From positions 62,001-126,000 of the forward strand of contig JACYLN010000061.1 in NCBI GenBank assembly GCA_015272515.1: a stretch of DNA of 64,000 nucleotides, written 5' to 3'. Under the pieces are notes generated by a model. That model was not told where the DNA came from. It worked only from the letters and a program-made list of their open reading frames with translations, and searched no databases. Made by a program: the position numbers and the translations under genes. This document shows, piece after piece, positions 1-64,000 of the stretch; within the stretch, counting starts at the first letter, position 1, and every line of letters begins with the position of its first letter. Origin of the DNA: Leptolyngbyaceae cyanobacterium C42_A2020_001 (GTDB lineage: Bacteria; Cyanobacteriota; Cyanobacteriia; Leptolyngbyales; Leptolyngbyaceae).

Positions 1-80
1 ATTTGCTGCCATTGCATCCACCCAATAGGGGTATGGTTTAACTCGCTATTTTCAACATTCCCGAACCGATGCTTGGCTGC

Positions 81-866
81 TCATGTCAGCCAGGTGGAAA
101 AATCTTGAGCAAAGTTTTCCAGAGAGATCAGGTGAATGAAGGGATCTTGAGCTGCTTGCTCGCGATCGCGCTGAGTGTTGTAGCCCCAATCGGCAAGAAA
201 CAGTTCCACATCTGAGAGTTCTAGCCGCTTTTGAATTCCTTGCAAGGTTTTCAACCGATCTTCCACAAACCAGAACACGGCATCTTGCCCAAACACTTGT
301 TTCAGTTCTAGCAAAATATCCCCTTTCGGACGCTGAACTTCCTTACCAAACAGTTGCAGATCGGTCAGATCTATCCCCTGCTGCTCTAGAAGTTGTTGGA
401 TGAAGCGTCCCTCTTTGGTGCTGATGATAGCAACGTGAATTTCGGTTTGCAGGATTGTTCTAAGGCGATCGCAGACTCCTGGATAAAATCGATGTTCCGC
501 CAGCCAACTGTTCACATTGGCCGCGATCCATTTGTCACGAGTGCCGTCTACCTGCGCCACTAATTCAGCCGGAGCCAGATTTTCCTGGTTTACAATTTGT
601 TGGGCGATCGTGCTCCAATCTCGCAAAATTGCCTCTTCCGAAACGCCTTGCAGCACTGCCCGTAGCACAACTGGCATCTCCCACCCTGTTTCCACCACAG
701 GACGCAATCGGTAAAACGACTCGGCTAACCACGGTGGGGGTGTTGAATTCTCCGGTTGCCAGATGTTGCAGTAAGCTTTCCACGCTGTAATAAAGTACTC
801 TTTTAGCCCGTCACACAGTACCCCGTCAAAATCCAGCGCTAGCACGGTCGGAAGATTGCTCACCAT
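81..866 (-). CDS. HAD-superfamily phosphatase/hydrolase
   Basis: A 261-residue HAD-fold hydrolase. The four family motifs are visible: DFDGVLCDG near residues 12-20 (motif I, nucleophile and acid/base Asp), the Ser/Thr of AIISTKEGR near 146 (motif II), Lys in RPKGDILLE near 180 (motif III) and the acidic FVEDRLKT near 202 (motif IV). The segment between motifs I and II is a large helical C1-type cap of about 120 residues. The fold predicts a cytosolic phosphomonoesterase or phosphonatase; the substrate cannot be told from sequence. The ATG at 866 immediately precedes the motif I strand, as is normal for the family. No operon partner: the next gene, on the same strand, is 270 bases upstream. 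Confidence 0.85.
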   Translation of the reverse strand: MVSNLPTVLALDFDGVLCDGLKEYFITAWKAYCNIWQPENSTPPPWLAESFYRLRPVVETGWEMPVVLRAVLQGVSEEAILRDWSTIAQQIVNQENLAPAELVAQVDGTRDKWIAANVNSWLAEHRFYPGVCDRLRTILQTEIHVAIISTKEGRFIQQLLEQQGIDLTDLQLFGKEVQRPKGDILLELKQVFGQDAVFWFVEDRLKTLQGIQKRLELSDVELFLADWGYNTQRDREQAAQDPFIHLISLENFAQDFSTWLT

Positions 867-1038
867 GATTGCTCTCTATCAGGAACATTGCTTCCTAAGT
901 TATAGCGATGGTCAGCTAGCTTGAGACAGGATTCATCAACCCACCGATCAGACCAGGAACGTGGACTGACGGATCTTGTCTCAAACGAGATTGAATTAAT
1001 AACCGCGATCGCAGCCTCAGCAGAAACATCATTTAGGT

Positions 1039-1140
1039 AATGAGAACTAATTAAAAATGAAAGGTTGAAAGTTCAAAAATGGCTTTCAGTAAGGCTTTGT
1101 CACTTTTAACTTTTCATCTTTAATTATTCATTCTCCCTAG
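1039..1140. repeat. AT-rich dispersed repeat, copy 1
   Basis: The block AATGAGAACT-(N)-ATTAAAAATGAAAGGTTGAAAGTTCAAAA recurs, inverted and slightly diverged, at about 62478-62560, where it reads (reverse strand) AATGAGAACTCATTAAAAATAAAAAGTTAAAAGTTCAAAATG. This copy also ends in a second, opposite-facing TTTTAACTTTTCATC motif, so it looks like a small element with inverted ends. It abuts the stop codon of the following minus-strand gene. No ORF inside. Confidence 0.5.
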
Positions 1141-1991
1141 CGCCGATTAGATGCAGCGATTTGGTCGGTAAAGCGTTGAACCAACGACAGCAGCAGTAAC
1201 TTTGCCGCAAACGGAGGTCCATCGAGCAAATAGCGTCGTGCTAACCGCTGAGGTTCTTGAAGTAGGCGATACAACGTTTCAAATCCTAAATTTTGTGCCC
1301 AGCGTGGAGGCCGTTTAATATCCTGAGTAACATAACTAAAACTGATGCCCACTCCTAGCCACCAAGCATTTGGACAAACGTGGCGAATGCGTGCAATCAA
1401 CCGTTCAGATTTGGGAAAACCAACCGCGACATAAATAATATCGGGCTGCGCGCGACGCAGGATTTCTAGAATCTTTTCCACTTGTTCTAGATCTCGCTCA
1501 AACCCTACTGGAGGGCATAGTGTTCCTGCAATTTTTAGCCCCCGATTGCGCTGCCTCAAAATTTCTGCAGCTCTATCTGCTGTGCCTTCATTGCCGCCTA
1601 AAAGAAACACGGAAAGCCCCCGCTTTGCCGCTTCATCTGTAAGGCTATAAATCAAATTGGAACCACAGACCCGTTCTGGTAACGGAACTCCTCTGAGCCA
1701 ACTTGCCCAAACCAGGGTAATGCCATCTGCAACCCGCAGCGTACTACTCTCAACAAGCCGCTGTAGTTCTGGATTGGCAGCCGTTTTACGCAGATTTTCA
1801 AGATTCACAGTGACGCACCAGCCACCACACCCTGTATCGATCGCATCAGCAATAAGTTGTACACACTCAACCTCGGTCACTGGAGCCAGAGACACGCGAC
1901 ACAAATGAACAGAATGCAGGGATTGTTCATCTAGAAAATTGGCGGATTGATGTAAGGGCGACGATTGATCAATTAAATCGAAATCAGGCAT
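1137..1991 (-). CDS. WecG/TagA/CpsF-family (GT26) glycosyltransferase
   Basis: 284 residues. The family transfers N-acetyl-mannosamine(uronic acid) or related sugars onto a polyprenyl-linked acceptor during cell-wall or exopolysaccharide assembly, at the cytoplasmic face of the membrane. Recognisable family segments in order: VTVNLENL near 60-68, the RVADGITLVWASWLRG block near 86-102 with the conserved Asp-Gly, VFLLGGNEGTADRAAE near 128-144, and IIYVAVGFPKSERL near 185-199 followed by the WWLGVGISFSYV block. Length is slightly above the usual 240-250 because of an N-terminal extension of about 30 residues. No polysaccharide cluster surrounds it; the envelope genes at 42-44 kb are far away. 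The acceptor is not predictable. Confidence 0.88.
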   Translation of the reverse strand: MPDFDLIDQSSPLHQSANFLDEQSLHSVHLCRVSLAPVTEVECVQLIADAIDTGCGGWCVTVNLENLRKTAANPELQRLVESSTLRVADGITLVWASWLRGVPLPERVCGSNLIYSLTDEAAKRGLSVFLLGGNEGTADRAAEILRQRNRGLKIAGTLCPPVGFERDLEQVEKILEILRRAQPDIIYVAVGFPKSERLIARIRHVCPNAWWLGVGISFSYVTQDIKRPPRWAQNLGFETLYRLLQEPQRLARRYLLDGPPFAAKLLLLSLVQRFTDQIAASNRR

Positions 1992-2342
1992 CTCTAGTCA
2001 CTGGCAGTAAACGGTAGTGTTCAAGCTTCGGAATTTTCAATTGCTTTCAACTGATTTCTGAAGCTGCATGGGTAGCACCCTCATGGGCTGATGAATGAGA
2101 CAAACTTCCAATCAGACCTACACAGACTTAGAGGTAAGCAACGGATCTTAGTTGATGAGCCTACTCAATAAAGTTACTGTTTAGTTTGAGTAAAAATCTA
2201 TGGATCACGTAGAACATTTGGGGAAGATCTTTTAATGAAGTTAGATGTTAAACGGAAACTACGGTTATTTCGCTGTTGCAGTTTATAGAAGATTTATGAT
2301 CCCGAAATAAAATCATTAAGTTAAGGAGTAGATTTTTTCAAA
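1992..2342. other. Divergent intergenic region wecG-like / cobK
   Basis: About 350 bases between the divergent wecG-like gene and the leader ORF of cobK, rising in A+T toward cobK. I looked for a cobalamin riboswitch (B12 box) because cobK follows and saw none. No tRNA or clear terminator. Promoters for both directions must lie here but none is distinctive. Confidence 0.4.
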
Positions 2343-2402
2343 ATGTTTAAGAACAAAAATTTTTATAAATTCTCTAAAGAATTATTTGAAAAGGTAGTGT
2401 GA
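2343..2402 (+). CDS. 19-codon leader ORF coupled to cobK
   Basis: ATG at 2343, preceded by AAGGAG at 2323-2328 (14-base spacing, longer than ideal), opens a 19-codon frame rich in Lys, Phe and Asn (MFKNKNFYKFSKELFEKVV). Its TGA at 2400-2402 overlaps the GTG start of cobK at 2399-2401, giving a GTGA stop/start junction typical of translational coupling. It may be a leader peptide whose translation delivers ribosomes to cobK, or an accidental frame in A+T-rich leader DNA. No homolog is recognised. Too short for composition to decide. Confidence 0.35.
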   Translation: MFKNKNFYKFSKELFEKVV

Positions 2403-3178
2403 CGACTCAACGTCTTTGGTTGATTGGGGGCACTCAAGAAAGTGCTGAGTTGGCATTGGCGATCGCTACTGAGGGAATTCCCTGCCTGATCACCGTTACA
2501 ACAGAAGCCGCTCGGCGCTTATATCCAGCGAGTCCGCAGTGCAAAATTTGGGTGGGGCGGTTGGATCAGCAACGACTACCAGCGTTTCTTCAGCAGCAGC
2601 AGATTACTGCCATTTTGGACGCGTCCCATCCTTTTGCTGTGGAAGTGTCTCGTCTGGCGATCGCGATCGCTGCTCAACAAGGCATTCCTTACCTGCGCTA
2701 CGAACGTCCAGCTTTAGACATGCCCAATTCTCAGTCGTCTGTCCTTGCTTCCAGCTTTCAGTCCCTTCTGTCCAGCAATTTGTTGGACAGCCAGCGCGTG
2801 CTGCTTACGGTTGGTTACCGTCCATTGCCGTTGTTTAAACCGTGGCAGGAAGTTGCCACCTTGTTTACTCGGATTTTGCCATCCCTCACTGCTTTGGAGA
2901 CGGCGATCACCGCAGGTTTCACCCCAGATCGCATCATTGCTTTGCGTCCCCCCATTTCAGCTGCAATAGAGCGAGCGCTCTGGCAACAGTGGCAAATTTC
3001 AATGGTTGTTACAAAGGCATCTGGAGCCGCAGGCGGCGAGGATGTGAAGCGGCAGGTTGCCGATGAGTTAGGCGTGAAATTAGTGGCGATCGCTCGTCCA
3101 AAAATTATCTATCCGCAACAAACCAGTGAGTTGGCGATCGCGCTGCAATTTTGTCGAAACGCAGGAGCTAGAAGTTAG
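2399..3178 (+). CDS. cobK: Cobalt-precorrin-6A / precorrin-6A reductase
   Basis: 259 residues; NAD(P)H-dependent reduction of (cobalt-)precorrin-6A to -6B in corrin-ring synthesis, cytosolic. The N-terminal LWLIGGTQESAELA segment (residues 5-18) is the family's nucleotide-site signature; the ILDASHPFAVEVS stretch near 72-84 and RILPSLTALETAITAG near 162-177 are also typical, as is VVTKASGAAGGEDVK near 202-216. The start is a GTG overlapping the stop of a 19-codon upstream ORF. cobH lies at 20.9 kb and B12-dependent metH at 55.9 kb, so the organism makes and uses corrinoid. The last residues (NAGARS) are encoded by the start of a dispersed GAGCCAGAAG-type repeat, so the native C-terminus may have been replaced or extended. 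Confidence 0.93.
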   Translation: MTTQRLWLIGGTQESAELALAIATEGIPCLITVTTEAARRLYPASPQCKIWVGRLDQQRLPAFLQQQQITAILDASHPFAVEVSRLAIAIAAQQGIPYLRYERPALDMPNSQSSVLASSFQSLLSSNLLDSQRVLLTVGYRPLPLFKPWQEVATLFTRILPSLTALETAITAGFTPDRIIALRPPISAAIERALWQQWQISMVVTKASGAAGGEDVKRQVADELGVKLVAIARPKIIYPQQTSELAIALQFCRNAGARS

Positions 3179-3305
3179 GAGCCAGAAGGCAGAAGGTAAG
3201 GAAGGGGGACAATCAAAATTCCAGATTTTCCAACTCCTCAATTCCTAATCTCCAATTCCCAATTCCCTTATGCCCTATCCCCGACTCCCTATCCCCCTAC
3301 ATCTT
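3166..3305. repeat. Short G/C-skewed degenerate repeats
   Basis: Starts inside the cobK stop region with GAGCTAGAAGTTAGGAGCCAGAAGGCAGAAGG, then A+T-rich CAATTCCTAATCTCC/CAATTCCCAATTCC units and C-rich CCTATCCCC units. This purine-rich followed by pyrimidine-rich layout recurs through the window, in intergenic spaces and inside some ORFs. Confidence 0.6.
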
Positions 3306-3714
3306 CAAAACTTCTCCCCTCTCCAGGAACTTCTCCTTCGCCTCTGCCATCTCAGTAGATAGCCGATGTTTGAAGAATGGATGAAGTTAATGGAACGGTA
3401 GTTTCACTGGTGTAGCCCGCAGGACAACGATTGGAGACGCGTTCTCTTTTTGCCTGCGATCGCACCTATTCAAGATTTCTCATACTGCATATCTCATACT
3501 GCATAAGGGTTGCCTAGATCAAGGCGTTTCCACTCCAATCGCAACTGCAACTGGATTTTGGCTGTCATAAGGTTGACTGTCATCAGGCTGTAGCTAGGTT
3601 GTTGCAATGGTTCTACCTTTGCAACATAGGGAAATCGACTGCCAAAGAACGGTACCGCGCTAAGGGGTGCATCCCGCTTGTGAACTTTCTTTGACATAAC
3701 CACTCTCACTCTCT
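3306..3714. other. Intergenic region before the M48-like gene
   Basis: About 400 bases between the repeat tract and the next gene. It holds imperfect short repeats (CTGTCATAAGGTTGACTGTCATCAGG near 3560-3590) and a doubled CTCATACTGCATA near 3480-3503. No RNA gene or convincing terminator. A 71-codon minus-strand frame covers 3494-3709, but I do not accept it as a gene. Confidence 0.4.
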
Positions 3715-5490
3715 ATGAAATCCAATCAACGTTCTCTGTTTTCTCAGGCTGGAACCCTGCCCATGAGTGCGGTTCTGCTGTTTTTTGCGCCAACCGTCGC
3801 CTCGGCTCAAACGGTGGTGACTCCTCCTGCTGCAACCTCTGCTGAAACGGGAAATCCAACCCAAGCTGAGGCTGCTAACCCAATAACGCCAGCCATAACT
3901 GCTGGCACACCTGTTGCTAGCCCAACTCTTGCTGCCACCGCGATCGCGCCAACGAGCACACCCACTGCTGCACCCATCCCATATGTCTACCCAGTCGCGT
4001 CTCAAGTACCATACCCGGTTGCAGCACCAGTCTACTCAACAGTGCCGATCCAAGCTAGCAATCCAGGTGGCTTTACAGTGCAGGTCACCACGCAAATTGG
4101 TATTCCTAATCAAAGCATTCCTAATCAGGGCGGCTACCCGCTTGGGGGAATGCCAACACAGATTACGCCTGGAACTGGAATTGTTTATCCGGGTGTCCAG
4201 GGTTTATATCCCGCTGGGATGCCTACCCAGGCTGGCTATCTTCCCGCTTATTCCAGTGGAGTTTATACACCCAGTCCGACACCTATTGCGCCAGTGCTGC
4301 CTGCAAACACAGGGGGCTTTGTAGAGGCGATCTCCAACCCTGCGCTGTTACCCTGGTCAGCTCAAACCCTGTGGCAGCAAATCGTTTCCAATCCAACCCA
4401 GGCGAATTCACAAACGATAGCGACCCTGCAACAAATGCTGCGGGAGTACCCTAATTTCATTCCAGCCTATACGCAGTTGGCACAGGCACTGATTGCAAAC
4501 AACCGCCCTCAGGAAGCGATCGCCACCCTGGAGCGGGGCACGACGCTGTACCCAAATCAGCCAGAACTGGCGCGATCGCTGATCATTGCGTTGGGTAACT
4601 CCCAGCGCTGGAATGAAGCCGCCATGTCAGCTCGCCAGTTTGCAATTCGCAATCCCAACAGCCCTCTGGTCAGCGAATTTACCAAATTGGCAGATGAAAG
4701 CATTAAACTGGCGCAAACTCCTAGCAGTTCTGGCACTCCTGTGAGAGGCGGAGTGTTGAGTAACCTGTTGACCACTGGATTAGGGTATTTGTTGACTGGT
4801 AAAGTGTCGCCTTCTGTGACGAGTGGGCAAACTCCCTGGTCATCCATTGTGCCAGGCGATGCTGCCGCAGGTAGCCAGATGGCGCAAGAATTGCTTAGCC
4901 AGGTGCAATTGCTGAACGATCCAGACGTGACAAACTACATTAACGACATTGGGCGTAAGTTAGCGCAAGCTTCTGGACGCAGCGACTTTCAATTCTATGT
5001 TGTGAAAGATGCAGGTTCTGGTGCGATCGCCCTTCCCAATAACCAGATTTTCGTCAGCGCTGGTTCCATTGCCAACACCAACTCCGAAGCTGAATTAGCT
5101 GCCCTCATTGCCCGACAAATGGGGCATTCTGTGCTTTCTCACCCCAGCAAAATAGCCAGACGCGGAAACATCACCAGCACGATTGCCAGGCTGCTGCCAA
5201 CGGTGGGCGGTTTGGTCAGTCCCAAAATTAGAGACTTCAACAACAGCACCACAGGAACATTAGTTTCTGGCTTGATTGGTAGCCTTGGCAATGGATTGTT
5301 GAAGCAAAACTACACTTCCCAAATGGTGAACGATGCAACCAAAACGGGTACGAAACTGCTGGATGCGGCGGGGTACGGTTCAGGCAGTTTGTTAAACATC
5401 AGTATGGGCAGCGATCGCCACGCTCAGATGAAAGTCAGAGTGCAGCAATTGCTGGGTACCGCTCAGCCCTGGTGGAGCCTGGGAAGGTAG
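3715..5490 (+). CDS. Secreted TPR / M48-like protein with degenerate zinc motif
   Basis: 591 residues. N-terminal signal peptide (hydrophobic to about residue 31, ending ASAQT), then a long Pro/Ala/Thr-rich tract (about 32-200) with NQSIPNQGG and MPTQ repeats, then TPR-like helices (about 225-330, including IPAYTQLAQALIANNRPQEAIATLERG), then an M48 peptidase-like domain (about 385-560). In catalytic M48 enzymes the helix carries HExxH; here it reads R467-Q-M-G-H471, losing the first His and the Glu, and the usual ExxxD third ligand region reads NDATKTG. The rest of the fold (QVQLLNDPDVTNYINDIGRKLAQ, NNQIFVSAGSI) is intact. Catalysis is therefore unlikely; an envelope scaffold or chaperone role is inferred. 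Convergent with xseB. Confidence 0.82.
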   Translation: MKSNQRSLFSQAGTLPMSAVLLFFAPTVASAQTVVTPPAATSAETGNPTQAEAANPITPAITAGTPVASPTLAATAIAPTSTPTAAPIPYVYPVASQVPYPVAAPVYSTVPIQASNPGGFTVQVTTQIGIPNQSIPNQGGYPLGGMPTQITPGTGIVYPGVQGLYPAGMPTQAGYLPAYSSGVYTPSPTPIAPVLPANTGGFVEAISNPALLPWSAQTLWQQIVSNPTQANSQTIATLQQMLREYPNFIPAYTQLAQALIANNRPQEAIATLERGTTLYPNQPELARSLIIALGNSQRWNEAAMSARQFAIRNPNSPLVSEFTKLADESIKLAQTPSSSGTPVRGGVLSNLLTTGLGYLLTGKVSPSVTSGQTPWSSIVPGDAAAGSQMAQELLSQVQLLNDPDVTNYINDIGRKLAQASGRSDFQFYVVKDAGSGAIALPNNQIFVSAGSIANTNSEAELAALIARQMGHSVLSHPSKIARRGNITSTIARLLPTVGGLVSPKIRDFNNSTTGTLVSGLIGSLGNGLLKQNYTSQMVNDATKTGTKLLDAAGYGSGSLLNISMGSDRHAQMKVRVQQLLGTAQPWWSLGR

Positions 5491-5595
5491 GAAGAAGGGT
5501 GTGGGGTGTAGTGGGTGAGTGAGATTTTACCTATCTACCCTCCTACCCTCCTACTCCTCCACCCACCTACCCACTCACCTACCCCCATTTCCCTC
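5491..5595. repeat. Heptamer-like repeats between convergent genes
   Basis: A G-rich half (GGTAGGAAG, GTGGGGTGTAGTGGGTGAGTGAG) is followed by a C-rich half (CTACCCTCCTACCCTCCTACTCC, CCCACCTACCCACTCACCTACCCCC). The halves are roughly complementary, so transcripts from either side could fold; it sits exactly between the convergent M48-like gene and xseB and may act as a bidirectional terminator. Confidence 0.6.
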
Positions 5596-5904
5596 CTAAA
5601 ACTCCGGTTCATCGCTCAAGGTTTCAATCAACAGATCCATCTGCCGTTGACGCTGTGCCAAAAAGATTTCGCACTGACGTAGATTTTCGACGGCGGTGGA
5701 GAATCGATCAAAGACTTCTGCCAAATCTAAATCGCCTGCCTCAATCTGAGCGATCGCGGCTTCAATTTCTTCAACGGTTGCTTCGTAGCTCCATGTAGAT
5801 TTAACTGGTTCTGATGCGGGGACAGAACCTTGATTGTCCAATGGATGAGATGGGGAATGGACTCGCATAGAGTCTGTTAGATCACTCACAGGTTTATTTA
5901 TCAC
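5596..5904 (-). CDS. xseB: Exodeoxyribonuclease VII small subunit
   Basis: 102 residues; small subunit of ExoVII, which binds several copies per XseA and helps degrade single-stranded DNA during repair. The core [30 protein letters not shown] (from about residue 40; the typical motif is Y-E-x-x-x-x-L-E-x-I-V-x-x-L-E-x-G-x-L-x-L-E-x-x) is followed by a second helix ending [13 protein letters not shown]. The first 35 residues are a polar extension not seen in short homologs, so a later start is possible, but no internal Met precedes the domain closely. xseA lies 166 bases upstream on the same strand; the spacer (5998-6035) contains C-rich repeats. Confidence 0.9.
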
Positions 5905-6070
5905 AGGTTTAATTTAAATGTTGGATTTAATACAATCCATACCGACAGTATATTTTCGTCCCAAGCTGGTTGGGTGTTTCCTCCACATCAATTTGTCACA
6001 TTAACCCATCCCCTACACCCTATTCCCACCCTACGCCGATTCAAACTCAACTAGGCAGTACATAGTTGCT

Positions 6071-7321
6071 CTACGAATTCAGCACCTCAGTAACGGAGAC
6101 CTTAAGCTGCCCGTGACCAAGCTGTACCAATAGATTTTGTCCGGGTACAAGCTCAGTCGTGCTTCGGGCGATCGCGCCATTCTCCTGACGCACCACCGCA
6201 TAGCCGCGTTTCAATACTGCTTGCGGATCGAGGGTTCCTAGCTTTTGCTTCAGCAGTTGGCAATGTTGCTTTGCCTGTTGGTGTTGGCGCAGGCTGCTTT
6301 GGATGAGTTGATGTCGCAGCCAATTGAGACGTTGGGTTTCGTGCTGTAAGCGGCGATCCAGCTTTAACTGGTGTAATTGTCCTTCCAACCGTTGCAAGCG
6401 ATCGCGGGTAATTTCCAACCGATATTGCATGGCATCATTCAGTGCCAGCATCCGCTCTCGATGTTCTGTGTAAAGATCGGAGAGACTGGGAACCGCTTGT
6501 TCCGCGGCGGCTGTTGGCGTGTGAGCACACACATCTGCCACCAGATCTGCTAGTGACTCATCTCGCTGGTGCCCAATGCCTGCAATCACGGGGATGGGAC
6601 ATTCTGCGATCGCTCGCACCACGCGCTCATCATTAAAGCACGCCATATCCTCGATCGCCCCTCCACCTCGTGATAGAATTAGTACGTCTGATCTACCATC
6701 TTGCATCACTCGTTGAATGGCTCGAACGATCGTGTCCGGTGCCTGATCTCCTTGAACCAGCGCCGACGAAAACAGGACATGCAATCCTGGATAGCGCCGT
6801 CGCAGAGTGCGTTGGATATCACCCCAGGCTGCCGCTTGAGGAGAAGTTACCACTGCAACCGTTCTAGGATGGGAGGGAAGGGGGCGCTTCCGCAGGGGAT
6901 CAAACAGTCCCTCAGCTTCCAGGCGATTTCGCAATTGCCGATAGCGCAAAGCCCGTAGTCCCTCTCCACCTGGCAAAACCTGCCAGACAATTAGTTGATA
7001 CTGCCCCCGTTGAGGATGAACATGAACTCGACCCAGAATAATCAGTTGTTCCCCTTGAGTCGGCAAGGTTGCCAATCGATCAATCTGGCTATTCCATACC
7101 ACACAATTGATTGCAGCTTTCTCGTCGGGATCTTGCAACGTAAAAAACAACCCACTGCGATACCGAGTGGCGCTGGAGACTTCTCCCGTCACCCACACTT
7201 GCCGAAGCTGGTCGTCTTGTTCCAAAAGCGCCTGAATATAAGCGGTTAGCCCCGCAACCGACAGCGCCACTTCTGGAGCTAGCATATCTGGAAGATAGGA
7301 GGTTATCCGATCCATACTCAT
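6071..7321 (-). CDS. xseA: Exodeoxyribonuclease VII large subunit
   Basis: 416 residues, the usual size. ExoVII processively hydrolyses single-stranded DNA from both ends to acid-insoluble oligonucleotides. Residues about 15-115 form the OB-fold DNA-binding domain (SVAGLTAYIQALLEQDDQLRQVWVTGEVS; VWNSQID; GRVHVHPQRGQYQL); the catalytic core follows with TVAVVTSPQAAAWGDIQRTLRRR (about 149-171), DVLILSRGGGAIEDMACFNDE (about 212-232), PVIAGIGHQRDESLADLVADVCAHTPTAAAE (about 243-273), then a coiled coil (290-365) and a C-terminal region with QAVLKRGYAVV. ATG at 7321 starts directly before the OB domain. Transcribed ahead of xseB. Confidence 0.95.
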   Translation of the reverse strand: MSMDRITSYLPDMLAPEVALSVAGLTAYIQALLEQDDQLRQVWVTGEVSSATRYRSGLFFTLQDPDEKAAINCVVWNSQIDRLATLPTQGEQLIILGRVHVHPQRGQYQLIVWQVLPGGEGLRALRYRQLRNRLEAEGLFDPLRKRPLPSHPRTVAVVTSPQAAAWGDIQRTLRRRYPGLHVLFSSALVQGDQAPDTIVRAIQRVMQDGRSDVLILSRGGGAIEDMACFNDERVVRAIAECPIPVIAGIGHQRDESLADLVADVCAHTPTAAAEQAVPSLSDLYTEHRERMLALNDAMQYRLEITRDRLQRLEGQLHQLKLDRRLQHETQRLNWLRHQLIQSSLRQHQQAKQHCQLLKQKLGTLDPQAVLKRGYAVVRQENGAIARSTTELVPGQNLLVQLGHGQLKVSVTEVLNS

Positions 7322-7572
7322 CTTGGGGAGAACACCAACGACTTTTTTATAGGGTAACTAGACTGGCTCAGTTTCGACTGTAAGCCGCAATGCAATCTTC
7401 CTGAACTCAGCATTTGCCCACCTCATGTTGCATTTCGCGGTGGCGGCAACAACTTTTCTACCAGGTTCGGGTTTCGCTTCAGCAGGCATGATCTAGAATT
7501 CGTCTAAATGCTGCTGATTGCAAAATCCTTTCTCCGCTCATTTCCATATCCAATACTTGCGTTGAGGCGCTG

Positions 7573-8667
7573 ATGGCTAAATCTTCTTCCAACTCTTCCA
7601 CAACCGATAACTCCTCCGAAAAGAAAAAAGCTTTGAATCTCGTAGTCACTCAAATTGAGCGAAACTTCGGGAAAGGCAGCATTATGCGCCTGGGTGATGC
7701 TACTCGCATGAAGGTTGAGACGATCCCAACAGGTGCGTTAACCCTTGATCTGGCATTGGGTGGTGGTTTGCCCAAAGGTCGGGTGATTGAAATTTATGGA
7801 CCTGAAAGTTCGGGTAAAACGACGCTGGCACTGCACGCTGTGGCAGAGGTGCAAAAAACTGGCGGAATCGCTGCGTTTGTTGATGCTGAACATGCCCTCG
7901 ATCCATCCTATGCCTCGGCGCTGGGAGTGGATATTGATAACTTATTAGTGTCTCAACCTGATACGGGTGAAGCAGCGTTGGAGATTGTGGATCAACTGGT
8001 GCGATCGACCGCAGTCGATATTATCGTTATAGATTCAGTCGCGGCGCTGGTGCCCCGTGCTGAAATTGAAGGTGAAATGGGAGATGCCCACGTAGGGCTG
8101 CAAGCTCGGTTAATGAGCCAGGCTCTGCGAAAAATTGCCGGAAACATGGGCAAATCTGGCTGTACGGTGATTTTCCTGAACCAGCTTCGCCAAAAAATCG
8201 GGGTCACTTACGGCAACCCGGAGACTACTACAGGAGGACAGGCGCTCAAATTTTACGCTTCGGTGCGCTTGGATATTCGTCGGATTCAAACATTGAAGAA
8301 AGGCACGGACGAATATGGTAACCGGGCAAAGGTGAAGGTGGCAAAAAATAAAGTTGCGCCGCCGTTCCGTATTGCCGAGTTTGACATTATTTTTGGCAAG
8401 GGGATCTCTAGCCTGGGTTGCCTGGTTGATTTGGCGGAAGAAACTGGCGTGATTGTTCGTAAAGGAGCCTGGTATAGCTACAACGGTGATAACATCGCGC
8501 AGGGGCGAGACAACGCGATTAAGTATCTGGAGGAGCGTCCAGAGTTGGGTCAGAAGGTTGATCAAGAAGTTCGACAGAAGCTGGAGATGGGTGCTGTTGT
8601 GTCTGCAAACTCAGTGGGTCACCCGGATGCTGATGAAGATGATGAATATCTGGAAGAGGAAGAGTAA
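7573..8667 (+). CDS. recA: Recombinase A
   Basis: 364 residues. RecA forms ATP-dependent filaments on single-stranded DNA, pairs homologous strands and triggers co-cleavage of LexA-type repressors where present. Walker [10 protein letters not shown] near 76-84, Walker [13 protein letters not shown] near 148-159, L2-loop/MAW region with [30 protein letters not shown] near 210-240, and an acidic tail ([13 protein letters not shown]). A Ser/Lys-rich N-terminal extension of about 18 residues is usual in cyanobacteria. I see no convincing LexA/SOS box in the 250 bases upstream. The stop is only 12 bases from the stop of the convergent FHA gene. ssb and xseAB lie nearby. Confidence 0.98.
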
Positions 8668-8679
8668 CGCCCGCTGCGC

Positions 8680-9459
8680 TTAACGGTTCAAGAATCGATC
8701 TAAGATTTCGTCTTTCTGCCCAGGGCTTAATTCGGGAGGGGCTGGGTGGGAAGGCGGTTCTGTAGATACTGGAGGTTTTAGGAATAGAGAGGTTTCTTTA
8801 TCGTTTTCGGCTAGGGGATCGTCCCAACCAGGGATGTCGGTTAATGATAAGTTTCCTTCTTCAAGAGAAGCTTGGGAGGTAATAGGTTCTGCCTGGCTGA
8901 AGTTTGTTTGATTCAGTAGTTCTGTTGATACGGCTTCTAATGTGAGAGCGGTTGAGCAGACGAAAAAGATGAAGGAGAGGCTGCCAAGCCGGATGCGATC
9001 GCCATCTTTGAGCAAGACTGGGCGGCGCACTGCTTCTCCATTCAGGTAGGTGCCGTTTGTACTGTTGAGATCTACCAGGTAAAACCCTTGATTGTGTACA
9101 TATCGGATCATGGCGTGTCTTCGGGAAAGCCGTTTGTCCTGTACACAAACTCCTGCTTGGCGATCTCGTCCAATAATCCAGGCTTGCTGAGGCTGAATTA
9201 ACAACTGGGTTTGATTCTTCAGCAAGTTAGTAACAAGGTATGCTTGCCCATCTCGAATACCACCCTGCACGTATTGCCAAACCCCACGTACACGATGACG
9301 GCTGTCAGTATTCTCTAAATCCAGAATTTCATCTAGCAGTTCCCGATGATGCTCATAAAGCTTTAGAAAAACGCGGTACAGTCCCAAACGCTGATCTAAA
9401 TCAGATGAGTTTGCGGTTGAATTAAGCGGTAGATCGGCTAGCGGATTTGAGTCAAACAT
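8680..9459 (-). CDS. FHA-domain protein
   Basis: 259 residues. An N-terminal helical region (about 15-70, LDQRLGLYRVFLKLYEHHRELLDEILDLE) precedes one FHA domain (about 85-170) with the phosphothreonine-binding signature: IGRDR, LSRRHAMI, LVDLNSTNGTYLNG. The C-terminus is acidic and Pro-rich, ending in PGQKDEILDRFLNR. FHA domains read phosphothreonine, so this is a likely effector of Ser/Thr kinase signalling; the partner kinase is not adjacent. Two more FHA proteins lie at 26.7-29.2 kb. Convergent with recA. Confidence 0.85.
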   Translation of the reverse strand: MFDSNPLADLPLNSTANSSDLDQRLGLYRVFLKLYEHHRELLDEILDLENTDSRHRVRGVWQYVQGGIRDGQAYLVTNLLKNQTQLLIQPQQAWIIGRDRQAGVCVQDKRLSRRHAMIRYVHNQGFYLVDLNSTNGTYLNGEAVRRPVLLKDGDRIRLGSLSFIFFVCSTALTLEAVSTELLNQTNFSQAEPITSQASLEEGNLSLTDIPGWDDPLAENDKETSLFLKPPVSTEPPSHPAPPELSPGQKDEILDRFLNR

Positions 9460-10122
9460 ACATTTGGAGGGGTCGATATTTAAGAAGAAGGCTCCTACAT
9501 TCCGTGCTCCATCATTCCGAAATGTACCATGTGCAGGAGTCTTAGTCAGTTAGCCGTATAACCGTTATCTGGAATGAGCGTACGGATGCTGACTGAGATC
9601 ACGGAACATACTAATTATTGTTACTACGAAACCTCAATTGGATGGTTCGTTCACTAAACCGACTTGCCGGGTGATTCCAGAGGTTTGACTAGGAAACAGT
9701 GGATTCCATGAATGAGATTAAATCGCTTAAACAAAATTTTACAAGCGATAACTACAAGGTATAACTCAATCTTGAGATAGATAACCGCATGATTACGGGT
9801 TACTAAGGTGTATTAAGGCTCTCGTCAAGCGAACGCTCGTTAGAATTACGTGAAAATTAAGTTTTTTAGATACTTTTGGTAACTAGGAAAAAAGTATTGA
9901 GTATTGTAATTCTACACACAGTGCCCAAACAGCTTTCTACAATTGGAGAGTAAGGGCGTTTGCTGCCTCAAATTAGATAGCAAATGGTACTGCATTTGTT
10001 GTAAACGCTTTTTCTTCCGAGGAAATGCGGGTTTCTCACATCAGGGTAATTACCACAGCGGCAACCACTAGTTTGACCTTTTAGGTTCTTCGCCAACGTT
10101 TAAGCATCTACTTGAACTGCGA
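9460..10122. other. 660-base non-coding stretch
   Basis: Between the divergent FHA gene and an unknown ORF. A+T-rich in the middle, several TTGANA-like and TATAAT-like hexamers, and a TGTA-ATTC-TACA dyad near 9908-9919. That dyad resembles an NtcA box but has 9 rather than 8 bases between the nearest GTA and TAC. No tRNA, terminator or protein-coding signal recognised. Confidence 0.35.
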
Positions 10123-10803
10123 TTGCGTCAGTGCGATCGCTATGAATCTAGTCGTGAAAGTTATCCGTTTCATCGACGTGGATTCAGGCTTAACCGTCAG
10201 TTCAGCACACGTTTCTTTGTCGAACTGACACAAGGATTAAGAAAATCGTTGGTTGATGTTAAAGCTATGGTGATCAATCTACCCGATGATAATCGTTGTT
10301 CTGTGGATGCAATCCAGTTAGAAACTAAACGCTCCAAGTGGATTGCATCTCAGTTAAAGTACCCGAATGCTGCCGCTCAAGCATCGCCAACTCCTACCCA
10401 GAACTCACCGAAAGTGTTGGCAGACTCAGTCAGTTATTGGGCAATCGATTTATTAGAGCCACCTATTCCAAACAAAGAACGTTCATCAACACACCCTTGC
10501 CAACCCTCCCAACCTCTTACTGAACTCCAGCAACTTCAACAGGCGGCTAACTTAGGGGAACAACAAAAAGTTCGTGGTCACTCAATTGCGAAAGCCACGG
10601 TTTTACATACACCAGAAAGAATAAGAAGTTACGCAGATCCCATTTCTCCCCTTCGAGAACGAGACATTCAAGCGTTAGCAGTGCTCTTTCAGCGGGATGA
10701 TATCGCTATGATTGAGGCTGATCTTACCCAGATGTTGCTGCGCCTGCTACCGGAACCCTGTTGGGAAGAGGATGGGTTTGAGTTTCTCAAAGAATTTTTA
10801 TAA
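10123..10803 (+). CDS. Hypothetical protein
   Basis: 226 codons from a TTG at 10123; an in-frame ATG at 10267 (MVINLPDDN) would give 178 residues and is equally plausible. No family recognised. The middle is polar and Pro/Gln-rich (QASPTPTQNSPKV, HPCQPSQPLTELQQLQQ); the last 50 residues look folded (RERDIQALAVLFQRDDIAMI then ADLTQMLLRLLPEPCWEE, ending FLKEFL), a helical acidic module. No signal peptide or membrane helix. It stands alone on the plus strand, convergent with ssb 15 bases away. Confidence 0.5.
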   Translation: MRQCDRYESSRESYPFHRRGFRLNRQFSTRFFVELTQGLRKSLVDVKAMVINLPDDNRCSVDAIQLETKRSKWIASQLKYPNAAAQASPTPTQNSPKVLADSVSYWAIDLLEPPIPNKERSSTHPCQPSQPLTELQQLQQAANLGEQQKVRGHSIAKATVLHTPERIRSYADPISPLRERDIQALAVLFQRDDIAMIEADLTQMLLRLLPEPCWEEDGFEFLKEFL

Positions 10804-10817
10804 CTTGAAGCTCCACT

Positions 10818-11309
10818 TTAAAACGGGATATCGTCCAGGTTTGGTTCAGGGGTTACTTCTGGAGCAGAAAACTTAGCGGTTGACGCTTTTGCTTTCGGTG
10901 AACTGCCTGAACGAGGTGCAAAAGTTCCGTTGCTGCGAGAAGCGGGTGGAGTGTCTTTTGGAGTGGCAGGGGTAGGAACTGTGACGGTTGATTCTAAAGA
11001 TAGCCCTGCACCAATGCGATGAAGCCGTTGAGCGGTGAGTTCTGCTCGCTTCTCCTTGAATCCCTCTGGACGATCAATCGTGTTCATATTCAGTCGTCCT
11101 TCAATCACAACGCGATCGCCTTCGTGATAATTCGCCTGAATTTCCTGCGCCAAATTACCCCATCCAATCACTTTTAAGGTCGAGGGAGGATCTTCAGGAC
11201 GCAGCCCCGCAAATTGCACCAGCATTTCGGCGATCGGAGTTTGGTTATCAGGCGTGTAACGAAGTTCTGGCTCTTGAACAATTTCTGCCATCAACACACA
11301 GGTATTCAT
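10818..11309 (-). CDS. ssb: Single-stranded DNA-binding protein
   Basis: 163 residues. N-terminal OB fold (MNTCVLMAEIVQEPELRYTP through about residue 105; LKVIGWGNLAQEI and GDRVVIEGRLNMNTIDRPEG are family strands), a disordered Pro/Ser/Thr/Lys-rich linker, and the acidic tip LDDIPF that recruits repair and replication partners. It is the cyanobacterial type whose OB fold is diverged from E. coli SSB (note FAGLRPEDPPSTL). recA and xseAB are within 5 kb. Confidence 0.92.
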   Translation of the reverse strand: MNTCVLMAEIVQEPELRYTPDNQTPIAEMLVQFAGLRPEDPPSTLKVIGWGNLAQEIQANYHEGDRVVIEGRLNMNTIDRPEGFKEKRAELTAQRLHRIGAGLSLESTVTVPTPATPKDTPPASRSNGTFAPRSGSSPKAKASTAKFSAPEVTPEPNLDDIPF

Positions 11310-11419
11310 TCAGGGCTACCTCCCTCAAAGGAAAATGGGTATAGTACAAGTGAATTAGTAAGGAGTCTGCAAATGATTTTAGCAGCTAACTCTCACAGGT
11401 GAACATTGACCGAGTTGTT

Positions 11420-11797
11420 TCAACCACTTACCCATTGCCGACACCCACCGAGTCCTAGTTCTGGGTCTTGGCGATAAGCTTCCTCTGCAACCCAAACCTG
11501 CACATCCTTATTCAGCCCAATCCAGTATAAATACTGGGCACCCGGGTTGTAACGAACCCCCACCCGGATGTTTGAAAAATCATCTTCAGCCGTCTCAAAC
11601 CCAAATCGAACCGTCAACTGGGCGACTAAACATTCAGGAGTATCAGCATATTCACCAAATGTTTCTCGTTCACGCCAAAACTTCTCTAGAAATGGAGTCA
11701 GGATTGGCAAAATCTTTTCAGGGCTGCCGCCACGGGTGGCATAAACCAGAGCGGGGTTCCCCTCCACAATTAAGTGGTATGGATGTGGCATAGACAA
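11420..11797 (-). CDS. Conserved hypothetical protein
   Basis: 125 residues, no signal peptide or membrane helix. Composition and the alternating strand pattern (HPYHLIVEGNPALVYATRGG; CLVAQLTVRFGFE; IRVGVRYNPGAQYLYWIGLNKDVQVWV) suggest a small alpha/beta protein. It ends GLGGCRQWVSG. I recognise no named family. The ATG start is supported by a good N-terminal strand. Upstream of apcF in the same orientation would be ssb; spacing over 100 bases on each side suggests a single-gene unit. Confidence 0.6.
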   Translation of the reverse strand: MSMPHPYHLIVEGNPALVYATRGGSPEKILPILTPFLEKFWRERETFGEYADTPECLVAQLTVRFGFETAEDDFSNIRVGVRYNPGAQYLYWIGLNKDVQVWVAEEAYRQDPELGLGGCRQWVSG

Positions 11798-11886
11798 ATG
11801 ATGACTTCACGCTAGCTAAGGACACATGACACCAACTATCGCCTATATTTAAGCGTTAAATCTCAGTTCCGAAAAGAACGCTTCCT

Positions 11887-11920
11887 AAAAAAGATGGGGT
11901 GCGATCGCTCACACCCCACC
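11887..11920 (-). terminator. Rho-independent terminator of apcF
   Basis: Read on the minus strand: GTGGGGTG, loop containing a HIP1 octamer (GCGATCGC), CACCCCAT, then TTTTTT. It begins just past the apcF stop codon. Confidence 0.8.
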
Positions 11921-11940
11921 GTCTCAAACCAATCAGAATA

Positions 11941-12450
11941 TTAAATGTTCTTTTCGCTTAACTCACGAGTCATGTAATCAAACGGTTGATCAACCACAGA
12001 ACCAGAAGCCACGCCAGACTCCTCAAGCTGCGCTTTCACAATTTCTTTCATAATCTGGATGCCCCGCACCGTTGGACCAATCGGAACCCCCAACGAGTTG
12101 TACGTTTCCCGTAACCCTTCCAAAACACGCTCATCCAAAACATCTGTATCCCCCGCCACCAGAGCGTAGCTTGCATAGCGTAGGTAATAATCCATATCTC
12201 TCAAACAGGCTGCATACCGACGAGTGGTGTAAGCATTACCACCCGGACGAATCAGTTCAGGTTGTTCTTCAAACAACTGCAACCCAGCTTGTTTCACGAT
12301 AGCAGCCGCATTTGATGTAATCACTGCTGCTGCCTGCACCCGCACAATTCCTGAATCAAAATAACTTTTTAAGCGATCAATCGCGTTACGGTCTAAATAC
12401 CGACCCGTATTGTCGTAGTTCTTAATCAGGCTTGTTACTGCATCCCGCAT
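11941..12450 (-). CDS. apcF: Allophycocyanin beta-18 subunit
   Basis: 169 residues, exactly the ApcF length. Phycobilisome-core beta-type subunit located beside the core-membrane linker ApcE, helping pass excitation to photosystem II. The sequence begins MRDAVTSLIKNYDNTGRYLD and contains RPGGNAYTTRRYAACLRDMDYYLRYASYA; Cys82 in this block binds phycocyanobilin, and Asn72 is at the site of beta-subunit asparagine methylation. RETYNSLGVPIGPTVRGIQ is typical of ApcF rather than ApcB. It is monocistronic, as usual for this gene, with its own terminator. Confidence 0.93.
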   Translation of the reverse strand: MRDAVTSLIKNYDNTGRYLDRNAIDRLKSYFDSGIVRVQAAAVITSNAAAIVKQAGLQLFEEQPELIRPGGNAYTTRRYAACLRDMDYYLRYASYALVAGDTDVLDERVLEGLRETYNSLGVPIGPTVRGIQIMKEIVKAQLEESGVASGSVVDQPFDYMTRELSEKNI

Positions 12451-13042
12451 TGAATTTATCTCCCGATCATCCTTCTAGCAAACAAACAAACTAGCAAACA
12501 ATCAAATTTAGTTAATCTTTGCCCTGCTTCACCAGAAAAACTCTGCTTACACAAGTAGAGCAAGCCATTAAAAAACCCAGCTAACTGCCATTGTTAAATG
12601 AATTAACTGCCTGCCAGGTCAATCCCCTCAAGACGCGACCCCTCTCCTAAGAGATTCTCGCCTCAGGATTTATGGTCAGTGTATCACGACGAGGCACTCG
12701 CAACCCGCCTATCACGCCCGTTTTGGCGTGTAAAGAGATGTTGAGAAAACCCTCCCTCCTCGCCTGTTTGTGTATAAGAATAATCCCTAATTTGTCGAAG
12801 TCGAATTTGATGCATCCCCTGTAATTTGTAATTTCGTATACAAAACGGGTGCAAGCCTGTCTCTAGGATGATTCAGATGTGGAAAGTGGTTTCTGGGTGA
12901 CTCAGCGGCTTTACCACTGACGTGGCTTCAGTTTTCCTAAACTCTTAAGCGCTTCCAAACTCGTTTTCCCTAGCTTCTCTTTTGTACTGACTTGTCCTCA
13001 ACTTTTTTAGCTTTTAAGACAGCCCGAAGTAAGGAGTAATTC
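12451..13042. other. apcF-glnA divergent regulatory region
   Basis: 590 bases between divergent apcF and glnA. It holds an A/C-rich leader for apcF with ACAAACTAGCAAACAA repeats, a CACGCC/GGCGTG hairpin at 12713-12730 without a T tract, and the NtcA-type glnA promoter at 12827-12868. Confidence 0.6.
12827..12868 (+). promoter_or_regulatory. NtcA-activated promoter of glnA
   Basis: A perfect GTA-N8-TAC palindrome at 12827-12840 is followed, after exactly 22 bases, by TAGGAT (TAN3T form of the -10 box) at 12863-12868. This is the canonical layout in which NtcA replaces the -35 element; transcription would begin near 12875, giving a leader of about 170 bases. Activation under nitrogen limitation follows from known NtcA biology. 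Confidence 0.88.
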
Positions 13043-14461
13043 ATGGCGACCCCGCAGGAAATCCTGGAATGGATTAAGCGTGACAACATTCAGATGATTG
13101 ATCTTAAGTTCATCGACACGCCTGGTACGTGGCAGCATCTAACGCTGTACCACAACATGATCGATGAAAGTAGCTTTACGGAAGGCGTTGCCTTTGACGG
13201 TTCCAGTATTCGGGGTTGGAAAGCCATTAACGATTCAGATATGGCAATGGTTCCCGATCCGGATACTGCGTGGATCGATCCTTTTATGGAAGAGCCGACC
13301 CTCAGTATGATCTGTAGCATCATAGAGCCTCGGACAGGACAGCCTTACAGCCGCGATCCCCGCTCAATTGCTCAAAAAGCGATCGATTACCTGAACTCAA
13401 CTGGTCTTGGCGACACTTGTTACTTCGGTCCGGAAGCAGAATTTTTTATCTTCGACGATGTTCGCTTTGACCAAACTCAAAACTCCGGCTACTACTCAGT
13501 AGATAGCGTAGAGGGCGTTTGGAACTCTGGGCGTGAAGAGGCGGGTGGTAACCTGGCTTATAAGCCTCGTAACAAAGAGGGGTATTTCCCTGTCGCCCCA
13601 ACCGATACTCTGCAAGACATCCGGACTGAGATGCTACTGACTATGCTGAAGTGCGGGGTGCCAATTGAGAAGCATCACCACGAAGTGGCAACGGGTGGAC
13701 AGTGTGAGTTGGGTTTCCGCTTTGCCGAATTGGTGAAAGCTGCTGACTACTTGATGACCTATAAGTACTGCATCAAGAATGTGGCGAAGAAATATGGCAA
13801 GACTGTAACTTTCATGCCCAAGCCTTTGTTTTGTGATAACGGGACGGGGATGCACTGTCACCAATCCATATGGAAAGGTGGACAACCCACATTTTTTGGT
13901 GATGGTTATGCTCAACTCAGCAAAACTGCCCTGAACTACATTGGTGGCTTGCTGAAACACGCTCCAGCTCTTCTGGCATTTACCAATCCTTCCACCAACT
14001 CCTACAAGCGCCTGGTGCCTGGTTTTGAGGCTCCAGTTAACCTGGCATACTCTCAAGGGAACCGCTCTGCCTCCATTCGGATTCCACTCACTGGCGACAA
14101 TCCTAAAGCGAAGCGCCTGGAGTTCCGGTGTCCCGATCCTTCCTGTAACCCTTATCTGGCGTTTGCAGCGATGCTGTGTGCGGGTATTGACGGCATTAAG
14201 AATGAGATCGATCCCGGTTCTTCACTGGATGTAGATATTTACGAACTCAGCCCTGAAGAACTGGCGAAAGTTCCTTCTACCCCGGCATCGCTGATGGATG
14301 CTCTGAAGAACCTGGAGAAAGATCACGAATTCTTGACGGCGGGTGGCGTGTTCACCGAAGACTTCATCGAGAACTGGATTAGCTACAAGCTCGATCGCGA
14401 AGTGATTCCGGTCAGTATTCGTCCTCACCCCTATGAGTTTGCGCTTTACTACGACTGCTAA
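13043..14461 (+). CDS. glnA: Glutamine synthetase, type I
   Basis: 472 residues, the dodecameric GSI length. Condenses ammonium and glutamate with ATP, the entry point of the GS-GOGAT pathway. Visible active-site blocks: FDGSSIRGW (Asp50-loop type), [10 protein letters not shown] with metal-binding Glu, [16 protein letters not shown] (metal/ATP), [15 protein letters not shown] (ATP-binding His), [17 protein letters not shown] (Glu flap), and [39 protein letters not shown] lies 6-8 bases before the ATG. Driven by a consensus NtcA promoter and closed by a strong terminator, so monocistronic. No inactivating-factor gene (gifA/gifB-like) is nearby. Confidence 0.98.
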
Positions 14462-14500
14462 CCCAACCTCCTGATGGGTGTGTTAAGAGTCTAGTTGGTG

Positions 14501-14524
14501 AAAGGCAGCGATCGCTGCCTTTTT
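14501..14524 (+). terminator. glnA terminator built on HIP1
   Basis: AAAGGCAGCGATCGCTGCCTTTTT: a perfect palindromic stem whose centre is the HIP1 octamer GCGATCGC, followed by five Ts. Confidence 0.88.
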
Positions 14525-14664
14525 CGTTCCTTCCTCTCAGCCATTGTGTACGGGAGGAACTTTTTTGATAAACCCTTTCCAACAATTAACGGATCAGCCT
14601 ATCAGCCATTAGAATTGGCATGGCTCTTCTTGCGTTTCTACGCCGGAGCTAACCCTTTCACTTA

Positions 14665-15141
14665 ATGGAACTCGTTATGGCGCTTGAAACCCCTAGCGAT
14701 GCGATCGCAGACCAGATTGTTGACGATGAGACTGCGAACAATCTGGTAGGAGTCATCGAAACGGTGATTGCCAGCCTCGATAGTGAGAATACGGCAATGG
14801 TTAACCGGAGCGAGGCTGGGCATGTTTGGAAATTTAAGTACGGAACGATTGAGGTGTTTGTCCAACTTACGGGATTGGGAGACGAAGATACGCTCACGGT
14901 GTGGTCGGCAGTGTTGAAACTTCCCGTAAAGAATGAACCCAAACTGATGCGGCAGCTTCTAGAACGGAATTGGTCTAGCACGTTAGAAGCTCGGTTTGGC
15001 ATTGTCAATGATGAAATAGTGGTGGTGACCAATCGATCGCTGGCGGATTTATCCCCCGGCGAAATCTCTCGCGCTATTACGATTGTTGCCACGATCGCCG
15101 ATGAAAGCGACGAACCCCTCCAGGAAGAATTTGGAGCCTAA
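14665..15141 (+). CDS. YbjN-domain protein
   Basis: 158 residues. A single YbjN / type III secretion chaperone-like alpha/beta domain from about 25 to 150: an N-terminal helix (NNLVGVIETVIASLD), strands HVWKFKYGTIEVFVQL and DTLTVWSAVLKLP, then KLMRQLLERNWSSTLEARFGIVNDEIVVVTNRSLADLSPGEISRAI. The family is common in cyanobacteria; its biochemical role is unknown, with chaperone-like binding suggested by the fold. ATG at 14665 or 14677 possible. Its 3' end overlaps the next gene by about 40 bases, so the two are probably co-translated. Confidence 0.8.
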   Translation: MELVMALETPSDAIADQIVDDETANNLVGVIETVIASLDSENTAMVNRSEAGHVWKFKYGTIEVFVQLTGLGDEDTLTVWSAVLKLPVKNEPKLMRQLLERNWSSTLEARFGIVNDEIVVVTNRSLADLSPGEISRAITIVATIADESDEPLQEEFGA

Positions 15142-15877
15142 ACCTAACTGGCGTTTTGTACCTCCTATTTGTGCTTCCGGGCAGGTACAGATGGCGTTAG
15201 ATTGCTGGTTATTTAAGCAACATTTGCAAGGGCTACACCCACCAACACTAAGGTTTTACACCTGGCAACCTATTGCCATCTCGCTGGGCTATCATCAGCG
15301 CCAATATCCAGATTCGTGGAATCATCTCACCTGGAATGGGCAACCTGTTGATCTGGTTCGTCGCCCTACCGGTGGGCGGGCAGTGCTACATCAAGGAGAC
15401 TTAACCTACGCCGTGGTTACATCTGAACTCTCTGGGAATCGGATGGAAGCCTACCAACAAATTTGCGAGTTCTTAATTCACGGGTGGCGATCGCTGGGAG
15501 TTGAATTACTCTATGGGCACGCTGGGCGAGGCTACATTGGGAATCCAAACTGTTTTGGCAGCGCCACCTCTGCTGACCTGGTTCTGGCAGATGGCTCCAA
15601 ACTAATTGGCAGTGCCCAATATCGACGAGGGAACACAGTTCTTCAACATGGCTCGATGCGATTACACCAGAGCGCAGACTTGTTTCAAACAGTGTTTGGC
15701 GAACGAGACACGCAAATGCCCCAGTTGCCCCTCAGTTTTCAAAATGAAACGATGTACGAAACACTTATCTCTGCGTTAGTTGCAGCCGCGATGGATTGCT
15801 TTGGTGCTGCGTTTGAGGTGAAGCCACTCTCCCACCAAGAATGGCAAATGGTGTGCGAGACGTATACACACTCTTAA
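15101..15877 (+). CDS. Lipoate/biotin-protein ligase (LplA/LipM-like) family
   Basis: 258 residues from ATG 15101; a TTG at 15083 is an alternative. BPL/LplA catalytic domain: MALDCWLFKQH near 20-30, YTWQPIAISLGYHQ near 49-62, and the signature VRRPTGGRAVLHQGDLTYAVV near 80-100 (family RRxxGGGAVxHDxGxLxYS), plus GYIGNPNCFGSATSADLVLADGSKLIGSAQ with the conserved Lys-Leu-x-Gly-Ser. It could transfer lipoate or octanoate to E2/GcvH proteins; substrate choice within this family cannot be read here. One oddity is GGR where most members have GGG. It overlaps the YbjN gene and is convergent with the site-2 protease gene (stops overlap by 4 bases). Confidence 0.82.
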   Translation: MKATNPSRKNLEPKPNWRFVPPICASGQVQMALDCWLFKQHLQGLHPPTLRFYTWQPIAISLGYHQRQYPDSWNHLTWNGQPVDLVRRPTGGRAVLHQGDLTYAVVTSELSGNRMEAYQQICEFLIHGWRSLGVELLYGHAGRGYIGNPNCFGSATSADLVLADGSKLIGSAQYRRGNTVLQHGSMRLHQSADLFQTVFGERDTQMPQLPLSFQNETMYETLISALVAAAMDCFGAAFEVKPLSHQEWQMVCETYTHS

Positions 15878-17085
15878 GTCCGACTCTCAGAAGCCTCGAT
15901 CGCGGATTGGGCGATCGTGCCCAACGGAAAGCCAACCGGATAAGCTCCCTCATCCTTAATTTGTTTAATTAAGGTTTCAGAAACAGTCATCCGCAGTTTT
16001 TGTGCCAGTGCCCGTACAATATCGCCCCGATCAATCACACCAGACACCGCACCCGCTGGAGAAAGCACCGTCATTCGTCGCAACTGTCGCGACTCCATCT
16101 GTTGAATCACCTCAACCAGTGGGGTCGATTCCTCAACGGAAGGAATGTCTACAAGCGGCTGAATGATACGGAACAGGTTATTCGTTTCCCACTCGCTGCG
16201 CTCGATGTAGTGCAAATCATCGGTAATCACCATGCCACGATAGCGTCCATCCGAAGAAGCGTAATATACCTCCGAACGAGCGTTACCCAATAAATAATCA
16301 TCGGCAAACCGCCGCAGTGTCATTTCTGCGTCTACCACTCGAAATTCACGCGTCATTGCTTCCGAGGCTTTCAGAGCCAGCAGCGTCTCTTGCAATTCTG
16401 TGACCCGATCAGAGGTGCTGGCATTTTGCAGCATGAACCAGCCGATCAGCGCAAACCACAGCCCACTAAAGCCCAAAAACAAAATGCTGCCAATCAACAA
16501 CCATCCCAAAGCTTTGCCAGTGCTGGCTGCCCAATGAGCACCTTTGAAGCGGCTTCCGGTTACTTTCCAAACAGCAGCTTTCAGGATTTGTCCTCCGTCT
16601 AATGGCAGTCCTGGCAAGAGGTTAAACAACGCCAGGATCAGATTAATTGAGGCTAGGTTTCCAGCCATGACTTTTAGCGGTGAGGAATCGCCAGGGATTA
16701 CAAGCAGTACGGTGCCCAGTAGAACAAACAGCAATATGCTAACGACCGGACCTGCGATCGCCACTTGAAGCGCCTGTCCTGGTGTTTTCGATTCCTGATC
16801 AATAGAGGCAACGCCCCCAAACAAGAATAAAGTGATGGAGTTGACCTTGATCCCCTGCGATCGCGCAACCAAACTGTGACCCAGTTCGTGCATTAAAACC
16901 GACCCCAACAGCAAGAGCGCTGTCGCAACAGCGGCTCCATAAATCGTTCCAAGTCCCCAAGCTGGGTACTTTTCCTGCCAATTCCCGCCGATCTGATAAA
17001 TAAGGAACGCCAGAATTAGAAACCAGGATGGATCGATGAACAGAGGAATTCCGAATAGCGATCCAACCCGCCAACCTCCCTGCAT
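15874..17085 (-). CDS. Site-2 protease family (M50) with C-terminal CBS pair
   Basis: 403 residues. Integral-membrane zinc metalloprotease of the Rip3/SpoIVFB type: several membrane helices (18-35, 47-70, about 105-130, 137-165, about 195-225), HELGH at about residues 66-70 in the first catalytic helix, and the LLPGLPLDGGQIL motif near 157-169 supplying the third ligand (Asp). Residues about 245-380 form two CBS repeats (VDAEMTLRRFADDYLL; PLVDIPSVEESTPLVEVIQQME), a nucleotide-sensing module expected to gate cleavage. Substrates of this class are membrane-bound anti-sigma or transcription factors; none is adjacent. Reads toward, and barely overlaps, the ligase gene. Confidence 0.92.
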   Translation of the reverse strand: MQGGWRVGSLFGIPLFIDPSWFLILAFLIYQIGGNWQEKYPAWGLGTIYGAAVATALLLLGSVLMHELGHSLVARSQGIKVNSITLFLFGGVASIDQESKTPGQALQVAIAGPVVSILLFVLLGTVLLVIPGDSSPLKVMAGNLASINLILALFNLLPGLPLDGGQILKAAVWKVTGSRFKGAHWAASTGKALGWLLIGSILFLGFSGLWFALIGWFMLQNASTSDRVTELQETLLALKASEAMTREFRVVDAEMTLRRFADDYLLGNARSEVYYASSDGRYRGMVITDDLHYIERSEWETNNLFRIIQPLVDIPSVEESTPLVEVIQQMESRQLRRMTVLSPAGAVSGVIDRGDIVRALAQKLRMTVSETLIKQIKDEGAYPVGFPLGTIAQSAIEASESRT

Positions 17086-17178
17086 AATGACTCCTTCATT
17101 CCTATGCTTCTAGGATAAGGGATGAGAAGGAGCAGCGACAGAGTAAGCAGGCGGTCATCTCTCCATCTGAAGAGGTTT

Positions 17179-18555
17179 CTAACTGCCGCTCAACGCCAGC
17201 CAAAGCTGCTCCCACCAAGACAAGGACTGAACTTGAGCGTTTGGTAACTTATTACGGATATCTTGAATATTCCAGCCAGTGAGCTTGGCAAGAGTTTGTG
17301 CTTCCTGTTCAAAACGGCGTGGCAGCGACCGCACATATTGTTTCCCTTGAGAACAGGTTGCCTCTCCCATAAATGGATAGCGTAACACATAGCGTCCCTG
17401 GAACAATTCCCGATTGTTTGTTGCGTGAAACATTAAATCTTCAGGAAACTTGTCGCGCGTATAACGAACATGGAGCCGAGTGATGAATACACCTGAGGTT
17501 GGCATGGGGCGGCGACGAAAGGGAGAGCTTAAAGGCGAAGGAACCTCTGGTTGATCCAGCCAAAACACGCCTGCATCCTTCAACTCCTCTCGGCTCAAAG
17601 GCTCTGCCGAGCATGGGTCACAGTTTGCCATATCCCAGGCATATTCCAGGAAGGCAATGTTTCGACCTTCGCGCTCGTAGGAAGTCTGGAACATCGACTT
17701 GTAAAACGCATTGAACTCATTTTTCACAAATGTTGGTACTTCGTTGCCAGATGGAACCTTAACCGTCCGGTAGTTGGTTACTTCTGCCTGTCCGGTTGGG
17801 GTCAATACATAAACCAACAAATCCTGAGCACTTTTAGCGTTAACCATTCCCAGACGCAGCGGCAACATAAACCGGGGCGAGTCGTAGGTCATTCTAATGG
17901 GGCGCAGATTCTGATATCCCGCTTGCTTAAACTCCTTCAAATTCACCTTGGCGACAAAGAACTTCATTTTTTGGCGAATGTAAGGACGTAGCAAATCTCT
18001 AGCCCCTTGTGGAATTTTGTAGCCATTCTCAATCAGCCAGGTTTCCAATCCTCCCGATTCCTTCGCGCTCAAAATCAGAATGTCATATTCTCCAACTGTG
18101 AACTTTTCCTCAATCGTCACCCCTAAGGAATTGCGATCGCGCTGGGCAGCACCATCTCGTCTTGACTGGGGAGCTGCCGCAGGTAGGGGCATTCTTTCAA
18201 ACGAAACTTGGGGCGCACAGGGATCGGGATCAAAGTATTCCACCAGGCGAGGGGCGCTGAAGGCATCTAATCGAGCGATCGCTTTCGGGCTACCCACCTC
18301 TACCTGCTCTTTCTTCAAAACCACAGGCACTGGCACTACAATCGCAAAATCTTTCACCTCACCCTGATAATCGTTTGCCATCGTCAAGACTGTTCTGTTG
18401 CCGCTACGGGCGATCGCCACCTGGGAAGCCTGGTTATAGAGATTGGCATCTGCCTTTGCCACATAAAAACCACAAAACGCCCAGGCTTTCGTTGCGACAA
18501 ACAAACTGCTAATTAGAACGAGTAGGGAAATTGTGAGAGTTTGGAAGAGTTTCAT
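17179..18555 (-). CDS. DUF2330-domain secreted protein
   Basis: 458 residues. Signal peptide at 1-26 (MKLFQTLTISLLVLISSLFV, then cleavage near WAFC), then the DUF2330 domain: FCGFYVAKADANLYNQASQ followed by VAIARSGNRTVLTMANDY, FAIVVPVPVVLKKEQVEVG, FTVGEYDILILSAKESGGLETWL, PLRLGMVNAKSAQDLLVYVLT. The C-terminal third has Cys-rich YAWDMANCDPCSAEPLS and FMGEATCSQGKQYV, implying disulfides outside the cytoplasm. Function unknown. The neighbour upstream of its stop on the same strand is the RnfD/NqrB-like gene, separated by 140 bases of G-rich repeats; these two families co-occur in cyanobacteria as far as I recall, so a shared envelope redox task is an inference. Confidence 0.85.
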   Translation of the reverse strand: MKLFQTLTISLLVLISSLFVATKAWAFCGFYVAKADANLYNQASQVAIARSGNRTVLTMANDYQGEVKDFAIVVPVPVVLKKEQVEVGSPKAIARLDAFSAPRLVEYFDPDPCAPQVSFERMPLPAAAPQSRRDGAAQRDRNSLGVTIEEKFTVGEYDILILSAKESGGLETWLIENGYKIPQGARDLLRPYIRQKMKFFVAKVNLKEFKQAGYQNLRPIRMTYDSPRFMLPLRLGMVNAKSAQDLLVYVLTPTGQAEVTNYRTVKVPSGNEVPTFVKNEFNAFYKSMFQTSYEREGRNIAFLEYAWDMANCDPCSAEPLSREELKDAGVFWLDQPEVPSPLSSPFRRRPMPTSGVFITRLHVRYTRDKFPEDLMFHATNNRELFQGRYVLRYPFMGEATCSQGKQYVRSLPRRFEQEAQTLAKLTGWNIQDIRNKLPNAQVQSLSWWEQLWLALSGS

Positions 18556-18695
18556 AAGCGGGGATAGGAAATGGAGAAGGTAAGGGAGCTATGCAAAGTA
18601 GTAAGGAGAAAGAAGGAGCGCAAGTGAAGGGCGAGAGGGAAAAGGGCAGAATTCCATACGTGATATTCCATACCCTCTTTTATTGGCTTCTGCTT
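18556..18695. repeat. G-rich degenerate repeats
   Basis: Runs such as GGGGATAGGAAATGGAGAAGGTAAGGGAG, GGAGAAAGAAGGAG and GAAGGGCGAGAGGGAAAAGGG, followed by CTTCTGCTTTTAACTTTTGACTGC. Same skewed repeat family as elsewhere in the window. Confidence 0.5.
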
Positions 18696-19667
18696 TTAAC
18701 TTTTGACTGCTCTCCTCCACTCAAATCGAGGCGCTTGCCAAACTGCATCTAGCAACAACGTTAGGGGGGAGAGCACAAACAGCGCCCAAAAGACGGCTGT
18801 GGGGATGAAGAAGACATTTCGCAGGACAAATGTCAGGAGGGCGATCGCCCCTGCCCAAAGCAGTCTTGCGGTGCGATCGTTGGGAATGGTACGAGGGTCA
18901 GTCACCATGAACAGGGCAAACAGTAGCAAAGAGCCACTCATCAGACGATGCGCCCAAACATCCCATGTCCAGCCCAGCCAAACATTCCGTAGGGCTTCTA
19001 AAAAGCCGTAAGCACCCAGGAAGGCAACGGTGGTATCCCAACGCCCAACTCGCTGAAGCACAATCCCACCTGCTCCCAGAAACACCAGTGCATACCAGCT
19101 TTCCTCCCCCCATTGTCCAGGTGAGATCCAGGCATCCTGGGTGAGCAGAACCGCCGCCACAATGCCGATGTTGCCGGGGTTGAATAGGTGTTTGTCCTGT
19201 ACTCTCAGCACAAACTTGCTCAAAATCGCCACGCTACCTGCCAAAACCATTGTGCTGTAGTGCTCTGTCCGCAGGAGCAGGCTTAAACCAAGAGAGGTAA
19301 TGAGGGGACTGAGGAGACCTGTAGGGGATAGGGGACAGGGGGTAGGAGATGGGGAACCGGGGGAGGGGAAATTGGGAATTAATGATTGGGAATTGGTGAT
19401 TGGTGGTTGGGGTTCTGGAGAGTTTTGAATTTTGGTTTCCGGTGAGTCAGCCCAAGTGAATTTTGAATTTTGAATGTTTCCCTCACTTTCTGACTCCTGA
19501 CTTCTGACCCTACCAACAACCCAGGTTGCGATCGCTTGAGTCGTTAAACAGGTGGCGATCGCAGTCAAGATCATTCTTGGATGTAGAGTCCAGTCTCGCG
19601 TTCCAATTCCCAGAGTTAAAAACAAAGCTAGGAATAAAATTTGGTAAATCCTTGCGTCTCGCAGCAT
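18696..19667 (-). CDS. RnfD/NqrB-family membrane protein
   Basis: 323 residues from the ATG at 19667 (MLRDARIYQILFLALFLTLG); a longer frame to 19799 adds 44 residues without membrane character and is less likely. About nine hydrophobic helices; the blocks DKHLFNPGNIGIVAAVLLTQDAWISPGQWG and FALFMVTDPRTIPNDRTARLLWAGAIALLTFVL match the RnfD/NqrB flavin-bearing subunit family, though here as a stand-alone protein without other Rnf/Nqr genes. Between helices 2 and 3 there is an in-frame insertion of about 65 residues (RSQESESEG, IQNSKF, IQNSPEPQPPITNSQSL, NFPSPGSPSPTPCPLSPT) encoded by the dispersed repeat family; it should form a disordered loop. Confidence 0.8.
   Translation of the reverse strand: MLRDARIYQILFLALFLTLGIGTRDWTLHPRMILTAIATCLTTQAIATWVVGRVRSQESESEGNIQNSKFTWADSPETKIQNSPEPQPPITNSQSLIPNFPSPGSPSPTPCPLSPTGLLSPLITSLGLSLLLRTEHYSTMVLAGSVAILSKFVLRVQDKHLFNPGNIGIVAAVLLTQDAWISPGQWGEESWYALVFLGAGGIVLQRVGRWDTTVAFLGAYGFLEALRNVWLGWTWDVWAHRLMSGSLLLFALFMVTDPRTIPNDRTARLLWAGAIALLTFVLRNVFFIPTAVFWALFVLSPLTLLLDAVWQAPRFEWRRAVKS
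19318..19512. repeat. Repeat tract inserted in frame within the RnfD-like gene
   Basis: Contains GGGGATAGGGGACAGGGGGTAGGAG, GGGAATTAATGATTGGGAATTGG units, GAATTTTGAATTTTGAATG, and TCTGACTCCTGACTTCTGACCC. Each sub-motif also occurs in intergenic repeat tracts or in the metH inserts. The reading frame is kept open throughout. Confidence 0.75.
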
Positions 19668-19932
19668 AGATGTTGGTGGTGAAGCAGGTTGCCAGCCAGT
19701 ATGCCTTGCTTCAGCGGGGAATAGAGAAGTCGTTACAGTTCTAGTAACAGAGCAGCGGCAAGATAAGAGCCGTTGTCTGTAGTGCCAACGAACAGGCAAC
19801 CCAGATGGCAGAAGACTGATTGACGGTTTTTCGCTTAGGTTCGTAGTATTAGAGTATGTTTAAAAAGTGTTAAGAAAACCTGTCGTCTGTACCCGTCCTG
19901 TATCCTTTCTTCATCGCTTATTCAGTCTACTT

Positions 19933-20784
19933 ATGTCCAGAACTGAACTTATTGAAAACCCGCGATCGCTGCTCAGCTTTTCTAAGAAATGGTTCATCTT
20001 CAGTGCAGCTTTCTTACTCTCCCTCCTCACTTGGCTTAACCCCGCTTCAGGCTTTAGTTCCTCAGCTTATGCCTTCAACAATCCAGATCTGCTTCCCCTA
20101 GAGCAGACCAACGTAATTGACTTGGCAAAGTTTTTAACAAGTGAGCAGGAAGCAACGCTGGCAAGCGATTTAGCAGCGTTTGAGCAGGAAACAGGTTGGA
20201 AGTTACGGGTGCTTACTCAATTTGATCGCACCCCTGGAACCGCAGTGAAAGATTATTGGGGACTGGATGACCATAGCCTACTGCTGGTCGCAGACCCTAG
20301 AGGGGGTAATATCTTGAACTTCAGTGTTGGTGATGATCTTTACCCACTGATGCCGCGAGTATTTTGGATCGAGTTGCAAACTCGCTACGGCAACCAATTT
20401 TACGTTCGCGAAAATGGCGAAGACCAGGCAATCATTGGGGCATTGCAATCTGTCAAAACTTGTATTCGCCAGGGTGGATGTCAGGTTGTGCCCGGTCTAC
20501 CCCAAGAGCAGTGGATTCTGACATTGATTACATCAATTGTTGGTGGGATTGTCTGTGGGTTTGCAGCCCATCCTCGCAAAGAAGGGCAAATCATCTCCTG
20601 GCAATGGGCGCTAATTTTCTCACCATTATGGGGAATTTTGTTCATCGCCTTTGGAATTGGTCCAGTTGTTTCTCGCACAACCGACTGGCTACCTTTGTTT
20701 CGCAACGTTGCAGGCTTCTTGATCGGCGCATTAGTTGCCTTTTTATCTCCTACATTCACCCGTTCTACGCCCTCAGAAACATAG
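19933..20784 (+). CDS. psb32: TPM-domain protein, photosystem II repair protein Psb32-like
   Basis: 283 residues from ATG 19933 (MSRTEL); an upstream TTG frame to 19867 lacks a better signal. Uncleaved or cleaved signal (FIFSAAFLLSLLTWLNPASG near 22-41), a TPM domain (about 55-185: VIDLAKFLTSEQEATLASDL; GWKLRVLTQFDRTPGTAVKDYW; HSLLLVADPRGGNILNFSVGD; the IELQTRYGNQFYVRENGEDQ block), then three C-terminal membrane helices (about 205-275). Psb32-type proteins protect and help repair PSII at the thylakoid membrane. The Cys pair in SVKTCIRQGGCQVV could be a disulfide. cobH follows 106 bases downstream on the same strand. Confidence 0.82.
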   Translation: MSRTELIENPRSLLSFSKKWFIFSAAFLLSLLTWLNPASGFSSSAYAFNNPDLLPLEQTNVIDLAKFLTSEQEATLASDLAAFEQETGWKLRVLTQFDRTPGTAVKDYWGLDDHSLLLVADPRGGNILNFSVGDDLYPLMPRVFWIELQTRYGNQFYVRENGEDQAIIGALQSVKTCIRQGGCQVVPGLPQEQWILTLITSIVGGIVCGFAAHPRKEGQIISWQWALIFSPLWGILFIAFGIGPVVSRTTDWLPLFRNVAGFLIGALVAFLSPTFTRSTPSET

Positions 20785-20890
20785 AGTTTCGGCAAATTCT
20801 CGCAGCAGATGGAGCAGAATCACCTATTCTGTTCCTAATAACCCTGTAGCACTTTTTGCTAGATTGCCAATCGTCTTTATGGGAGCCGTA

Positions 20891-21520
20891 ATGGAATGGC
20901 ACGTTAGCGATGCCCAGAGCTTAGCAATCATTGACCGCGAAGTTGGAGAGCATACATTTTCACCAGCCGAGTACGAAATTGTTCGTCGAGTTATTTATGC
21001 AACGGCAGACTTTGAGTATAAGTCGCTGATTCGCTTCTCGGATTTGGCGTTGCAATCAGGAGCGGCGGCACTGGCTGCCCGCACTACGATTGTGGTAGAC
21101 GTACCAATGGTGCAAGTTGGGATTGCTCAAACCATTCAAAACACTTTTGCAAACCCTGTCTATTGCAGCATCGATGCTCTGACTCGCCCGCAAAAAGAGA
21201 AAACACGAGCAGCCTGGGGGATTGAAACGCTGGCACGCCGCTATCCAGAAGGGATTTTTGTGGTTGGGCAAGCCCAAACTGCGCTCACAACACTGGCGGA
21301 GCTGATTAAATCGGAAGATATTCGTCCAGCGTTGGTGATTGGAACTCCGGCTGGCTTTGTAGGCGTAGACACGGCAAAGGAACAGCTTGGAGAGTCGTTA
21401 GTGCCTCATATCCGGGTTGAGGGGCGCAAGGGGAGTGCAGTGGTTGCGGCTGCGATTATTAACGGGCTAGTGGATTTGGCATGGCAGGCTTACGGTCAAG
21501 AGCAAACTGGAATGGCGTAG
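20891..21520 (+). CDS. cobH: Precorrin-8X methylmutase
   Basis: 209 residues from ATG 20891 (MEWHVSDAQSLAIIDREVG); ATG 20879 adds four residues. Moves the C-11 methyl to C-12 of (cobalt-)precorrin-8X to give hydrogenobyrinate/cobyrinate, cytosolic. Family blocks: YEIVRRVIYATADFEYKSLIRF near 27-48, VVDVPMVQVGI near 69-79, GTPAGFVGVDTAKEQL near 154-169 and RKGSAVVAAAIINGLVDLA near 181-199; the catalytic His of other members (usually in the RxIHATADF block) is replaced: here the block reads RRVIYATADFEY, so the His position is Tyr. cbiC is the alternative name. Whether the His loss matters depends on alignment with characterised enzymes. Confidence 0.9.
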   Translation: MEWHVSDAQSLAIIDREVGEHTFSPAEYEIVRRVIYATADFEYKSLIRFSDLALQSGAAALAARTTIVVDVPMVQVGIAQTIQNTFANPVYCSIDALTRPQKEKTRAAWGIETLARRYPEGIFVVGQAQTALTTLAELIKSEDIRPALVIGTPAGFVGVDTAKEQLGESLVPHIRVEGRKGSAVVAAAIINGLVDLAWQAYGQEQTGMA

Positions 21521-21521
21521 G

Positions 21522-22442
21522 CTACCAATTGTTGGCAGAACGCCGCCGAGACGATCGCCGCCGTGGCAAGTCTGCTCCACGATAGGAGTCCTGCCCATCT
21601 TCCTCATAGCGATCGCGGGAACTAGAACGCTCTGGTTGAACTAATTCCCCCCGACGTTGTGACTTAGGGGTTCGTTTACGTTTGGGGCGTTCTGGTTCAG
21701 CCGCTGGTTCCACTTCCAGTTGTCGATTGATGCGGCGGCTCACCTCAACAAATGCATCTCGCCGCACAAAGGGATAATCGCTCACCCAAAGGTTGTGATC
21801 CGACAGGTAAATGTCAGAGGTTTTGCTAATTCGTCCCAGATCTGCTCGGTTCGAGAACACTAACAGTTCAGCCGTGTCACCAATATCGATCGCCCGGTGG
21901 CTACGTTTGAGTGGTACCCGCAGACACGTTAAAAAACCTAGTTCATCCCCAACTTCCAGGTTCAAGCATCGTTCTCGGTTCTCAACAATCACCAGATCGC
22001 CTCGATTATTAACCGTTTCTTCAGTCCCAATCAATTCCTCAGAAATGTAAACATCGAGCACCTTTCCCTGCCAAAAACCGCAATATCCGTAGCGACGACA
22101 TTCAATATTTTGCAGACTTGCTGTCAGAACTGGACCCCAAAGCCAATAAAGCCCAACAACAATCCCCCCCACCAACAAAAATTCGTCAAATCCCTCTCTA
22201 AAAAAAAGTGCTTTCAGAAGAATAACAACAAACATTCCAACAACTGAGATGAGGACTCGTCTCAGTAACTCACTGAGTTTGCCCCAGCAATGGGCGTACT
22301 GTGCGCCTGTAGCAACGGCAGGAACAAGTTCTTCAAAGGTTTTACGAGTTAAAGGAATTAGCATAGAACTGAAAATCTCAGCAGCGCGATCGCGGTTTTG
22401 CGGTTTTAACGAGTTCCCTTGTTCGAGAAGTTTTTCGGTCAC
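21522..22442 (-). CDS. Conserved cyanobacterial membrane protein with basic C-tail
   Basis: 306 residues. Two adjacent hydrophobic helices (about 64-85 VLISVVGMFVVILLKALFF and 88-108 FDEFLLVGGIVVGLYWLWGP), followed by a beta-rich cytosolic domain (about 110-235: RYGYCGFWQGKVLDVYISEE, TAELLVFSNRADLGRIS, DIYLSDHNLWVSDYPFVRRDAF) and a very basic, Arg/Ser-rich disordered tail. Homologs are sometimes named phosphate ABC transporter permease, a name the sequence does not support since no permease domain is present. Function unknown. Convergent with cobH with a 1-base gap. Confidence 0.65.
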   Translation of the reverse strand: MTEKLLEQGNSLKPQNRDRAAEIFSSMLIPLTRKTFEELVPAVATGAQYAHCWGKLSELLRRVLISVVGMFVVILLKALFFREGFDEFLLVGGIVVGLYWLWGPVLTASLQNIECRRYGYCGFWQGKVLDVYISEELIGTEETVNNRGDLVIVENRERCLNLEVGDELGFLTCLRVPLKRSHRAIDIGDTAELLVFSNRADLGRISKTSDIYLSDHNLWVSDYPFVRRDAFVEVSRRINRQLEVEPAAEPERPKRKRTPKSQRRGELVQPERSSSRDRYEEDGQDSYRGADLPRRRSSRRRSANNW

Positions 22443-22689
22443 TGCTACGAGCCTAACACTTGTACAGAGACCCTCAACAATTCAGTGAGGCTCCAGGTTA
22501 TTTCCAGTCGTCGATAGAAAATTCATAAATAGATCTGTGCAATCTAAAACATTATTAGAAATTTGTATTTCTCACAAAAGTGAATTTACGCAGATAGCTT
22601 TCTGAACTTTAAGACAGATTTAGATAAGAATTAGAAATTATTGCGGATGGATATTCTTGAATAAATGAAGCAGAATTAGATTACATCTG

Positions 22690-22818
22690 AGGAACGCACT
22701 CGGAAGAGCTAAACAACTAGGGGGCAACTATGTTGGTTTAGTTTTTTCGGCTAGGAAAGCGTCCTTACAGGTAGACTTGCCTGACCCTGGGGGCTTTTAA
22801 GGGTCAGGCGCTTTTTTT
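22690..22818 (+). ncRNA. Candidate small structured RNA
   Basis: A 130-base segment ends in a perfect 10-bp stem (GCCTGACCCT at 22779-22788, AGGGTCAGGC at 22800-22809) and a TTTTTTT tract, far from any plus-strand stop codon. Upstream lie TTGAAT (22657) and TTACAT/TAGATT near 22677-22686 as possible promoter elements. The 5' half (CTAGGGGGCAACTATG, TTGGTTTAGTTTTTTCGG, CTAGGAAAGC) is unlike the A+T-rich surroundings. An alternative hairpin CAGG-(N8)-CCTG at 22768-22784 would use part of the terminator's left arm. It may belong to the Yfr2/Cyano-1 group of abundant cyanobacterial RNAs, a resemblance from memory only. It could also be the attenuated leader of the broken gene downstream. Confidence 0.5.
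22779..22818 (+). terminator. Strong intrinsic terminator
   Basis: 10-bp perfect G+C-rich stem, 11-base loop (GGGGGCTTTTA), then GC and seven Ts. It ends the candidate small RNA. Confidence 0.88.
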
Positions 22819-22998
22819 AAACGTCATTCAGGCACTCTTTCGCGTAATCACAAGGCTTAACTGCAAGTTGAACTGAACGGGCTTACCGCTACAAGTTGCC
22901 ATTTTTGGTATTTAGCAACACCCATTGCTCCTGAAGATGGGAGATTGCATCTTTAGCTGTCTCAACTCCAAAGCGGATTTCTTTGTTCGGTTGGATGT

Positions 22999-23016
22999 AT
23001 AATCCGTTCGGATTAT
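22999..23016. promoter_or_regulatory. Perfect 8-bp palindrome upstream of broken gene
   Basis: ATAATCCG-TT-CGGATTAT, 58-75 bases before the first possible start codon of the following gene. Could be an operator or a leader hairpin. Confidence 0.35.
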
Positions 23017-23073
23017 TCTCTTGGAACAAAGCGTAGTTTAACAATACAATTAACTAAGCAACTTAAAACTGTT

Positions 23074-24001
23074 TTGAGCGGCAGTCTGATGACATTCTCT
23101 ACACTGGCGCTTACCTATCCTGCTACCGCTCAACCAGTTCCCCCTAAAGCTTCAAATGCCTGTATTCAACGCACGGCTGAAGAGATGGTTGTGGCAACAC
23201 GAGATATACACGAGATATAACGGTTACGGGTGCAGGTCCCGTAAATGCCGAAAATGGGGTGAGAACCTTAACGATGCGTAACCGTGTTACTGGACAAACA
23301 GCCAACTGTCGAGTTAACACGATTGATGGTACCGTTTTATCCGTCACTCTGACATCTCAAACCAGACCGCCTCAACAAACGCCGCCGATGAATGCCCTGA
23401 TTAATGCTTGCATTCAACGCACGGCTGAAGAGATGGTTGTGGCAACTCGTGATATTGAATTTGTCAGCGCAGGACCAGTGAGTGCTGAAAGTGGAGCAAG
23501 AACACTCACCATGCGTAATCGCGCAACTGGACAAATAGCCGAATGTCGTGTCAGTACGATTGATGGCACGGTTTTGTCAGTCACCATAACGGGTAGAGGT
23601 TCCACGCCTCCCCCCAGTGGTTCAACTCCTACATCGGGGAATTTCTCTGGTCGTGGGCAGGCAAGCGGTGCCGTCTTTGGGGGAGGGCGACAAGCCGATG
23701 CCTCTTTGAGCTTCAATCAGAATGGCTTTAGTCTGGGGCTGTTTGTGCCTCCAGGAACGGGAGCGCAGGTGCGGTATCAGGGCACAATTAATCGACTGCG
23801 TGGCACAAACCCAATAACCCCAACAGTTTGGTGATTGAAGGTCGGGTGCAAAGTTTTGCTTCCTCTGCCAATGGGTTGCGTGTGATTAATACGGCTGGCA
23901 ATTGCCGGATTGAAATATTTGATGCCCGAATTGTCTCCACCTCGTGTAATACGAATGTTCAGAATAGTTCGACTCGATTCACTGGAATGAGGCAGTTTTA
24001 G
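23074..24001 (+). pseudogene. Frameshifted, internally duplicated secreted-protein gene
   Basis: Three consecutive reading frames make one protein. Segment 1 (TTG 23074 or ATG 23089) has a signal-like start (LMTFSTLALTYPATAQ) and ACIQRTAEEMVVATRDI, then stops at 23218 because ACACGAGATAT is tandemly duplicated (23197-23207, 23208-23218). Segment 2 resumes with TVTGAGPVNAENGVRTLTMRN and contains a second 79-codon copy (ACIQRTAEEMVVATRDIEFV to TIDGTVLSVTITG), then a Gly/Pro-rich stretch, and stops at 23834. A second short duplication (AACCCAAT/AACCCCAA, 23808-23823) shifts frame; segment 3 continues LVIEGRVQSFASSANGLRVI to NVQNSSTRFTGMRQF, TAG at 23999. Removing the 11- and 8-base insertions restores one frame. 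Two similar domains and paired Cys suggest an extracellular beta protein of unknown role. Confidence 0.82.
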
Positions 24002-24063
24002 TGATAATGATCTGCGATCGCTGCTGCACACCCTCCGTTGCAGAGCGATCGCCTCTAATCTGG

Positions 24064-24885
24064 TTACAAAATTTTTTCTAATCCATATACCAGTGTTTTA
24101 AGCTGAAGCACTTTGCGAATAGCCAGTAATACACCAGGCATATAACAGGCGCGATCGCTCGTATCGTGGCGCAAAGTGTAGACTTGACCTGCTGCTCCAA
24201 AAATCACTTCTTGATGAGCAATTAACCCTGGAAGTCGAATGCTGTGAATCCGAATGCCTTCTTCTGCCACACTACCCCGTGCACCTGGTAACTTTTCAGT
24301 TTCGTCTACCGATTTGGGATTGAATGTTTTTCCCATTTCTGCCAGTAGTTGTGCTGTTTGAATTGCTGTGCCACTGGGAGCATCGGCTTTCTGGTTGTGG
24401 TGCAGCTCGATAATCTCTACATGATCAAAATATTGGGATGCTTGAACGGCTGCTTGCTGAAGCAACACCATGCCAATCGAGAAGTTGGGTATTAGCAAAC
24501 AGCCCGTGCTGGCTTTGTCGCAAAACTCTGCTAAATCTTGAATTTGTTCAGCGTTCAGCCCGGTAGTGCCTACAACAGGACGCACCCCATAGGCGATCGC
24601 TGAACGAATATTGTCATACACTGAATCGGGATGGGTAAAATCTACCATCACCGCAGGTTCCTTCTCCTGCGACACGAAGGCTAGCATTGGCTGAAAATCA
24701 TTCGTGATAGGAACTTCCAACGTTCCGCAACCTGCCAGTTCTCCCGCATCCTCGCCTTGATGCTGTGGGCTGCGATCAACGGCTCCCATCAGTACCATAT
24801 CCTGCGCTCCAGCCACCGCTTTCACCACTTCACGCCCCATCTTGCCTGCTGCGCCGTTCACTAATACTGGAATGGGACCTGCCAT
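24064..24885 (-). CDS. dapB: 4-hydroxy-tetrahydrodipicolinate reductase
   Basis: 273 residues. NAD(P)H-dependent reduction in the lysine/diaminopimelate pathway, cytosolic. Dinucleotide-binding [18 protein letters not shown] near 7-24, [18 protein letters not shown] near 79-96, [12 protein letters not shown] near 103-114, catalytic [21 protein letters not shown] near 158-178 with the HH and K of the substrate site, and [10 protein letters not shown]-type [20 protein letters not shown] near 211-230. Full length, single gene with its stop facing the broken gene's stop. Confidence 0.96.
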
Positions 24886-24980
24886 AACTCGATACCGTTA
24901 ATCAACAACCCTGGTATTCTAAATCGCGAATGGGGGATCGGGGATGGAGTGTAGGGGATGGTTAGAGGGAAAAGGTTGAA

Positions 24981-26453
24981 TCAGGTTAAGGGCAGGAGGA
25001 TTTCAAATTCTGTTCCGGTGATATCGGTGTCAGATTGTGGGGAAATGAATCCTTCTGAGGTATCTCCCCAGGCAGCTCGGCGTAACTCGTTATTAGCGGC
25101 ACTGCGAGAACGCACCTTAAATCGCCCGCCATGCTTTGCTGTGACAATTTGATAGCTAACTGCCAGGCTGGTTTCTTTCTCGGTGCGGCGTTGTACCGAA
25201 AAAGATTCCAACAGTTGCCGTTGGGCTTCTCTCGACAAACCAGGTCCATTATCTGCGATTTGAATTACAACCCAGCGAGTCGTGGCTCCAGTGGGTTCGG
25301 GTATTGAGCAAACCTGTGTGGTAATTGCGATCGCAGGTTTAACAGGTGATGCTGCCATTGGCTCACCTTGATTGCGGCGTGTCTGAAAATCCAAATCAAG
25401 CTGTTGACTCACGGCTTGAATCAGCAAACTATCCAGGCAATTGCTCAAAATATTCATGAACACTTGGTTGAGTTGCCCCGGATAGCACATGACTGGCGGC
25501 AAATTTCCATACTGTTTAGTTACCTCAATATCACTACTTAAGCGGCTCTTAAGCAGCAACAAAATGCTGTCAATCGATTCGTGGAGGTCGGTTGGTTTGG
25601 GATACACCTCATCAATGTGGCAGAAGTTTTGCAGGCTGGTTGCCAGCTTAGACAAACGCTCTGCCCCAGTTTTAACGCTTTCGATCGCTCGTGGTAAATC
25701 TTGGCGTAAATAATCTAGTTCGATCGCTTCTCGCAGTTGTACCAACTCAGGCGATGGGTTGGGCAGTGCCCGTTCATAGGCAATCAGCAACTCCAGCACT
25801 TCCTGACTATACGAAGCGATGTGGCTCAGGTTGCCCCAAATAAAACTGACAGGATCTAAAATCTCGTGGGCAACTCCATCTACTAAGCGCCCCAGATTTG
25901 CCATTTTGTCGCTCTGAATCATTTGTGCCTGAGTTCGCTCGTAGCGTACTTGCGTCTCAATTCCGCGAATTTGCCAATGGGCAATATTAAGTTCGTGAAC
26001 ATCTAGCAGGTAGTAAGACTGGTCTATCTGCACGACAATCGGTTCGCCGAGTAGTTCGGGCGATCGCCGTAGGGCTTGTTGAGCTGCCGTCAAAATCGAG
26101 GTTTCTCCTGACAATAGGAGCCATTCACACCGGGCGTAACTATGCAAAACCCAGAGGGATTCCTGCAAGAACATCTCCATGCCATGAGGGCGAATCAGGA
26201 ACTCTAGCAGGCGCTGACGAGAAATCATGCCAACGACTCGACTTTGGTCAACCAGCACCGCGCCCGGCAACAGGGTATGTCGCTCAAACACTTGAGCCAG
26301 TTCTGTTCCTAAACAGTGGATGGAGATTTCAAACCGATGCAGCGGCAGATCTTGAAGAACCGACTCAAGATGCAACGCCTGGCAGCTTCCTCCAGATACG
26401 GTTGGAACCATAGACGATTTACGAGGTGAGGTAGACGCAGAACGATTCCCCAT
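24981..26453 (-). CDS. CBS-domain histidine kinase with unusual G2 box
   Basis: 490 residues, cytosolic (no membrane helices). N-terminal CBS pair (about 25-165: SVLQDLPLHRFEISIHCLG, RVVGMISRQRLLEFLIRPHG, ELLGEPIVVQIDQSYYLLDV), short coiled coil, then the dimerisation/phosphoacceptor helix MANLGRLVDGVAHEILDPVSFIWGNL near 183-208 with the phospho-accepting His. HATPase domain: N box QVFMNILSNCLDSLL, G1 box IADNGPGLS, then EKETSLAVSYQIVTAKHGG where typical kinases have a GxGLGL lid. The lost lid glycines may weaken ATP turnover. An 18-residue acidic/Ser loop sits near the C-terminus. No response regulator is adjacent. Faces the same way as the FHA block upstream. Confidence 0.85.
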   Translation of the reverse strand: MGNRSASTSPRKSSMVPTVSGGSCQALHLESVLQDLPLHRFEISIHCLGTELAQVFERHTLLPGAVLVDQSRVVGMISRQRLLEFLIRPHGMEMFLQESLWVLHSYARCEWLLLSGETSILTAAQQALRRSPELLGEPIVVQIDQSYYLLDVHELNIAHWQIRGIETQVRYERTQAQMIQSDKMANLGRLVDGVAHEILDPVSFIWGNLSHIASYSQEVLELLIAYERALPNPSPELVQLREAIELDYLRQDLPRAIESVKTGAERLSKLATSLQNFCHIDEVYPKPTDLHESIDSILLLLKSRLSSDIEVTKQYGNLPPVMCYPGQLNQVFMNILSNCLDSLLIQAVSQQLDLDFQTRRNQGEPMAASPVKPAIAITTQVCSIPEPTGATTRWVVIQIADNGPGLSREAQRQLLESFSVQRRTEKETSLAVSYQIVTAKHGGRFKVRSRSAANNELRRAAWGDTSEGFISPQSDTDITGTEFEILLPLT

Positions 26454-26655
26454 GATTGCCTAACCAAATTTCCCTGAACGCTATCTCAGTTAAGAAAAAG
26501 ATGCCGTGATCGGAAACACGTCTCGTTGGCTGAGCAGCGAGCGCAACCCGTAACACTTTCATTCAGACTGCCCAAACGAACGCGATCGCTAACGTTTTTC
26601 TCCAGGTAGATAAACCAGACAAGCGCTATTTCTTAAATAGCAAATTAGCAAATTG

Positions 26656-28080
26656 CTAGATTTCAATCGAACTGTTCTGAATTTGTTGTAGTGCTTCTGC
26701 TAACTCCTGACCGGAAGCGAATCGTTCAGTGGGTTGCAGGTTTGTGAGTTTGCGAATCACTGCTGCCAGATCAGGAGTCAGCCCTGGAACATACTCCGCA
26801 TAAAAGCGAAATCCTTGCTCGCGCTGAGCGTAGAAGGCGGCGGGCGATTTGCCTGTAAGGAGAAATACTAAAGTGGGACCAATCGCGTATAGATCAGAGG
26901 CAAACGATGCTTGTCCCTGCTGTTGTTCGGGTGCGGCGTACTCTGCTGATGCTTGCAGCGGTGCAATCAACCTACCCGGTGTTAACCCTGTCACCATCAA
27001 TGGGGTCGTGGCACTGCGCTGAATCAAATATTCTGGCTTGATGCGCTGGTGCAGGATGGGTGGCGTTTGGGCATGAAGATAGTCAAGCGCAGCACATACT
27101 TCGAGAATTCGGGCGATCGCAACTTTCTGAGTTAACGGACTTTCTGTGGTAACAACTTGGCGCAGCGATCGCCCATAAACTGGTTCCATCACCAAATAAG
27201 GCTGCCCAGCAACTGAAAATACATCTAGAAATCTGGGTAACGCTGGATGATTGATCGCTAGAAACAGCCTTGCCTCCTGTTCAAAGAGTTCTACTGCTTC
27301 TGAAAGCTGTGCCCAATTTGGCAAAAGAGTTGTCAGCACAACCGCTTTTCCATCTTTCCAGGCAAGTTGAACCGTGCTCAGTTCATCCTCCTCCAAAACT
27401 TTGACAAGCTGATAATCACCCACAACACCCAGCGGCTTCAACGGCTTGCCACATTCCAGGCAGAAAAGATGACCAGAATCAACGAATTGATGACAACAGG
27501 CGGAGAGTGTGAAACGATGACTAACGTGTGCTGGGTTTACCGCATCATCTGCTTGCACCGTTGTTCCTAAAAACGAAGCAGTGGATGATTTTGCTGGTTG
27601 AGTTCCCTCTTCTTGCGATTCCGTTGTGACGTAAGCTTCCACTTCAGCTGGTGGCGACACCACATCCACATCCATTTCTGGAATTTCCGTTGGTCCCACG
27701 GAGGCAACGCTCACAGGATGTTTGGCATTTTGCCCAACCGTTTTCTCGCCCATAGCAGAGTGAGAGGTTTCGGCACTCTGGGGCGTGAGATGAATTTGCA
27801 CGTTAGGACCAGAACGAGCCAGCCGAATGATCACCCCATCGTCTACAGGAACCTGAGTAATTCGCCGCCCATCCAGATAAGTTCCGTTCGCGCCCAGATT
27901 GACAATTTCCCAGCCAGACTCTACTTTACGGATTTCAACGTGGTGCCGAGAGACAACTGCACTGTAGAGGATGACATGGTTATCTGTCGATCGCCCAATC
28001 CGAATAGTAGACTCCTGCTCAAAGGTCCAGCTTTGAACAGGAATGGACTGCATTGGATGCAACAAGGTGAGAGTAATCAC
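26656..28080 (-). CDS. FHA - zinc ribbon - pseudokinase protein
   Basis: 474 residues. FHA domain at 1-98 (IGRS 28-31, SRHH 44-47, NGTYLDG 65-71), acidic linker, zinc ribbon (Cys195/Cys196, Cys207, Cys210), and a protein-kinase fold from about 222 to 470. Key kinase residues are replaced: the glycine loop reads LEEDELSTV, the VAIK Lys is Thr250, HRD reads H344-Q-R346, the following Asn is Tyr351, and DFG reads T364-G-L366. Structural residues remain: Glu269 of helix C, APE (383-385), SDLYAIG with Asp396. It should fold as a kinase without phosphotransfer, acting as a phosphothreonine-reading scaffold. Upstream (28333-29151) lies another zinc ribbon-FHA gene on the same strand, 250 bases away. 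Confidence 0.88.
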   Translation of the reverse strand: MITLTLLHPMQSIPVQSWTFEQESTIRIGRSTDNHVILYSAVVSRHHVEIRKVESGWEIVNLGANGTYLDGRRITQVPVDDGVIIRLARSGPNVQIHLTPQSAETSHSAMGEKTVGQNAKHPVSVASVGPTEIPEMDVDVVSPPAEVEAYVTTESQEEGTQPAKSSTASFLGTTVQADDAVNPAHVSHRFTLSACCHQFVDSGHLFCLECGKPLKPLGVVGDYQLVKVLEEDELSTVQLAWKDGKAVVLTTLLPNWAQLSEAVELFEQEARLFLAINHPALPRFLDVFSVAGQPYLVMEPVYGRSLRQVVTTESPLTQKVAIARILEVCAALDYLHAQTPPILHQRIKPEYLIQRSATTPLMVTGLTPGRLIAPLQASAEYAAPEQQQGQASFASDLYAIGPTLVFLLTGKSPAAFYAQREQGFRFYAEYVPGLTPDLAAVIRKLTNLQPTERFASGQELAEALQQIQNSSIEI

Positions 28081-28332
28081 GCTGGCAGTAGAGAGCCTGA
28101 ATCGTAAACAAAACCAGTGTTCTATTGCAGAAAGCTTGCCTATATCCTACGCCGCTTTGGTAAACGCAGATTTGAAGATTAATCGAAAAGCCAATATACC
28201 GCGATTAGGTACCTATAAACTATCAACCTACAAGATTACAATCCTAAAGGGGCAAATAACGATTTTCGGAACGCTGAAGTTAAACGGCAAGGGAAGCCTT
28301 TGCTCTATAACCTAACTCAAATCTGCAAAAAT

Positions 28333-29151
28333 CTACGAAAGTTGAAATAGAAACGTCACCTTATCGCCTTTGCCGAGGGCAACGCGATCGCCAGGTCGCA
28401 GCCGATGCCGATTTCCCATTGCGAGCGGAAGGTTATTTATATAGGTTCCATTGGAACTGCCCACGTCTTCAATGTAGTATGCATCACCTTCTAAGCGAAT
28501 ATCGGCATGGATTCGTGACACAATCTCAGAGTTGGGAAACCCAGATACATCAATATCGGGTGGGATGCGATCGTTTGGCTTGCCAATGTGAATGATGGCT
28601 AACCCTGGTGGTAGCTCAACCGAGGTATTCGTCTGCACATGCAGCAGGCGAGCATTTTGCTGTTGTAGCTGGGTTCGTCCCTCTGTTGAGCTTGGGGTTG
28701 GATGAGCTGTTTGAGCAGGAACTGCCGATTCCAGCGGTGCATCAGGGAAGGAGTCTAACTCTTCAACGATTGCTGCTGGCTGGACAGGCGCATCTGGCAA
28801 GGAATCTAACTCGTCAACAACCTCATCAACGACTAAGTTTGGGATTGGCTCAGAGGGATGGGGAACTGGCATCGGAGCGGGGATTTCAGGATTTGGCTCA
28901 GGGATAACGAGCGAATCCATCTGACCTAATGCGGATGCTTCACGTACAGGTGGGGGAGGAGAACCGATGGATACTGCGGGAATAGAAGCCGCTTTCAGGT
29001 TGAAGCCACACTGCCCACAAAAGCTGGCATCGGTTTGAACAGTTGCACCACAGTTGGGACAGGAGGTTGTCGCTGGTAAGGGTGTGTAACACGCCTCACA
29101 CTGAACCGCGCCATCAGGGTTTTGATGGTTGCAATTTGGACAAACAATCAT
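28333..29151 (-). CDS. Zinc ribbon - FHA protein
   Basis: 272 residues. Two CxxC pairs make a double zinc ribbon at 1-50 (CPNCNHQNPDGAVQCEAC and CPNCGATVQTDASFCGQCG), followed by a 110-residue acidic Pro-rich linker with a repeated EELDSFPDAP/DELDSLPDAP unit, then a C-terminal FHA domain (about 170-272: IHIGKPNDRIPPDIDVSGF, IVSRIHADI, IEDVGSSNGTYINNLPL, LGKGDKVTFLF). The conserved Ser/Arg-His and SSNGTYIN residues that bind phosphothreonine are present. A likely partner of the pseudokinase next door, which shares both domain types. Confidence 0.85.
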   Translation of the reverse strand: MIVCPNCNHQNPDGAVQCEACYTPLPATTSCPNCGATVQTDASFCGQCGFNLKAASIPAVSIGSPPPPVREASALGQMDSLVIPEPNPEIPAPMPVPHPSEPIPNLVVDEVVDELDSLPDAPVQPAAIVEELDSFPDAPLESAVPAQTAHPTPSSTEGRTQLQQQNARLLHVQTNTSVELPPGLAIIHIGKPNDRIPPDIDVSGFPNSEIVSRIHADIRLEGDAYYIEDVGSSNGTYINNLPLAMGNRHRLRPGDRVALGKGDKVTFLFQLS

Positions 29152-29238
29152 GAACGTTTTCCACTCTGAGGATCATCATAGATGAAGGATTGACGATTGG
29201 AGACGAAAGATTCGTTGCCAGCCATCCGCGATCGCCTG

Positions 29239-29955
29239 CTATAACCCCTCAGCCGCAGCTTGGTCTAGCAGCCATAAGAATGCTCCTTGAGGTTGGATGA
29301 GGCGAGAAGGATACTGGGCATCATCTCCTTCGGTGGCAAACACGTGGCGCAGGGCGTTTTGCTTGTTGGCTCCAGAAACCAGAAAAATCACCACACGAGC
29401 GTGGTTAATCAACGGCACTGTAACTGTGATTCGGGGTTGTCCGTCTTTGCTCCCAACAGTAATCAGGCGATCGCGAACATTGAGCGCTTCAGTGTGCGGA
29501 AACAAGGAAGCTGTATGCCCATCGTCGCCCATCCCTTGCAGCATCAGGTCAAAGACGGGGAACTCGCTGGGCGGGGTTTGAAAAAAAGCGTGCAATTCCG
29601 CATCGTACTTGGCGCTATCGATCGCCGGATCACCAGAACCAGTGGGCATGGGGTGAACATTGCCTGCCGGAATGGGGACGTGATTTAGCCAGGCTTTGCG
29701 GGTCATTCCTTCGTTGCTATCGGGGTGTTCGACGGGAACATACCGTTCGTCACCCCAAAAAACATGAATGTTGTCCCAGGGCAGATCTTGTTCAGCCAAT
29801 TTCTCATAAATCGGCTTGGGTGTACTGCCACCCGACAGTGCAATTGTGAAGCGCCCTCGCTCGGCGATTGCATTTTGGGCTTGTGCCAGGATCAATTCCA
29901 GTGCGCGCATCGTTAAGGCAGCTTTATCGGGCAGAATTTCAACCGTTTTTTGCAT
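29239..29955 (-). CDS. pgl: 6-phosphogluconolactonase
   Basis: 238 residues, usual size. Hydrolyses 6-phosphogluconolactone in the oxidative pentose phosphate pathway, the main dark NADPH source in cyanobacteria. Blocks: FTIALSGGSTPKPIYEKLA near 38-56, WDNIHVFWGDERYVPVEHPDSNEGM near 61-85, FDLMLQGMGDDGHTASLFPHT near 134-154 (catalytic His in DGHTASLFP), and ITVTVPLINHARVVIFLVSGANK near 176-198. Single gene downstream of the sigma factor in map order but on the same strand, separated by 150 bases. Confidence 0.95.
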   Translation of the reverse strand: MQKTVEILPDKAALTMRALELILAQAQNAIAERGRFTIALSGGSTPKPIYEKLAEQDLPWDNIHVFWGDERYVPVEHPDSNEGMTRKAWLNHVPIPAGNVHPMPTGSGDPAIDSAKYDAELHAFFQTPPSEFPVFDLMLQGMGDDGHTASLFPHTEALNVRDRLITVGSKDGQPRITVTVPLINHARVVIFLVSGANKQNALRHVFATEGDDAQYPSRLIQPQGAFLWLLDQAAAEGL

Positions 29956-30101
29956 AATGTCAGCCTGTGTTGAGGAATTCTGAGGCGATCGCTCACCTCA
30001 GCCCCAAATCATACGGGGTCTGCCTTGAAACGGTGGAATTGGCTCGAAAAGGTTTAAACTTCAGCACGTTTTGGTTTCATTGATTGCGGTCGATGTTTGA
30101 T

Positions 30102-31127
30102 TTAACGCATCCAGTCTTTGAGCAAGGCTTGCCGACGAGGATGGCGTAATTTTCGCATGGCTTTGGCTTGAATTTGCCGCACTCGCTCCCGCGATAGATG
30201 ATACAACTCGCCGATTTCAGACAGGGTGTAATGTTGCCCATCGGTTAAACCAAACCGTAGTTTGATAATGTCTCGTTCGCGATCGCTCAAGTGTTCCAAA
30301 ACAGAATTCAAGCGATCACACAACAATTTGTGATCTAAACATTCATTAGGCGCAACCGTGTCAGCATCTTCGATTAATTGCATTAATTCAGTGTCTTCTT
30401 CTCGCCCCACCCAGGCATGAAGCGACAAAGTGCCTTGGCTTACATCCAATACATGTTCTAGTTTGTCCTCATCGAGATCGAGTTCAGCGGCAATCTCTTG
30501 CTTAGTGGGTTTACGTCCTAATTTCTGAGATAACATTTGCCGCGCTTTACGCACTTGGTTGAGTTTTTCGACCATGTGAACGGGTAAGCGAACCGTGCGA
30601 GATTGAGAGGCGATTGCCCGTGTAATTCCCTGACGAATCCACCAGTAAGCATAGGTTGAAAACTTATACCCACGCTCATAATCAAACTTTTCTGCGGCTC
30701 GCATTAAACCCATTGCCCCTTCTTGGATTAAATCCAGGAAAGGTACTCCACGATTGAGATATTTTTTCGCGATCGAGACAACTAAACGCAGATTTGATCG
30801 AACTAACTTTCGCTTGGCTAATTCGGCTTGAGGTCCGCCTTTCGCAATCTCTCTCGCTAGTTCAACTTCTTGGGCTTGAGTTAATAGCGGATAGCGTGCC
30901 ATTTCACGCAGAAATAACCCAACAGAATCATCCGTTAAACCTAAACGCTCAGCTTTCGTAAATTTAATTGGAGGCTTCCTGGGCTCAAAATCGGTCGCCT
31001 CAAGATCGCCGTCTAACTGATCAAGCATTTCTTGATCAATGTCGAGATCGACATCAAAATCTTGCTCGATCAAGTCAGCTTCTATCGAATTAATTTGTCC
31101 AGGATTGGAAGGCAGTTCGGCACTCAT
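30102..31127 (-). CDS. Group 2 RNA polymerase sigma-70 factor
   Basis: 341 residues from the ATG at 31127 ([10 protein letters not shown]); ATG 31133 adds two. Region 1.2 [19 protein letters not shown] near 65-85, region 2.1-2.4 [71 protein letters not shown]; region 3 [14 protein letters not shown]; region 4.2 [29 protein letters not shown]. It lacks the long region 1.1 of primary sigma factors, has an acidic 45-residue N-terminus, and is therefore a non-essential group 2 factor (SigB/C/D/E class); I cannot assign the letter. Group 2 factors govern nitrogen, carbon and stress responses. The upstream region has a DnaA-box cluster. Confidence 0.9.
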
Positions 31128-31455
31128 ACACACTCACATAATTGACCAGCGAGAAGTTGCATTAAAATTGCCTCCAACTCTAGCAAAAAAGTTGGAAAGT
31201 GAAACTCCTTCTTCCTAAAAAAGTTTAAATTTTTATTGCAAAGGCTGGTTTTCCACAGTTTTGTATGCGTTTTCCACAGTTATTCCACAGTTTTTGTAGA
31301 GCTATTTCACATTGCTTCAAATTCTGATCAATCAAAATTGTGAGTTGCAATCTTGTGTGGCAAGAATTTATTTGGAATTGAGGAAGGTTGTTGTCAAGAA
31401 GGGGGTTGCTGATGTAGTTAAATTGAGGGTGGTTAACAATCAGAATTTGCGGCAA
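31128..31455. other. sigma-ppk intergenic region
   Basis: 330 bases, A+T-rich, promoter-bearing for the sigma gene, holding three phased DnaA-box-like sequences at 31249-31289 and an inverted near-match TGTGGCAAG near 31354-31362. No RNA gene recognised. Confidence 0.5.
31249..31289 (+). promoter_or_regulatory. Cluster of three DnaA-box-like sequences
   Basis: TTTTCCACA at 31249-31257, TTTTCCACA at 31270-31278 and TATTCCACA (TTATTCCACA) at 31281-31289, same orientation. Offsets are 21 and 11 bases, close to two and one helical turns. TTTTCCACA is the preferred cyanobacterial DnaA box. Flanked by A+T-rich DNA (AAAAAAGTTTAAATTTTTATTG). It could be a DnaA-controlled promoter or part of an origin; no dnaA or dnaN is in this window. 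Confidence 0.55.
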
Positions 31456-33588
31456 CTAAACCATTTCCATCAAGATTTTTTGTGAGCTTTGTTCTGGGCT
31501 GTCGTTGGTGGGGTGCCGCTGCACGTATCGCCCATCGGACTGTAAATCCCAGGCTTGGCGATTGTCCGCCAGCATGATGCCTAAAATTTCTTGCAAATCA
31601 AGGGCGATCGCTGGGTCTTCAATCGGTACAACCGCTTCCACTCGCCGGTCTAAATTCCGTTGCATCCAATCGGCACTGCCAATGAAAATTTCTTCATGAC
31701 CCGCGTTGTGAAAGTAAAAGATGCGGGAATGTTCCAGAAAGCGCCCTACGATGCTAATGACGCGAATCTTGTCACTCACGCCTGGCACACCCGGACGTAA
31801 GCAGCACATTCCCCGTACAATCAGATCGACCTGCACACCTGCTTGAGACGCGCGATACAACTCAATGATGATAAGTGGATCGATGAGCGCATTCATTTTG
31901 GCGACAATGCGGGCGTGTTGCCCCTGGCGGGCGTGCTCAGCCTCTCGTTTGATCAACGTCGTCATGCGATCGCGTAGACTTACGGGAGCTACCAACAGTT
32001 TGCGGTAGCCTTTCTGGCGAGAGTACCCGGTTAGGTAGTTAAACAAGTCTGTGAGATCTGCCCCCAGATCTTCTCGACTGCTTAATAGCCCGATGTCGGT
32101 ATAGAGCCGAGCCGTTTTAGAGTTGTAGTTACCAGTGCCAATATGCACATACCGACGAATTCGCCCCTCCTCTCGCCGAACCACCAACACAACCTTCGTA
32201 TGTGTCTTCAAACCCACGAGTCCATAAACCACGTGCACGCCGCTATTCTCTAACCTGCGTGCCCAAATGATGTTGTTCTCCTCATCAAACCGGGCTTTAA
32301 TCTCCATTAGCACAGCAACCTGCTTACCGTTTTCAGCCGCTTCAATTAATGCATTTAAGATGGGCGAATCTCCGGATGTACGATACATGGTCATTTTGAT
32401 CGCTAACACATCGGGATCATTCGCTGACTCCATGATGAAACGTTGAACCGTGCGGGAGAACGAATGATAAGGGTGATGCACCATTACATCCTGTTTCCTC
32501 AGAATTGCGAATAAGTCTCCTGCGACATCAACTTTATTGGTTGCGGAGTCGCGATCGCGGCGCAGTACAGGTGGCACAGAGGAAACGCAGGGTGGGTCTT
32601 TAAGGTCTGGTAAGGGCAGTTCCATGAAAGACATCACATCTCGCAGGCACAGCAGCCCAGGAACCTCGTAGATGTCTTCTGGGGTTAAATCCATTTCTTC
32701 TAGCAACGTGGCGCGAATGTTTTCTGGCATAGATGCATGAACCTCCAACCGCACAATCGAGCCTCCCATGCGTCGCTTACGGAGTTCTTGTTCGATCGCC
32801 AGCAGTAAATCTTCTGCCTCATCTTCTTCCAATGTCAGGTCGTTGTCTCGCGTCACCCGAAATGGGTGATATTCCTGAATGTCCATTCCTGGAAAGAGGG
32901 TTGTCAGGTTGTGCGCGATGGCTTGCTCCAGCGGCACCCCCGTCCAGATGGCTTGAACTCCTTTCTTTTGCCGTCGCAGTTCTTCTGGTAGAGGGATAAA
33001 GCGGGGTAGGCTATTGGGAACTTTTACTCTGGCAAACAGTTCTTTGTGTTGCTCTGGGTCTTGGATGACGACTGCCAGATTTAAGCTGAGGTTTGAGATA
33101 TAGGGGAATGGGTGACTGGGGTCGATCGCAAGCGGAGTGAGAACCGGAAAAATTTGCTCTTGAAAGTAGTGTTGTAGATAGGTGCGTTGCTCCTGGTCAA
33201 GATCAATATAGTCCAGCAGATGAACCCCGTGGGCAGATAGCTGGGGACGCAGCGCCGCCTCAAAGTGCTGATGTTGCTTTGCTACCATTGGGCGCAGCCG
33301 TTGGCTGATTAAGGAAAGCTGATTTTGAGCGGTGCGCCCATCAGCGGAAAGTTTTGTAACGTTGGCTTCGACCTGTTGTTTGAGTGCAGCAACGCGTACC
33401 ATGAAATATTCATCCAGGTTGGAGCTGAAGATGGCTAAGAATTTGAGGCGTTCTAGCAGGGGTGTGCGAGGGTCAAAGGCTTCGTGCAAGACGCGATTGT
33501 TAAATTCCAGCCAACTTGTTTCTCGGTTGAAGTAATATTGGGGATCACTCAGATTGATTTCTGCGGGCGGGGTTTTACGTCTAGGCAT
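31456..33588 (-). CDS. ppk1: Polyphosphate kinase 1
   Basis: 710 residues, typical. Makes polyphosphate reversibly from ATP. N-terminal domain YFNRETSWLEFNNRVLHEA near 18-36, head domain LKFLAIFSSNLDEYFMVRV, SHPFPYISNLSLNLAV near 152-167, and the phosphohistidine domains with DVMVHHPYHSF near 385-395, VLMEIKARFDEENNIIWARRLENSG near 450-474 (the H-x-K-type catalytic block reads HTKVVLVVRREEG near 490), HIGTGNYNSKTARLYTDIGLLS near 505-526, and MCCLRPGVPG. Membrane-associated tetramer in studied homologs. A 73-codon conserved ORF sits 2 bases upstream, so they form one unit. Confidence 0.96.
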   Translation of the reverse strand: MPRRKTPPAEINLSDPQYYFNRETSWLEFNNRVLHEAFDPRTPLLERLKFLAIFSSNLDEYFMVRVAALKQQVEANVTKLSADGRTAQNQLSLISQRLRPMVAKQHQHFEAALRPQLSAHGVHLLDYIDLDQEQRTYLQHYFQEQIFPVLTPLAIDPSHPFPYISNLSLNLAVVIQDPEQHKELFARVKVPNSLPRFIPLPEELRRQKKGVQAIWTGVPLEQAIAHNLTTLFPGMDIQEYHPFRVTRDNDLTLEEDEAEDLLLAIEQELRKRRMGGSIVRLEVHASMPENIRATLLEEMDLTPEDIYEVPGLLCLRDVMSFMELPLPDLKDPPCVSSVPPVLRRDRDSATNKVDVAGDLFAILRKQDVMVHHPYHSFSRTVQRFIMESANDPDVLAIKMTMYRTSGDSPILNALIEAAENGKQVAVLMEIKARFDEENNIIWARRLENSGVHVVYGLVGLKTHTKVVLVVRREEGRIRRYVHIGTGNYNSKTARLYTDIGLLSSREDLGADLTDLFNYLTGYSRQKGYRKLLVAPVSLRDRMTTLIKREAEHARQGQHARIVAKMNALIDPLIIIELYRASQAGVQVDLIVRGMCCLRPGVPGVSDKIRVISIVGRFLEHSRIFYFHNAGHEEIFIGSADWMQRNLDRRVEAVVPIEDPAIALDLQEILGIMLADNRQAWDLQSDGRYVQRHPTNDSPEQSSQKILMEMV

Positions 33589-33590
33589 AA

Positions 33591-33812
33591 TTAGCCAAAT
33601 ACCTCATCTTCAATTCCCTTCCACCACTCGCCCAGGTCCATGAGTTCCTGATGCAAACTAGCGATCGCATCTGCGTATTCTTCAGGCGTGAATTGCTCCC
33701 GATTTTCCTGTAATTTCTTGAGCCGTAGTTGCGCTAACAACCAGGGTTTGGAGATACCATCAGTTTCTTCAATATAACGAGCTAAATTCTCGTTGTTTAA
33801 TTGGCTGTCCAC
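33591..33812 (-). CDS. Small conserved protein upstream of ppk1
   Basis: 73 residues, wholly helical and charged (LARYIEETDGISKPWLLAQL, LKKLQENREQFTPEEYADAI, LHQELMDLGEWWKGIEDEVFG). No named family recognised. Its stop is 2 bases before the ppk1 start codon, which argues for co-translation and a role tied to polyphosphate kinase. An ATG start is present with GAGG-like bases upstream on the minus strand. Confidence 0.7.
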   Translation of the reverse strand: MDSQLNNENLARYIEETDGISKPWLLAQLRLKKLQENREQFTPEEYADAIASLHQELMDLGEWWKGIEDEVFG

Positions 33813-33877
33813 GCTCGAATAAGCCTCCTATAATTCCCGATAACACAAATACTCACTCTTAACATTTGACCATTTCC

Positions 33878-34642
33878 ATGACCTCCCAGAACACCCTGGA
33901 GTTGGCAAAACGAGGTGATCCAGCCGCGATCGCCATAATTTTGACTTACCATCTTTCGCAGCGTTTCAACACTACCGCAAGCGTGATTCGACTTGGTGAC
34001 TATTTATCTGTTCTGATTGATGCAGCGTTTGCGGCAGAACAAACCATGCTAGTGAAGCTGGTTTTGGAGATTTTGAAGAACCTGGGAATTGATGGAATTA
34101 CGACGCTGGAGGTTAGCGCTAGACGAATTGGTGATCAAGAATTGCTTTGGAGTCAGACAATAGAACTTACAGACTCTCACCCCCTTGATTTGGCAATGAA
34201 TTCCGAATCGATTAATCTTGATACTTCTGACCTGACGGCTTCGCCGACTAGCGCGATCGCTACAACAACAGCTCAACCTCACCCAACAACGCCTTCTAAT
34301 GCAACCATTTCATCGGAGTCACCACCCACCGCGATCGCGAATGCTGAGGATGCCGACTGGAATGCGACCCTCAAGACCTTACTGCTTCGTCCCGAAATGC
34401 TTGCTTTAGTGGCATTTGCGCTGATTCTGGTACTCTGGGACACTTATGCCGAATGGCTAGGGGAGATTAACCCCAACGAACCACTGTCTGGCGCAAAACT
34501 TGCCCGTCGCCTCGGCATCAGTACCACTACATTAAGCCGCTACAAACAGCGAGCAAATTTTAGTGCATGGAGTCAAGATTTAGACCCAGATGGCATTGCC
34601 TGGGTTTATGAAGGTAGCCGCTTTGTGCCAAAGGTTTACTGA
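33878..34642 (+). CDS. Unknown protein with membrane helix and HTH-like C-terminus
   Basis: 254 residues from ATG 33878 (a TTG at 33866 is the alternative). Region 1-105 is an alpha/beta module (LELAKRGDPAAIAIILTYHL, VIRLGDYLSVLIDAAF, MLVKLVLEILKNLG), followed by a Thr/Ser/Pro-rich linker, one hydrophobic helix (about 175-195: MLALVAFALILVLWDTYAEW), then an HTH-like segment (LSGAKLARRLGISTTTLSRYKQ) and a short C-terminal domain WSQDLDPDGIAWVYEGSRFVPK. The N-terminal module recurs in cyanobacterial hypothetical proteins as far as I recall. A membrane-tethered DNA- or protein-binding role is a guess. Confidence 0.6.
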   Translation: MTSQNTLELAKRGDPAAIAIILTYHLSQRFNTTASVIRLGDYLSVLIDAAFAAEQTMLVKLVLEILKNLGIDGITTLEVSARRIGDQELLWSQTIELTDSHPLDLAMNSESINLDTSDLTASPTSAIATTTAQPHPTTPSNATISSESPPTAIANAEDADWNATLKTLLLRPEMLALVAFALILVLWDTYAEWLGEINPNEPLSGAKLARRLGISTTTLSRYKQRANFSAWSQDLDPDGIAWVYEGSRFVPKVY

Positions 34643-34660
34643 GCGCCTAGCATCTCAGGG

Positions 34661-35353
34661 TCATACCAATGCCTTCGACGGTTGCCACTGCTGCAAACCT
34701 TCTAGAACCTGGGCAGCCGTTGCTGTCCAACCAACAATCCCTCCCTGAGCACGCACCATTTCCAGGGTCGCTTGCTTGAATTCGGGAAAATAGCTTTCAG
34801 TGCAGTCTTCCACCATGAGGCACTCGTAGCCGCGATCGTTTGCTTCCCGCATTGTTGTTTGCACACACACCTCGGTCGTTACACCCGTGATAAACAGGTG
34901 TGTAATTCCTTGCTCTTGCAGAATCGACTCCATATTGGTAGCGTAGAACGCGCCTTTACCAGGCTTATGGATCACAAACTCGCCCGGTACCGGTGCTAAT
35001 TCTGGAATAATCCCATTGCCGGGTTCTCCTTTCACCAGGATGCGTCCCATTGGTCCTTCAGAACCGATTGTCAGTTCTCCTTTACCACGACGAACTTTAG
35101 ACGGAGGACAATCAGACAGATCGGGTAGATGACACTCCAGGGTGTGAATAATTGGTAGCCCAAGCTCACGGAAGCCGGCAATGAGTTGCTGGAGGGTGGG
35201 AACGATCGCTTGCAGGCGCGCTACATCATTACCCAGCGCATCACCAAAGCCTCCCGGCTCCATAAAATCTCGCTGCATATCAATCACTACTAGAGCAACC
35301 TGGCTCGATTCCGGCAGTTCATATTCATACGGCAGCGCAGCAATGTAAACCAT
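34661..35353 (-). CDS. Isochorismatase-fold cysteine hydrolase (biuret/amidohydrolase-like)
   Basis: 230 residues. Cysteine-hydrolase fold with triad Asp25 ([11 protein letters not shown]), Lys130 ([13 protein letters not shown]) and Cys163 ([16 protein letters not shown]). This arrangement is used by biuret hydrolase, ureidoacrylate amidohydrolase, N-carbamoylsarcosine amidase and nicotinamidase. [14 protein letters not shown] near 30-43 resembles the biuret/ureidoacrylate subgroup more than nicotinamidases, but the substrate is not proven. It is the last gene behind a BMP-type importer that starts with an NtcA-like promoter, suggesting release of ammonia or urea from an imported nitrogen compound. 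A 100-base repeat tract separates it from the ATPase gene. Confidence 0.85.
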
Positions 35354-35354
35354 T

Positions 35355-35461
35355 TGTCCTCCCTATCCCCCAAACCCGATACCCATTTCCTTAACTGAGC
35401 AAGCTTAAGGCATTGCCCCTACGGTTTGCTCATTCCCCATTCCCTATTTCCATTCCCAACT
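35355..35461. repeat. C/T-rich degenerate repeats
   Basis: CCCTATCCCCCAAACCCGATACCCATTTCC and CATTCCCCATTCCCTATTTCCATTCCCAAC units between the ATPase and hydrolase genes of one operon. Confidence 0.55.
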
Positions 35462-37027
35462 TCAATGCCCCGCCATCGCGTGACCGATCGCGGCAAAGTC
35501 TGCCGTCTCAATGGGGCTTTCATAGGCAAAGGTGCCACCGCTGATTACCAGGATGCGATCGGACAACTTCAACAGTTCGTCCAGATCTTCACTGACCAGC
35601 AGAACTGCTACCCCTCGGTTTCGAGCATTCAAAATTTGGCTATGGATGTAATCCACCATCGCAAAGTCCAATCCAAAGCAAGGGTTCGCCGCAATCAATA
35701 AATTAATCTTTTCAGATGAAAGTTCTCGTGCCAGGACAGTGCGCTGCACATTTCCACCCGACAAGTTACCCACGGGTGTTTCGGGAGAAGGCGTTTTGAT
35801 CTTAAAGGTGTTGATCAGGTTTGTTGCCATGTCTCGAATCGCTTTAAAGATAAGCATCGCCCCCTTTGCCTGGGGGGGTTTGTCAAACGTGCGAAGCGCC
35901 AAGTTTTCGGCGACACTCATATGGGCAACACAGGCATTTTTCAGCGGCTCTTCCGGCAAAACAAACACGTGGTTGTTGTCAATTTCTTTGCGAGTAGCAA
36001 AGTAGGGCTTGCCATTGACGACGACTTGCCCGCCTGTGAGCGATCGCTGCCCTGCCAGCACCTCGACCAGTTCTCGCTGTCCGTTACCCGAAATTCCTGC
36101 AATTCCAACAATCTCGCCGCTGTGAACTGTCAAATTCACGCCATGCACCGCTTCTACACCGTTATCTTTGTTGGCATGGAGATCTTTCAACTCCAACACG
36201 GGCACCACTTCAGGATGGGGAGTCTTCTCCACCTTCTGGGGTTCGCGCTTTTCGCCCATCATCATTTCTGCCATCTGTGCCACGCTGAGGTCTTTCACAA
36301 CTCCCGTTCCGGCATACTTCCCTTTCCGCAGAACCGTGATTTCGTCGCAGAAAGAGGTGACTTCGCGGAATTTATGGCTGATGATCAAAACGCTTAACTT
36401 GCCATCGGTGACTTGTTCTCGAATTAGCCCCAGAACCTCATCCGCTTCTGCGGGAGTCAGCACTGACGTGGGTTCATCGAGAATCAAGATTTTACTCTTC
36501 AAATAGAGCTGTTTCAGAATCTCCAGCTTTTGCTTTTCGCCTGCGGCGAGCTGCCCCACTGGCGTTTCGACGGGCACCTTAAACGGAGCGTTCGCCATAA
36601 ATGCATTGAGATGGTCCAGTTCTTGCTTCCAGTTGATCACTGTTTGGCTGTCAAAGCGCGACAGAACTAGATTTTCGGCAACGGTCATGGCTGGAACGGA
36701 AGTGAAATGCTGATAAACCATGCCAATGCCGTATTTGTGAGCATCGCGAGGGCTGGCGATCGCTTGAGCGTGCTTGTTAATCAACACGTCTCCATGATCT
36801 GGTTTGTAAAAGCCCATGATGCATTTCACCAGGGTACTTTTCCCAGCTCCGTTTTCCCCCAAAAGCGCATGAAACGTCGCAGGTTTGAGATGCAAAGAGA
36901 CATTATCGAGCGCCACAAGGCTACCAAACCGCTTGGTCATGTTCACCACTTCAAGCTCTGGCGGTGCGGTAATAGTGTGTAGATCGGGTAGAGTGTTCGG
37001 TTCGGTTTGGCTAGCAACGTCGGTCAT
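35462..37027 (-). CDS. BMP-family ABC importer, double ATP-binding subunit
   Basis: 521 residues, two nucleotide-binding domains in one chain, as in RbsA/BmpA-type importers. Domain 1: Walker A LLGENGAGKSTLVK near 54-67, signature LAAGEKQKLEI near 158-168, Walker B KILILDEPTSVL near 178-189. Domain 2: IAGISGNGQRELVEVLAG near 306-323 (the Walker A Lys is absent, normal for this second site), LSGGNVQRTVLARELSSE near 412-429, IAANPCFGLD near 435-444. The second site is thus probably non-hydrolytic. It follows both permeases in the operon order. Confidence 0.92.
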   Translation of the reverse strand: MTDVASQTEPNTLPDLHTITAPPELEVVNMTKRFGSLVALDNVSLHLKPATFHALLGENGAGKSTLVKCIMGFYKPDHGDVLINKHAQAIASPRDAHKYGIGMVYQHFTSVPAMTVAENLVLSRFDSQTVINWKQELDHLNAFMANAPFKVPVETPVGQLAAGEKQKLEILKQLYLKSKILILDEPTSVLTPAEADEVLGLIREQVTDGKLSVLIISHKFREVTSFCDEITVLRKGKYAGTGVVKDLSVAQMAEMMMGEKREPQKVEKTPHPEVVPVLELKDLHANKDNGVEAVHGVNLTVHSGEIVGIAGISGNGQRELVEVLAGQRSLTGGQVVVNGKPYFATRKEIDNNHVFVLPEEPLKNACVAHMSVAENLALRTFDKPPQAKGAMLIFKAIRDMATNLINTFKIKTPSPETPVGNLSGGNVQRTVLARELSSEKINLLIAANPCFGLDFAMVDYIHSQILNARNRGVAVLLVSEDLDELLKLSDRILVISGGTFAYESPIETADFAAIGHAMAGH

Positions 37028-37144
37028 AGTGCCTCCAGGGAGGGAGATAGAGCAGTTGAATCAAGTGAAATGGTGATTAGCAAAGACAAGGGGCGGTCTT
37101 GGGTGTAACTTGGGAAATGAGAGCGATCGCGGTTCTGGAAAGCG

Positions 37145-38104
37145 TTACCCACTAATCGTACCCAACGCACCAGGCGCTCCAGACAAGGTTTTCTTAGGTG
37201 AGCACGTAAGGATCATAATCAGCAGCGTTAGGAAATAAGGTGCTGCATTAAACAGGTAATATCCTTGATCAATCCCCACAGCTTGTAGAGCAGGACCGAT
37301 CGATTGGGCACCTCCGAAGAACAAAGAAGCCCATAAACACTGAATTGGGTTCCAACGAGCAAAAATAACCAGTGCCACTGCCATTAAGCCCTGACCACTC
37401 GAAATTCGCTCCGTCCAACTACCAGGGTATACCAGCGACAGGTAAGCTCCCCCAATTCCTGCGAGAAAGCTACCTGCAATAATGCACAGCATCCTCACCT
37501 TTTTGATCGACACTCCCATCGCCAACGCAGCATCTGGACTATCTCCCACCGCCCGCACAAACAAACCAGGACGAGTGGAGTTAAAGAACCAATTCATTAA
37601 AGGGGCGAGTGCCAACCCAATCAAAAATAAGGGGCTAATTTTGAGGGCTGATTGTAGCGCTGGTAAGCCTGAAAACAATTGTCCTAGCTCAATCGAGGGC
37701 AACTGGGGAGCCTGCGGCTGGATAAACGGTTTTCCTAGAAAAAACGCAACCCCGCTGCCAAAGATAATCATGGCGATGCCGACTGCAATATCGTTGACCT
37801 TTGGCTGCTGAGACAACCAGGCATGAATAAACCCCATTGCCATTCCAGCAATACCTGCAACTAAAACACCCAACCAGGGAGAGGCGGCTGGGGTCATTCC
37901 CCACTTTTCAGATCCTAGATAGGAGATGGCGTAGGCGCTCATTGCCCCCATCAGCAAAGTCCCTTCTAGTCCAAGATTGATTTTGCCGCTTTTTTCGGTG
38001 AGGCATTCTCCCAAGCTGACAAATAGGAATGGAGCACTGCCCCGCAGGGTTCCTGCCAAGATACCGAGGGGAACTCCCCACCAACCCAGTGTTTCTGCTG
38101 CCAT
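37145..38104 (-). CDS. BMP-family ABC importer, permease
   Basis: 319 residues with eight or nine membrane helices; the family block GKINLGLEGTLLMGAMSAYAISYLG near 35-60 and GLFVRAVGDSPDAALAMGVSIKKVR near 190-215 are the coupling-loop motifs of YufQ/NupC-like (RbsC-clan) permeases. Its partner permease is 69 bases upstream. The substrates of this clan are nucleosides, purines or related molecules. C-terminus ends TLSGAPGALGTISG. Confidence 0.92.
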   Translation of the reverse strand: MAAETLGWWGVPLGILAGTLRGSAPFLFVSLGECLTEKSGKINLGLEGTLLMGAMSAYAISYLGSEKWGMTPAASPWLGVLVAGIAGMAMGFIHAWLSQQPKVNDIAVGIAMIIFGSGVAFFLGKPFIQPQAPQLPSIELGQLFSGLPALQSALKISPLFLIGLALAPLMNWFFNSTRPGLFVRAVGDSPDAALAMGVSIKKVRMLCIIAGSFLAGIGGAYLSLVYPGSWTERISSGQGLMAVALVIFARWNPIQCLWASLFFGGAQSIGPALQAVGIDQGYYLFNAAPYFLTLLIMILTCSPKKTLSGAPGALGTISG

Positions 38105-38173
38105 GAAATTATCGTCCTATATGCGCTGCTTCGGTTTGTGGTTTGAAAAAATGTGTGTTGCTTAGCTATGTTC

Positions 38174-39316
38174 CTAAACGGGAACTGTTGTTGAAGTGGA
38201 AGGAGGAGGGGGAGCTGTGATGACTGGCTCTTTGAAAATTTTGAAGCGACCATATAGAGAATCGCTGTACAAAATTACTAAAAAGACAAGTCCTTGAAAC
38301 ACGAGCACGGTTGCATCTGGCATTTCCAGGTTGCGTTGCAAGGCTCCACCACTGGAAATGATGCCTCCTAGTAGAATGGCAACCAGGGTGCAGGCGATCG
38401 GGTTGTAGCGAGCTACAAAAGCTACCAGAATGCCGGTGTAGCCATAACCTGCCACCAGCGATTCGTTCACTCGTCCGTGCACAGCCGCTACTTCTGCCAT
38501 GCCTGCCAAGCCAGCACAGGATCCTGCCAGGAAGCAGATGATGATAGTCAACTTGCCGACCGGGAGTCCTGCAATCCGGGCAGCCTTTACGTTGCCGCCT
38601 GCGGTGCGGGCAGCGAAGCCAAACGTGGTGTGCTGAATTAGGATGTAGGCAAGGATGCAAACAATAATTCCGTAAAGCAAACCGAAGTGAATTCGAGTGG
38701 CTGGCAGATTGGCTAAACGATTGACTTCTGGTAACGCAAAGCTAGAGGCTTTAATCGTCTCGCCAGGATCTTTGATGGGACCGCCAACGAGTTGGTTCAT
38801 GATGGCGATCGCAATGTAGTTCATCAGCAAACTACTGATCGTTTCATTTACTGCCCGGTAATGTCTTAGAGCACCGACAATCGCAATCCAAACCCCACCT
38901 GCAATAATCCCTGCGATCGCCATTCCTGCCAGAACAACAAATGAAGGAATGCCAGAAACTTGTTGAAGTTGGGCTGCATTGGGTGTAACGCTGCCAAAAG
39001 AAAGTGTGAGACCCACGATGATGGAGGCCAATCCTCCCATCACCAATGCGCCTTCATTCCCAATAATCATTAACCCCAATCGGGCTGGGAGGGCAGTACA
39101 CAGCGCCGTTAACATGAGTGGGGCAGATCGCAGTAATGTTCCCTGAAACGCCCGCCAATTGCCAAACGCTGACTTATAGATCAGTCCGTATACGGCGAGG
39201 GGATTTTTGCCACACAGCGCGCAGAACAAACCAAACAAAACTAAGGAAAACAGCAGAGCACCTACTGGAATTGCGATCGCCTCTGCTGTTTTTCGCCAAT
39301 TCGTAGAACTGAACAT
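38174..39316 (-). CDS. BMP-family ABC importer, permease
   Basis: 380 residues, YufP-type. About nine helices; motifs GLMIIGNEGALVMGGLASIIVGL near 84-106 and FGFAARTAGGNVKAARIAGLPVGKLTIII near 228-256 (coupling loop). The C-terminal 20 residues are Pro/Thr-rich. The ATG lies directly after the binding-protein stop codon (0-base gap), so translation is coupled. Confidence 0.92.
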   Translation of the reverse strand: MFSSTNWRKTAEAIAIPVGALLFSLVLFGLFCALCGKNPLAVYGLIYKSAFGNWRAFQGTLLRSAPLMLTALCTALPARLGLMIIGNEGALVMGGLASIIVGLTLSFGSVTPNAAQLQQVSGIPSFVVLAGMAIAGIIAGGVWIAIVGALRHYRAVNETISSLLMNYIAIAIMNQLVGGPIKDPGETIKASSFALPEVNRLANLPATRIHFGLLYGIIVCILAYILIQHTTFGFAARTAGGNVKAARIAGLPVGKLTIIICFLAGSCAGLAGMAEVAAVHGRVNESLVAGYGYTGILVAFVARYNPIACTLVAILLGGIISSGGALQRNLEMPDATVLVFQGLVFLVILYSDSLYGRFKIFKEPVITAPPPPSTSTTVPV

Positions 39317-40501
39317 TTAGCTCACACTTCCGATAACGCCATTCGCTAGCCAATCAACCTTATCTAATTCAGGATCAGAAACTTTGTACGTAGTTCCCTT
39401 AGGAACCCGCACTTTACCTGTGTTGTCCTTAATTTCACCCGTATAAACCACTAAAGAACCGTCCACAAACTTACCGGTGGTCGCCTCTGCATCTTTCTTC
39501 GTCGCATCTGAGACGGCAGGACCAAAGGGAGCCATCTGAATATAACCTTCCTTCAAACTTCCCTGAGCGATTCGGACAATACCCCCATCTGCCACCTTCT
39601 TCCCGGCTTTAATTTGCTCCACATACTCTTTGTAAATCTGCCCCCAATGGTAGGTTGTGCCAGTGAGATACCCTTTGGGTGCTAAAGCAGATTGATCAGC
39701 GTGGTAACCCGACGAGAGAATGCCACGCTTCTCAGCGGTTTCGATGACGACTTTGGGGCTGTCAACGTGAACGCCAATCACATCAATACCCTGGTCTGCT
39801 AATGAGTTGGTTGCTTCGGCTTCTTTTACCGGCACATTCCAATCTCCTGTGAAAATGACCTGCATTTTGATGTCTGGCTTCACACTGCGGGCACCCATGA
39901 TAAAGCCGTTAATATTCCGAATAACTGGATTGACGGGTTTTGCTGCAACAAACCCTAGCTTTCCACTCTTGGTTGACTGTGCCGCAACTCGACCTGCAAT
40001 GAACTGCCCTTCATCGGTGTCTGCGTAATAGTTGCCGATGTTGGTTGGCATTCCATCTTGCCAAAGCGTTGAGCAGTGGAAAAACTGTACGTCGGGGTAT
40101 TGCTTCGCCATCTCAACGACGTGAGGGTTGAAATACCCAAAGGAGGTTGGGAAGATGACCGTTGCTCCATCTTGCTCAATCATGCTACGCATGACTTCTT
40201 GCACTTCTTTAGTTTCTGGTACGCTGGCTTGCTCTACCAGTTTGACCCCCGGAAGCTTTGCGATTTCTTGAGCACCCAGAGCGTGCGCCTGGTTCCAACC
40301 GTAATCATCCTTTGCGCCTACATAGACAAACCCAATGGTTAAAGGCTTGCCTGAGGCATCCCCCGCTGTATCAGTTGTCCCTGTTTCACTGCCGGATGAG
40401 CAACCCGCGAGTTTTGTTGTTGCTGCAAACGCCGCTGTTGCTAAAAGTCCACGAATAACTTGCCGTCTGGGGACATAAATAATGTTTCGATGCGTGCTCA
40501 C
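39317..40501 (-). CDS. BMP-family (Med-like) substrate-binding lipoprotein
   Basis: 394 residues. N-terminus has twin Arg (PRRQVIRGLLATAAFAATT) followed by the lipobox LAGC-S at about 31-34, so a Tat-exported lipoprotein. BMP/PnrA fold: TIGFVYVGAKDDYGWNQAHALGAQEI near 51-76, ATVIFPTSFGYFNPHVVEMAKQYPDVQFFHCS near 119-150, GQFIAGRVAAQSTKSGKLGFVAAKPVNPVIRNINGFIMGAR near 175-215, GIDVIGVHVDSPKVVIE, YLTGTTYHWGQIYKEYVEQIKAGK. The aromatic/hinge residues around FPTS and the DSP segment form the purine/nucleoside pocket in homologs; ligand not certain. First gene of the operon, downstream of an NtcA-like promoter. Confidence 0.93.
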   Translation of the reverse strand: MSTHRNIIYVPRRQVIRGLLATAAFAATTKLAGCSSGSETGTTDTAGDASGKPLTIGFVYVGAKDDYGWNQAHALGAQEIAKLPGVKLVEQASVPETKEVQEVMRSMIEQDGATVIFPTSFGYFNPHVVEMAKQYPDVQFFHCSTLWQDGMPTNIGNYYADTDEGQFIAGRVAAQSTKSGKLGFVAAKPVNPVIRNINGFIMGARSVKPDIKMQVIFTGDWNVPVKEAEATNSLADQGIDVIGVHVDSPKVVIETAEKRGILSSGYHADQSALAPKGYLTGTTYHWGQIYKEYVEQIKAGKKVADGGIVRIAQGSLKEGYIQMAPFGPAVSDATKKDAEATTGKFVDGSLVVYTGEIKDNTGKVRVPKGTTYKVSDPELDKVDWLANGVIGSVS

Positions 40502-40610
40502 TCTCTGAATTCTCCTCGTAAAAGGGAAACTAGCGCTGTAATGGCGGACTGATTCCTAACCCACCAATAGACATTTATTTAATAGCCAATGGAAGCGAAG
40601 AATGACTGAA

Positions 40611-40652
40611 AGACTATGGGAAAAATAATTGTTGAAATGTATTCAAAAGAAC
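40611..40652 (-). promoter_or_regulatory. NtcA-type promoter of the BMP importer operon
   Basis: Minus strand: GTT-CTTTTGAA-TAC at 40652-40639 (five of six consensus bases; fits GTN10AC), exactly 22 bases, then TAGTCT (TAN3T) at 40616-40611. Spacing equals the glnA promoter of this window. Start of transcription would be near 40604, about 100 bases before the binding-protein ATG. Confidence 0.65.
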
Positions 40653-40902
40653 ATTCGCATCGTAAGCAAAATTTAATGATCTCTCAGTGCTCAAATTTTT
40701 GGAACAAATGGCGATCGCGTTTGAATAAAAAAATTATGCAGGTTTTTGAAACGTTATAAAGCAAACGTTTAATGGCGTATTCTCTTAATATTCCTTAACG
40801 ATATGCTTTATTCTGAGTCAAGGCATTTATAGTCAAGTGCGTCTGTTGTTCGGTCACATTCTGGTTTTCTCAAAGACAAATTTAGGTCTGTTGTTATTTG
40901 GC
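40653..40902. other. Divergent promoter region ABC importer / amidase
   Basis: A+T-rich, with TTTAATGGCGTATTCTC and TTTGAAACGTTATAAAG segments that could be promoters for the amidase. No RNA gene. Confidence 0.35.
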
Positions 40903-42030
40903 ATGAAGCGAAACCTGTTGACGACTATTTCCCTCGTTGCCTTGTGCATAATGACGCTGATCATTACTGTGAATTCTAGCCGAGCACAACGAGCTGAATT
41001 TGAATCTCCCCGACGAGCAAATCCTGATGTGACGGCTCCTGTCCCAGTTCCAAATCCTATGCCAACTGATTGCGCGATCAAGCCGGGGAAATCATCTACA
41101 GCGCCTGCCGTTCAGTCTGCTAGAAGCAATAGTTCAACTGCTCCAATGACCCTGATGCGGTTTCGCCAATTGCAGTTTACGGATTTAGCAGATCGGTCTA
41201 TCGCCCCCAAAGGAACACGACCTGCGCCAGCATATACTCCACGTGAAGAAATTGTTCTGATTCACCCGACAAACTACGGCGATCGCTTCCTGCAAGATAT
41301 CAACGGCAATCCTGCAAATCTCGAACCAATTGTGGTGTTGCACGAAACGGTGGGGTCGGCAGATAACACTATCAACTTCTTTCGGACTCCCCATCCGCGT
41401 GATGCCGACCAAGCCAGTTATCATACGTTGATCGAGCGAAATGGAACCATTGTTTATCTTGTTCCACCGGACAAACGTGCTTATGGGGCTGGAAACTCCG
41501 TCTTTTTTGGCCCAAGAGGGCAAGAATCAGTTAAGACCCATCCTAAATTTCCCCCGTCAGTTAACAATTTTGCTTATCACATTTCTCTAGAAACTCCAGC
41601 CGATGGCATTAATAACGCTGACCGACACAGCGGCTACACCGAGGCTCAATACCAATCCTTAGCCTGGCTAGTTGCAAAAACAGCCGTCGCGGACGATCGC
41701 ATCACCACTCACAAGGCAGTTGATCGCTCAGGCTCACGGATGGATCCTAGAAGTTTCAGCTTCTCTAAATTCTTCCGGCTTTTGCAAACTTATAACAAAA
41801 CGGATGAAATTGCGATTCGATGTACGGTTCCGCCAGAGGCGTTGCAGTCAAGGCGTTCAGTTCAATCAACCACGGCTCCCTCGTCTACTGGCAGGCAAGC
41901 AACCCCAAGCAAATCAATTCAACCCCCCCAACCAAAACAACCCAGTTCCGCTGCTACCCAGCAACCTGCTGATACCGAAAGAAAGCCAAGTTCAACAAAA
42001 CCCATCAGACGCTTTGAAAGCATTGATTAA
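40903..42030 (+). CDS. N-acetylmuramoyl-L-alanine amidase (amidase_2 / PGRP type)
   Basis: 375 residues from ATG 40903 (MKRNLLTTISLVALCIMTLI); a GTG frame to 40837 only adds 22 residues. Signal peptide ends near SSRAQ. Zinc amidase domain about 130-295: IVVLHETVG (first His ligand), SYHTLIERNGTIVYLV (second), YGAGNSVFFGP, FAYHISLETPADG, YTEAQYQSLAWLVA, ITTHKAVDRSGSRMDPRSF (third His and catalytic acid region). It cleaves the amide between the lactyl group and L-Ala in peptidoglycan. The C-terminal 80 residues are Ser/Pro/Gln-rich and disordered. The gene for an SGNH-like secreted protein follows 99 bases downstream. Confidence 0.92.
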   Translation: MKRNLLTTISLVALCIMTLIITVNSSRAQRAEFESPRRANPDVTAPVPVPNPMPTDCAIKPGKSSTAPAVQSARSNSSTAPMTLMRFRQLQFTDLADRSIAPKGTRPAPAYTPREEIVLIHPTNYGDRFLQDINGNPANLEPIVVLHETVGSADNTINFFRTPHPRDADQASYHTLIERNGTIVYLVPPDKRAYGAGNSVFFGPRGQESVKTHPKFPPSVNNFAYHISLETPADGINNADRHSGYTEAQYQSLAWLVAKTAVADDRITTHKAVDRSGSRMDPRSFSFSKFFRLLQTYNKTDEIAIRCTVPPEALQSRRSVQSTTAPSSTGRQATPSKSIQPPQPKQPSSAATQQPADTERKPSSTKPIRRFESID

Positions 42031-42128
42031 CATTCAGCCGTGGTGATGCTTGAGAATGTGCCGATCCCAGTTGCTTCTACAAAAAGCAATGTGGTTGACT
42101 GGATCTCAAATGAGTTACAAATTTCTGC

Positions 42129-43454
42129 ATGAAATGGGTTGCATTCCAGGCGATCGCGGTTCCGCTATTGAGCGCTTCATTCGCTGCTGCGCTTGCTAAC
42201 GTTAGTTTGGCTGCAACCCCTGCTCCGGGCGATGTTGTCGTTGAGATCAAGCTTGAGTCGTCAGGTGTTGTACCTCTCAACCCTCCTCGCGATCGCCCAA
42301 CCCCTGCTTCTCCTCAAACTGCGTTTCCCAGCTTTAATAGCCAGCAACTTGATCGCCAGCTTCAACAGTACATGGCCTATCTAGAGCGTGTTGGAACCCC
42401 CGATATCTTGATTGTAGGCAGCTCTCGTGCTTTGCAAGGGGTTGATCCACTTGCATTGCAACAAGGACTCGCGCAGCAAGGTTATTCAGGGCTGAAAATC
42501 TATAATTTTGGCATTAACGGCGCGACTGCCCAAGTTGTTGATTGGCTGCTGCACAACTTGCTCCCACCAGAACACCTGCCAAAACTGATTATCTGGGCAG
42601 ACGGTTCACGCGCCTTTAACAGTGGTCGAATTGACCAAACATTTAACAAAATTGTGACTTCGCGGGGGCATCGGTTATTGACTTCTGGAATCCGCCCAAC
42701 CCCTGCTGTTTCTGCTGGGTTAAATGTGGGTCGGGTATGTATGGATTTGCTGCCTGTACAGTTGCCGATGCCGCAGTCTGCCCAAACTGAGCTGTATGCC
42801 CGCAACGCCACAGTGGAAGCAGACGCAAAAGCGCGATCGCTAAACCCGGATTGCAAACAGCCGCTCAAACTCGTTGTTCGTCACAGCCAACCCTCAGCCC
42901 CATTCTCCCCTGGTTCAACTAACTCTCCAGAATCGTTGGGTTTTCAGACCGTTAACACTCGCTTCATCCCAGATCGTTATTTTCAACGGTATCCTCGTGT
43001 GTCAGGGGCATTCGATGCTGACTATCGTGACTTTGGGCTAGTGGGCAATCAGGCAGAAGCTTTTGAAAAGGTTGTCCGCTTTGTGAACGCTCGTCGGGTG
43101 TCGCTGGTTTTGGTGAACCTGCCCCTCACCTCTACCTATTTGGATTCCACAAGAACATTTCACGAAGAGCGGTTTCGCAGGCGGATGCAAAATGCTTCAC
43201 GTTCCAAGCGGTTTATTTTCGCTGATTTGGCGATTCATCAGCATTTGAGCCAGAACCAGTATTTCGCAGATCCCAGCCATCTTAACCGATATGGAGCAAC
43301 TGCTGTTTCGCTTCAACTCAGCAAAGAGCTAGCTGGTACGCTATCTACTGCGTTGCCCCGCAAGGCGCTAATTCCGTCCATACAACAATTCTCAACAGAG
43401 AACTGGCGTTGTAACAGTGCCTGTTTGTATCTCCCTCGCATGTTCTCCGGGTAG
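42129..43454 (+). CDS. SGNH-like (DUF1574-type) exported protein
   Basis: 441 residues. Starts MKWVAFQAIAVPLLSASFAA with signal cleavage near LAATPAP. SGNH/GDSL hydrolase fold: ILIVGSSRALQGVDP near 95-110 (block I, GSS for GDS), IYNFGINGATAQVVDWLL near 125-142 (block II Gly), VSLVLVNLPLTS near 326-337, and FADPSHLNRYGA near 378-389 (block V D-x-x-H pair). These residues fit an active Ser-Asp-His hydrolase, such as a polysaccharide acetyl-esterase or acyltransferase partner. Strongly basic tail. Resembles cyanobacterial DUF1574 proteins. Next to an amidase and before a sugar transferase. Confidence 0.72.
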   Translation: MKWVAFQAIAVPLLSASFAAALANVSLAATPAPGDVVVEIKLESSGVVPLNPPRDRPTPASPQTAFPSFNSQQLDRQLQQYMAYLERVGTPDILIVGSSRALQGVDPLALQQGLAQQGYSGLKIYNFGINGATAQVVDWLLHNLLPPEHLPKLIIWADGSRAFNSGRIDQTFNKIVTSRGHRLLTSGIRPTPAVSAGLNVGRVCMDLLPVQLPMPQSAQTELYARNATVEADAKARSLNPDCKQPLKLVVRHSQPSAPFSPGSTNSPESLGFQTVNTRFIPDRYFQRYPRVSGAFDADYRDFGLVGNQAEAFEKVVRFVNARRVSLVLVNLPLTSTYLDSTRTFHEERFRRRMQNASRSKRFIFADLAIHQHLSQNQYFADPSHLNRYGATAVSLQLSKELAGTLSTALPRKALIPSIQQFSTENWRCNSACLYLPRMFSG

Positions 43455-43621
43455 GGGTAGTACCACCAGTCAGCGTTGCTTCATGATATTTTGATGATTC
43501 TTTTCAGTAAGGGCACTGAGACATTTACTGGTTTTAGTTTTTGCTCGTCAACGTAAAGCAACCATATTGGATCTTTATAAATTCAGATCGCAATTCAAAG
43601 ATTGAGCAAATGCTTTAACTT

Positions 43622-44413
43622 TTGCTATTCAATTTCAGGGAATTTACCTATGGTGAGGGGGAGGCACATCCGAGTCATTCATCTAACGGGGTTAACGCTG
43701 TGGTGGCTACTTCCAATTCTTCACCAATCGAACCATTATCGCTTGAGCAAGCGAAGCAAAAGGTTTTCTCGACCCTAACCCCTAAGTATGTTCGTCCTGC
43801 TCAGGTGCATCCTTCAGTTAATTCCAGGCTCAAACGATTGATTGATATTACTGGTGCTCTAATTGGTCTCACCATTACTGCGCTGGTGGCAATTCCTGTT
43901 GCGATCGCGACTCAACTAGACAATCCTGGTCCTATTTTTTATAGCCAAATCCGTTGTGGTTATGGTGGGAAAACGTTTCGCATCTGGAAATTCCGCTCGA
44001 TGGTCACAAATGCGGACAATTTGAAGCATTTGGTCTACAACGAAGCGAAAGGCGGAATTTTTAAGAACCGTAATGATCCCAGAGTGACACGGGTTGGACG
44101 GTTTCTTCGCAAAACTAGTCTGGATGAATTGCCTCAGTTTTGGAACGTTTTGAAAGGTGATATGAGCCTGGTAGGAACACGACCTCCCACAGTAGACGAA
44201 GTGTTGGGCTACAAGCGTCATCATTGGGAACGTCTGAACGTGAAGCCTGGAATTACGGGAGAGTGGCAAGCAAACGGACGTTCGACAGTCTTAAATTTTG
44301 AAGAAATTGTTGCAATGGATGTGGCTTATCAGAAGAAGTGGTCTGTTGCATACGACTTGAAGCTTATTCTGAAGACGATTCTGGTCGTTTTGATGAAGAA
44401 GGGCGCTTTTTAA
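43622..44413 (+). CDS. Polyprenyl-phosphate sugar-1-phosphate transferase
   Basis: 263 residues from TTG 43622, with no good Shine-Dalgarno; a GTG at 43700 (VVATSNSSPIEPL) is an alternative. Bacterial sugar transferase family: one membrane helix (LIDITGALIGLTITALVAIP near 78-97), then ATQLDNPGPIFYSQIRCGYGGKTFRIWKFRSMV near 98-130 and LRKTSLDELPQFWNVLKGDMSLVGTRPPTVDEV near 160-192 (catalytic Asp/Glu pair DELPQ), PGITGEWQANGRS. It starts capsule or exopolysaccharide repeat synthesis by moving hexose-1-P onto undecaprenyl-P. It is the short form with only the catalytic domain. Confidence 0.9.
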   Translation: MLFNFREFTYGEGEAHPSHSSNGVNAVVATSNSSPIEPLSLEQAKQKVFSTLTPKYVRPAQVHPSVNSRLKRLIDITGALIGLTITALVAIPVAIATQLDNPGPIFYSQIRCGYGGKTFRIWKFRSMVTNADNLKHLVYNEAKGGIFKNRNDPRVTRVGRFLRKTSLDELPQFWNVLKGDMSLVGTRPPTVDEVLGYKRHHWERLNVKPGITGEWQANGRSTVLNFEEIVAMDVAYQKKWSVAYDLKLILKTILVVLMKKGAF

Positions 44414-44494
44414 TTCAATGTTTAATTCAATGTTTGAGCTGTGTGGTTCCTCCTGAGCCAGTGTTGAAACGCTGGTTACTTCCTGCGAGGTATA

Positions 44495-44528
44495 CAGGGA
44501 CGAGTCTATTAGGACTTGTCCCTGTTTT
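44495..44528 (+). terminator. Terminator after the sugar transferase
   Basis: CAGGGACGAGTC (44495-44506), loop TATTAG, GACTTGTCCCTG (44513-44524), one G-U pair, then TTTT. It sits between the sugar transferase and pgsA. Confidence 0.8.
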
Positions 44529-44578
44529 GTATTGGCAGATATGGTACTCACAGATGCATCGTGGAGAACGAGATTGCC

Positions 44579-45133
44579 ATGAATATTCCAACCTGGGTGA
44601 CTGTTACTCGTCTATTGGCTGTGCCACCCATCCTACTGGGCTTAAGTCATCCAACGGCAGAGATGCGATGGATTGTTTGTGGAATTTTTTTGGTTGGCGC
44701 AGGTACCGATTGGGTGGATGGCTATTTGGCACGAAAACTGAATCAAGTAACTGACTTGGGAAAATTTCTCGATCCACTGGTCGATAAATTACTGGTGTTG
44801 GCTCCGTTGCTGTCGCTGGTTGAACTGGGGCAAATTCCAGGGTGGGGAGTATTTTTGATCCTGGCGCGGGAGTTAACGATCGCAGGTTGGCGAGTTAGCC
44901 CCAATTTGCAGGGGAGTTCAGAAATTAAAGGAGCCAATCGCTGGGGCAAGCTGAAAACGGTGAGCCAGATTGTGGCGATCGCGCTGCTGATTGCGCCCCT
45001 ACCTCAACAATGGCAAACCCCTACGTTGGTTGTGTTTTGGCTGAGTGTGGCGTTAACGCTGATTTCTGGTGCAATTTATCTCATTCCCAGTGCGCCTCAA
45101 ACGTCACCAGTTCAAGGAGAGTACCAGAAATAA
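44579..45133 (+). CDS. pgsA: CDP-diacylglycerol-glycerol-3-phosphate phosphatidyltransferase
   Basis: 184 residues from ATG 44579 (MNIPTWVTVTRLLAVPPILL); a TTG at 44516 lies inside the preceding terminator and is rejected. Integral membrane enzyme of the phosphatidylglycerol pathway; PG is essential for PSI and PSII. CDP-alcohol motif TDWVDGYLARKLNQVTDLGKFLDPLVDKL near 41-69 (D-x2-D-G-x2-A-R-x8-G-x3-D-x3-D complete). Five or six membrane helices. Its 3' end overlaps the convergent chaN by 22 bases. Confidence 0.93.
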   Translation: MNIPTWVTVTRLLAVPPILLGLSHPTAEMRWIVCGIFLVGAGTDWVDGYLARKLNQVTDLGKFLDPLVDKLLVLAPLLSLVELGQIPGWGVFLILARELTIAGWRVSPNLQGSSEIKGANRWGKLKTVSQIVAIALLIAPLPQQWQTPTLVVFWLSVALTLISGAIYLIPSAPQTSPVQGEYQK

Positions 45134-46023
45134 TCTGCGATCGCCCGTTCCGCTTTCACATCATCGGGTGGGTTAAGCAAAACCGTGACTTGTTTCAACG
45201 GTCTGGTGGGGCGCAGGGGAGCAATGCGACGAGCCACCCGGTTTGGAATGCCATCTCGAAAAATAACGTGCCCCTGCCCAACCAGGACAACTACAAGGGC
45301 GTTGGGCTGTTTTTGCAGCATGGTTGCAATTCGGTCTGCCATTGTTTCATCCCACAACACCTGTGCCAGAAAAAACCGTTCAAAGTCGCTGCTGGTGCCT
45401 TTATCTTGATGAATCTCATCATAAATTTGACGAATGCGTTGCCGATAGGCTTCTGGTTTAGCCAAAATTGCCGATTTGGGTGGAATCCACTGTTGCTCTG
45501 CCAATGTCAAATTATCTAATCCAAACCGCGCCACTTTACGGGTCACCTCGCTGGGGGTGTTAAGCGCCACAATAGGCAGTTGCTGCTCTTTGGCAAACCT
45601 CACAATTGGAGCATACAGTTCCCAGGGGTAGCCCCAACGACGCTTGTAGTCTGTTTGCTGAATTAGGGCACTTTCCGTAATCTCACCAGCCAGGTAGCGG
45701 TCTAATGCTGCTTGATACGGGCGCTGAAACATCTCCATCCCGATCGCTAGAAACGGGCGTTGTTGGTGCAGCGATTGCAGAATTTCTAACTGTAATTCAT
45801 GGTCCTCCGGGCGATCGTGGGTTTCGGCGAGGTACACAACATCAGCCCGAATTAACTGAGCCATCACCTCATCCCTGCTCTGTTGCTGTTGCTGTTGCAG
45901 GCTATAGATTTGGGATTCCTTTGTTGAACTAATCGGTTCAGCTTGGACAGGGGAAATCAGAAAGATCAATACTCCCAGCAGCAAAACCCATCGACTGAGA
46001 TGTTGATAAGGGATCATAAACAT
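45112..46023 (-). CDS. ChaN-family (Tiki fold) exported protein
   Basis: 303 residues from the ATG at 46023 (a start at 46047 adds eight). Signal segment WVLLLGVLIFLISPVQA. ChaN domain: RADVVYLAETHDRPEDHELQLEIL near 62-85 (E-T-H-D motif), FLAIGMEMFQRPYQAALDRYLAGEI, YPWELYAPIVRFAKEQQLPIVALNTPSEV, FERFFLAQVLWDETMADRIATML and VVVLVGQGHVIFRDGIPNRVARRI near 255-278. Known members bind heme or act as metal-dependent hydrolases in the cell envelope; heme/iron delivery is a possibility here, not shown. Confidence 0.87.
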   Translation of the reverse strand: MFMIPYQHLSRWVLLLGVLIFLISPVQAEPISSTKESQIYSLQQQQQQSRDEVMAQLIRADVVYLAETHDRPEDHELQLEILQSLHQQRPFLAIGMEMFQRPYQAALDRYLAGEITESALIQQTDYKRRWGYPWELYAPIVRFAKEQQLPIVALNTPSEVTRKVARFGLDNLTLAEQQWIPPKSAILAKPEAYRQRIRQIYDEIHQDKGTSSDFERFFLAQVLWDETMADRIATMLQKQPNALVVVLVGQGHVIFRDGIPNRVARRIAPLRPTRPLKQVTVLLNPPDDVKAERAIADYFWYSP

Positions 46024-46165
46024 TCCTCGCCACTCATGCTCGCTCACCCAATAAGGCAGTATGACATTTGTATACCGCTAGCTATCCTGGAGGTATAGGG
46101 AGTGAGATCGCGCAGAGGCGATTTCAAAGGCACTGGGTTTAGTCTCCGTTTATGGGCAAGTTTCA

Positions 46166-47812
46166 ATGCTGAGTACGCCAGACAGCCAAGATTTTTTGCA
46201 GGCTGCTACTGAAAGAGCCGAGCTGATTGAAAAGCTGCTTGCGATCGGCACAGCCCTCTCTAGCACTCACGATCTAGAAGAATTACTGAGTTTGATCCTG
46301 TCTAAAAGTCGGGAAATTACGTTTAGTGATGCTGGAAGTGTTTATCTGATCAAACACGATGGTGATGTCCCCAGTCTTTTGTTTAAAGTTGCTCAAAACT
46401 TTTCAAAACCGGCGATGTCCTTTCGAGAGTTTGGAATGCCATTGACCCATAAGAGCTTGGCAGGTTATGTGGCATTAACCGGAGAAACCTTGAACTTGCC
46501 GGATGCGTATGAACTCTCAACCGATGTGCCCTATCAACTCGATCGCAGTTTTGACCGAAGCATCGGCTATCGCACCCGGTCGGTTTTGGTTCTGCCCATG
46601 CAAAACCAGAAAGGTGAAACAATTGGGGTTTTGCAACTCATCAACCGCAAAATTTCACCGGAGAGCGTGATCACCCCTGAAAATGTTCTGGAAGTGGCGC
46701 AACCGTTTTCGGAATGGGAGGAGCGAATTGTGCGATCGCTGGCGAGTCAGGCAGCGATTTCGATTGAACGGACTCATCTGCAAGAAAGTATTGAGCAACT
46801 ATTTGAGGGATTTGTCAAAGCCGCTGTTCAAATTATTGAAACTCGCGACCCTTGTACATCAGGACATTCAGAACGAGTGGCTGATTTAACGGTTCGCCTC
46901 AGTCAGGAAGTAAGTGATATTTGCAGTGGTTCCTTCGCAGGGGTGCGGTTTAGCGATCGCCAGATTCAGGAAATCCGCTATGCCGCACTATTACACGACT
47001 TCGGCAAAGTAGGAGTGCCAGAGGCAATTTTGGTAAAAGCCAAAAAGCTTTACCCCTTGCAGCTAGAGGTTGTGAAGAATCGATTTGGGTTGGTGCGCCG
47101 CACGTTGGAGATGGACTGCGCTCAAGCAAAGTATCGCCATCTGGTTGAACACCCTAACCATCTGCTAAAGCATCCTGACCTATCAACGGTTGACTGCCCT
47201 CACTGCCAGCGATTAGAACAATTGGATACCGAACTGGCAGAAAAATTAGCTGAACTGGATCATTACTGGCAGGTTTTGTTGGAAGCTAATGAACCCAGAA
47301 TTTTGGCGGAAGAACCCTTGATGCAGCTAAAAGAGATTTGTCAGTATACCTACCGCGATGCGGATGGGAAGCATAAGCCGCTCATTAGCATGGAGGAAAT
47401 GGAACAACTCATTGTTCGGCGCGGCAATCTCACAGAGGCAGAGCGGTTGTCTATTCAATCCCACGTCACCCACACCTATCAATTCTTAAGACGCATTCCC
47501 TGGACAAAAGAGCTACAGGATGTGCCTGCGATTGCCTATGGACATCACGAAAAGCTAGATGGCAGCGGCTACCCTCGTGGACTACAAGCTTCAGAAATCC
47601 CAATTCAGTCGCAAATTATGGCGATCGCAGACATTTACGACGCGTTAACGGCGGGCGACCGTCCCTATAAACGGGGATTACATCCAATCGCCGCGTTAAC
47701 AATTTTGAAACAAGAATCGGCTCACAACAAACTTAACCCCAACCTTGTACAGTTATTTGAGCAGCGGCAAGTTTTTTCTGTCATTGGGCATAATTTGGTT
47801 GATCCAAATTAA
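46166..47812 (+). CDS. GAF - HD-GYP phosphodiesterase with large insertion
   Basis: 548 residues, cytosolic. GAF domain at about 20-210 (IGTALSSTHDLEELLSLIL; GSVYLIKHDGD; FGMPLTHKSLAGYVALTGE; VLVLPMQNQKGETIGVLQLINR). HD-GYP domain: SGHSERVADLTVRLSQEV near 232, H277-D278 in LLHDFGKVGVPE, then HHEKLDGSGYP at 460-470 (complete HHExxDGxGYP). Such proteins hydrolyse cyclic-di-GMP. Between H277-D278 and the GYP block lie about 180 residues where standard members have about 60; the extra part is helical with a CPHC pair (Cys344, Cys347). GAF input is probably light, redox or cyclic-nucleotide dependent. Confidence 0.92.
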   Translation: MLSTPDSQDFLQAATERAELIEKLLAIGTALSSTHDLEELLSLILSKSREITFSDAGSVYLIKHDGDVPSLLFKVAQNFSKPAMSFREFGMPLTHKSLAGYVALTGETLNLPDAYELSTDVPYQLDRSFDRSIGYRTRSVLVLPMQNQKGETIGVLQLINRKISPESVITPENVLEVAQPFSEWEERIVRSLASQAAISIERTHLQESIEQLFEGFVKAAVQIIETRDPCTSGHSERVADLTVRLSQEVSDICSGSFAGVRFSDRQIQEIRYAALLHDFGKVGVPEAILVKAKKLYPLQLEVVKNRFGLVRRTLEMDCAQAKYRHLVEHPNHLLKHPDLSTVDCPHCQRLEQLDTELAEKLAELDHYWQVLLEANEPRILAEEPLMQLKEICQYTYRDADGKHKPLISMEEMEQLIVRRGNLTEAERLSIQSHVTHTYQFLRRIPWTKELQDVPAIAYGHHEKLDGSGYPRGLQASEIPIQSQIMAIADIYDALTAGDRPYKRGLHPIAALTILKQESAHNKLNPNLVQLFEQRQVFSVIGHNLVDPN

Positions 47813-47826
47813 ACAATCAGTTAATT

Positions 47827-47868
47827 CCCCTAAAAATCTGACTTTCAGCCATTTTAGTCTGGGGTTTT
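47827..47868 (+). terminator. Possible terminator after HD-GYP gene
   Basis: CCCCTAAAAAT ... ATTTTAGTCTGGGG followed by TTTT. The stem has a 4-base bulge, so it is weaker than the other terminators here. Confidence 0.45.
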
Positions 47869-47907
47869 GTAGTTCAAATTACATTTCGCGCTTGATCCAG
47901 CCATTAA

Positions 47908-47974
47908 TCTAGACTACGCTTAAGCTGAGTAAGGTTGTAGTGGAAAACTGAATTAGGATCAGTCTTAGTCTAGA
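47908..47974. promoter_or_regulatory. Inverted repeat upstream of the porin
   Basis: TCTAGACTA (47908-47916) and its exact inverse TAGTCTAGA (47966-47974) lie 49 bases apart, 50-116 bases before the porin ATG. Could bind a dimeric regulator or fold in the leader. Confidence 0.35.
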
Positions 47975-48023
47975 CAGATACGAAACCAGTCACCCTACTT
48001 TGGTGTGAGGAGGACTAAACATA

Positions 48024-49811
48024 ATGTCAAATGCTTTCTTCAAGTCATTGCTAGTTAGCCCCGCAGTTTTGGGGGCTGTTTTAGCGATCGCTGGACCTGC
48101 GGTTTCAGCTGAAACCAAAGTCGCTGAGTCTCAAGTAGCAGAAGCTGCTAGTCAAACTCAGATAGTTTCTGATTCTCAAAATTTAACTGCGGTTACGCCA
48201 GAACTGCCTGCCGCTTCCTTGAGTGGAAGCTTTGAGCAAAAGTTGGCTCAAGCACTTCCCAGTCAGAACAGTGTAGATTCGCTGGAGAACACCTCCGGTA
48301 CGTTGAACCAGATCAACCAATACGTTCGCGAAGGTCGTTCTAATCGTGCAGGTCAAGTTACCTCCGTTTCTCAATTCTCGGATGTAAGACCAACCGACTG
48401 GGCATACCAAGCATTACAGTCCCTGGTTGAGCGCTACGGTTGTATCGTTGGTTATCCTGACAAGACTTATCGCGGCAACCGCGCTATGACTCGCTACGAG
48501 TTTGCCGCTGGTTTGAACGCATGTTTGGACAAAATTCAAGAATTGATTGCGGCTGCAACCGCTGATTTTGTTCGCAAGGAAGACTTGGAAGTTGTTAAGC
48601 GCTTGCAGGAAGAGTTTGCAGCTGAATTGTCCGCGTTGCGTGGTCGTGTAGAAGCACTAGAAGTCCGCACTGCAACGCTTGAGAAGCAGCAATTTTCTAC
48701 TACCACCAAGTTGTCTGGAGAAGTTATTTTTGCAGTTACAGATGAGTTCGCTCAACCTGGTGACAACGAAACCGTATTCCAAAATCGGGTTCGTTTAACT
48801 CTGTCGAGCAGCTTTAGCGGTCAAGACAAGTTGATTGTTCGTCTTGCTGCTGGTAATGCTAACCGATTCAGAGCGTTTGACCTTGCTGGTAACCAGATTG
48901 GAGACGTTTTTGAAGGTAGTCAGACCTTTAACCTGGGTAACACGGGTGGTAACCGTGTGCTAGCAGATTGGGTTGCTTACTACTTCCCCGTTGGCGAAAA
49001 CATTCAAGTCTATATCCCTGCATTTGCTGGTCTGTTCTATGACTTGTTCCCCACTCACGCTGGCTATCTAGAAGACTTTGATGGTGGTAACGGTGCTCTG
49101 TCTCTGTTTGCTCAACGCAACCCCATCTATAACATTGGTGGTGGCGCGGGTGCTGCTGCAACTTTCGGAGTTGGCAAGCCCCTTTCCCTCAGCGTTGGTT
49201 ACATGGCTGACACTGCAAACAACCCTGCTCGTGGCAATGGCTTGTTTGATGGCAGCTACACTGCAATGGGTCAGATTAACTTCACTCCCAATGAGAAGTT
49301 CTCGATTGGCTTGACCTATGTCAACGCCTTCAAGAAGCAAGGAAATGGAATCTTTAACTTTGGTGGTGATGCTTCTTCCACTCTGGTTGGTTCTCGGTTT
49401 GCCAACTTTATTGGCCGCACCTTGACTGGACCTGAAGGTTCAGTAGTCAACGGTGGTGGTGTTTCCGCTGTCTTCAAGTTGTCCGATACCTTCGCAATCA
49501 ATGCTTGGGGATCTGTCTTTGACATAGACGGTCTGCGAGATGGTAGAGGTTCCATTGATGTTTGGACCTATGCACTAGGTCTGTCTTTTGCAGACTTTGG
49601 CAAGAAGGGTAACCTTCTGGGTCTGATCGCGGGTACCGAGCCTTACGAAGGTGGCAGAGGAGATGTACCCATCCACGTTGAAGGGTTCTATCGTATTCGG
49701 TTGAATGACAACATCTCGATTACTCCAGGTGTAATCTGGGTCGTCAACTCTGACCAGAACGATGATAAGGACACACTCATCGGTACTGTGAGAACAACCT
49801 TTACGTTCTAG
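48024..49811 (+). CDS. SLH-domain OprB-type outer-membrane porin
   Basis: 595 residues, a major cyanobacterial outer-membrane protein (Som/iron-uptake porin family). Signal peptide to about residue 28 (VLAIAGPAVSAE), one SLH domain near 115-170 (SQFSDVRPTDWAYQALQSLV; IVGYPDKTYRGNRAMTRYEFA) that binds peptidoglycan, a short coiled coil near 195-230 (LEVVKRLQEEFAAELSALRG), then a long beta-barrel ending in TVRTTFTF with the terminal Phe used for barrel insertion. The Shine-Dalgarno GAGGAGG is 8-14 bases before the ATG, and codon use is that of a highly expressed gene. Terminator follows. Confidence 0.93.
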   Translation: MSNAFFKSLLVSPAVLGAVLAIAGPAVSAETKVAESQVAEAASQTQIVSDSQNLTAVTPELPAASLSGSFEQKLAQALPSQNSVDSLENTSGTLNQINQYVREGRSNRAGQVTSVSQFSDVRPTDWAYQALQSLVERYGCIVGYPDKTYRGNRAMTRYEFAAGLNACLDKIQELIAAATADFVRKEDLEVVKRLQEEFAAELSALRGRVEALEVRTATLEKQQFSTTTKLSGEVIFAVTDEFAQPGDNETVFQNRVRLTLSSSFSGQDKLIVRLAAGNANRFRAFDLAGNQIGDVFEGSQTFNLGNTGGNRVLADWVAYYFPVGENIQVYIPAFAGLFYDLFPTHAGYLEDFDGGNGALSLFAQRNPIYNIGGGAGAAATFGVGKPLSLSVGYMADTANNPARGNGLFDGSYTAMGQINFTPNEKFSIGLTYVNAFKKQGNGIFNFGGDASSTLVGSRFANFIGRTLTGPEGSVVNGGGVSAVFKLSDTFAINAWGSVFDIDGLRDGRGSIDVWTYALGLSFADFGKKGNLLGLIAGTEPYEGGRGDVPIHVEGFYRIRLNDNISITPGVIWVVNSDQNDDKDTLIGTVRTTFTF

Positions 49812-49831
49812 TTCTCCAGTTATTTAACTGA

Positions 49832-49862
49832 AAAGCCCCACAGTTGTGGGGCTTTTGTTTTT
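49832..49862 (+). terminator. Porin terminator
   Basis: AAAAGCCCCAC (49832-49842), loop AGTT, GTGGGGCTTTT (49847-49857), then G and a T run. Perfect 11-bp stem. Confidence 0.92.
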
Positions 49863-50405
49863 TCTTGCGATCGCCCCACTGTCATCCTAAACGGGCGCAA
49901 ATTTACCAGAATCATCTGAGTCGATGATTAGAAAAGAGCAACGGATGAAACTTAATTCACCGATCTGTGGGGCACAAGCGGCGGAATCAATCAATCAGGG
50001 TTTTTTGTATGCTCAGTTCAAGGTCAAACCCGTTCCGATTTACTCTCTTTTGAACCCTGAACTTCGCCCAATCATGCTTATGCAACCCGATTCAGGCAAG
50101 CCATCTAATCCCTGGATTCAGTTCACTCGATCAAGTCATTGTCATCAAAACTGCCTAAACAACAATAATAGTTGTGACGCAAACCCGAGTATTCCAATAG
50201 TGGGTTATCCCTCCCCAGACGGTAGCGAAACGATTGAGAATTGCAAAGATACCTCCTCGCAGCGATGTTTGAGTCACTGTTGGCACAGTGCAGCTAGCTC
50301 TACCAAACGATGTTTGGTTGCTTGTTGGAGGAGACAATGATTAACAAGGGTAATGCACAATAACTGTTAAGAAGGCTTCTAACGCCTCGCCTACCTGATT
50401 TTATT
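49863..50405. other. Intergenic region, porin to DinB gene
   Basis: 540 bases. A 138-codon plus frame (49924-50340) is present but its composition and Cys/Ser/Asn-rich tail do not look like a real protein. A small hairpin ACCAAAC-GAT-GTTTGGT lies at 50302-50318. No RNA gene identified. Confidence 0.35.
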
Positions 50406-50918
50406 ATGATTGACCGCGTCTATTGCCAGACAATGGCTCAATACAATCAGTGGATGAATCAAAACTTGTATGCAGTCTGCGCGAAACTGTCTGATGAGGA
50501 GCGAAAACGCGATCGCGGTGCCTTCTTCAAGTCAATTCATGGAACTTTAAATCACTTACTCTATGGCGATCGCGTTTGGCTAGGACGCTTCATTGAACAA
50601 CCATTTGTCGTGACTGCGATCGGGCAGGAGCTTTATAGCGATTTTGATGAACTACGCCAAGAACGAGAAATCACAGACGACGCAATACTTTCGTGGGCAA
50701 TCGAGATTCAGGCAAGTTGGCTTGAGCAACCATTTGAGTACACCAGCAATGTGGATCAACAAAGTAGGGTGCTGCCCACGTGGGTTTTAGTAACCCATCT
50801 CTTCAACCACCAAACCCACCATCGGGGACAATTGACAACGCTGCTTAGCCAAACAGGTTTTGATCCTGGCATCACCGACCTTCCCTGGTTGCCATATTTG
50901 AGTACTCATACTCCATAG
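50406..50918 (+). CDS. DinB-family protein
   Basis: 170 residues. Four-helix-bundle DinB/YfiT-type fold: MAQYNQWMNQNLYAVCAKL near 11-29, IHGTLNHLLYGDRVWLGRF near 46-64 and the conserved TWVLVTHLFNHQTHHRGQLTTLL near 125-147. The three His residues (His52, and the pair in HQTHHR) are the expected metal ligands, so a metal- or thiol-dependent enzyme is likely; many members are bacillithiol/mycothiol transferases, but the thiol here is unknown. The start ATG/ATT near 50406 is ATG. Convergent with nothing; the VOC-like gene follows after 160 bases. Confidence 0.88.
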   Translation: MIDRVYCQTMAQYNQWMNQNLYAVCAKLSDEERKRDRGAFFKSIHGTLNHLLYGDRVWLGRFIEQPFVVTAIGQELYSDFDELRQEREITDDAILSWAIEIQASWLEQPFEYTSNVDQQSRVLPTWVLVTHLFNHQTHHRGQLTTLLSQTGFDPGITDLPWLPYLSTHTP

Positions 50919-51078
50919 GTGAGTGCAAGCCCTTCATCAAGTTCTTGTATGAAGTGGGTGTTCCCTTTTGCAGAGTTCAATTTCAGGTTGCTAAAATTAG
51001 GCAACCAGACGTGAGAAAGTAGCAAATAACGCCATCTGGCTGTTGCTATCATTCATTTCAGAAAAGCCGATATTATTG

Positions 51079-51666
51079 ATGATTCCTTCTACAACTATTG
51101 TTTTTGCCATGTTCCATTCAATGCTGGTTGGTGCGCTACCTGGTTTAGATACCTTATTTTCCACACAGGGCATCATGGTACTTCTACTGGCAGCTTACGC
51201 AGGTGCCATGTGGATGTTCCTCACCAGTGCGCCAAAAGTGTTCACCATTATGGTGTCTGACATGGAATTGGCACGACAACTGTACGAAGGAATGTTGGAA
51301 CTGCCTGCCGCTGAAGTTCCGTTACATTACTACTACAACTACGAGCAGTCGCTCGGTACAACGATGGTTGATCCGCTCTACATTTCGCCGGGTGTTGGGC
51401 GAACCACATTGGCAAGTACTGGCGCACCCGATGGACTTTGGTATCAACTAAAGAAAAATACTCAGCTTCATGTGATTTCGGGGGCGAGCCTGGGTGAGAA
51501 TAATCGCCAGCGTCATGTCTGCTTCGATCGCGATTGCTTAGAGCAAGTTTTGCTACGTGTACAAATGCGTCGCCTCAAGCACAAAATTCGCCGCGAAAAG
51601 CCCCTGAACTTTCTAATCAAGGACTATGACGGTAACGTGATTGAAATGGCAGAAGTCTCAAATTAG
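51079..51666 (+). CDS. Membrane-anchored VOC (glyoxalase-like) protein
   Basis: 195 residues from ATG 51079 (MIPSTTIVFAMFHSMLVGAL). Two N-terminal hydrophobic helices (about 5-20 and 29-50, VLLLAAYAGAMWMFL) precede a domain with the VOC beta-alpha-beta pattern: FTIMVSDMELARQLYEGMLEL near 56-76, a Tyr-rich HYYYNYEQSLGT loop, and the final strand pair NFLIKDYDGNVIEMAEV. It lacks an obvious second metal ligand pair. Function unknown; cyanobacterial homologs exist. The gene is alone on its strand. Confidence 0.62.
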   Translation: MIPSTTIVFAMFHSMLVGALPGLDTLFSTQGIMVLLLAAYAGAMWMFLTSAPKVFTIMVSDMELARQLYEGMLELPAAEVPLHYYYNYEQSLGTTMVDPLYISPGVGRTTLASTGAPDGLWYQLKKNTQLHVISGASLGENNRQRHVCFDRDCLEQVLLRVQMRRLKHKIRREKPLNFLIKDYDGNVIEMAEVSN

Positions 51667-51815
51667 TGACTCGTCAAGAAAAGATAGAAATGGAAAGCAG
51701 TGAGTATCTTCTGACTCCTGCACTCCAATCTGCAATCTGAATCAATAATCTAAAATCCCCTTGGCTTCTAACTTCTGGCTTCTGTCTCCTGACTTGCCTC
51801 TGGCTTCAATAAAGG
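51667..51815. repeat. Degenerate repeats overlapping the lysS 3' end
   Basis: AAGTCAGGAGACAGAAGCCAGAAGTTAGAAGCC on the minus strand, followed by CAATCTGCAATCTGAATCAATAATC. The first part lies inside lysS and supplies its final codons. Confidence 0.6.
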
Positions 51816-53327
51816 AAACGCAATCACATCGCGGATGCTGGGACTATCGGTGAGCAACATCACCAGGCGATCGATGCCAATGCCCAACCCACCCGTAGGC
51901 GGCATTCCCTGTTCCAGAGCGGTTAAAAAGTCCTCATCGACGCTGTGAGCCTCCACATCCCCAGCTTCTTTGCGAGCAGCTTGTTCTTCTAGCCGTTGTC
52001 GCTGATCAATGGGATCAGTCAACTCAGAAAAGCTGTTTGCCGTTTCGCGTCCCACAATAAATAGTTCAAACCGCTCTACCAGTCCAGGTTTACTCCGGTG
52101 GGGCTTAGCCAGCGGAGAGATTTCGACCGGATAATCGAGGATGAATGTTGGCTGCATCAGTGTTTCTTCCACCGTTTGCTCAAACGCTTCATTCAACAAC
52201 TTGCCGATGGAGTCACATTTTTCAACCTCTTGTAACCCTACCTTTGTGGCGGCAGCTTTCGCCGCTTCCAGTGTTTCAAACTGGCTGAAATCAATTCCTG
52301 TTTTCTCCTGCACAGCTTCGTGCATGGTGATTCTGCGCCAGGGAGGGGTGAGGTCGATCGCTTGTCCCTGGTAAGTAATCTGCAACGTGCCCAGCACCTC
52401 TTGAGCGGCAGTGGTGATGATGGTTTCCGTCAGCGTCATCATGTCGTTGTAGTCGGCGTATGCCTGGTACACCTCGATCGTGGTGAACTCAGGATTATGG
52501 CGTGTGGAAATGCCCTCGTTGCGGAAGATCCGCCCCAGTTCAAACACCTTCTCAAACCCGCCTACAATTAACCGCTTGAGGTGCAGCTCAGTGGCAATCC
52601 GCAAATAGAGATTCATCTCCAGCGTGTTGTGGTAGGTGATGAAGGGACGAGCTTCGGCTCCTCCAGCCTCCGATTGCAACACGGGGGTTTCAATTTCAAT
52701 AAAGCCCTGCTGATCCAGATAACGACGAATGGACGCTGTGATCAGAGCACGGCGACGAAAGGTTTCCCGCACGTCAGGATTGACGATCAGATCCACATAG
52801 CGCTGGCGATAGCGTTTGGCAACATCGGTTAACCCGTGCCATTTATCGGGCAGGGGCAACAGAGATTTAGTCAGCATGGCGTAGCGGCTAACGTAGACTG
52901 ATAGTTCCCCTTTTTCCGTGCGCTTAATGGTGCCGTTGACCCCAATAATGTCGCCGACATCAGTGAGTTGTTTCAGATGGTCAAACGCCTCCGGGTCGTC
53001 CGCTGCCATGTTGTCTTGGATGCGTTTTTTCTCTAGATAAAGTTGAATGGTCCCAGTTTCGTCCTGAAGTGTAAAAAATGCCAGCTTACCAAAGACGCGC
53101 TTTGCCAGAATCCGCCCTGCCAGCGACACCGCGATCGCCACTTCCTCGCCGCTGGGCAAATCCTGGTACTTCGCCTGCAAATCGGCAGCGTGGTGAGTGA
53201 TTTCCCATCGGTATGCGTAAGGATTTTGCCCGGCTTGTTTCAGTTGCTCAACCTTCTCTAATCGAGTGGCGCGAATTTCTTCAAGGGTGCTTTGTGGTTC
53301 AGGCTGGTTGCTTTTTTCGCGAGACAT
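51768..53327 (-). CDS. lysS: Lysyl-tRNA synthetase, class II
   Basis: 519 residues, typical. N-terminal OB fold ([36 protein letters not shown]), motif 1 with [23 protein letters not shown], motif 2 [30 protein letters not shown] near 268-297, motif 3 [32 protein letters not shown] near 475-506. The C-terminal ASQETEARS is coded by the dispersed AGTCAGGAGACAGAAG repeat, so the tail is probably not conserved. Minus strand, single gene. Confidence 0.97.
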
Positions 53328-53543
53328 AGAGATGGTTGGGTGAATTTAAATGAGCGATCAATGGCAGGATCTGTACGATTTTTCGCCTGCTGCAAACCCT
53401 CATTATAAGAAGGATTGGACATTGACAGGGGTCTTCTTTGTTCAATGCATGAACTCTGAGCTGTGCGTTTGAAGGTCGAGAATTTACCTGGCTATGATGG
53501 GTGCGAGAACTTTCGCGATCGCATCCACACCACTATCTGCGCT

Positions 53544-55241
53544 ATGTCCAATTTCAAACACCATTCATCCACCCCTGCCTTTTTGAGAAAAGCCATGCAA
53601 ACAGGCGTGGTTCTCGCGGGGCTTGCGGGGCTAGTGTATTTTACAAAGCGCGGCTTTTGGGACACAGCGATCGGCAGGGTTAGAGGAGATGCTGCGACCT
53701 CGGCTCCTGGCACAGCAGACCAGTTGGCGGCTGCCAATCGACCAACCCAAGCCCAAATTGGCATGAATGTTGGTGGCATTGCTGATTGGGCAACCCAATG
53801 GCCCTTTGTAGACCTGTTTAAGACTTCGCGAGAGTGGATACCCCAGCGGGAAGGCGCGGATTGGGGCAAGGGTGAACCGTTGCAGCTTACGTCAGAAGGC
53901 TGGGTGGCTTCGCTGGCACCCGGACAGTATGCCGAAACGGTAATGATGATTGACACGCCCCACTACCCCTCTGGCAAATACACGTTGCTGTATGAGGGAG
54001 AGGGAAAGATTACCCTGAGAAATGCCGCGATCGCCAGCGAGACTCCAGGCAAGATGGTGGTGGATGTGAAGGCAGATGGGGCGGGCGTGTTCTTGCAAAT
54101 TCGCGAAACCAATCCCAGCAACCCCATTCGCAACATTCGCTTCATCATGCCGGGATTTGAGCAAACTTACAAAACTCAACCCTTCCATCCGCTTTTCTTG
54201 GAGCGGCTCTCAAAATTCCAAGCTCTCCGCTTTATGGATTGGGGCGGAACGAATAATTCTAAAGTGGTGAACTGGGCAGACCGCACTACGTTGACCAGTG
54301 CCAGACAATCGAATAACGGGGTAGCGCTGGAGCACATGATTCAACTGGCAAACACGCTGAAGATTGACCCGTGGTTTACGATTCCGGCGAAAGCCTCGGA
54401 TGACTATGTGCGCCAGTTTGCCAAAATGGTGCGCGATCGCCTCGACCCATCCTTAACAATTCACATTGAATATTCCAACGAAATCTGGAACACGATCTTT
54501 GAGCAGTTTGGCTATGCCCTGGAGCAAGGCAAAGCCCGCAATTTGGGAGCCGGAGACGATTACTTGGGCGCATTGCGGTTCTACTCAGAACGTTCTGTGC
54601 AAGTGTTTAAGATTGTGCAGGAGGTGTTTGGATCTAGCGCCGATCGCCGCATTGTGCGAGTGCTGGCAGGTCAGGCAGGCAATCCCTGGACAGGGGAACA
54701 AATCCTGGGTTGGAAGGATGCTTACAAACAAGCCGATGCCTACGCGATCGCCCCTTACTTTGATGGCGCAGACCTGGATGGCAACGGCACCAGTGATTTA
54801 AACGATCCCAAAGCAGCAGACAAGGTTCTGAGCATGACTCCCGATCAGGCGATCGACAATATCCTGCAAGAAATTCCCAATGAGATTAAGCAGACATTGG
54901 ATAAAAACTACGCGATCGCAACCACAAAATTCGGCTTACCCCTCTACGCCTACGAAGGCGGTCCTCACCTCACCGCTTACCAGTTTCCAGAAGACAAAGT
55001 AGAACGCATCACCGCCCTATTTACCGAGGTCAACCGCCATCCCCGGATGCGAGAAGTCTATCGCCAATACCTGAACCAGTGGAAACAAAGCGGTGGCGGC
55101 TTGTTTAACCAGTTTGTAGACGTGGCAAAACCCAGCAAATGGGGCTTTTGGGGCGCGATGGAATACCAGAATCAAGATCTTAAGCAAGCACCCAAATATC
55201 AAGGCTTAATAGATTTCATTGACGCGAACCCTCCCCGCTAG
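53544..55241 (+). CDS. Secreted GH-A-like (cellulase/cellulose-binding type) protein
   Basis: 565 residues from ATG 53544 (MSNFKHHSSTPAFLRKAMQT); GTG 53463 would add 27. One N-terminal membrane helix (MQTGVVLAGLAGLVYFT) acts as signal or anchor. N-terminal beta domain (IGMNVGGIADWATQWPFVDL; WVASLAPGQYAETVMMID) then a TIM-barrel-like domain: ALRFMDWGGTNNSKVVNW, HIEYSNEIWNTIFEQFGYAL with acid/base Glu in SNE (clan GH-A style), VLAGQAGNPWTG, DAYAIAPYFDG, and LYAYEGGPHL with candidate nucleophile Glu. Probably acts on a cell-surface or extracellular glucan. Not the full cellulase family name; substrate unknown. Confidence 0.75.
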   Translation: MSNFKHHSSTPAFLRKAMQTGVVLAGLAGLVYFTKRGFWDTAIGRVRGDAATSAPGTADQLAAANRPTQAQIGMNVGGIADWATQWPFVDLFKTSREWIPQREGADWGKGEPLQLTSEGWVASLAPGQYAETVMMIDTPHYPSGKYTLLYEGEGKITLRNAAIASETPGKMVVDVKADGAGVFLQIRETNPSNPIRNIRFIMPGFEQTYKTQPFHPLFLERLSKFQALRFMDWGGTNNSKVVNWADRTTLTSARQSNNGVALEHMIQLANTLKIDPWFTIPAKASDDYVRQFAKMVRDRLDPSLTIHIEYSNEIWNTIFEQFGYALEQGKARNLGAGDDYLGALRFYSERSVQVFKIVQEVFGSSADRRIVRVLAGQAGNPWTGEQILGWKDAYKQADAYAIAPYFDGADLDGNGTSDLNDPKAADKVLSMTPDQAIDNILQEIPNEIKQTLDKNYAIATTKFGLPLYAYEGGPHLTAYQFPEDKVERITALFTEVNRHPRMREVYRQYLNQWKQSGGGLFNQFVDVAKPSKWGFWGAMEYQNQDLKQAPKYQGLIDFIDANPPR

Positions 55242-55371
55242 ATTCGCGATCGGCTTCTAGCATTGGTTCATTTCCACAGGGGTAGAACTTACCACATCTC
55301 CAAAACTCGCTTCAAATCTGCGAGCTTAGCCTTGCTGCTAAAATTAAATGGCAGGAGGGGTGGATGCTGTA

Positions 55372-55560
55372 ATGCCGACTAATGCTCAATTAGAGAGTCT
55401 GTATCGTGTCTCATACCAACTAACCTACTTTATGTTTCAGCCGATTCATCTCATATGCGTTGATGAACGAACACGTAACGTATACATCCTAGCCGGGCAT
55501 AACGAAGAGTTGGAGTTCCAACTTTTACCGAATGGAGAGTTGTCTGATGAGCCAGATTGA
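55372..55560 (+). CDS. DUF6888-family small protein
   Basis: 62 residues from ATG 55372 (MPTNAQLESLYRVSYQL); an earlier ATG at 55348 is possible. Compact domain with TNAQLESLYRVSYQLTYFMF and IRL-type PIHLICVDERTRNVYILAGH strands, ending GELSDEPD. Its stop overlaps the next gene by 14 bases (ATG at 55547 inside GATGAGCC). The pairing with a DUF6887 gene is typical as I recall of cyanobacterial genomes and hints at a two-gene module. Confidence 0.75.
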   Translation: MPTNAQLESLYRVSYQLTYFMFQPIHLICVDERTRNVYILAGHNEELEFQLLPNGELSDEPD

Positions 55561-55792
55561 CTATAGTTTGATGTCTGATATTGAACTGAAGCAGTATTTT
55601 CTAAACCATCGTGAAGATCATGCTGCGTTTCAAGCTTACTTAGACAGGCTTAATCAGCGTCCCCAAAGAATCGTCGCGAGTCCTGATGATTCAGATTTTG
55701 ATGAAAAAGTTCAAGCTGCAATTCGTCAAAAGTTAGAAGCCGCGAGAGCCAATCGCAATCAGCATGCTAACAAACGTGATTCTGTAGACTAA
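55547..55792 (+). CDS. DUF6887-family small protein
   Basis: 81 residues from ATG 55547 ([20 protein letters not shown]). Helical and charged: [19 protein letters not shown] near 6-24 resembles the N-terminal helix of small antitoxin-like proteins, then [12 protein letters not shown] and a basic C-terminal helix [20 protein letters not shown]. Overlaps DUF6888 by 14 bases and thus is translationally coupled. It may be one half of a toxin-antitoxin-like or small regulatory pair; no experimental support known to me. metH follows about 100 bases later. Confidence 0.75.
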
Positions 55793-55895
55793 CTTGAGTG
55801 TGTGTAAAACTACAGAGGTTAGCGACAGTCACCAATTTGAGGCGATCGCGTTTGCCTCCACCTCCCATCTTCTAAACCACCTTCTACAACAATCA

Positions 55896-58800
55896 ATGCG
55901 TAGCCCATTTCTTGAGCGTCTTCATCACCCCGATCGCCCCGTCATCGTCTTCGATGGCGCAATGGGTACCAATCTCCAGGTGCAGAATCTCACCGCAGAA
56001 GACTTTGGTGGCGCGGAGTATGAAGGCTGCAACGAGTATCTGATCTTTACCAAGCCAGAAGCCGTTGCCAAAGTACATCGCGATTTTTTGGCAGCAGGCG
56101 CGGATGTGATTGAAACCGATACCTTTGGGGCAACCTCCATCGTTCTGGCAGAATACGACCTGACAGATAAAGCCTACGAACTCAACAAAGCCGCGGCAGA
56201 ACTGGCTAAACAGGTCACAGCAGAATTTTCCACCCCTGAAAAGCCCCGCTTCGTCGCAGGTTCCATTGGACCCACCACCAAACTACCCACACTGGGGCAC
56301 ATCGACTACGACACCATGAAAGCCTCCTTTGCCGAGCAAGCAGAAGGGTTGTGGGATGGCGGTGTGGACTTGTTCATCGTGGAAACCTGTCAGGATGTGT
56401 TGCAGATTAAAGCAGCACTCAATGGCATCGAAGAAGTCTTTGCCAAAAAGGGATCGCGCCGTCCGTTGATGGTCTCTGTAACGATGGAACTCCAGGGCAC
56501 GATGCTGGTGGGTTCCGATGTTGCTGCCATGCTCACCATCCTGGAGCCGTACCCCATTGATATTCTGGGGTTGAACTGCGCCACTGGACCCGATCGCATG
56601 GCAGAACACATCAAATATCTGTCCCAACATTCACCCTTTGTCGTTTCCTGTATTCCCAACGCCGGAATTCCCGAAAATGTGGGAGGTCATGCCCACTACA
56701 AACTCACCCCAATGGAACTCCGCATGGCACTCACCCGCTTTGTGGAAGATCTGGGTGTGCAAGTGATTGGCGGCTGCTGCGGCACACGCCCCGATCACAT
56801 TCATCAACTGGCAGAAATTGCCGCGACCTTGAAACCGAAAGAAAGACCGGTTCGAGTCAGAAGTCAGGATGCGGAGAGTGAGGGAGTTAGGGAGGGGATG
56901 AGTGGACGAGTCAGCGAAACTCCATCCACCCATCCACCCATCCACCCCTCTCCCCGTTCACCCATCACCAATTATCAACCCCCCACCCCTCTCCCCAACC
57001 CCCGCCCCGCGCTTGGCTATATCCCTGCCGCTGCGTCGATCTACGCCACGCAACCTTACGACCAGGACAATTCTTTCCTGCTTGTGGGTGAACGGCTAAA
57101 TGCTAGTGGTTCTAAAAAGGTGCGGGAACTGCTGAATGCCGAAGATTGGGATGGGCTGGTGTCGGTGGCGCGATCGCAGGTGCGAGAAGGTGCCCATGTT
57201 CTGGATGTGAACGTGGATTATGTGGGACGGGACGGCGAGAAAGATATGCGCGAACTCGTGTCTCGCTTAGTCACGAATGTCAACCTGCCGCTGATGCTCG
57301 ATTCCACCGAATGGGAAAAGATGGAAGCGGGATTGAAGGTGGCAGGCGGCAAGTGCATCCTCAACTCCACCAACTACGAAGATGGCGAACCCCGGTTCTT
57401 GAAAGTGCTCGAACTGGCAAAACGCTACGGTGCAGGAGTCGTGGTTGGTACGATTGACGAAGATGGCATGGCGCGGACGGCGGAGAAGAAGTTTCAAATT
57501 GCTCAACGGGCTTATCGTCAGGCATTGGAGTTTGGCATTCCGGCACACGAGCTGTTTTTTGATACGCTAGCGCTGCCTATCTCCACCGGGATTGAAGAAG
57601 ACCGGGAAAACGGCAAAGCCACGATTGAATCGATTCGGATGATTCGCGAAAACTTGCCTGGGTGTCACATTCTGTTGGGCGTGTCCAATATTTCCTTTGG
57701 GCTGAGTCCGGCGGCGCGAATTGTGTTGAACTCCATGTTCTTGCATGAAGCGGTGCAGGTTGGCATGGATGGGGCGATCGTTAGTGCCGCAAAAATCCTT
57801 CCCCTGGCAAAAATCGATCCCCTCCACCAGGAAGTTTGTCGCCAGTTGATTTACGATCAACGCCGCTTTGAGGGGGATGTGTGCGTCTATGATCCGCTCA
57901 CCCAACTCACTACCCTGTTTGAAGGCGTTTCTGCGAAAGAAGCCCGTTCTAAAGACTCGCTGGTAGATTTGCCCATCGAAGAACGGCTAAAGCGACACAT
58001 TATCGACGGTGAACGGATTGGGCTGGAGGAGGCGCTTACCGAAGCGCTTAAAACCTATAAACCCCTCGACATCATCAACACCTTTTTGCTGGATGGGATG
58101 AAGGTTGTCGGTGATTTGTTTGGGTCTGGACAAATGCAACTGCCCTTCGTGCTGCAATCGGCGGAAACCATGAAAGCGGCTGTTGCCCACTTGGAACCGT
58201 TCATGGAAAAGAGCGAAACCAACAGCTCAAAAGGTGTGTTCCTGATCGCGACAGTCAAGGGTGATGTGCACGACATTGGCAAAAATTTGGTGGATATTAT
58301 CCTCACCAACAACGGCTACAAGGTGATTAATCTGGGCATCAAACAACCCGTTGAAAACATCATCGAGGCATATCAGGAACACAAAGCAGACTGCATCGCC
58401 ATGAGCGGCTTGCTGGTAAAATCCACTGCCTTCATGAAAGAAAACCTGGAAGTCTTCAACGATCGCGGCATCACAGTTCCGGTTATCCTCGGCGGCGCAG
58501 CCCTCACCCCCAAATTCGTCTACGAAGATTGCCAGAATGCCTACAAAGGTCGCGTCATCTACGGCAAAGATGCCTTCGCCGATCTTCACTTTATGGATAA
58601 GCTCATGCCCGCCAAAGCCGAAGGGCAGTGGGATGACTTGAAAGGATTTTTGGGAGAAGCTCAGACGGAAGATGGAGAAGATAAGGAGGATAGGGCAGAT
58701 GAGGAAGCCACTTCCTTACCTTCCCCATCATCTCCATCTTCCCCAACCCCCAAACCCGAACCCCTATCCCCTATTCCAGAAGACACCATCCCCTCGGAGG

Positions 58801-59657
58801 CGATCTCAGCCGATATTCCTCGTCCCACGCCACCCTTCTGGGGCACCTGCATTCTCACAACTCAAGAGATTCCCTGGGAAGAGATATTTTGGCATCTGGA
58901 CTTGCAGGCATTGATTGCCGGGCAGTGGCAGTTCCGCAAACCACGGGAGCAATCGCGGGAAGAATATGACCAGTTTTTAGCCGAGAAAGTGTATCCCATT
59001 CTGGAGCAATGGAAAGCCCGAATTGTGGAAGACAATCTCCTCGATCCACAGGTGATTTACGGCTACTTCCCCTGCCAGTCAGAGGGGAATTCGGTTCACA
59101 TCTACGATCCCGCTTCACTCCCCCACTCCCCCACTCCCCCACCCTCCCACTCCCTCACCCCTCTCGTCACCTGGAAATTTCCCCGACAAAAATCCCTGCG
59201 GCGCTATTGCATTGCCGACTTTTTTGCTTCTAAAGATTCAGGGCAGATAGATGTCTTCCCGATGCAGGCAGTTACCGCCGGGCAGAAGGCCACGGAATAT
59301 GCTCAGACTCTGTTCCAGGCGGATAACTATACTGATTACCTCTACTTCCACGGACTATCGGTGCAGATTGCGGAAGCCCTGGCGGAATGGACCCATGCTC
59401 GAATTCGGCGGGAACTGGGCTACGGCGATTTAGAACCCGACAATATTCGCGATATGCTGGCGCAGCGCTATCAAGGGTCGCGTTATAGCTTTGGCTATCC
59501 TGCCTGCCCGGATATTCAGTACCAGTACAAACAATTGGAGTTATTAGGCACGGAGCGAATTGGAATGTTCATGGACGAAAGCGAACAGCTTTATCCAGAG
59601 CAATCTACAACCGCGATCGTGGCTTATCATCCCGCTGCCAAATACTTCAGCGCCTGA
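55896..59657 (+). CDS. metH: Cobalamin-dependent methionine synthase
   Basis: 1253 residues from ATG 55896 ([21 protein letters not shown]); a TTG frame to 55794 is rejected because the N-terminus is not homologous. Domains: Hcy-binding barrel about 1-315 (DGAMGTNLQ; zinc Cys in LNCATGPDR and [12 protein letters not shown]), pterin-binding about 380-650 ([35 protein letters not shown]), cap and B12 domain about 690-920 ([17 protein letters not shown] with DVHDIG, His cobalt ligand; [15 protein letters not shown]), AdoMet activation domain about 970-1253 ([18 protein letters not shown]). Three in-frame low-complexity inserts (see repeat entries) sit in linkers or a surface loop. Uses cobalamin made by the cob genes of this region. 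Confidence 0.94.
56853..57005. repeat. In-frame repeat insert, metH linker 1
   Basis: Encodes [17 protein letters not shown] then [20 protein letters not shown] between the Hcy and pterin domains. Begins with GTCAGAAGTCAGGA, identical to the start of the RnfD-like insert, then GGGAGTTAGGGAGGGGATGAG and C-rich CCCATCCACCCATCCACCC units. Confidence 0.8.
58655..58790. repeat. In-frame repeat insert, metH linker 2
   Basis: GAAGATGGAGAAGATAAGGAGGATAGGGCAG followed by CCTTACCTTCCCCATCATCTCC and CCCCAACCCCCAAACCCG units. Encodes an acidic then Ser/Pro-rich linker ([31 protein letters not shown]) between the B12 and activation domains. Confidence 0.75.
59107..59165. repeat. In-frame repeat insert, metH activation-domain loop
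   Basis: CCCCCACTCCCCCACTCCCCCACCC tandem units encoding [16 protein letters not shown] inside the AdoMet-binding domain, at the surface loop before LVTWKFPRQ. Confidence 0.75.
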
Positions 59658-59706
59658 ACCAGCGATCGCTGAACCAATGCAACTGCTTTGTCTAACATTG
59701 CGGGGG

Positions 59707-60960
59707 TTAGTTATTTGTTTGAGTAGATTGTTTGACAAGAGCCGCTGTTTCTTCTGGTTTTCCAGTGGAGGGAAATACTAAAACACTCTTGATTCGAGGA
59801 TTATTTATCAACTCTTTTAAACGATACATTTGCTTATCTGAAATTGCCACTCCGGCATAATTTTTAGCATATTCCAACTCTTGTTTGAAGTTGGCATCGT
59901 TATAGATTTGAATAAATATGCGATCGACCGTCCAATTCTGCCAATCGGCGGCAAAATATCGCTTACCCCAGTAAGGATTGTGATGACAAAGATCGAATTT
60001 AACGGTGGGATTGGCTTTTTTAATATCGGCTCTCATTTGCCGCACAAATTTCGTTAGGCGTGTGGTGCGATCAACTTTTCCTGGCAAATCAGCGTGATAG
60101 CCTAAGTAATCGTCCCATTGAACAGCATCAATGGTTGGATACTTTTTGACAAACTCAACTGAGATTTTTCGGAATAAATTTGCAACCTCTGGAATCTCCA
60201 CGTCTAAAACATAATGGTCAATGCCTGCATACGTTTTATCGACCCCAGGTACAATCCAACGTTTCTCGATCGCCAGGTCAAAAAGGGGGCTATTTTTATC
60301 AATCTTAATTCCCTTCTCAAAATAGGCGTGAACCTGCATTCCCTGCTTATTAGCTTCATCAATTAGCCAATCTAACCATTGCTCTTTAAACTGGTTGGGG
60401 CAACTTTTATAACCAAAAGTTTGTTGCATCACTTCGCTGTTATACATCGTGCAACCATTCCCCCATACCCCATGAATGATCGTATTCACACCCTGTTTAC
60501 GGTAGTAACGAACGCGATCGCGGATGGTTTGCTCGGTTGCATTATTGGTGACTTGATAGCGACTCAAGTAAATTCCTCGAATATTTTTCTGCTCCCAAAG
60601 CGTTTGATTCGGTTTTTGAGAAACCACAGGAGATCGTTGTGTTCGAGGCTGAACGATTGACGTTTGAGATGATGGGTTTGGAGAAGGAGTTGGCAGTGAA
60701 GACGGCAGTTTACTTGATGGCGGTTGGGGGGTAGTAGGTGTGGTGGCAGTTGTTTTCGGCAGGGGTGAGCTACCAATGGGCACAGGCTGGTTGGGCGCTG
60801 GAATCGAAGTGGCGGGTAGTGGTTGCCCGGGTAAAAACCTGCCGAGATTGAGCTTATCTAACTGCGTGTAGCCCCAATACCCAGCGCCCAACAAAACGAG
60901 AATCAATGAAATTGGAATACTTGCACATCCACAGCCATCATTTGATTTTTTAGGCGACAT
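59707..60960 (-). CDS. Glycoside hydrolase-like (GHL10 / DUF4015-type) protein
   Basis: 417 residues. N-terminal membrane helix (CASIPISLILVLLGAGYWGYT) and a long Pro/Thr/Ser linker, then a TIM-barrel-like domain from about 140: GIYLSRYQVTNNATEQTIRDRV, VNTIIHGVWGNGCTMYNSEV, GMQVHAYFEKGIKID, YPTIDAVQWDDYLGYH (conserved Asp pair), KFDLCHHNPYWGKRYF, VDRIFIQIYNDANF and a closing SVLVFPSTGKPEE. These match the putative glycosyl hydrolase family with a DD pair as likely catalytic residues; substrate probably a surface or matrix polysaccharide. Confidence 0.78.
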   Translation of the reverse strand: MSPKKSNDGCGCASIPISLILVLLGAGYWGYTQLDKLNLGRFLPGQPLPATSIPAPNQPVPIGSSPLPKTTATTPTTPQPPSSKLPSSLPTPSPNPSSQTSIVQPRTQRSPVVSQKPNQTLWEQKNIRGIYLSRYQVTNNATEQTIRDRVRYYRKQGVNTIIHGVWGNGCTMYNSEVMQQTFGYKSCPNQFKEQWLDWLIDEANKQGMQVHAYFEKGIKIDKNSPLFDLAIEKRWIVPGVDKTYAGIDHYVLDVEIPEVANLFRKISVEFVKKYPTIDAVQWDDYLGYHADLPGKVDRTTRLTKFVRQMRADIKKANPTVKFDLCHHNPYWGKRYFAADWQNWTVDRIFIQIYNDANFKQELEYAKNYAGVAISDKQMYRLKELINNPRIKSVLVFPSTGKPEETAALVKQSTQTNN

Positions 60961-61173
60961 AGCAATACTAATTATTCAAGGAATAATTCAGGACTTGAGG
61001 CGTTCCTCCAAGATACTTCATGCTGTTATTGCCAATTTCCGATTAGGATTTGTGCGATCGCTCACAATGTGCGAAATTAGTGCTTGGTTTTTTGTTGATT
61101 GTGGCGCAAGATTCGGATGCTTGTCGTTCATCATCCGCAAGTTAGCTCTGTCGCTCTAAACGTGAGGTCAACA

Positions 61174-62316
61174 ATGATGGTAAAACGATGTCTGCCTAAG
61201 TCAATTCTATTAGCGACTGTACTGATTTCTGTTGGCACGGTTGCTGGAGTTGCTCCACTTGTCCAGGCACAGACATTTGGGAACAGTGCACCCTCTGCCA
61301 ACGACCTCAATAATGCCAACGCTACTAATCGTAATGATCCCCTGACCCAACTACTACGGGAAGGGCGCAGACTCACCAACGCTGGAAATATTTCCGGTGC
61401 GATTTCGGTGTATCGTCAAGCCGCAGAACTCGATCGCAGTAATCCCAAAATCTTCTCAGGCATCGGGTTTTTGTACGCCAGTCAGGGTAGCTATGAAGAT
61501 GCGATTCGCGCCTATCAGCAGGCAGTGACGCTGGAGCCGACCAATGCCGAATTTCACTATGCGATTGGATTCAGTCTGGCGAATTTGGGCAAAACCTCAG
61601 ACGCGATCGCGGCTTATCGTCGAGCGACCCAATTTAACCCGCGCCATGTTAATGCCAGCCTGGGGATAGGCGTATTGCTAGCGCGTCAGGGCAGATACGA
61701 GGAAGCACTGGAGATGTATCGGCGGGTTGCCGCGATCGCTCCGCAAAACTTTAAAGCGCAAGAGCTGCAAGGCACTGCACTGCTGCAAATGAAGCGTCCC
61801 CGTGATGCGTTTACACCCCTCCAGCAAGCGGCTCGGATTGCACCCAAGCAGGGCATTGTCCGAGTTCATATTGGAACGGGATGGTTACAACTCCGAGATT
61901 ATCCAAAAGCAATGAGTGCTTTCTCTAAAGCCGTAGAATTAGAACCTCGGAATCCCAATATCCAGGTGCAAATTGGTAAAGCCCTCCAGGCTGCTGGCTA
62001 TCTAGATGAAGCAATGAGAGCGTTTCAGCGCGCGATCGCCCTACAACCAACTATGGCAGATGCCCATGCGGGAGTGGGGGACATTTACTTTGATCAAGGT
62101 AACTATTCATCAGCAGTAAATCTGTATCGACAAGCGATCGCCTACGCCCCCAAAGATCCCGATATTCATTACAAGCTGGGCAAAGCCATGAAGCAAATGG
62201 GGCGTAAACAGGAAGCCACGTCCTCCTTGCAACAGGCAAAAAAACTCCTCCAACAGCAAGCAGCCCAGAGCGATCGCCTCTCCGAAATCGACTCGCTTCT
62301 AAAAGAGTTGAAATAG
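61174..62316 (+). CDS. Exported TPR-repeat protein
   Basis: 380 residues from ATG 61174 (MMVKRCLPKS). Signal peptide (SILLATVLISVGTVAGVAPLVQA) then about eight to nine tetratricopeptide repeats of 34 residues from about 70 to 350, e.g. GNISGAISVYRQAAELDRSN, GSYEDAIRAYQQAVTLEPTN and GNYSSAVNLYRQAIAYAPKD, and a C-terminal helix (SSLQQAKKLLQQQAAQSDRL). TPR solenoids hold multiprotein assemblies; here in the periplasm or lumen. No enzyme domain. Function otherwise unknown. Confidence 0.85.
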   Translation: MMVKRCLPKSILLATVLISVGTVAGVAPLVQAQTFGNSAPSANDLNNANATNRNDPLTQLLREGRRLTNAGNISGAISVYRQAAELDRSNPKIFSGIGFLYASQGSYEDAIRAYQQAVTLEPTNAEFHYAIGFSLANLGKTSDAIAAYRRATQFNPRHVNASLGIGVLLARQGRYEEALEMYRRVAAIAPQNFKAQELQGTALLQMKRPRDAFTPLQQAARIAPKQGIVRVHIGTGWLQLRDYPKAMSAFSKAVELEPRNPNIQVQIGKALQAAGYLDEAMRAFQRAIALQPTMADAHAGVGDIYFDQGNYSSAVNLYRQAIAYAPKDPDIHYKLGKAMKQMGRKQEATSSLQQAKKLLQQQAAQSDRLSEIDSLLKELK

Positions 62317-62571
62317 CCAACGCAGTTTTATCGAGGACTCTCGCCCCGATTCAGCCCTTGAGCAACCTTGCCTAGCCGTAAAGCCTTACACCAAAATAGA
62401 GGCGTTCTGACGGCATGAGATTGTGTGAGTTTAGAAGTTCTTTAGCAAAAAGGCATCAGCTCACTTAGGACAATAAACAGTTCAAAATGGAAAACCCCTA
62501 CTAAGAAACATTTTGAACTTTTAACTTTTTATTTTTAATGAGTTCTCATTTTCCTTAGAATGAAGCACGTC
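62317..62571. repeat. AT-rich dispersed repeat, copy 2, and flanking spacer
   Basis: Contains GTTCAAAATG (62480-62489) and its exact inverse CATTTTGAAC (62509-62518), then TTTTAACTTTTTATTTTTAATGAGTTCTCATT, the inverse of the copy at 1039-1080. The rest of the 250-base space has no gene. Confidence 0.5.
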
Positions 62572-63147
62572 TTACGGAGTAGGCAGAATTTCCTGAATCA
62601 CGCGACCAGATGTAACAAAGGAGATGCCCTGCTGAGAACTGGTGCTGATCATCACCGCCTCAATAATCGGGGTTGATAATTGCTGTTCGGCAACCCACTC
62701 CACTATAAAATTTGCTCCGGAACCGCCACTGGCATCTTGCTGAGGAATCAAAAATTCTGTAGTGGCTAAAGGTGCAAGCCGTAGATTGCCCTTCGTATAC
62801 TCTTTCACTCGCTTTCCGGCAGAGTTGTAATAACGCACAGAGCGAATAAACAGGGGCGACTTTAAACTGGTATTGCGGATACTCAACGTCACCGTGAGGA
62901 GTTGTTCTTGTCCGTTGCCGTGATAGATGTGGGAGTAGACCGGAACGTAGACAATTTGCCCTTGACTGATGGTGATTGGGGCAGCACTCACCGAAACCGC
63001 CTCTGAATTTTGAGGAATTCGCTCTAGCGGCTCAACGGCTCCAGATTGCTTGTTTGCGGAGGATGCCGTTCCTTGAGATGTACTGGTACAAGCCGCAGAA
63101 AGAGCGATGCAAACAACCAGCCCGATCGCGATTAGTTTTGTCCTCAT
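62572..63147 (-). CDS. DUF3124 lipoprotein
   Basis: 191 residues. Lipoprotein signal MRTKLIAIGLVVCIALSAAC with the lipobox L-S-A-A-C (Cys20). DUF3124 domain from about 60: IVYVPVYSHIYHGNGQEQLLTVTLSIRN, SVRYYNSAGKRVKEY, LAPLATTEFLIPQQDASGGSGANFIVEW. An immunoglobulin-like beta fold is likely. No known function. Two small conserved genes follow on the same strand. Confidence 0.87.
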   Translation of the reverse strand: MRTKLIAIGLVVCIALSAACTSTSQGTASSANKQSGAVEPLERIPQNSEAVSVSAAPITISQGQIVYVPVYSHIYHGNGQEQLLTVTLSIRNTSLKSPLFIRSVRYYNSAGKRVKEYTKGNLRLAPLATTEFLIPQQDASGGSGANFIVEWVAEQQLSTPIIEAVMISTSSQQGISFVTSGRVIQEILPTP

Positions 63148-63174
63148 CGGAAATCACACAATGTTGAGGAGAAT

Positions 63175-63363
63175 CTAAACACCATCAGGGGTTTCTGGAA
63201 AAGTGGCTTTAAATTCTTCCAGCAAATCATCCATTTCCTCAATGGCTTGATTCACATCAATGCGGAGCGTACCAAGATTGGGTTGTTCCAACAGTTTCAG
63301 CAAAAACTCACGCTTGCTTTCAATCTGGGTAATCTGCTCTTTCATCACCTGTGGGTCAACCAT
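63175..63363 (-). CDS. Small conserved hypothetical protein
   Basis: 62 residues from the ATG at 63363 (MVDPQVMKEQITQIESK); an ATG at 63390 would add nine. Two helices forming a coiled-coil hairpin (IESKREFLLKLLEQPN; VNQAIEEMDDLLEEFKATF). No family name recognised. The stop is 27 bases before the DUF3124 start, suggesting one transcript. Confidence 0.6.
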   Translation of the reverse strand: MVDPQVMKEQITQIESKREFLLKLLEQPNLGTLRIDVNQAIEEMDDLLEEFKATFPETPDGV

Positions 63364-63415
63364 GTTTACTCCTCGCTGTGATTGAATCATTTAACAGCAA
63401 CTATTTTAGACCAGG

Positions 63416-63505
63416 TAGGAAAAGCGGAATCGGAAAACGAAGGGAGGGAATTGAAGGGGGGAGATGGGAATGGGGAATAGGGTATCGGGGATGGGGTGGG
63501 AAGAG
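63416..63505. repeat. G-rich degenerate repeats
   Basis: GGGAGGGAATTGAAGGGGGGAGATGGGAATGGGGAATAGGG and GGTATCGGGGATGGGGTGGG units between two small minus-strand genes. Confidence 0.55.
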
Positions 63506-63763
63506 TTAGCGGAGGAAGGGGGGGCGTTGCGATTTGATGGGTTTGCTCTTGACCACTTCATCTAAAAAGCGCTTTAATGCCTGTTCTCGGTTTTTCATGA
63601 AGGCTGCCCAAAATCCTGGTTGAAACTCATCCATCGTCTTCGCGATCGCCCAAATATCCACTGCGAGGATATTGTGCAGCATTTCATCTTCCCGCTTGAG
63701 CGAATCAATTTGCTTCAGCAATGCGCGTTCTGTGGCTGAGTGATGGGGTTCATCATGAATCAT
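63506..63763 (-). CDS. Small conserved hypothetical protein
   Basis: 85 residues. Helical: ATERALLKQIDSLKREDEML, LAVDIWAIAKTMDEFQPGFWAAFMKNREQALKRFLDEVVKSK. No named family. The basic C-terminus ends RPPFLR, partly coded by repeat-like GGGGGGGCG bases. It may be a cyanobacterial small regulator; not assignable. Confidence 0.5.
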   Translation of the reverse strand: MIHDEPHHSATERALLKQIDSLKREDEMLHNILAVDIWAIAKTMDEFQPGFWAAFMKNREQALKRFLDEVVKSKPIKSQRPPFLR

Positions 63764-63897
63764 TGGAAAAGCCTCAACAGGGAATCGGTGAATGAGTACT
63801 CGCCATTTCTCAGAAACGGACTGCTCTGCTTCTGAGTCAGGAGTCAGGGATAATGGAAGCTGACTAAAATTTATCCTGCGTATAATCCTTTACTCTT

Positions 63898-64000
63898 ATG
63901 TTACGTCAAATTTCTCTGGCAAAGTTAGGACTCGTTGCTGGCGGCATCCTCACAATCATTGGATTCATCGCTTATTTTTTGGATAATGCCACCTTAAATT
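63898..64000 (+). CDS. DUF2854 membrane protein (partial, window edge)
   Basis: ATG at 63898, truncated by the end of the window after 34 codons: MLRQISLAKLGLVAGGILTI, then IGFIAYFLDNATLN. The double hydrophobic helix start matches the N-terminus of the cyanobacterial and plastid DUF2854 family (small thylakoid or envelope membrane protein). Confidence 0.8.
   Translation, partial: MLRQISLAKLGLVAGGILTIIGFIAYFLDNATLN

Follow-up and report, generated by a model that had tools for sequence, protein, structure and literature searches.

A low-complexity loop in an RnfD/NqrB-like gene of a Leptolyngbyaceae cyanobacterium is probably a composite of dispersed, frame-preserving repeats

The RnfD/NqrB-like gene in the 64,000-nucleotide stretch of Leptolyngbyaceae DNA analysed here (the window) carries a long low-complexity loop. 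This loop is probably a composite of genome-specific dispersed repeats, part of a system that resembles the small dispersed repeats (SDRs) of cyanobacteria, sits on heptamer arrays and is kept where it is safe for the reading frame, in disordered loops. The observations behind this reading are the dispersal of the repeats, their orientation and frame within genes, the 24- or 48-bp size of the units, one length-matched empty site, the predicted disorder of the loop and the recurrence, in relatives, of repeat-filled loops at the same places.

Results

The tract in the RnfD-like gene

Residues 183-312 of the RnfD-like protein match Pfam PF03116 (NQR2_RnfD_RnfE) with 58 bits against a gathering cut-off of 27.7. 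All NCBIfam models remain below their cut-offs, so that the protein is certified neither as RnfD nor as NqrB, and a profile built from it retrieves RnfD chains from the PDB (8ahx, E 2.8e-12). A match to the protein is present in 37 of the 58 genomes searched. As the original prediction had it, a repeat tract lies in frame in this gene: the low-complexity sequence occupies residues 54-117 (minus strand, 19508 to ~19317), includes the peptide IQNSKFTWADSPETK, and leaves only one of the six frames open across 203 bases. On the coding strand a purine arm is followed by a heptamer array, a 24-bp unit, further heptamers, CAATC repeats and a pyrimidine arm (Table 1). In an AlphaFold2 model (31 sequences, mean pLDDT 78.1) a coil with pLDDT of about 42-53 separates helices at residues 30-61 and 115-131, and the earlier placement of the tract between transmembrane helices 2 and 3 is therefore correct. 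The tract is predicted to be disordered.

Part of the repeat vocabulary recurs in metH and in intergenic DNA, also as predicted. The first 12 bases of GTCAGAAGTCAGGAGTCAG have two copies in the window, the second in metH at 56856, where 0 were expected (100 dinucleotide shuffles). There are five copies of GGGAATTGG against 0.7 expected, a number that no shuffle reached, and two of them form a close pair between ORFs (3252-3267). In metH itself, low-complexity sequence lies in frame at three separate sites and shares the purine-arm and pyrimidine-arm wording of the RnfD-like tract. A strict-threshold scan of the window for purine/pyrimidine runs returned two tracts, and none in 10 block-shuffled controls; because it missed the RnfD-like tract, it was left out of the counting.

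Table 1. Features of the window and of the window's own genome, with scores of host proteins against family models
Feature	Position	Strand	Remarks
RnfD/NqrB-like (PF03116) gene	18696..19667	minus	ATG 19667, stop 18696; 323 aa
Purine-rich arm	19478..19512	minus	contains GTCAGAAGTCAGGAGTCAG (19490-19508); read as VRSQESE
Heptamer array	19458..19477	minus	ACATTC-AAAATTC-AAAATTC
24-bp unit a	19434..19457	minus	diverged copy ACTTGGGCTGACTCACCGGAAACC; commonest form GGTTCGGCTGACTCACCGGAAGCC
Heptamer array, continued	19420..19433	minus	AAAATTCAAAACTC
CAATC/CAATTCCC repeat stretch	19365..19419	minus	colinear with other genomic copies
Pyrimidine-rich arm	19315..19364	minus	CCCCTATCCCCTACAGG
metH in-frame repeat tract 1	56853..56996	plus	
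metH in-frame purine/pyrimidine tract 2	58659..58802	plus	boundaries approximate
metH in-frame pyrimidine tract 3	59112..59165	plus	
Clusters outside genes	C15, C26, C55:23530, C81, C88, C96, C140:16701, C147		
LigA host			905.9 bits (cut-off 369)
RecJ host			458.7 bits (cut-off 396.9)
MutM host			435.3 bits (cut-off 348)
PyrB host			373.3 bits (cut-off 263)
CimA (citramalate synthase) host			854.2 bits (cut-off 450)
Squalene-hopene cyclase host			896.1 bits (cut-off 431)
RecG host			1373.8 bits (cut-off 975)

Dispersal through the genome

We searched the window's own genome (G000; 5.55 Mb, 149 contigs) with the 203-base tract and obtained 41 places at E<=0.001, 40 of them other than the tract itself. 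The best of these matches at 81% over 119 query bases (E 3.5e-24), and colinear copies sit in unrelated long ORFs. At the protein level the insert peptide recurs at 13 other places, in other open frames. Exact copies of the unit core TTCGGCTGACTCACCGGAA number 14; two more have one mismatch, and at <=3 mismatches the total is 22, compared with 2 for the reversed control. For the full 24-mer there are 13 exact copies and 15 places at <=3 mismatches, a count that leaves out the window's own diverged copy. The exact heptamer pair AAATTCAAAATTC has 44 matches (reversed control, 1).

One alternative is that short seeds in a permissive loop were expanded locally by replication slippage, with nothing moving. 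The arms are indeed simple repeats of variable length, TRF reports tandem repeats at 19321-19363 and 19371-19403, and loop lengths vary widely across orthologs. Long colinear matches such as the best one above would be unexpected from independent slippage, as would an exact 24-bp unit in 13 places, and we regard slippage as the whole explanation as quite improbable. It may still account for the arms; the long arms could be pure slippage.

Size and nesting of the units

The distances between successive AAAATTC heptamers in the fetched regions of the genome (one mismatch allowed) favor two sizes, with 29 counts at 24 bp and 10 at 48 bp; other sizes had 1-10. Unrelated-looking sequences make up two of the nine distinct gaps at 24 bp and three of the eight at 48 bp. 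Two units, a (GGTTCGGCTGACTCACCGGAAGCC) and b (CCTTCGGTTCGACTCAGGGAGAAC), are each 24 bp, or 8 codons, long, and the 48-bp forms are unit a or b holding 24 further bases. A third 24-bp unit, c (CTTCCCAGAGCGTCAGCCGACGGG), follows TCAGG in AGTCAGG heptamer arrays and is also found inside unit b; at <=5 mismatches it has six places in all, of which five are exact.

Ectopic gene conversion or recombination among existing repeat-filled loops could also copy the inner modules, with no mobile element or dedicated enzyme. The shuffled module order (B-C-B, B-C-C2, C2-B-C-B) would fit such copying, as would the four 48-bp-type copies that lie within 26 kb of contig C79. Against it, the unit boundaries are exact when compared with uninterrupted heptamers, and gene conversion needs homologous flanks, whereas unit c occurs in two unrelated targets, the AGTCAGG array and unit b. 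We consider this account possible, if rather unlikely. The copies on C79 (L100 and L101, 84.6-110.6 kb) are in four genes, hinting from their positions at distance-dependent copying.

Orientation, reading frame and host genes

From the exact heptamer pairs (n = 44) and the core copies at <=1 mismatch (n = 16) we built 35 clusters in the genome. Twenty-seven of these are intragenic, one of them cut by the end of contig C148, and all 27 are in the readable orientation and in frame. The tract of the RnfD-like gene is not peculiar to that gene, and belongs to a related family with about 27 in-frame tracts in the same genome. The other eight clusters are outside genes. Cluster C15 was scored as such because the family match of its ORF starts past the array (residue 64), and C140:16701 is antisense at the extreme start of a 304-residue ORF, a start that is probably a false upstream extension. 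None of the 35 clusters was found to break a gene. For the single orientation of all 27, the two-sided p is 1.5e-8 under an assumption of independence, and the copies are not fully independent. Within genes, unit a reads as GSADSPEA or a close variant in a single frame, with the first of the mutM tandem pair as the exception, and IQNSKFGSADSPEAKIQNS or close variants are encoded in many hosts, a conserved peptide inserted in frame in unrelated genes. Because open frames helped to pick the hosts, frame retention is independent evidence solely where family matches flank the insert.

The intragenic hosts include LigA, RecG, RecJ, MutM, PyrB, CimA, CobN, DnaX, PutA and several histidine kinases; five (DnaX, LigA, RecG, RecJ and MutM) belong to the DNA synthesis/repair class. 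Family models flank or span the insert in LigA, RecG, RecJ, MutM, PyrB, citramalate synthase, squalene-hopene cyclase and PutA, with scores that mostly exceed the curated cut-offs (Table 1); for PutA the P5C dehydrogenase model is above its cut-off and the full PutA model below. Residues 21-246 and 302-725 of LigA align to residues 4-229 and 245-669 of the E. coli-type ligase 2OWO, and therefore the host has 55 residues where 2OWO has 15. The tract lies between recognised domains in the DnaX, CobB/CobQ-like and ABC-ATPase hosts, and precedes the main family match in CobN. The hosts on C46, C148, C11 and C129 have weak, partial or absent family support and are weaker evidence; a DnaG assignment for the C46 host was rejected, a TPR model being its sole match.

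The insert of three histidine kinases is followed directly by the HATPase_c match, which starts at profile position 36-38; one part of this domain was therefore struck repeatedly. Two kinases of another genus (G007) have unit-like sequence at a similar place. One HATPase_c stretch was apparently struck by inserts in two genera (L093, L100, L131, L137). The ORF at L100:3797-7234 combines an ammonium transporter domain, PAS, a histidine kinase and a receiver, and its HATPase carries an insert.

Removal of the tract before or during translation, by bypassing, RNA splicing or protein splicing, would give a mature protein that lacks it and would account for its tolerance in catalytic proteins. We find this very hard to credit: the strict orientation and open frame of every intragenic cluster would be unnecessary, and the tract has no stable RNA fold.

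Folding, vectors and enzymes

The RNA of the whole insert folds worse than its shuffles (z +1.56), which is not the stable fold seen in elements of the Rickettsia palindromic (RPE) kind. The commonest 24-mer folds no better than shuffles (z -0.12; unit b, z 0.44). A hairpin or RNA element was accordingly rejected. We also rejected carriage by phages or plasmids: an exact 22-mer had no match in IMG/VR, and searches of plasmids and phages gave no match. A 27-base core was not found in named genomes, a set from which the window's genome and very near records may be left out.

Movement of a REP/REPIN-type element in trans by a REP-associated tyrosine transposase was also considered. A variant from genome G014, CGTTCGGCTGAGCGCTCACGCCGAAG, forms a fair hairpin (-10.4 kcal/mol; 11 of 200 shuffles were as good), and a 236-residue Y1 transposase ORF, which we take to be RAYT-like, exists at L278:2499-3206. 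The ordinary folding of the commonest unit speaks against this candidate, as does the lack of any copy of unit a, within 4 mismatches, in the fetched flanks of the RAYT-like ORF; the linkage check covered that ORF plus a second Y1 locus in the genome, and leaves RAYT linkage of the unit unsupported. We consider such movement improbable. Matches to an IS200-like Y1 transposase are frequent in the sister species, where about 39 places tie for the top score (G002:C1); in the window's genome four matches score equally and all contain an internal TGA.

An empty site and shared loops in relatives

At mutM, the array of the window's genome minus its two exact 24-mers measures 46 bp, the length of the array in the sister species (G002). 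The latter consists of uninterrupted heptamers with short ends, and the remainder in the window's genome differs from it by a few substitutions. The target-site duplication that marks a MITE was not seen at mutM, where one would be hidden by the flanking heptamers. Citramalate synthase has a copy in the window's genome and only a short loop, with no copy, in the sister species, which is 88-92% identical nearby. Unit a at <=3 mismatches is absent from both the sister species and G001; it therefore arrived or spread in the window's genome after the split, or was lost in the other two.

At the site of the tract, the RnfD-like ortholog of the sister species carries nothing but arm-like sequence. 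This sequence recurs elsewhere in the window's genome, in G001, in the sister species itself and in G007. Since the tract is layered as well, the proposal of an insertion holds and that of a single insertion does not. In G007, 67% identical in the RnfD-like gene, a 60-bp stretch is 100% identical to that of the window's genome, and all three copies of unit a lie in other genes, where they share one reading frame with those of the window's genome. The unit was found at <=3 mismatches in 7 of 42 genomes of the order (reversed control, 0 in all 42). Related sequences lie outside long ORFs in G011 (two inspected) and G014 (one inspected). Heptamer counts of G007 and G015 were not used because the reversed control was frequent (154 vs 219 and 38 vs 57).

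The original prediction had suggested a comparison with orthologs that lack the insert. The segment from RDWxL to LITxLG spans 33-152 residues in 97 distinct RnfD-like orthologs (median 49) and 92 residues in the window; identical sequences were merged, and one of 110 loci (L017) was unmeasurable. Such orthologs thus exist, and the insertion in frame, its tolerance and its phasing stand as proposed. A loop of unrelated DNA origin common to all orthologs, named as the result that would speak against the proposal, was not what we observed, since some orthologs are without the insert and others have other repeats. Long loops often carry genome-specific repeats, such as RRQEAGGRRQKAGG...LHPSSLILHPS (L005), NPFGHKHCAPTPGWG (L342) and NNKGQMTNNKGQITN (L302). 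The L342 ortholog, from Nostocaceae, has a 152-residue loop segment of NPFGHKHCAPTPGWG-type repeats, also in frame. Among 20 aligned LigA proteins the loop is near zero in length in some and filled with other repeats in others, and in PyrB seven of the eight relatives aligned have extra residues, with repeat-like wording in at least five; the eighth (G001) yielded no sequence beyond the loop. Judged from these alignments, the same RnfD, LigA and PyrB loops are shared targets that were filled repeatedly in relatives.

Discussion

We propose that purine and pyrimidine arms and (AAAATTC)n arrays settle in protein surface loops, where slippage and recombination would lengthen the arms and heptamer arrays. 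Small elements, each exactly 24 bp long, would insert into the heptamers and then into each other. One strand of the arrays has no stop codon in any of the three frames, and the units measure 24 or 48 bp, so that the host frame survives additions made in the right orientation. Insertions of other kinds would presumably be purged, leaving survivors that are stop-free, frame-keeping and located in loops, and the protein would gain a disordered hydrophilic loop with its fold undisturbed. The tract peptide is presumably translated and may be neutral to the protein. By analogy with cyanobacterial SDRs the units are presumably mobile, and an enzyme, an RNA step or recombination may move them; the case for mobility comes from sequence comparison and one length-matched empty site, with two substitutions in the compared array. 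More tentatively, the units could be frame-safe micro-elements, fixed 8-codon (24-bp) cassettes that dock site-specifically in stop-free heptamer arrays, nest in 24-bp steps, move between genera and spread via coding DNA as recurring disordered peptides; this fuller version we hold to be doubtful.

The SDRs of Nostoc punctiforme are reportedly 21-27 nt long, often located in heptameric tandem repeats, nested, and taken to be recently mobile. Shared secondary structure is reportedly a trait of some SDR families only. Units a, b and c fall within this length range and are likewise embedded in heptamer arrays and nested. They differ from SDRs in that copies are mostly intragenic and in frame, the family has Leptolyngbya-type relatives, and the commonest unit has no convincing hairpin; the likeness drawn here is one of size and arrangement. 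Heptamer (STRR-type) repeats are also said to occur in cyanobacteria. Like them, the arrays described here repeat a 7-bp unit in tandem and are scattered through the genome of a filamentous cyanobacterium, with the difference that the unit is AAAATTC and has a single orientation inside genes. In Nostoc, 68% of the GGGNATC repeats are intergenic, and on the coding strand they are under-represented (PMC4692102).

Rickettsia palindromic elements are dispersed palindromes of about 150 bp that lie in frame in unrelated genes and encode a recurrent peptide (PMC10969869). The dispersed in-frame insertion and the recurrent peptide are common to both systems; here the insert combines arms, heptamers and 24-bp units, folds no better than shuffles and is no stably folding palindrome of that size. 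Intragenic GTAG/CGTC REPs are found in frame inside known proteins, often of DNA synthesis or repair, and most REPs are intergenic (PMC3733652). Short in-frame repeats and DNA synthesis/repair hosts are shared with the present family, which differs in that most of its clusters are intragenic. The kind of repeat is thus already known, SDR-like units in heptamers that are related in kind to RPEs and intragenic REPs, and what is new is the largely intragenic, frame-safe form. In the titles and abstract openings of the open-licence literature we found no account of SDR or heptamer tracts read in frame in cyanobacteria of the Leptolyngbya type.

Dispersed repeats that invade genes in frame are best known from Rickettsia. 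Should the present pattern hold, filamentous cyanobacteria would show such invasion on a comparable scale, and the fixed 8-codon size and stop-free context would explain insertion without loss of frame. For housekeeping proteins, LigA, PyrB and histidine kinases among them, the tracts would amount to a natural catalogue of permissive loops, and comparison with sister genomes would let one follow how very small elements spread.

Follow-up and report, generated by a model that had tools for sequence, protein, structure and literature searches.

An FHA-zinc ribbon-pseudokinase protein beside fraH, from a cyanobacterial family in which the kinase domain is intact, degenerate or absent

The gene at 26656..28080 on the minus strand of the DNA analysed here, a stretch of 64,000 nucleotides from a Leptolyngbyaceae cyanobacterium that we call the window, encodes a protein with an FHA domain, a zinc-ribbon-like motif and a kinase domain whose active site has been destroyed. 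We place a probability of about 0.6 on the reading that this protein is a phosphothreonine reader in which the kinase domain has turned into a non-catalytic scaffold that retains its fold; most likely it would act as the reader or scaffold of the FraH operon, with the writer function passed to a paralogue. The direct observations behind this reading are an invariant FHA pocket, the destroyed active site, a predicted fold under purifying selection, an active sister copy and a pgl-fraH-fha gene neighbourhood. Across relatives, one conserved gene position with one FHA reader is found with an intact kinase, with a kinase that lacks one to three of its catalytic residues, or with no kinase at all.

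The gene starts with GTG (28078-28080) and its product has 474 amino acids; the open reading frame, its coordinates and the architecture were all checked. The FHA domain spans aa 1-98 (27787..28080, minus strand, as are all parts of the gene given below) with a Pfam FHA match at aa 26-87 (E 1e-14), and is followed by a disordered linker at aa 102-186 (27523..27777), which has pLDDT < 50 throughout and is the fastest-evolving part of the protein. Alignment of orthologues and paralogues then identifies a zinc-ribbon-like CxH...CxxC motif (27439..27504), C195-x-H197-x9-C207-x2-C210, a putative zinc ribbon that is degenerate in some orthologues. The remainder is a Hanks-type pseudokinase domain at aa 220-470 (26671..27423), recognised by Pfam Pkinase (match at aa 260-455, E 1.3e-15), AlphaFold2 and Foldseek. 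The nearest named genomes to that of the window are Leptolyngbyaceae-type cyanobacteria, and the GTG start is unusually conserved for a non-ATG codon, occurring in 76 of the 80 homologous loci (L038-L117) compared across cyanobacteria. Orthologues are present in most relatives sampled, which rules out a chance open reading frame; a sequencing error or pseudogene is likewise ruled out by the open frame, by the occurrence of R346, Y351 and G365 in a sister genome as well, and by low ω.

We compared catalytic positions by aligning 59 orthologues and 30 paralogues with the kinases of the window's own genome. Thr250 (27331..27333) replaces the β3 Lys, Arg346 (27043..27045) the HRD Asp, Tyr351 (27028..27030) the catalytic-loop Asn and Gly365 (26986..26988) the DFG Asp. 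The HRD motif thus reads H-Q-R, its Arg being Q345, the DFG motif reads G365-L366-T367, and both glycines of the Gly-loop are replaced (E230 and D232). With the β3 Lys, HRD Asp and DFG Asp all absent, together with the Asn and the Gly-loop, the domain shows the motif loss by which pseudokinases are recognised, while the αC Glu (E269), the APE Glu (E385) and the αF Asp (D396) are still present. The kinase domain of the congeneric sister (G002) is 84% identical and has R346, Y351 and G365 in common with the window protein; the only difference at these positions is that the sister keeps Lys250. A sequence-only reading of the window had proposed the FHA-zinc ribbon-kinase layout at 26656-28080, and the open reading frame, Pfam and the alignment bear this out. 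The same reading held that the essential Lys and both Asp residues were replaced while structural residues remained: the alignment agrees for Thr250, Arg346 and the retained E385 and D396, but its choice of Thr364 as the DFG position is ruled out, since Gly365, one residue later, aligns with the DFG Asp column. The losses in the Gly-loop (E230/D232) and at Q345 and Y351 had not been listed, and the active FHA-kinase paralogue, the FHA-only orthologues at the syntenic locus and the fraH operon were beyond what that reading could take in.

The other half of the protein has changed far less. Its Pfam match and the residues R30, S44, H47 and N65 identify the N-terminal domain as a member of the FHA family, for which phosphothreonine binding is predicted, and R45, G66 and T67 complete the pocket. 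R30, S44, R45, H47, N65 and G66 are identical in all 93 FHA domains of the window protein's orthologue family (the q family) and T67 is found in 92 of them, so that the pocket is constant irrespective of whether a dead kinase, a live one or no kinase at all follows the FHA domain. In the active paralogues, by contrast, 7 of 30 have another residue in place of N65. The window and sister (G002) FHA domains are 99% identical. These sequence comparisons point to the reader half as the constant function and the writer half as the optional one. Short Thr motifs (KDTLVD, KETLID, NTLINA, DTFINS, TTVINQ; pTxxD/N-like) were also observed near the C-terminus of proteins from FHA-only loci (L086-L117), and many fused orthologues carry GE-x-T-x-x-Q directly after the FHA domain (T114 in the window protein). 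In OdhI and GarA, phospho-switch sites are bound by the FHA domain, and by analogy both kinds of motif could be candidate phospho-switch sites for FHA binding.

Directly upstream of the pseudokinase gene is a fraH-like gene with a double zinc ribbon and an FHA domain (28333..29151, minus strand; Pfam DZR and FHA), and the conserved synteny marker pgl, encoding 6-phosphogluconolactonase, lies at 29239..29955 on the same strand. This placement of fraH directly upstream recurs in 68 of the 80 homologous loci. Nine loci, most of them from Acaryochloris- and Thermosynechococcus-like genomes, have 2-6 nt between the stop codon of fraH and the GTG, a spacing that suggests translational coupling of fraH and the q-family gene in those loci. 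A promoter scan between fraH and the pseudokinase gene returned nothing above chance. Heterocysts of Anabaena require FraH to reorganise their membranes (PMC11500504 and references there), and the arrangement described here places FraH beside a phosphothreonine reader in many cyanobacteria. In Nodosilinea-type genomes (L093, L095, L102, L104, L105, L107, L113 and L117) pgl adjoins an FHA-only gene and fraH is missing between them. The next gene after the pseudokinase gene in the window (24981-26453) encodes a histidine-kinase-type ATPase domain, and of the relatives only the closest (L038, L040 and L041) have the two genes side by side.

A second FHA-zinc ribbon-kinase is encoded on contig C48 of the window's genome; it is 37% identical to the window protein, has intact motifs and is adjoined by a PP2C phosphatase gene. 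The kinase-domain tree groups the window and paralogue families as sisters to the exclusion of the genome's other kinases (97% SH-aLRT). All 30 sampled members of the paralogue family are catalytically intact, 23 of the 30 have a PP2C gene within 1.5 kb, and the pseudokinase and paralogue genes are unlinked. In the reading we favour, an ancestral FHA-zinc ribbon-kinase would have duplicated, with the other copy staying catalytically intact, usually beside PP2C. Phosphothreonine would be written by the paralogue and/or other Ser/Thr kinases and read by the FHA domain of the window protein, and the pseudokinase C-lobe may dock a partner at its αF-αG face, and this partner could be either the paralogue or a kinase substrate. 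A phosphorylated client would thereby be linked to a complex that includes FraH.

The state of the q-family copy varies with the presence of this paralogue. Genomes that bear the paralogue have 36 degenerate and no intact q copies, against 18 degenerate and 19 intact copies in genomes without a detected paralogue. The corresponding Fisher p value of 1.7e-7 ignores kinship and is meaningless as such because the genomes are related, with just some four or five independent groups carrying the paralogue; a phylogenetically corrected test leaves two pairs on supported branches, too few for significance. The pattern was first seen in an initial sample, and further, previously unseen genomes were then fetched as a check: the q copy proved degenerate in all 13 newly fetched genomes that bear the paralogue, including those of a previously unsampled family (f25), where DFG has become GFG, although the frame is truncated in one of the 13 (G063), which was left out of the tree. 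The association between paralogue and decay is therefore suggestive, with no counterexample in the sample, and the 18 degenerate copies in genomes without a detected paralogue indicate that the paralogue is not needed for decay.

This association bears on two other readings in which the paralogue has a larger part. The first, a tentative one to which we give a minority share of belief, is that a kinase/pseudokinase pair divided labour after duplication, leaving a writer that acts with PP2C and a reader that docks to or regulates the active paralogue; catalysis was lost repeatedly, in separate lineages that keep the paralogue. The second, which we consider doubtful, is that the pseudokinase acts allosterically, binding and regulating the active FHA-kinase paralogue as in STRAD/LKB1 or a receptor pseudokinase, instead of being a passive scaffold. 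Pseudokinase and active paralogue are indeed sister families, a degenerate partner copy is present in 36 of 36 paralogue-bearing genomes sampled, and no sampled genome combines an intact copy with an intact paralogue; the two genes are unlinked, however, 18 genomes have the degenerate copy without the paralogue, and the co-occurrence reflects few independent events.

The wider orthologue series shows how the kinase domain has fared at this locus. The triad of β3 Lys, HRD Asp and DFG Asp is kept in 18 of 59 distinct fused orthologues, 15 of which also keep the catalytic Asn, and all three residues are lost in three of the 59 (the window protein, L012 and L058). Irreversible losses counted on the kinase tree number 10 for the HRD Asp, 9 for the DFG Asp and 7 for the β3 Lys, counts that rest on a rapidly built tree containing forks of weak support; they suggest recurrent decay, with at least 9-10 independent losses at each of the two Asp positions. 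The DFG Asp is missing from the entire 20-member clade that includes the window protein, the HRD Asp and Asn are missing throughout the window's genus, and the β3 Lys was the last loss in the window's lineage since the sister (G002) still has it. Replacements vary among close relatives, with T, K, R or I at the β3 position and R, Q, T or D at the HRD Asp position. The sequence-only reading had regarded relatives with intact residues at the same position as grounds for abandoning its pseudokinase call. Such relatives do occur, as 18 of the 59 orthologues, and they imply that the family is not uniformly dead and that catalysis was lost many times, with visible timing; the call for the window protein itself stands. 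The orthologues L060, L066 and L079 and their relatives (L034-L036) form a triad-intact clade that lacks the zinc ribbon and has Gln for the αC Glu; in L060, L066 and L079, fraH and pgl are absent within 8 kb. In L099 (720-2296) the fused homologue is split into two frames of 336 aa and 209 aa while its close relative L087 is intact, which points to a misassembly or a recently broken gene.

A second cyanobacterial set comprises 32 loci in which the same syntenic place (pgl-fraH-fha) is occupied by an FHA-only gene that ends after the FHA domain. In a whole-class survey roughly half of the best matches are long frames (369 aa or more) and the other half FHA-only frames, both kinds sometimes occurring inside one family, and in the FHA tree the FHA-only forms are nested among fused ones, away from the base, with weak support. 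One FHA-only protein (L115) retains the fused-type linker IPVPPHLKL and ends before the zinc ribbon, which means that its kinase was truncated away, and another (L084) retains the linker GETTLAQR. No kinase sequence was found within 2.5 kb downstream of the FHA-only loci (one match at E 0.59), ruling out gene fission with the kinase encoded just downstream. That the kinase is missing in several lineages argues that it is dispensable for the core FHA function, a point against the reading we favour. With this series one can test directly what role is left to a kinase domain that no longer catalyses, and whether a sister copy is freed from catalytic duty by an active paralogue.

FHA-only orthologues at the pgl-fraH locus (L084-L117), along with the linker traces in L115 (IPVPPHLKL) and L084 (GETTLAQR), are also what one would expect if catalysis had ceased to be needed, the work were done by the FHA domain and the kinase domain of the window protein were a decaying relic heading for loss. 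Fold and selection make this unlikely. An AlphaFold2 model built with 46 orthologues has a mean pLDDT of 83.4, with the kinase blocks mostly at 93-98 and the FHA domain above 90, and contains the αC helix (260-273); the best Foldseek matches are Rad53, an FHA and kinase protein, at the top, and the mycobacterial Pkn proteins PknB, PknI and PknA. By NG86 estimates, ω of the kinase domain is 0.043 between the window protein and its sister (G002), a rough value because dS is near saturation, and in unsaturated pairs it is 0.06-0.10 where catalytic residues are lost versus 0.04-0.09 where the triad is intact. Against the relic reading, then, the dead domain matches intact relatives in its low ω, the fold is intact across long divergence, and the C-lobe is more conserved in the window's clade than in the paralogues. 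In that clade, conservation of the pseudokinase peaks in the αF-αG stretch of the C-lobe (about aa 409-448; 26737..26856, minus strand): mean conservation in the eight-member clade is 0.81 at αF-αG (aa 391-440) and 0.64 at the catalytic loop, whereas the active paralogues show the opposite order (catalytic loop 0.79, αF-αG stretch 0.59). Conservation thus seems to have moved from the catalytic loop to the αF-αG face. As the fold is predicted with confidence and purifying selection acts on the dead domain as it does on intact relatives, we consider the kinase domain of the window protein a real, maintained pseudokinase, predicted to lack phosphotransfer. The pseudokinase call made from the sequence alone is therefore supported by motif loss, predicted fold and purifying selection; its further description as a phosphothreonine-binding scaffold with a kinase-shaped domain fits these observations and the invariant FHA pocket, the scaffolding itself being a role that the domain would plausibly serve. 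An atypical enzyme that binds nucleotide or performs another transfer through non-canonical residues, as SelO or SidJ do, is the least likely explanation and a highly improbable one. In its favour are the retained αC Glu269, the Lys250 of the sister and the precedent of bacterial pseudokinases that have gained new activities (PMC12599244); against it, neither metal-binding position has an acidic residue (Y351, G365), the Gly-loop is gone, and the replacing residues differ among close relatives, unlike those of a new active site.

FHA-kinases in cyanobacteria and families of bacterial pseudokinases are already known (PMC2176072, PMC12599244), the latter being almost unstudied in the laboratory (PMC12599244). 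Neither an FHA-fused pseudokinase family nor this live-dead-absent series at one locus turned up in the open-licence papers that could be searched. The FHA-type Ser/Thr kinases of cyanobacteria (cbSTKII) were surveyed as putative active kinases by Zhang et al. 2007 (PMC2176072), who excluded 17 proteins with incomplete catalytic domains; these kinases share with the window protein an N-terminal FHA domain, a Hanks-type kinase domain, solubility and a cyanobacterial origin, but the window protein is without any catalytic residue and its orthologue series is not in that survey. Mycobacterium tuberculosis MviN with FhaA (ActPs3, PMC12599244) likewise combines a bacterial pseudokinase with an FHA-phosphothreonine interaction, and the β3 change is alike (VAIK to VALT in MviN, VVLT in the window protein). 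In the MurJ-linked MviN system, however, the FHA domain is on a separate protein and reads the phosphorylated pseudokinase tail, whereas here FHA and pseudokinase are joined in a single soluble chain that has neither a transmembrane nor a MurJ part; as a 474-aa cyanobacterial protein with only FHA domain, linker, zinc ribbon and kinase domain, the window protein falls outside ActPs3. The CP1 family of cyanobacterial and proteobacterial kinases, about 40% of them pseudokinases (PMC12599244), resembles the window's family in being cytosolic and cyanobacterial, with live and dead members and variable motif loss, yet all CP1 pseudokinases are linked to a COG3899 ATPase domain where the window protein has FHA and zinc ribbon, and only FHA, kinase and related models match it in Pfam and NCBIfam. 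DLHK pseudokinases lack the β3 Lys and DFG Asp but keep the HRD Asp and Asn (PMC12599244), which are Arg346 and Tyr351 in the window protein; in GLW pseudokinases GLW replaces HRD and a transmembrane segment follows the kinase (PMC12599244), whereas the window protein has H-Q-R and ends at the kinase domain.

Among proteins that share single parts of the architecture, FraH (Anabaena alr1603), whose homologue is the directly upstream neighbour of the pseudokinase gene, has a zinc ribbon and an FHA domain but no kinase domain. Rad53/Chk2 has the FHA and kinase architecture but is an active eukaryotic kinase of convergent architecture, with 15% identity. The small bacterial FHA phosphothreonine readers GarA, OdhI and FhaB resemble the FHA-only orthologues; their sequence similarity does not extend beyond the FHA fold (E values of 2e-4 and weaker) and they have no kinase domain. 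Other kinases of the window's genome (G000: L004, L121 and L136) also depart from the canon at catalytic residues (HRC/NV, HEN/EV and HGN), and judging by these motifs the genome may hold more pseudokinases.
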